Below, piece after piece: positions 1 to 8,401 of a stretch of 8,401 nucleotides of DNA. Source of the stretch: Streptosporangiaceae bacterium (GTDB taxonomy: Bacteria; Actinomycetota; Actinomycetes; Streptosporangiales; Streptosporangiaceae). The stretch is taken from contig JASHTQ010000235.1 in NCBI GenBank assembly GCA_030040475.1, forward strand, positions 1 through 8,401, in the 5' to 3' direction. Made by a program: the position numbers and the translations under genes. The notes under the pieces were generated by a model. It had not been told where the DNA came from. It was given only the letters and a program-made list of their open reading frames with translations, and ran no database searches. The number at the start of each line of letters is the position of its first letter. Positions within the stretch are counted from its first letter, which is position 1.

Positions 1-218
1 GGACGACGGCGACGGTCACGGGACGACGGACCTGGGCGCTCGCCGGTCTCGGTCCCCGCCGTGTCCTCCGCGCGCCCGCTCTCCTCGGCCGGCCCCTCCG
101 CCTCGGACTCCTGCTCCGAGACGACCGTGGCAGCCGAGGTGTCCCGTCGCAGCCACCGGGGGATGAGCACGCCCGCCCAGATGACGACGATCGCGACATA
201 CAGGATCGCGCTGCTCAA
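1..218 (-). CDS. glpR: GlpR-like membrane receptor for gephyrin-like Glp (partial, C-terminus outside window)
   Basis: Only the first 72 codons are present; the frame stays open to the window edge. The product starts MSSAILYVAIVVIWAGVLIP, a single hydrophobic membrane segment at about residues 4-20, followed by the basic stop-transfer RWLRR and then an acidic, Glu/Ser/Pro-rich, probably disordered cytoplasmic stretch (about residues 27-66) that turns basic at the edge. This N-terminus and its position next to rimJ match the actinobacterial protein known as gephyrin-like molybdotransferase receptor (Rv0996 position in M. tuberculosis). In corynebacteria that protein anchors Glp at the membrane and links it to cell division; a role here is inferred. 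The start is a TTG at 218-216, chosen because family members begin MSS and because GAGGGGAGGA lies just upstream. A tandem in-frame TTG at 221 is too close to that site. The gene is 212 bases beyond rimJ, so it may have its own promoter. Confidence 0.8.
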   Translation of the reverse strand, partial: MSSAILYVAIVVIWAGVLIPRWLRRDTSAATVVSEQESEAEGPAEESGRAEDTAGTETGERPGPSSRDRRRR

Positions 219-258
219 CAATCCTCCCCTCGGCGCGACGGGTGCCAGCCGGCCGGCG

Positions 259-267
259 ACGATAACA
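259..267 (-). promoter_or_regulatory. Possible extended -10 promoter for glpR
   Basis: On the minus strand the sequence TGTTATCGT contains TANNNT (TATCGT, 264-259) preceded by a TG one base upstream, as in extended -10 promoters. It lies about 40 bases before the glpR start, leaving room for a short leader with the strong ribosome-binding site. No good -35 is seen at 16-18 bases; a TTGACG at 304-299 is too far upstream. The rest of the 219-430 gap shows no ORF or repeat that I can support. Confidence 0.25.
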
Positions 268-430
268 GCGAAGGTCCCGGACGTGGGCATACTGCTCCCG
301 TCAAGCCCAGGGCCTCCTGTGACGCAACGTAATAGCTCAGGCGGATGCAGGCGAGCACCCGGCCCGGTGTGTCGCCACATTCGTCGCGCCGCTACCAAAC
401 CCAGACGGACCGGGCACCCGGGAGAACCGA

Positions 431-1078
431 TCAGCCCGCGTTGGTGGACCGCGACGCCAGCAGGATGCTCCGCCACCGCGGCATCAGCCCGTGCGGGACC
501 TCCTCGGCGGTCAGCGCGTAGCAGATGTGGTCCCGCCAGGCCCCGTTGATGTGCAGCTGCCGCACCCGGACACCTTCCTCGCGGAAACCGAGCTTCTCCA
601 CCACCCGGCGGGACGCGTGGTTCTCCGGCCGGATCGACGCCTCGAGCCGGTGCAGGCCTATCACGCCGAAGCAGTGGTCGACGGCCATGGCCAGCGTGGT
701 CGGGATGATGCTCCGCCCGGCGTAGGCCTCGTCGATCCAGTACCCCACCTGTCCCGAGCGGGCCGAACCCCACGTGATCGACCCGATGGTCAGCTGCCCC
801 ACGAACACCCCGTTGAACGCCACGACCCAGGGCACCGCCTGCCCCTGCCGCGCCTCGCGCCGCATGGCCCGGACCATCGCGTAGTAGGGACCCAGGCTGG
901 AGCGGTACAGCGGGGTCTCCGGGTTGGTCGGCTCCCACGGCCGCAGCCACGGCGCGTTCCGCACCCGTATCTCGCGCCACATCCGGGCGTCGCTCACCCG
1001 CACCGGGCGCAGCGCTACCGGCTCCCCGAGCAGATGGGGCTCGGTGAGCGTCACCGGCCAGCCGCGCATGCGTCCCAC
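431..1078 (-). CDS. rimJ: RimJ/RimL-type GNAT N-acetyltransferase
   Basis: A 215-residue GNAT protein of the RimJ/RimL type, which transfers acetyl from acetyl-CoA to protein N-termini; the true target is not known for this actinobacterial group. The N-terminal part has LRPVRVSDARMWREIRVRN (about 23-41) and LRPWEP. The acetyl-CoA region follows: VGYWIDEAYAGRSIIPTTLA (111-130), then LHRLEASIRPENHASRRVVE (142-161), KLGFREEGVR and a C-terminal WRDHICYALTAEEV. In the usual AGRG turn of motif A the last glycine is Ser123 here. The start is either GTG at 1078 or ATG at 1069 (codon 4). An AGGAGA lies 12 bases before the GTG. An ATG at 1089 overlapping the mog stop is out of frame. It is the last gene of the close-packed galU operon, 7 bases after mog. 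Its position next to glp and glpR matches rimJ (Rv0995) of mycobacteria. Confidence 0.88.
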   Translation of the reverse strand: MGRMRGWPVTLTEPHLLGEPVALRPVRVSDARMWREIRVRNAPWLRPWEPTNPETPLYRSSLGPYYAMVRAMRREARQGQAVPWVVAFNGVFVGQLTIGSITWGSARSGQVGYWIDEAYAGRSIIPTTLAMAVDHCFGVIGLHRLEASIRPENHASRRVVEKLGFREEGVRVRQLHINGAWRDHICYALTAEEVPHGLMPRWRSILLASRSTNAG

Positions 1079-1085
1079 GTTCCCA

Positions 1086-1658
1086 TCATTCTCCTGTATT
1101 CACGCCGGCGCTACGCGATCCTTGGTCAGCGTTTTGCGTCGGCGTCCGCCGCGCGTGATCGCCGCCGTGGATCTGCGACACCGCGTGCTCGAGGACGCCG
1201 GCCAGCACGGCCATCCCGTCGCGCACGCCGCCGGTCGATCCGGGCAGGTTGACGATCAGCGTCCGGCCCGCCACCCCGGCCACCCCCCGGGACAGGATCG
1301 CGGCCGGCACCCCGGCCGCCGCGCCGGCCAAGCGCAGCGCCTCCCCGATCCCCGGAATCTCCCTGGCCAGCACGCGCCTGGTCATCTCCGGCGTCAGGTC
1401 GGCCGGGGTGAGCCCGGTCCCGCCGGTGGTGACCACCACGTCGTAGCCCGCCGCGACCGCGTCCCGCAGCGCCGCCTCGACCGGGTCCCCGTCCGGTATC
1501 ACCAGCGGGCCGTCCACCACCGCGCACCCCGCCGAGCGCAGCAGCTCGACGAGCACCGGCCCCGACTTGTCCGCGTACACCCCGGCGGCCGCCCGGTTGG
1601 ACACCGTGACCGCGAGTGCCCTCAGCGTGCTCGGTTCACTCGCCTTCGGCTCGCTCAC
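1086..1658 (-). CDS. mog: MogA/MoaB-family molybdopterin adenylyltransferase
   Basis: A 190-residue single-domain MoCF-fold protein. This family activates molybdopterin with ATP to form adenylyl-molybdopterin, the step before molybdate insertion by MoeA. Visible motifs are the N-terminal LRALAVTVSNRAAAG (12-26), the MPT-binding loop TTGGTGLTPADLTPE (77-91), and the second loop SRGVAGVAGRTLIVNLPGST (123-142), with NLPGSTGG in place of the LPGNP loop of MoeA. The last 25 residues (HARRTPTQNADQ onward) are a polar tail beyond the fold. The GTG start at 1658 is preferred because it overlaps the moaC stop as GTGA and has GGGAG 7 bases upstream. The open frame extends further upstream but only as antisense-like Arg/Gly-rich sequence inside moaC. 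MogA and MoaB cannot be told apart from sequence alone, but moaC and glp next door support the cofactor role. Confidence 0.92.
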   Translation of the reverse strand: MSEPKASEPSTLRALAVTVSNRAAAGVYADKSGPVLVELLRSAGCAVVDGPLVIPDGDPVEAALRDAVAAGYDVVVTTGGTGLTPADLTPEMTRRVLAREIPGIGEALRLAGAAAGVPAAILSRGVAGVAGRTLIVNLPGSTGGVRDGMAVLAGVLEHAVSQIHGGDHARRTPTQNADQGSRSAGVNTGE

Positions 1659-2140
1659 GACCGCTCCCAACGCCCGGACTTCCCGCCCTGCTTCCACTCC
1701 ACCCGCACGTCGGTGATCGCGGCGGCCGGGTCGATGGCCTTGACCATGTCGATGAGCGCGAGCCCCGCCACGGCGACCGAGGTCAGCGCCTCCATCTCGA
1801 CCCCGGTCCGGTCCGCGGTGCGCGCGGTCGCGGTGATGTCCACGCCCTCGTCGGTCACCGCCAGGTCGACGGACACGCCGTGCAGCCCGATCGGGTGGCA
1901 CAGCGGGATCAGGTCAGGCGTCCGCTTGGCGCCGGCGATCCCGGCGATGCGCGCGACCGCGAGCGCGTCCCCCTTGGGCACCGCACCGGCCCGCAGCGCG
2001 GCGACCGCGGCGGCCGACAGCAGCACCCGCCCGGACGCGCACGCCGACCTGGCCGTCACGTCCTTGCCGGACACGTCGACCATCCGCGCGTGCCCGGCCG
2101 CGTCCACGTGGGTCAGCCCCCCGGCCATGACTTCGCTCAT
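1655..2140 (-). CDS. moaC: Cyclic pyranopterin monophosphate synthase MoaC
   Basis: MoaC turns 3',8-cyclo-7,8-dihydro-GTP, the product of MoaA, into cyclic pyranopterin monophosphate, the first stable intermediate of molybdenum cofactor synthesis. The 161 residues equal the usual length. The family signature is complete: LTHVDAAGHARMVDVSGK (9-26), KRTPDLIPLCHPI (72-84) with the active-site His82, RTGVEMEALTSVAVAGLALI (111-130), then DMVKAID with Asp131 and Lys134, and the C-terminal KQGGKSG (150-156). The ATG at 2140 is taken as start; an in-frame ATG at codon 5 is possible. GGGTGG about 4 bases upstream is a modest ribosome-binding site. It lies 15 bases after glp and overlaps mog by 4 bases, so the three cofactor genes are probably translated from one message. 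moaA, moaD and moaE are not in the window. Confidence 0.96.
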   Translation of the reverse strand: MSEVMAGGLTHVDAAGHARMVDVSGKDVTARSACASGRVLLSAAAVAALRAGAVPKGDALAVARIAGIAGAKRTPDLIPLCHPIGLHGVSVDLAVTDEGVDITATARTADRTGVEMEALTSVAVAGLALIDMVKAIDPAAAITDVRVEWKQGGKSGRWERS

Positions 2141-2155
2141 GGAGCCACCCTACGG

Positions 2156-3505
2156 TCAGGGCAGCACCAGCACGTCGACGGTCTCGCCCGCGGCCATCTG
2201 CACCACCCACTCCGGGACGATGATCAGCGCGTTGGCCTTGCCCAGGGTGGCGATCTGGTGCGATCCCTGGCCGGTCAGCGGCTCCACCCGCCCGGTCTTG
2301 CGGTTGAGCACCCCGCGCAGGAACGAGCGCCGGCCCGCGGGCGACCGAACCGGCGTGGTCAGCTCGGCCTGGATCGTCTCAAGCCCGAGCTTGTCGTAGC
2401 CCTGCAGCGCGCCGATGGCCGGCCGGACGAACACCTGGAACGACACGTAGGCGCTGACCGGGTTGCCTGGCAGGGTGAAGATCGGCACGTGCTCGACCGG
2501 GCCCGGCTGGCTCAGCGCGTCTTCTGCTGCCGCGTCGAACGGCCTGCGCCAGATGCGCCGCCGGGTCTTCTCCTCGGGGGCGGCGGGGGCGGCCAGGCCG
2601 ATGATGCCGAAACCCTGCGGCAGGCCCGGCTGCATCGCGACCTTGCGGAACGTGATCGTGCCGAGTTGCCGCAGCGCCGCCTTGACCACGTCGTGCTCGC
2701 CGCCCTGGCTGACCCCGCCGGTGGTGACGAGCAGGTCGGCGCGGACCAGCTGGTCCTCAAGGGCCGGCAGCACCTCCTCGGGGTTGTCGGGCACGATGGC
2801 CTGCCGGTAGGCCAGGCAGCCCGCCTCGCGCGCCGCCGCGGCGAGCATGAAGCTGTTGGAGTCGTAGATCCGGCCCGGGATGATCGGCGTGCCCGGCTCG
2901 GCCAGCTCGTTGCCGGTGGAAAGGACCACCACCCGCGGCCGCGGCCGGACCCTGACCATGGCGCGTCCGGTCGCCGCGATGACCGCGATATGCATCGGCC
3001 GGAGCATGGTGCCCTGGGTGAGGAGCACGTCGCCGGCCTTCGCGTCGCCGCCCGCCAGCCGTACCGCCTGCCCCGGCTCGGCCTTGACGTGCACGGCGAC
3101 CCTGGCCGCGCCGCCGTCGGTCCACTCCAGCGGCACCACGGCCTCGGTCCCGTGCGGCAGCATCGCGCCGGTCATGACCTTGATGCTGGCGCCCTCGGGC
3201 AGCGCGTAGGCGCCGGTGTCGCCCGCCGCGACCTCGGCCACCACGGGCAGCGTGACCGGGTGCTTCTCGGAGGCGGCGGCGACGTCCGCTACCCGGACCG
3301 CGTACCCGTCCATCGAGGAGTTGTCGAACGACGGCAGCGGCCCGGGCGCCGTGACGTCCTCGGCCAGCACCAGCCCGAGCGCGTCGCTCAGGCTGAGCTC
3401 GGTGGGCGTGAGCGGCCTGATCACCTCGAGGATCTCGCCCAGGTGCGTCTCCACCGAGGTCAGCGCCTCGTCCGAGGCGACCGGGTTCACGCTGGTCTCG
3501 GTCAT
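2156..3505 (-). CDS. glp: Gephyrin-like molybdotransferase Glp (MoeA family)
   Basis: A 449-residue MoeA/gephyrin E-domain protein, which inserts molybdate into adenylyl-molybdopterin. Key motifs are DNSSMDGYAVR (61-71, with Asp66), KVMTGAMLPHGTEAVVPLE (109-127), LSTGNEL (195-201, Glu200), GRIYDSNS (211-218), TTGGVSQGGEHDVVK (261-275), FRKVAMQPGLPQGFG (286-300), and the molybdate loop FTLPGNPVSAYVSF (343-356), followed by a C-terminal beta-barrel domain IV. The residue matching Lys279 of E. coli MoeA appears to be Gln292. About 35 extra residues (roughly 304-338) separate QGFGIIG from PIFTLPGNP and carry the basic run KTRRRIWRR; most MoeA proteins have a short turn here. The ATG at 3505 overlaps the galU stop as ATGA, so translation is probably coupled; no strong ribosome-binding site is seen. 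The nearby glpR suggests that, as in corynebacteria, this MoeA paralogue may also act in cell division. Which job dominates cannot be read from sequence. Confidence 0.93.
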   Translation of the reverse strand: MTETSVNPVASDEALTSVETHLGEILEVIRPLTPTELSLSDALGLVLAEDVTAPGPLPSFDNSSMDGYAVRVADVAAASEKHPVTLPVVAEVAAGDTGAYALPEGASIKVMTGAMLPHGTEAVVPLEWTDGGAARVAVHVKAEPGQAVRLAGGDAKAGDVLLTQGTMLRPMHIAVIAATGRAMVRVRPRPRVVVLSTGNELAEPGTPIIPGRIYDSNSFMLAAAAREAGCLAYRQAIVPDNPEEVLPALEDQLVRADLLVTTGGVSQGGEHDVVKAALRQLGTITFRKVAMQPGLPQGFGIIGLAAPAAPEEKTRRRIWRRPFDAAAEDALSQPGPVEHVPIFTLPGNPVSAYVSFQVFVRPAIGALQGYDKLGLETIQAELTTPVRSPAGRRSFLRGVLNRKTGRVEPLTGQGSHQIATLGKANALIIVPEWVVQMAAGETVDVLVLP

Positions 3506-4404
3506 GACAGGCTGTCCAGGTACTTGCGCAGCCAGGGCACGATCTCCTCGGCCAGATCGGATCTCTCGCAGGCGAACTGGACCATCGTGCGCAGGTAGTC
3601 GAGCTTGTTGCCGGTGTCGTAGCGGCGGCCGTGGAACAGCACGCCGTGCACGCCGCCGCCCTCGGCCGGGCTGCTCTTGGCCAGCTTCAGCAGCGCGTCG
3701 GTGAGCTGGATCTCCCCGCCCCGCCCCGGCGGCGTGTGCCGCAGCACCTCGAACACGGCCGGGTCGCAGACGTAGCGGCCGATCAGGATCCACCGGCTCG
3801 GGGCCGAGCCGGGCACCGGCTTCTCGATCAGGTCGGTGACCGTGACCACGTCCTCCTCCGCGGTCGGCGTGATCGCCGCGCAGCCGTACTGCGAGACCTG
3901 CTCCGGGTCGACCTCCATCAGCGCGACCACGCTGCCGCCGTAGCGCCTGCGCACCTCGATCATCCTGGTGAGCAGCCGGTCGCGGCTGTCGATCAGGTCG
4001 TCGCCGAGCAGCACCGCGAACGGCTCGTCGCCGACATGCTGGGCGGCGCAGAGCACCGCGTGGCCGAGTCCCTTCGGGTCGCCCTGCCGGACGTAGTGCA
4101 CGGTGGCGAGTTCACTGGACTCGCGCACCAGGGCGAGCCGCTCGGCCTCGTCCTTGGCTGCCAGCGCCTCCTCGAGCTCATAGGCCCGGTCGAAGTGATC
4201 CTCGATCGACCGCTTGCTCCGGCCGGTGATCATCAGCACGTCGTCAAGCCCGGCCGCGACGGCCTCCTCCACCACATACTGGATGGCGGGCTTGTCGACC
4301 ACGGGCAGCATTTCCTTCGGCGTCGCCTTGGTCGCGGGCAGGAACCTGGTGCCAAGCCCCGCCGCAGGAATGACCGCCTTGGCCACAGCCTCACTATCAG
4401 CCAT
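3502..4404 (-). CDS. galU: UTP-glucose-1-phosphate uridylyltransferase GalU
   Basis: A cytoplasmic enzyme that makes UDP-glucose from UTP and glucose-1-phosphate, feeding cell-wall glycans, glycolipids and trehalose or glycogen pathways. The 300 residues fit the bacterial GalU length. Motifs: AAGLGTRFLPATKATPKEML (14-33), the nucleotide-binding signature; QGDPKGLGHAVLCA (107-120); LLGDDLI (132-138) with metal-binding Asp; LIEKP (192-196); GGEIQLTDAL (229-238); and GRRYDTGNKLDYL (259-271) binding the sugar phosphate. An upstream in-frame extension to 4551 exists but reads through the promoter and the divergent gene, so I reject it. The ATG at 4404 has no ribosome-binding site at the right distance; instead TAGTGT lies 7 bases before it, fitting a leaderless message. 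It heads the operon galU-glp-moaC-mog-rimJ. Confidence 0.97.
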   Translation of the reverse strand: MADSEAVAKAVIPAAGLGTRFLPATKATPKEMLPVVDKPAIQYVVEEAVAAGLDDVLMITGRSKRSIEDHFDRAYELEEALAAKDEAERLALVRESSELATVHYVRQGDPKGLGHAVLCAAQHVGDEPFAVLLGDDLIDSRDRLLTRMIEVRRRYGGSVVALMEVDPEQVSQYGCAAITPTAEEDVVTVTDLIEKPVPGSAPSRWILIGRYVCDPAVFEVLRHTPPGRGGEIQLTDALLKLAKSSPAEGGGVHGVLFHGRRYDTGNKLDYLRTMVQFACERSDLAEEIVPWLRKYLDSLS

Positions 4405-4411
4405 GCTCAGA

Positions 4412-4417
4412 ACACTA
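4412..4417 (-). promoter_or_regulatory. -10 element of the galU operon, leaderless
   Basis: TAGTGT on the minus strand matches the TANNNT -10 hexamer of actinobacterial housekeeping promoters and ends exactly 7 bases before the galU ATG, so transcription should begin at or next to the start codon. No clear TTGACA-like -35 is visible at 16-18 bases upstream. The -35 zone is shared with the opposite promoter of the cyclo-ligase gene; 38 bases separate the two -10 boxes. Confidence 0.5.
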
Positions 4418-4455
4418 GCGAACTCCTCGGAGTGGTCCCTGCCGGAGGCTCTCGG

Positions 4456-4461
4456 TACGGT
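4456..4461 (+). promoter_or_regulatory. -10 element of the cyclo-ligase gene, leaderless
   Basis: TACGGT matches TANNNT and ends exactly 7 bases before GTG 4469. It overlaps or touches the two more upstream in-frame GTG codons (4460 and 4463), which favours 4469 as the start. A GGAGG at 4444-4448 would sit 11 bases before GTG 4460, so initiation there on a leadered message is the alternative. The -35 is not recognisable. Confidence 0.45.
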
Positions 4462-4468
4462 GGTGCAC

Positions 4469-5059
4469 GTGACCGACGCCAAAGCGGAGAAGGCGCGGTT
4501 GAGATCGCGGTTGCTAGCGGATCGGGCCAGGCTCTCCGCGGAACAGCGCACTCAAGCCGCGAGGCTGATCAGGGACGCGCTCCTCGGGTTGCCCGCGATG
4601 GGGATGGCGGGGACGGTCGCGGCGTATTACTCCGTCGGGGCGGAGCCGGATACGCGGGGTCTCATCTTCGCCTTGTGGAAGCGCGGCACGTACGTGCTGC
4701 TGCCGATCCTGCGCGAGGACGGTGACCTGGACTGGGCTTCCTACGAGGGACCCGAGTCGCTGGTCCGGGGGAGAAGGGGACTGTGGGAGCCGGGGGAGGC
4801 CCGCCGGGGAGTCGAGGCGGTGGCTAGCGCGGACGTGGTGCTGGCGCCGGCGCTCGCGGTGGACGCGGCCGGGAACAGGCTCGGGCGGGGCGGCGGGAGT
4901 TTTGATCGTGCGCTGGGCCGGGTGGGACCGCTGATCCCGGTGATCGCGTTGCTATACGACGACGAACTGGTCAAGCGCGTCCCGACCGAGCCGCATGACC
5001 TGCGGGTGCGTGCCGTAGCGCGCCCCGCGACCGGGATAACGGCACTGCCGGCCGCCTAG
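4469..5059 (+). CDS. 5-formyltetrahydrofolate cyclo-ligase (5,10-methenyltetrahydrofolate synthetase)
   Basis: Converts 5-formyl-tetrahydrofolate to 5,10-methenyl-tetrahydrofolate with ATP, returning a dead-end folate to one-carbon metabolism. The 196-residue length is normal. Family features: the basic N-terminal helix KARLRSRLLADRARLSAEQR (8-27), VAAYYSVGAEPDTRGLI (50-66), LPILREDGDLDW (78-89), GLWEP (104-108), and the signature ADVVLAPALAVDAAGNRLGR (121-140) running into GGGSFDRAL (141-149), where most relatives have GGGYYDR. The C-terminal VIALLYDDELVKRVPTEPHD (158-177) closes the fold. Gene order (FmdB gene, this gene, galU) is the same as Rv0991c-Rv0993 in M. tuberculosis, although here this gene and the FmdB gene are separated by a hairpin and a new promoter. 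The stop codon TAG lies inside that hairpin's loop. Confidence 0.95.
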   Translation: MTDAKAEKARLRSRLLADRARLSAEQRTQAARLIRDALLGLPAMGMAGTVAAYYSVGAEPDTRGLIFALWKRGTYVLLPILREDGDLDWASYEGPESLVRGRRGLWEPGEARRGVEAVASADVVLAPALAVDAAGNRLGRGGGSFDRALGRVGPLIPVIALLYDDELVKRVPTEPHDLRVRAVARPATGITALPAA

Positions 5060-5066
5060 CGGCCGG
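5048..5066 (+). terminator. Perfect GC hairpin spanning the cyclo-ligase stop codon
   Basis: CCGGCCGC (5048-5055), loop CTA, GCGGCCGG (5059-5066): a perfect 8-base-pair stem, extendable by a G-U pair (5047/5067). The TAG stop codon (5057-5059) covers loop and stem. There is no T-run after it, as is common for terminators in high-GC actinomycetes. It would separate the cyclo-ligase transcript from the heat-shock-type promoter downstream. Confidence 0.5.
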
Positions 5067-5099
5067 TTGCGGAATCTCGGGGGGTGCCGCGGGGTTAGA

Positions 5100-5134
5100 T
5101 ATGCTTAGCAGTCGCATATCGCGAGTGCTAATGT
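5100..5134 (+). promoter_or_regulatory. Candidate promoter(s) of the FmdB-mtnP operon
   Basis: Two TANNNT hexamers flank the operator: TATGCT (5100-5105), ending at the first base of CIRCE, and TAATGT (5129-5134), overlapping its last three bases. With the first, transcription would begin inside CIRCE, and with the second CIRCE would fill the -10/-35 spacer (TTAGCA at 5105-5110 is 18 bases upstream). Either position fits repression by HrcA. I cannot choose between them from sequence. Confidence 0.4.
5105..5131 (+). promoter_or_regulatory. CIRCE operator (HrcA heat-shock repressor site)
   Basis: TTAGCAGTC, nine bases, then GAGTGCTAA. The CIRCE consensus is TTAGCACTC-N9-GAGTGCTAA, so 17 of 18 arm bases match and the spacer has the exact length; the only difference is G for C at 5111. 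HrcA binds this element and represses chaperone genes until heat stress. It sits 57 bases before the FmdB-type gene and reads into no groES or groEL gene. In M. tuberculosis the syntenic gene Rv0991c (Ruc) is likewise an HrcA target, which supports the assignment. Confidence 0.93.
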
Positions 5135-5188
5135 GATCTACCGAGTTGCGCCCGCGCTGGTCCTAGCGGCCCGCGTGAAGGAGGGTCC

Positions 5189-5545
5189 GTGCCGACATAT
5201 CAGTACACCTGCACCGACTGTGGTGAGCCGGTTGAGGCGGTGCAGAAGTTCACCGACCCGCCGCTGAGCGTCTGCGCGGCCTGCGGGGGCAAGCTCAGGA
5301 AGGTCTTCTCCCCGGTCGGCATCGTGTTCAAGGGGTCGGGTTTCTACCGCACGGACAACAGGAACGGGTCCTCCTCCGGGACCTCGGAGAAGTCCGAGAA
5401 GAAGGACAAGCAGTCCAGCGACTCCGGTTCGTCGAGCACGTCGGGTGACTCCGCTTCAACCAACGGCTCGGCCGAGAAGTCGGCGAAGAAGTCCGAAGCC
5501 GTGGCCTCGTCCAAGTCGTCCTCGTCCAGCGAGAAGGTCGCCTGA
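5189..5545 (+). CDS. FmdB-family zinc-ribbon protein, Ruc-like redox-regulated chaperone candidate
   Basis: A 118-residue protein with an N-terminal zinc ribbon, MPTYQYTCTDCG, using Cys8, Cys11, Cys29 and Cys32 (CxxC-17-CxxC), then KVFSPVGIVFKGSGFYRTD (38-56), the FmdB-family hallmark. Residues 58-118 are low complexity, almost only Ser, Lys, Glu, Gly and Asp with no further cysteine, and must be disordered. The GTG start at 5189 has an excellent AAGGAGGG 3 bases upstream. Many databases call this family a transcriptional regulator, but the syntenic M. tuberculosis protein Ruc (Rv0991c) was shown to be a chaperone for unfolded proteins, activated by oxidation of its zinc cysteines, with a disordered tail. 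Shared architecture, gene neighbourhood and a CIRCE element argue for the same role here, as inference. The mtnP gene starts 6 bases after the stop, so the two are probably co-transcribed and heat-induced. Confidence 0.9.
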   Translation: MPTYQYTCTDCGEPVEAVQKFTDPPLSVCAACGGKLRKVFSPVGIVFKGSGFYRTDNRNGSSSGTSEKSEKKDKQSSDSGSSSTSGDSASTNGSAEKSAKKSEAVASSKSSSSSEKVA

Positions 5546-5551
5546 CCGGCG

Positions 5552-6358
5552 ATGGCGGACGTGGCGGGCATCGCCGTCGTCGGCGGCTCGGGCTTTTACG
5601 AGTTCCTTGAAGACGCCGAAGAGGTCAAGCTCGACACCCCGTTCGGCCCCCCGAGCGACCCGATCGCGGTGGGGGAGGTGGCAGGGCGGCGGGTCGCGTT
5701 CCTGCCCAGGCACGGCCGGGACCACAGGTTCCCGCCGCACAAGATCCCCTACCGCGCGAACATGTGGGCGCTGCGCTCGCTCGGCGTGCGCCGGGTCCTC
5801 GCGCCGACCGCCGTCGGCTCGCTGACCCCCTCCTACGGGCCAGGCACGCTCGTCATCCCCGACCAGCTGGTGGACCGCACCAGGATGCGGGAGCAGACCT
5901 ACTACGACGACGGCGCCTGCCATGTGCCGTTCGCCGACCCGTACTGCCCGTCGCTGCGCCCGGCCGCGATCGAGACCGCGCGCAAGTCCGGCTGGGTCCC
6001 CGCGGCCGCCGGGACCCTGGTCGTCATCGAGGGCCCGAGGTTCTCCACCCGCGCCGAGTCGCAGTGGTTCGCCGCCCAGGGCTGGACCCTGGTCGGCATG
6101 ACCGGCCACCCCGAGGCGGTCCTGGCCCGCGAACTCGCTGTCTGCTACGCCCCGCTGGCCCTGGTCACCGACCTCGACGCCGGCCTCGAAGAGGGCGAGG
6201 GCGTGACCCAGGCCGAGGTCTTCGAGGTGTTCGCCGCCAACATCGAGCGCCTCCGCGCGCTGGTCGGCACGATCATCGCCGCGCTCCCCGCCGAACGCGA
6301 AGACGACCTCTGCGCGCACGCCCTGGACGGCATCAGCCTCCCCTTTGACCTGCCCTAG
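5552..6358 (+). CDS. mtnP: S-methyl-5'-thioadenosine phosphorylase
   Basis: Cleaves methylthioadenosine with phosphate to adenine and 5-methylthioribose-1-phosphate, the first step of methionine salvage after polyamine or homoserine-lactone type reactions. The 268 residues show the nucleoside phosphorylase class II fold: phosphate loop GGSGFY (11-16), PRHGRDHRFPPHKIPYRAN (52-70), EGPRFSTRAES (160-170), GMTGHPEAVLARE (182-194) and VTDLDAG (205-211). Asp207 and Asp209 match the adenine-recognising pair of human MTAP (Asp220, Asp222), which argues against an inosine or guanosine phosphorylase. The Asn of the human NMT motif is Gly182 here, a common actinobacterial form as far as I recall. ATG 5552 is taken as start; GTG at codon 4 is the alternative and no strong ribosome-binding site is seen, so translation may be coupled to the FmdB gene. 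Operon with the CIRCE-controlled gene upstream. Confidence 0.93.
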   Translation: MADVAGIAVVGGSGFYEFLEDAEEVKLDTPFGPPSDPIAVGEVAGRRVAFLPRHGRDHRFPPHKIPYRANMWALRSLGVRRVLAPTAVGSLTPSYGPGTLVIPDQLVDRTRMREQTYYDDGACHVPFADPYCPSLRPAAIETARKSGWVPAAAGTLVVIEGPRFSTRAESQWFAAQGWTLVGMTGHPEAVLARELAVCYAPLALVTDLDAGLEEGEGVTQAEVFEVFAANIERLRALVGTIIAALPAEREDDLCAHALDGISLPFDLP

Positions 6359-6362
6359 CGCT

Positions 6363-6381
6363 CCCGCCGCGGGTCGGCGGG
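6363..6381. terminator. GC hairpin between convergent genes, probably two-way terminator
   Basis: CCCGCCG (6363-6369), five-base loop, CGGCGGG (6375-6381): a perfect 7-base-pair stem just after the mtnP stop and 49 bases beyond the end of the convergent GNAT gene. It lacks a T-run. Position between converging genes makes a shared terminator likely. Confidence 0.5.
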
Positions 6382-6429
6382 CCGGCCTGGGGGAGATACC
6401 ACGGCTCGTTCGGGATAAATGCTTTCTTC

Positions 6430-6951
6430 CTAGATACGGCGGGTCAGGACCACGCCTTCCCAGCCGCCTGCTACGGCGGGAAGCGATACCTGCCCGGTGC
6501 GGGTGAAGCCGGCCCGTTCGTAGTAGCGGACCAGGGCCTGGCCGCCGCCGGCCCAGCAGTCCAGCCTGAGCTGGCGGGCGCCGCGCTCGGCGGCCTCGCG
6601 CCCGGCGGCGTCCAGCATCAGCTGCCCGACGCCGCGCCCGGCGTGCCGCCGGTCGACCACGAGGTGCGCGAGGTACAGTTCCGGCTCGGCGGCCGGCGCG
6701 ACGTACCTGGGGGCCTGCGTGACCCACAGCGCCGCTACCAGGTCGCCGTCCGCTGCCGCCGCGACGCGCAGGCCGCCGGCCCGGACCACGTGCTCCAGCC
6801 CGGCGGCCATCTCGGGCTGCCGCGACCATGGCTCGGTGCCCCACTGCCCGGCCCGGCCGGTCTCGGCCAGCCACCGCACCGCCTGGTCGTAGAGCGCCAT
6901 GACGCGCGGCACGTCGGCGGCGGCGCCGGCGCGGACGTGCGTGCCTGCCAT
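6430..6951 (-). CDS. GNAT family N-acetyltransferase
   Basis: A 173-residue single-domain GNAT enzyme with unknown substrate. The N-terminal THVRAGAAADVPRVMALYDQ (4-23) is the usual first strand and helix. RTGQWGTEPWS (33-43, reading GRAGQWG) forms a substrate-side loop typical of a broad actinomycete subgroup. The acetyl-CoA motif A is LYLAHLVVDRRHAGRGVGQL (92-111), with the RxxGxG pattern at Arg102-Gly107, and the C-terminal part has LRLDCWAGGGQALVRYYERA (128-147) plus GF. The ATG at 6951 is chosen because TATGGT lies exactly 7 bases upstream, in line with the other gene starts here; in-frame ATG 6963 and GTG 6960 would lie within that -10 box. It is a single-gene unit, divergent from the hydrolase gene and convergent with mtnP. 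It is not the same subfamily as the RimJ-like enzyme in the window. Confidence 0.85.
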   Translation of the reverse strand: MAGTHVRAGAAADVPRVMALYDQAVRWLAETGRAGQWGTEPWSRQPEMAAGLEHVVRAGGLRVAAAADGDLVAALWVTQAPRYVAPAAEPELYLAHLVVDRRHAGRGVGQLMLDAAGREAAERGARQLRLDCWAGGGQALVRYYERAGFTRTGQVSLPAVAGGWEGVVLTRRI

Positions 6952-6958
6952 CCATGTC

Positions 6959-6964
6959 ACCATA
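6959..6964 (-). promoter_or_regulatory. -10 element of the GNAT gene, leaderless
   Basis: TATGGT on the minus strand, 7 bases before ATG 6951. Only 22 bases separate it from the opposite -10 (6987-6992), so the -35 zone of each promoter covers the -10 of the other. The minus -35 zone (about 6982-6988) reads ACAGCG or TACAGC and is not a good match to consensus. Confidence 0.45.
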
Positions 6965-6986
6965 TCGGTCCAGGTGGCGAGCGCTG

Positions 6987-6992
6987 TAAGGT
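6987..6992 (+). promoter_or_regulatory. -10 element of the hydrolase gene, leaderless
   Basis: TAAGGT, a TANNNT match, 7 bases before GTG 7000. No ribosome-binding site precedes the GTG (the seven bases are CTGCTTC), which supports a leaderless start. The -35 position falls on 6963-6969, inside or beside the opposite -10. Confidence 0.5.
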
Positions 6993-6999
6993 CTGCTTC

Positions 7000-7602
7000 G
7001 TGACGGATGTGACTCTTCCGCCGGGCGGGTCTGCCTCGGTATACGTGCTGCACGACGGCTACGTCGGCCGGGGCGGCGACCACGAGCGGGTGGCCGGGAC
7101 GGTCACGCTGATCGTGGACGACGGCGCGGTGATCGTCGTCGATCCCGGCATGGTGGCCTCCCGCAGCGACCTGCTTGCGGCGCTGGCCGCGCGGGGTCCC
7201 GGGGCAGGCGATGTCACCGACGTGGTGTTCAGCCACCATCATCCCGATCACACCGTGAACGCCGCGCTGTTCCCCGCCGCGCGCATCCACGACCACTGGG
7301 CCATGTACGTCGGCGACCGCTGGGTCGACAGGGACGCGCACGGGCTGGCGCTGTCGCCGTCTGTTCGGCTGCTGCGTACCCCCGGGCACACCGCGGAGGA
7401 CATCTCCACGGTGGCGTCCACGCCGGGTGACGTGTTCGCCTGCACGCATGCCTGGTGGACCGCGACCGGCCCGGCGCAGGACCCGCTCGGCTCCGACGCC
7501 GCTGCCCTGCACGCCAGCAGGGACCTGCTCCTGTCCTTCGCCTCGGTGATCGTGCCAGGTCACGGCGCCGCGTTCCGGCCGGACGGGAACACGCCCCGGT
7601 AG
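7000..7602 (+). CDS. Metallo-beta-lactamase-fold hydrolase (MBLAC1-like)
   Basis: A 200-residue metal hydrolase with no signal peptide, so cytoplasmic. The fold's motifs are in order: TVTLIVDDGAVIVVDPGM (34-51), the HxHxDH motif in FSHHHPDHT (77-85; His79, His81, Asp83, His84), the third histidine in LRTPGHTAEDIS (125-136; His130), a short FACTHAWW segment (146-153), and the last histidine in VPGHGAAF (185-192; His188). Overall spacing and the N-terminal VYVLHDGYV resemble MBLAC1-type proteins rather than beta-lactamases or glyoxalase II; the substrate is unknown and it should not be read as an antibiotic-resistance gene. The GTG at 7000 is chosen from the leaderless promoter; GTG 7009 is also in frame. 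It stands alone, 44 bases before the tRNA gene. Confidence 0.85.
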   Translation: MTDVTLPPGGSASVYVLHDGYVGRGGDHERVAGTVTLIVDDGAVIVVDPGMVASRSDLLAALAARGPGAGDVTDVVFSHHHPDHTVNAALFPAARIHDHWAMYVGDRWVDRDAHGLALSPSVRLLRTPGHTAEDISTVASTPGDVFACTHAWWTATGPAQDPLGSDAAALHASRDLLLSFASVIVPGHGAAFRPDGNTPR

Positions 7603-7627
7603 TTCGGCGGCCGGGCCGGTCCGCGGG

Positions 7628-7633
7628 TAGGCT
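7628..7633 (+). promoter_or_regulatory. -10 element of tRNA-Arg
   Basis: TAGGCT fits TANNNT and ends 13 bases before the tRNA, giving a leader of about 6-7 bases. A weak TTCGGC (7603-7608) lies 19 bases upstream; no better -35 is seen. Confidence 0.4.
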
Positions 7634-7646
7634 ATGGGGCGGCAGG

Positions 7647-7719
<73 letters not shown>

Positions 7720-7760
7720 CAGGTCAGAGGAGTTGTGCTGAGGCGGGCGGCGCGGCAGGA

Positions 7761-7779
7761 AGCCTAACGGATAGCCTAA
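7761..7779 (+). repeat. Direct repeat AGCCTAA, 12-base period, before the integrase
   Basis: AGCCTAA occurs at 7761-7767 and 7773-7779 with a 5-base spacer, in the -35 to spacer zone of the integrase promoter. The period is about one helical turn, which suits two protein subunits on one DNA face. It could be an arm site for the integrase or excisionase, or an operator for a repressor of the element. A chance repeat is possible, since only 7 bases are repeated. Confidence 0.4.
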
Positions 7780-7783
7780 GTGT

Positions 7784-7789
7784 TACCCT
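7784..7789 (+). promoter_or_regulatory. -10 element of the integrase gene, leaderless
   Basis: TACCCT, a TANNNT match, ends 6 bases before ATG 7796. The bases between (CTCGGT) give no ribosome-binding site. The -35 region is covered by the AGCCTAA direct repeat and has no TTGACA-like sequence. Confidence 0.4.
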
Positions 7790-7795
7790 CTCGGT

Positions 7796-8401
7796 ATGTC
7801 TGAGACCGCACTCCAGCGCCGTCGTCCTCGCGGCGAGGACGGGATCTACTTCGTCGCGTCGAAGGACCGGTACGTGGGATCGGTCTCGCTCGGCTACGGG
7901 CCGGATGGCAAGCGGATCCGGCGGACAGTCCTCGGCAAGACCAAGCAGGAGGTCCGGGCCAAGCTCCGGGACCTGCACAAGGAGCTTGACCGCGGGGTGA
8001 AGCCGTCGCCCACCTATTCGGTGCGGCAGGCGGTGGAGGACTGGCTGGCCGAGGGGCTCGACGACGCCTCCTCGCGTACCCGGACTCTTTATGAGGGGCT
8101 GCTGGAGCCGGTGCTGGAGATGATCGGTGCCCGGCCGCTGCGGGATCTGAGCGCGGGGGATGTCCGGTCGGCGCTCGGCGAGCTGGTGGGCCGGTATTCG
8201 ACCCGGTCGCTGCAGATTACCCGGAATTCGCTGGAGCGGGCGATTTGGCACGCCGAGGGTAACGACCTCGTCGGGCGGAATGTCGCGGCGCTGGTGAGGG
8301 CGCCGCGGGGCCGGGGCGGGCGGCCGTCGAAGAGCCTCACGCTGGAGCAGGCTAAGGCCTTGCTGGCCGTGGTGGAGGGGACGCGGTGGCATGCGTATGT
8401 C
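7796..8401 (+). CDS. int: Tyrosine-recombinase integrase (partial, catalytic domain outside window)
   Basis: The first 202 codons of an integrase, open at the window edge. Residues 16-68 form an AP2-like arm-binding domain typical of actinomycete integrases: GSVSLGYGPDGKRIRRTVLG (28-47), then KTKQEVRAKLRDLHKELDRG. Residues 74-170 form the SAM-like core-binding domain, with VRQAVEDWL (76-84), RTRTLYEGLLEPV, IGARPLRDLSAGDVRSAL and a long helix STRSLQITRNSLERAIWHA (135-153). The linker APRGRGGRPSKSLTLEQAKA (169-188) leads into the catalytic domain, whose Arg-His-Arg-Tyr residues would come after the edge, so activity cannot be judged. By hand count 26 of 202 codons end in A or T, against 13 of 268 in mtnP, in keeping with foreign origin. 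Position right after tRNA-Arg(CCT) suggests an integrative conjugative element or prophage that used this tRNA. Confidence 0.92.
   Translation, partial: MSETALQRRRPRGEDGIYFVASKDRYVGSVSLGYGPDGKRIRRTVLGKTKQEVRAKLRDLHKELDRGVKPSPTYSVRQAVEDWLAEGLDDASSRTRTLYEGLLEPVLEMIGARPLRDLSAGDVRSALGELVGRYSTRSLQITRNSLERAIWHAEGNDLVGRNVAALVRAPRGRGGRPSKSLTLEQAKALLAVVEGTRWHAYV

Follow-up and report, generated by a model that had tools for sequence, protein, structure and literature searches.

The fmdB (ruc) gene in the 8,401-nucleotide stretch of DNA analyzed here (the window) is preceded by a CIRCE inverted repeat, the predicted operator of HrcA, and by a sequence motif of the SigR/SigH type. In our estimate, with a probability of roughly 85%, a functional CIRCE element and a SigR/SigH-type promoter together control a unit composed of fmdB(ruc) and the adjoining gene for S-methyl-5'-thioadenosine phosphorylase (MTAP), the first of which would encode a Ruc-type redox chaperone. 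Both HrcA regulation and a chaperone role have already been published for the orthologue from Mycobacterium tuberculosis, according to the available sections of that work (PMC7448276), and the main claim is to that extent not new. What is added here is the breadth of conservation, the spacing between promoter and operator, an asymmetric operator that extends throughout an order, and MTAP as the likely operon partner.

The repeat occupies positions 5105-5131 of the + strand and consists of TTAGCAGTC-GCATATCGC-GAGTGCTAA, with a 9-base spacer. The CIRCE consensus used for scoring is TTAGCACTC-N9-GAGTGCTAA. Compared with it, 17 of the 18 arm bases agree, as the initial annotation had described, the one mismatch being a C to G change in the left arm. 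In the whole window this is the sole match at 3 mismatches or fewer. The site is intergenic, being situated in the 129-bp gap between the stop of the 5-formyltetrahydrofolate cyclo-ligase gene (+ strand, ending at 5059) and the GTG start codon of fmdB (5189), 57 bp ahead of the latter. A Shine-Dalgarno-like sequence, AAGGAGGG (5178-5185, + strand), recognized by direct reading, precedes the start codon, and the fmdB reading frame runs on the + strand to its stop at 5545. Judged from its arms and from its conservation in relatives, the window element is most probably a working HrcA operator.

Conservation was analyzed initially in fmdB loci obtained by a protein search of contigs from one genome per species, the best 80 of 576 confirmed loci being retained. 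Within the 300 nt upstream of fmdB, a CIRCE element with up to 5 mismatches was detected in 76 of these best 80 of 576 loci, so that the repeat is indeed conserved upstream of orthologous fmdB genes, the comparison that had been proposed earlier. The best match per locus carried no mismatch in 1 case, one in 6, two in 46, three in 20, four in 2 and five in 1, and the sequence of the spacer varies among the relatives while the arms are conserved. Among shuffled upstream regions, 3 out of 1600 attained 5 mismatches and none had fewer. In the four other loci (L010, L029, L049 and L050) no CIRCE was found in the 300 nt upstream of fmdB, the best match having 9 mismatches. The genomes of these four, despite their CIRCE-less fmdB copy, contain hrcA and CIRCE elements elsewhere.

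As the 80 loci had been chosen by similarity, whole genomes were also sampled with a strict pattern, comprising the CIRCE core and the fmdB start with zero mismatches, for which the reversed pattern served as control. The nearest-80 set is skewed towards Actinomycetes, a bias that is offset by draws made across the phylum. Genomes with the strict pattern numbered 144 of 150 in Streptosporangiales (the order of the MAG that carries locus L004), 93 of 148 in the class and 16 of 198 in the phylum, while the control gave 0 in each sample. These counts are lower bounds, because the pattern missed two genomes, G341 (L004) and G439 (L209), in which fmdB does have a CIRCE, with 3 mismatches in the former and 2 in the latter. 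A second pattern, which combined the promoter motif, CIRCE and fmdB, recovered 7 further class genomes beyond the strict set. The fmdB gene itself was present in 188 of the 198 phylum genomes; of the 30 fmdB matches that scored best in the phylum draw, 9 carried CIRCE at 5 mismatches or fewer, one of the nine being the L017 gene, which recurs here. All six relatives from the order that were read with fmdB in view have a CIRCE with 2-3 mismatches. The association of CIRCE with fmdB is near-constant in the likely order of the window and, as the counts for order, class and phylum indicate, only some members of the phylum have it. This confinement (16 of 198), together with the SigR/SigH-type motif and the adjoining MTAP gene described below, goes beyond the initial annotation.

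It is extremely improbable that the palindrome is an accident or a relic to which HrcA does not bind. Such an origin would be in keeping with the arm mismatch in the window and with the left arm of all 144 strict order matches, which departs from the consensus at one base. Nevertheless, none of 200 dinucleotide shuffles of the window produced a match, the repeat recurs in 76 of the best 80 of 576 loci and in 144 of 150 order genomes with a variable spacer, and a scan of the 854,006 other positions of these loci, on the strand as given, yielded five matches at exactly 5 mismatches and none at 4 or fewer. An origin by chance was rejected on the grounds of the shuffles and the conservation.

The base at the variant position of the left arm had been left free in the strict pattern, and its variants were tallied from the match listing. 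Among the 144 strict matches in Streptosporangiales, the arm contained GCAGTC in 133 and GCAATC in 11, whereas the consensus-type GCACTC was absent (0). The single mismatch of the window element is the rule in its order and not private to the window; in other clades the same base is mixed. In genome G006 (Microtetraspora, a genus which we take to belong to the same order as the window), the five other CIRCE sites, located ahead of groES, hrcA and two groEL genes, all contain GCACTC. The asymmetric fmdB operator of the order is perhaps a weaker one.

The presence of the repressor gene was assessed in several sets of genomes. The hrcA gene was found in the L004 genome (1 of 1), in all 19 further order genomes, which were picked by their best MTAP matches, in all 13 genomes of other fmdB loci (the CIRCE-less four included) and in 181 of the 198 phylum genomes. 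When the same 13 genomes were scanned with a relaxed version of the CIRCE pattern that tolerated 2 mismatches at most, there were 3-8 matches per strand versus 0-3 for the reversed control, amounting to 69 distinct CIRCE-like sites. The genes beside these sites were recognized by eye from their N-terminal residues and from the hrcA positions: groEL followed 23 of them, groES 21, hrcA 11 and fmdB 9, together 64 of the 69. Behind the remaining five sites, each with 2 mismatches, no heat-shock gene was recognized by eye. Some CIRCE-like sites lie between divergent genes, the second of which faces the opposite side. Paired sites were observed at groES in 8 and at groEL in 10 of the 13 genomes, and all nine fmdB sites were single. 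The fmdB gene is an extra member of the standard HrcA regulon and no substitute for groE; the initial annotation, which had placed CIRCE at fmdB "instead of groE", has to be corrected in this respect, the site being an additional one. By analogy with the M. tuberculosis orthologue, HrcA would be expected to bind the CIRCE of the window.

The gene controlled by this site (5189-5545, + strand) encodes a protein of 118 residues, composed of a Cys4 zinc ribbon and a hydrophilic tail. Its earlier assignment to the FmdB family is borne out by matches to PF09723 (E 8.1e-15) and TIGR02605 (E 9.4e-18). In the set formed by the window protein and those of the best 80 of 576 loci, 80 of 81 sequences have their first four cysteines at positions 8, 11, 29 and 32; in the single exception, L005, the same four are accompanied by Cys13. 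An alignment of 26 proteins displays an invariant block up to about residue 56, followed by freely variable tails, and 95% of the residues after position 52 are S, T, G, N, A, E, D, K, Q, R or P. The predicted model contains three short strands within residues 3-39 and nothing structured after residue 40, with a pLDDT of 50-62 in the tail block; given its mean pLDDT of 64.5 and pTM of 0.32, trust in the model is limited to the ribbon. The composition of the tail and the lack of predicted structure suggest that it is probably disordered. A search for a solved structure of a relative gave none at a significant E-value, the top PDB sequence match being a chain of the DnaJ family (E 0.59).

FmdB proteins have traditionally been labelled transcription regulators. 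It could accordingly be argued that HrcA does bind, but that the operator builds a regulatory relay through such a regulator and does not serve chaperone supply. We regard this as quite unlikely: the zinc ribbon fold (PF09723, TIGR02605) would suit a regulator, but the M. tuberculosis orthologue has a measured redox-dependent chaperone activity and loses its zinc upon oxidation, according to the available text of PMC7448276, and in the window protein both the cysteine quartet and the hydrophilic tail are preserved. In the same available text, M. tuberculosis Ruc (Rv0991c) is described as a disordered protein that binds one zinc, and its oxidized form as a holdase that assists DnaKJE; the primer names given there indicate that Cys 8, 11, 29 and 32 were the positions mutated. 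Becker et al. (2020), in the sections available, also reported that HrcA directly represses ruc together with three Hsp60/Hsp10 genes in M. tuberculosis (PMC7448276). The link to Ruc and to the chaperone stress response, proposed in the initial annotation, is thus supported, and had already been published for the orthologue. By analogy with this orthologue, the window FmdB would likewise possess redox-chaperone activity.

A putative promoter of the SigR/SigH type precedes the operator, with a -35 element GGAAT (5071-5075), an 18-nt spacer and a -10 element GTT (5094-5096), all on the + strand (5071-5096). GGAAT-N18-GTT has a single exact match in the window. Upstream of fmdB, GGAA[T/C]-N18-GTT was detected in 33 of the best 80 of 576 loci, as compared with 8 of 1600 shuffles, while other spacers in these loci were rare or lacking (N17 and N19, none; N14 and N16, two each). 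In the 33 loci (best 80 of 576), GTT overlaps CIRCE by 2 nt in 24 cases, touches it in 1 and precedes it by 4 nt in 8. The gap in the window is 8 nt, outside the three spacings of the best-80-of-576 set. Among the order relatives with fmdB in view, 5 of 6 carry the N18 motif: L209 has GGAATC and an 8-nt gap to CIRCE, identical to the window, and L204, L205, L208 and L210 have GGAAC-N18-GTT with a gap of 16 nt. These gaps of 8 and 16 nt point to a looser spacing between motif and CIRCE in this order.

Several observations favour an alternative in which HrcA does repress the gene, but at a housekeeping promoter, and the window has its GGAAT-N18-GTT by accident. At least one such motif occurs somewhere in 11 of 200 window shuffles; base 6 of the -35 region is C in the window, compared with R in the M. 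tuberculosis SigH consensus GGAAYR-N17-GTT given in the accessible part of PMC4803200; and the strict N18 motif is missing from 47 of the best 80 of 576 loci, several clades having other shared upstream blocks instead, such as TGGACGAA in Micromonosporaceae. Against it, CIRCE comes directly after the motif, as in 33 of the best 80 of 576 relatives, L209 reproduces the same 8-nt gap, and a simple consensus scan of positions 4900-6900 found no sigma-70-like promoter. On balance, an accidental motif appears rather unlikely, and sigma-factor control of the window promoter, as judged by the motif, is likely. When the class sample was screened for the motif, CIRCE and fmdB jointly, 20 of 148 genomes matched (control, 0). 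The pattern used permitted 5-35 nt after CIRCE, and the longer leader of the window itself would escape it. In view of this count, the 47 loci without the motif and the other upstream blocks, the sigma-factor component is not general, although it is likely for the window.

In six Micromonosporaceae loci (L003, L048, L053, L067, L072 and L073), TGGACGAA ... ATG[AC]CGCA[CA]CA stands directly before CIRCE, and GGAAT-N18-GTT is lacking. This block is possibly the promoter of another sigma factor.

The MTAP gene (5552-6358, + strand; NF005876, E 3.3e-131; TIGR01694, E 2.3e-91) begins 6 bp after the fmdB stop. No terminator was found on the + strand between the two genes, and there is one match on the - strand inside fmdB. 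The window MTAP is up to 75% identical to its matches in the order. In 23 of the best 80 of 576 loci, less than 400 nt separate the fmdB stop from the beginning of an MTAP match, a count to be read in the light of the fact that some contigs end too early to tell. A true MTAP was found in 87 order genomes, of which 4 lacked the strict CIRCE-fmdB pattern and two (G458 and G459) had the genes on separate contigs. In all of the other 81, MTAP is located downstream of the strict CIRCE-fmdB, on the same strand and contig, within 4.65 kb, and for 42 of the 81 its distance from the fmdB start does not exceed 760 nt. In another sample, 14 of 20 order MTAP loci had no fmdB within the 1.5 kb of sequence covered. 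The spacing of the two genes suggests that they are co-transcribed and that MTAP is a probable operon partner of fmdB.

According to the mechanism proposed here, CIRCE would be placed at or just past the transcription start of the fmdB(ruc)-MTAP unit, a position suggested by the spacing. In unstressed cells, HrcA on CIRCE would block the GGAAT-N18-GTT promoter situated just upstream. Heat would inactivate or remove HrcA, and thiol or heat stress would free the ECF sigma factor, so that full expression would require both events. The product would be a Ruc-type Cys4 zinc ribbon, which upon oxidation would lose its zinc and become a holdase that passes its clients to DnaK. Both arms of this control, repression by HrcA and activation by SigH, are assumed for the window gene from its M. 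tuberculosis orthologue.

A broader proposal can be put forward tentatively, at clearly less than even odds. In a large share of the Actinomycetes, the HrcA regulon would have the Ruc gene as its regular fourth member, the single asymmetric operator of the order would confer weaker repression than that of groE, and the same HrcA and SigR switch would drive MTAP. If true, the salvage of sulfur and adenine by MTAP would be coupled to protein-damage stress. Mycobacteria are not the only group with a CIRCE ahead of a Ruc-type gene, and in at least one order of actinomycetes this arrangement is nearly constant; the label of "FmdB regulator" proteins of this kind could therefore be changed to probable stress chaperone. 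The findings also point to non-pathogenic, tractable hosts for dual control by HrcA and SigR and for the possible link with MTAP salvage.

The remainder of the window provides the genomic setting. The genes for galU, glp/moeA, moaC, a molybdopterin-binding (MoCF) protein and a RimJ-like acetyltransferase occupy positions 434-4410 on the - strand, divergent from the 5-formyltetrahydrofolate cyclo-ligase gene, and this neighbourhood is kept in many of the best 80 of 576 loci. For GalU and MoaC the nearest of these is L004, with 79% and 80% identity (best segment), respectively; together with the MTAP identity given above, these values would place the window in Streptosporangiales. At the other end, a tRNA-Arg (CCT) gene (7647-7720) lies 75 bp ahead of an integrase gene whose first part occupies 7796-8401 (PHROG 1, E 3.2e-16); this gene runs off the window and in Pfam matches only Phage_int_M, below threshold. 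The tRNA and integrase probably mark one boundary of an element that has inserted at the tRNA gene, and the opposite boundary would lie beyond the window.

In the open-licence PMC literature, as far as its texts were available, nothing clearly on the subject of CIRCE at fmdB outside mycobacteria was found, and such reports may exist elsewhere; the same literature yielded no report that connects MTAP and FmdB with heat shock or a sigma factor. The available part of PMC3489674 contains no mention of FmdB, CIRCE or Rv0991c. For M. tuberculosis itself, the rv0991c-rv0990c pair is also named as an HrcA-regulated operon in the accessible text of PMC8557902, and ruc is induced by SigH, according to the available sections of PMC7448276.

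The classical CIRCE/HrcA operons (groES, groEL and hrcA) share with the window the same inverted repeat and its 9-nt spacer. In contrast to these operons, the window site controls a zinc ribbon protein that is not an ATPase, and the often paired sites of groES and groEL differ from the single fmdB sites in the 13 genomes. The window promoter would belong to the SigR/SigH thiol- and heat-stress regulon as judged by its putative motif, GGAAT-N18-GTT, which is here combined with a nearby CIRCE. Among mycobacteria, the locus of M. interjectum (L024) has the same neighbours, namely 5-formyltetrahydrofolate cyclo-ligase, galU, glp/moeA and a rimJ-like gene. In M. tuberculosis, as far as the available text describes it, ruc has an HrcA site and a SigH-type promoter, to which the predicted operator and the putative promoter of the window would correspond, and encodes a zinc-binding protein with Cys 8, 11, 29 and 32 and a disordered tail; the window protein has the same four cysteines and a tail that is probably disordered. 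The two systems differ in that the HrcA and SigH sites overlap in M. tuberculosis, in the sections available of PMC7448276, whereas GTT and CIRCE are 8 nt apart in the window. Moreover, the left arm of the window element is the GCAGTC variant, unlike that of the M. tuberculosis ruc control region, and the gene that follows is MTAP, whereas in M. tuberculosis it is Rv0990c (Hsp22.5).
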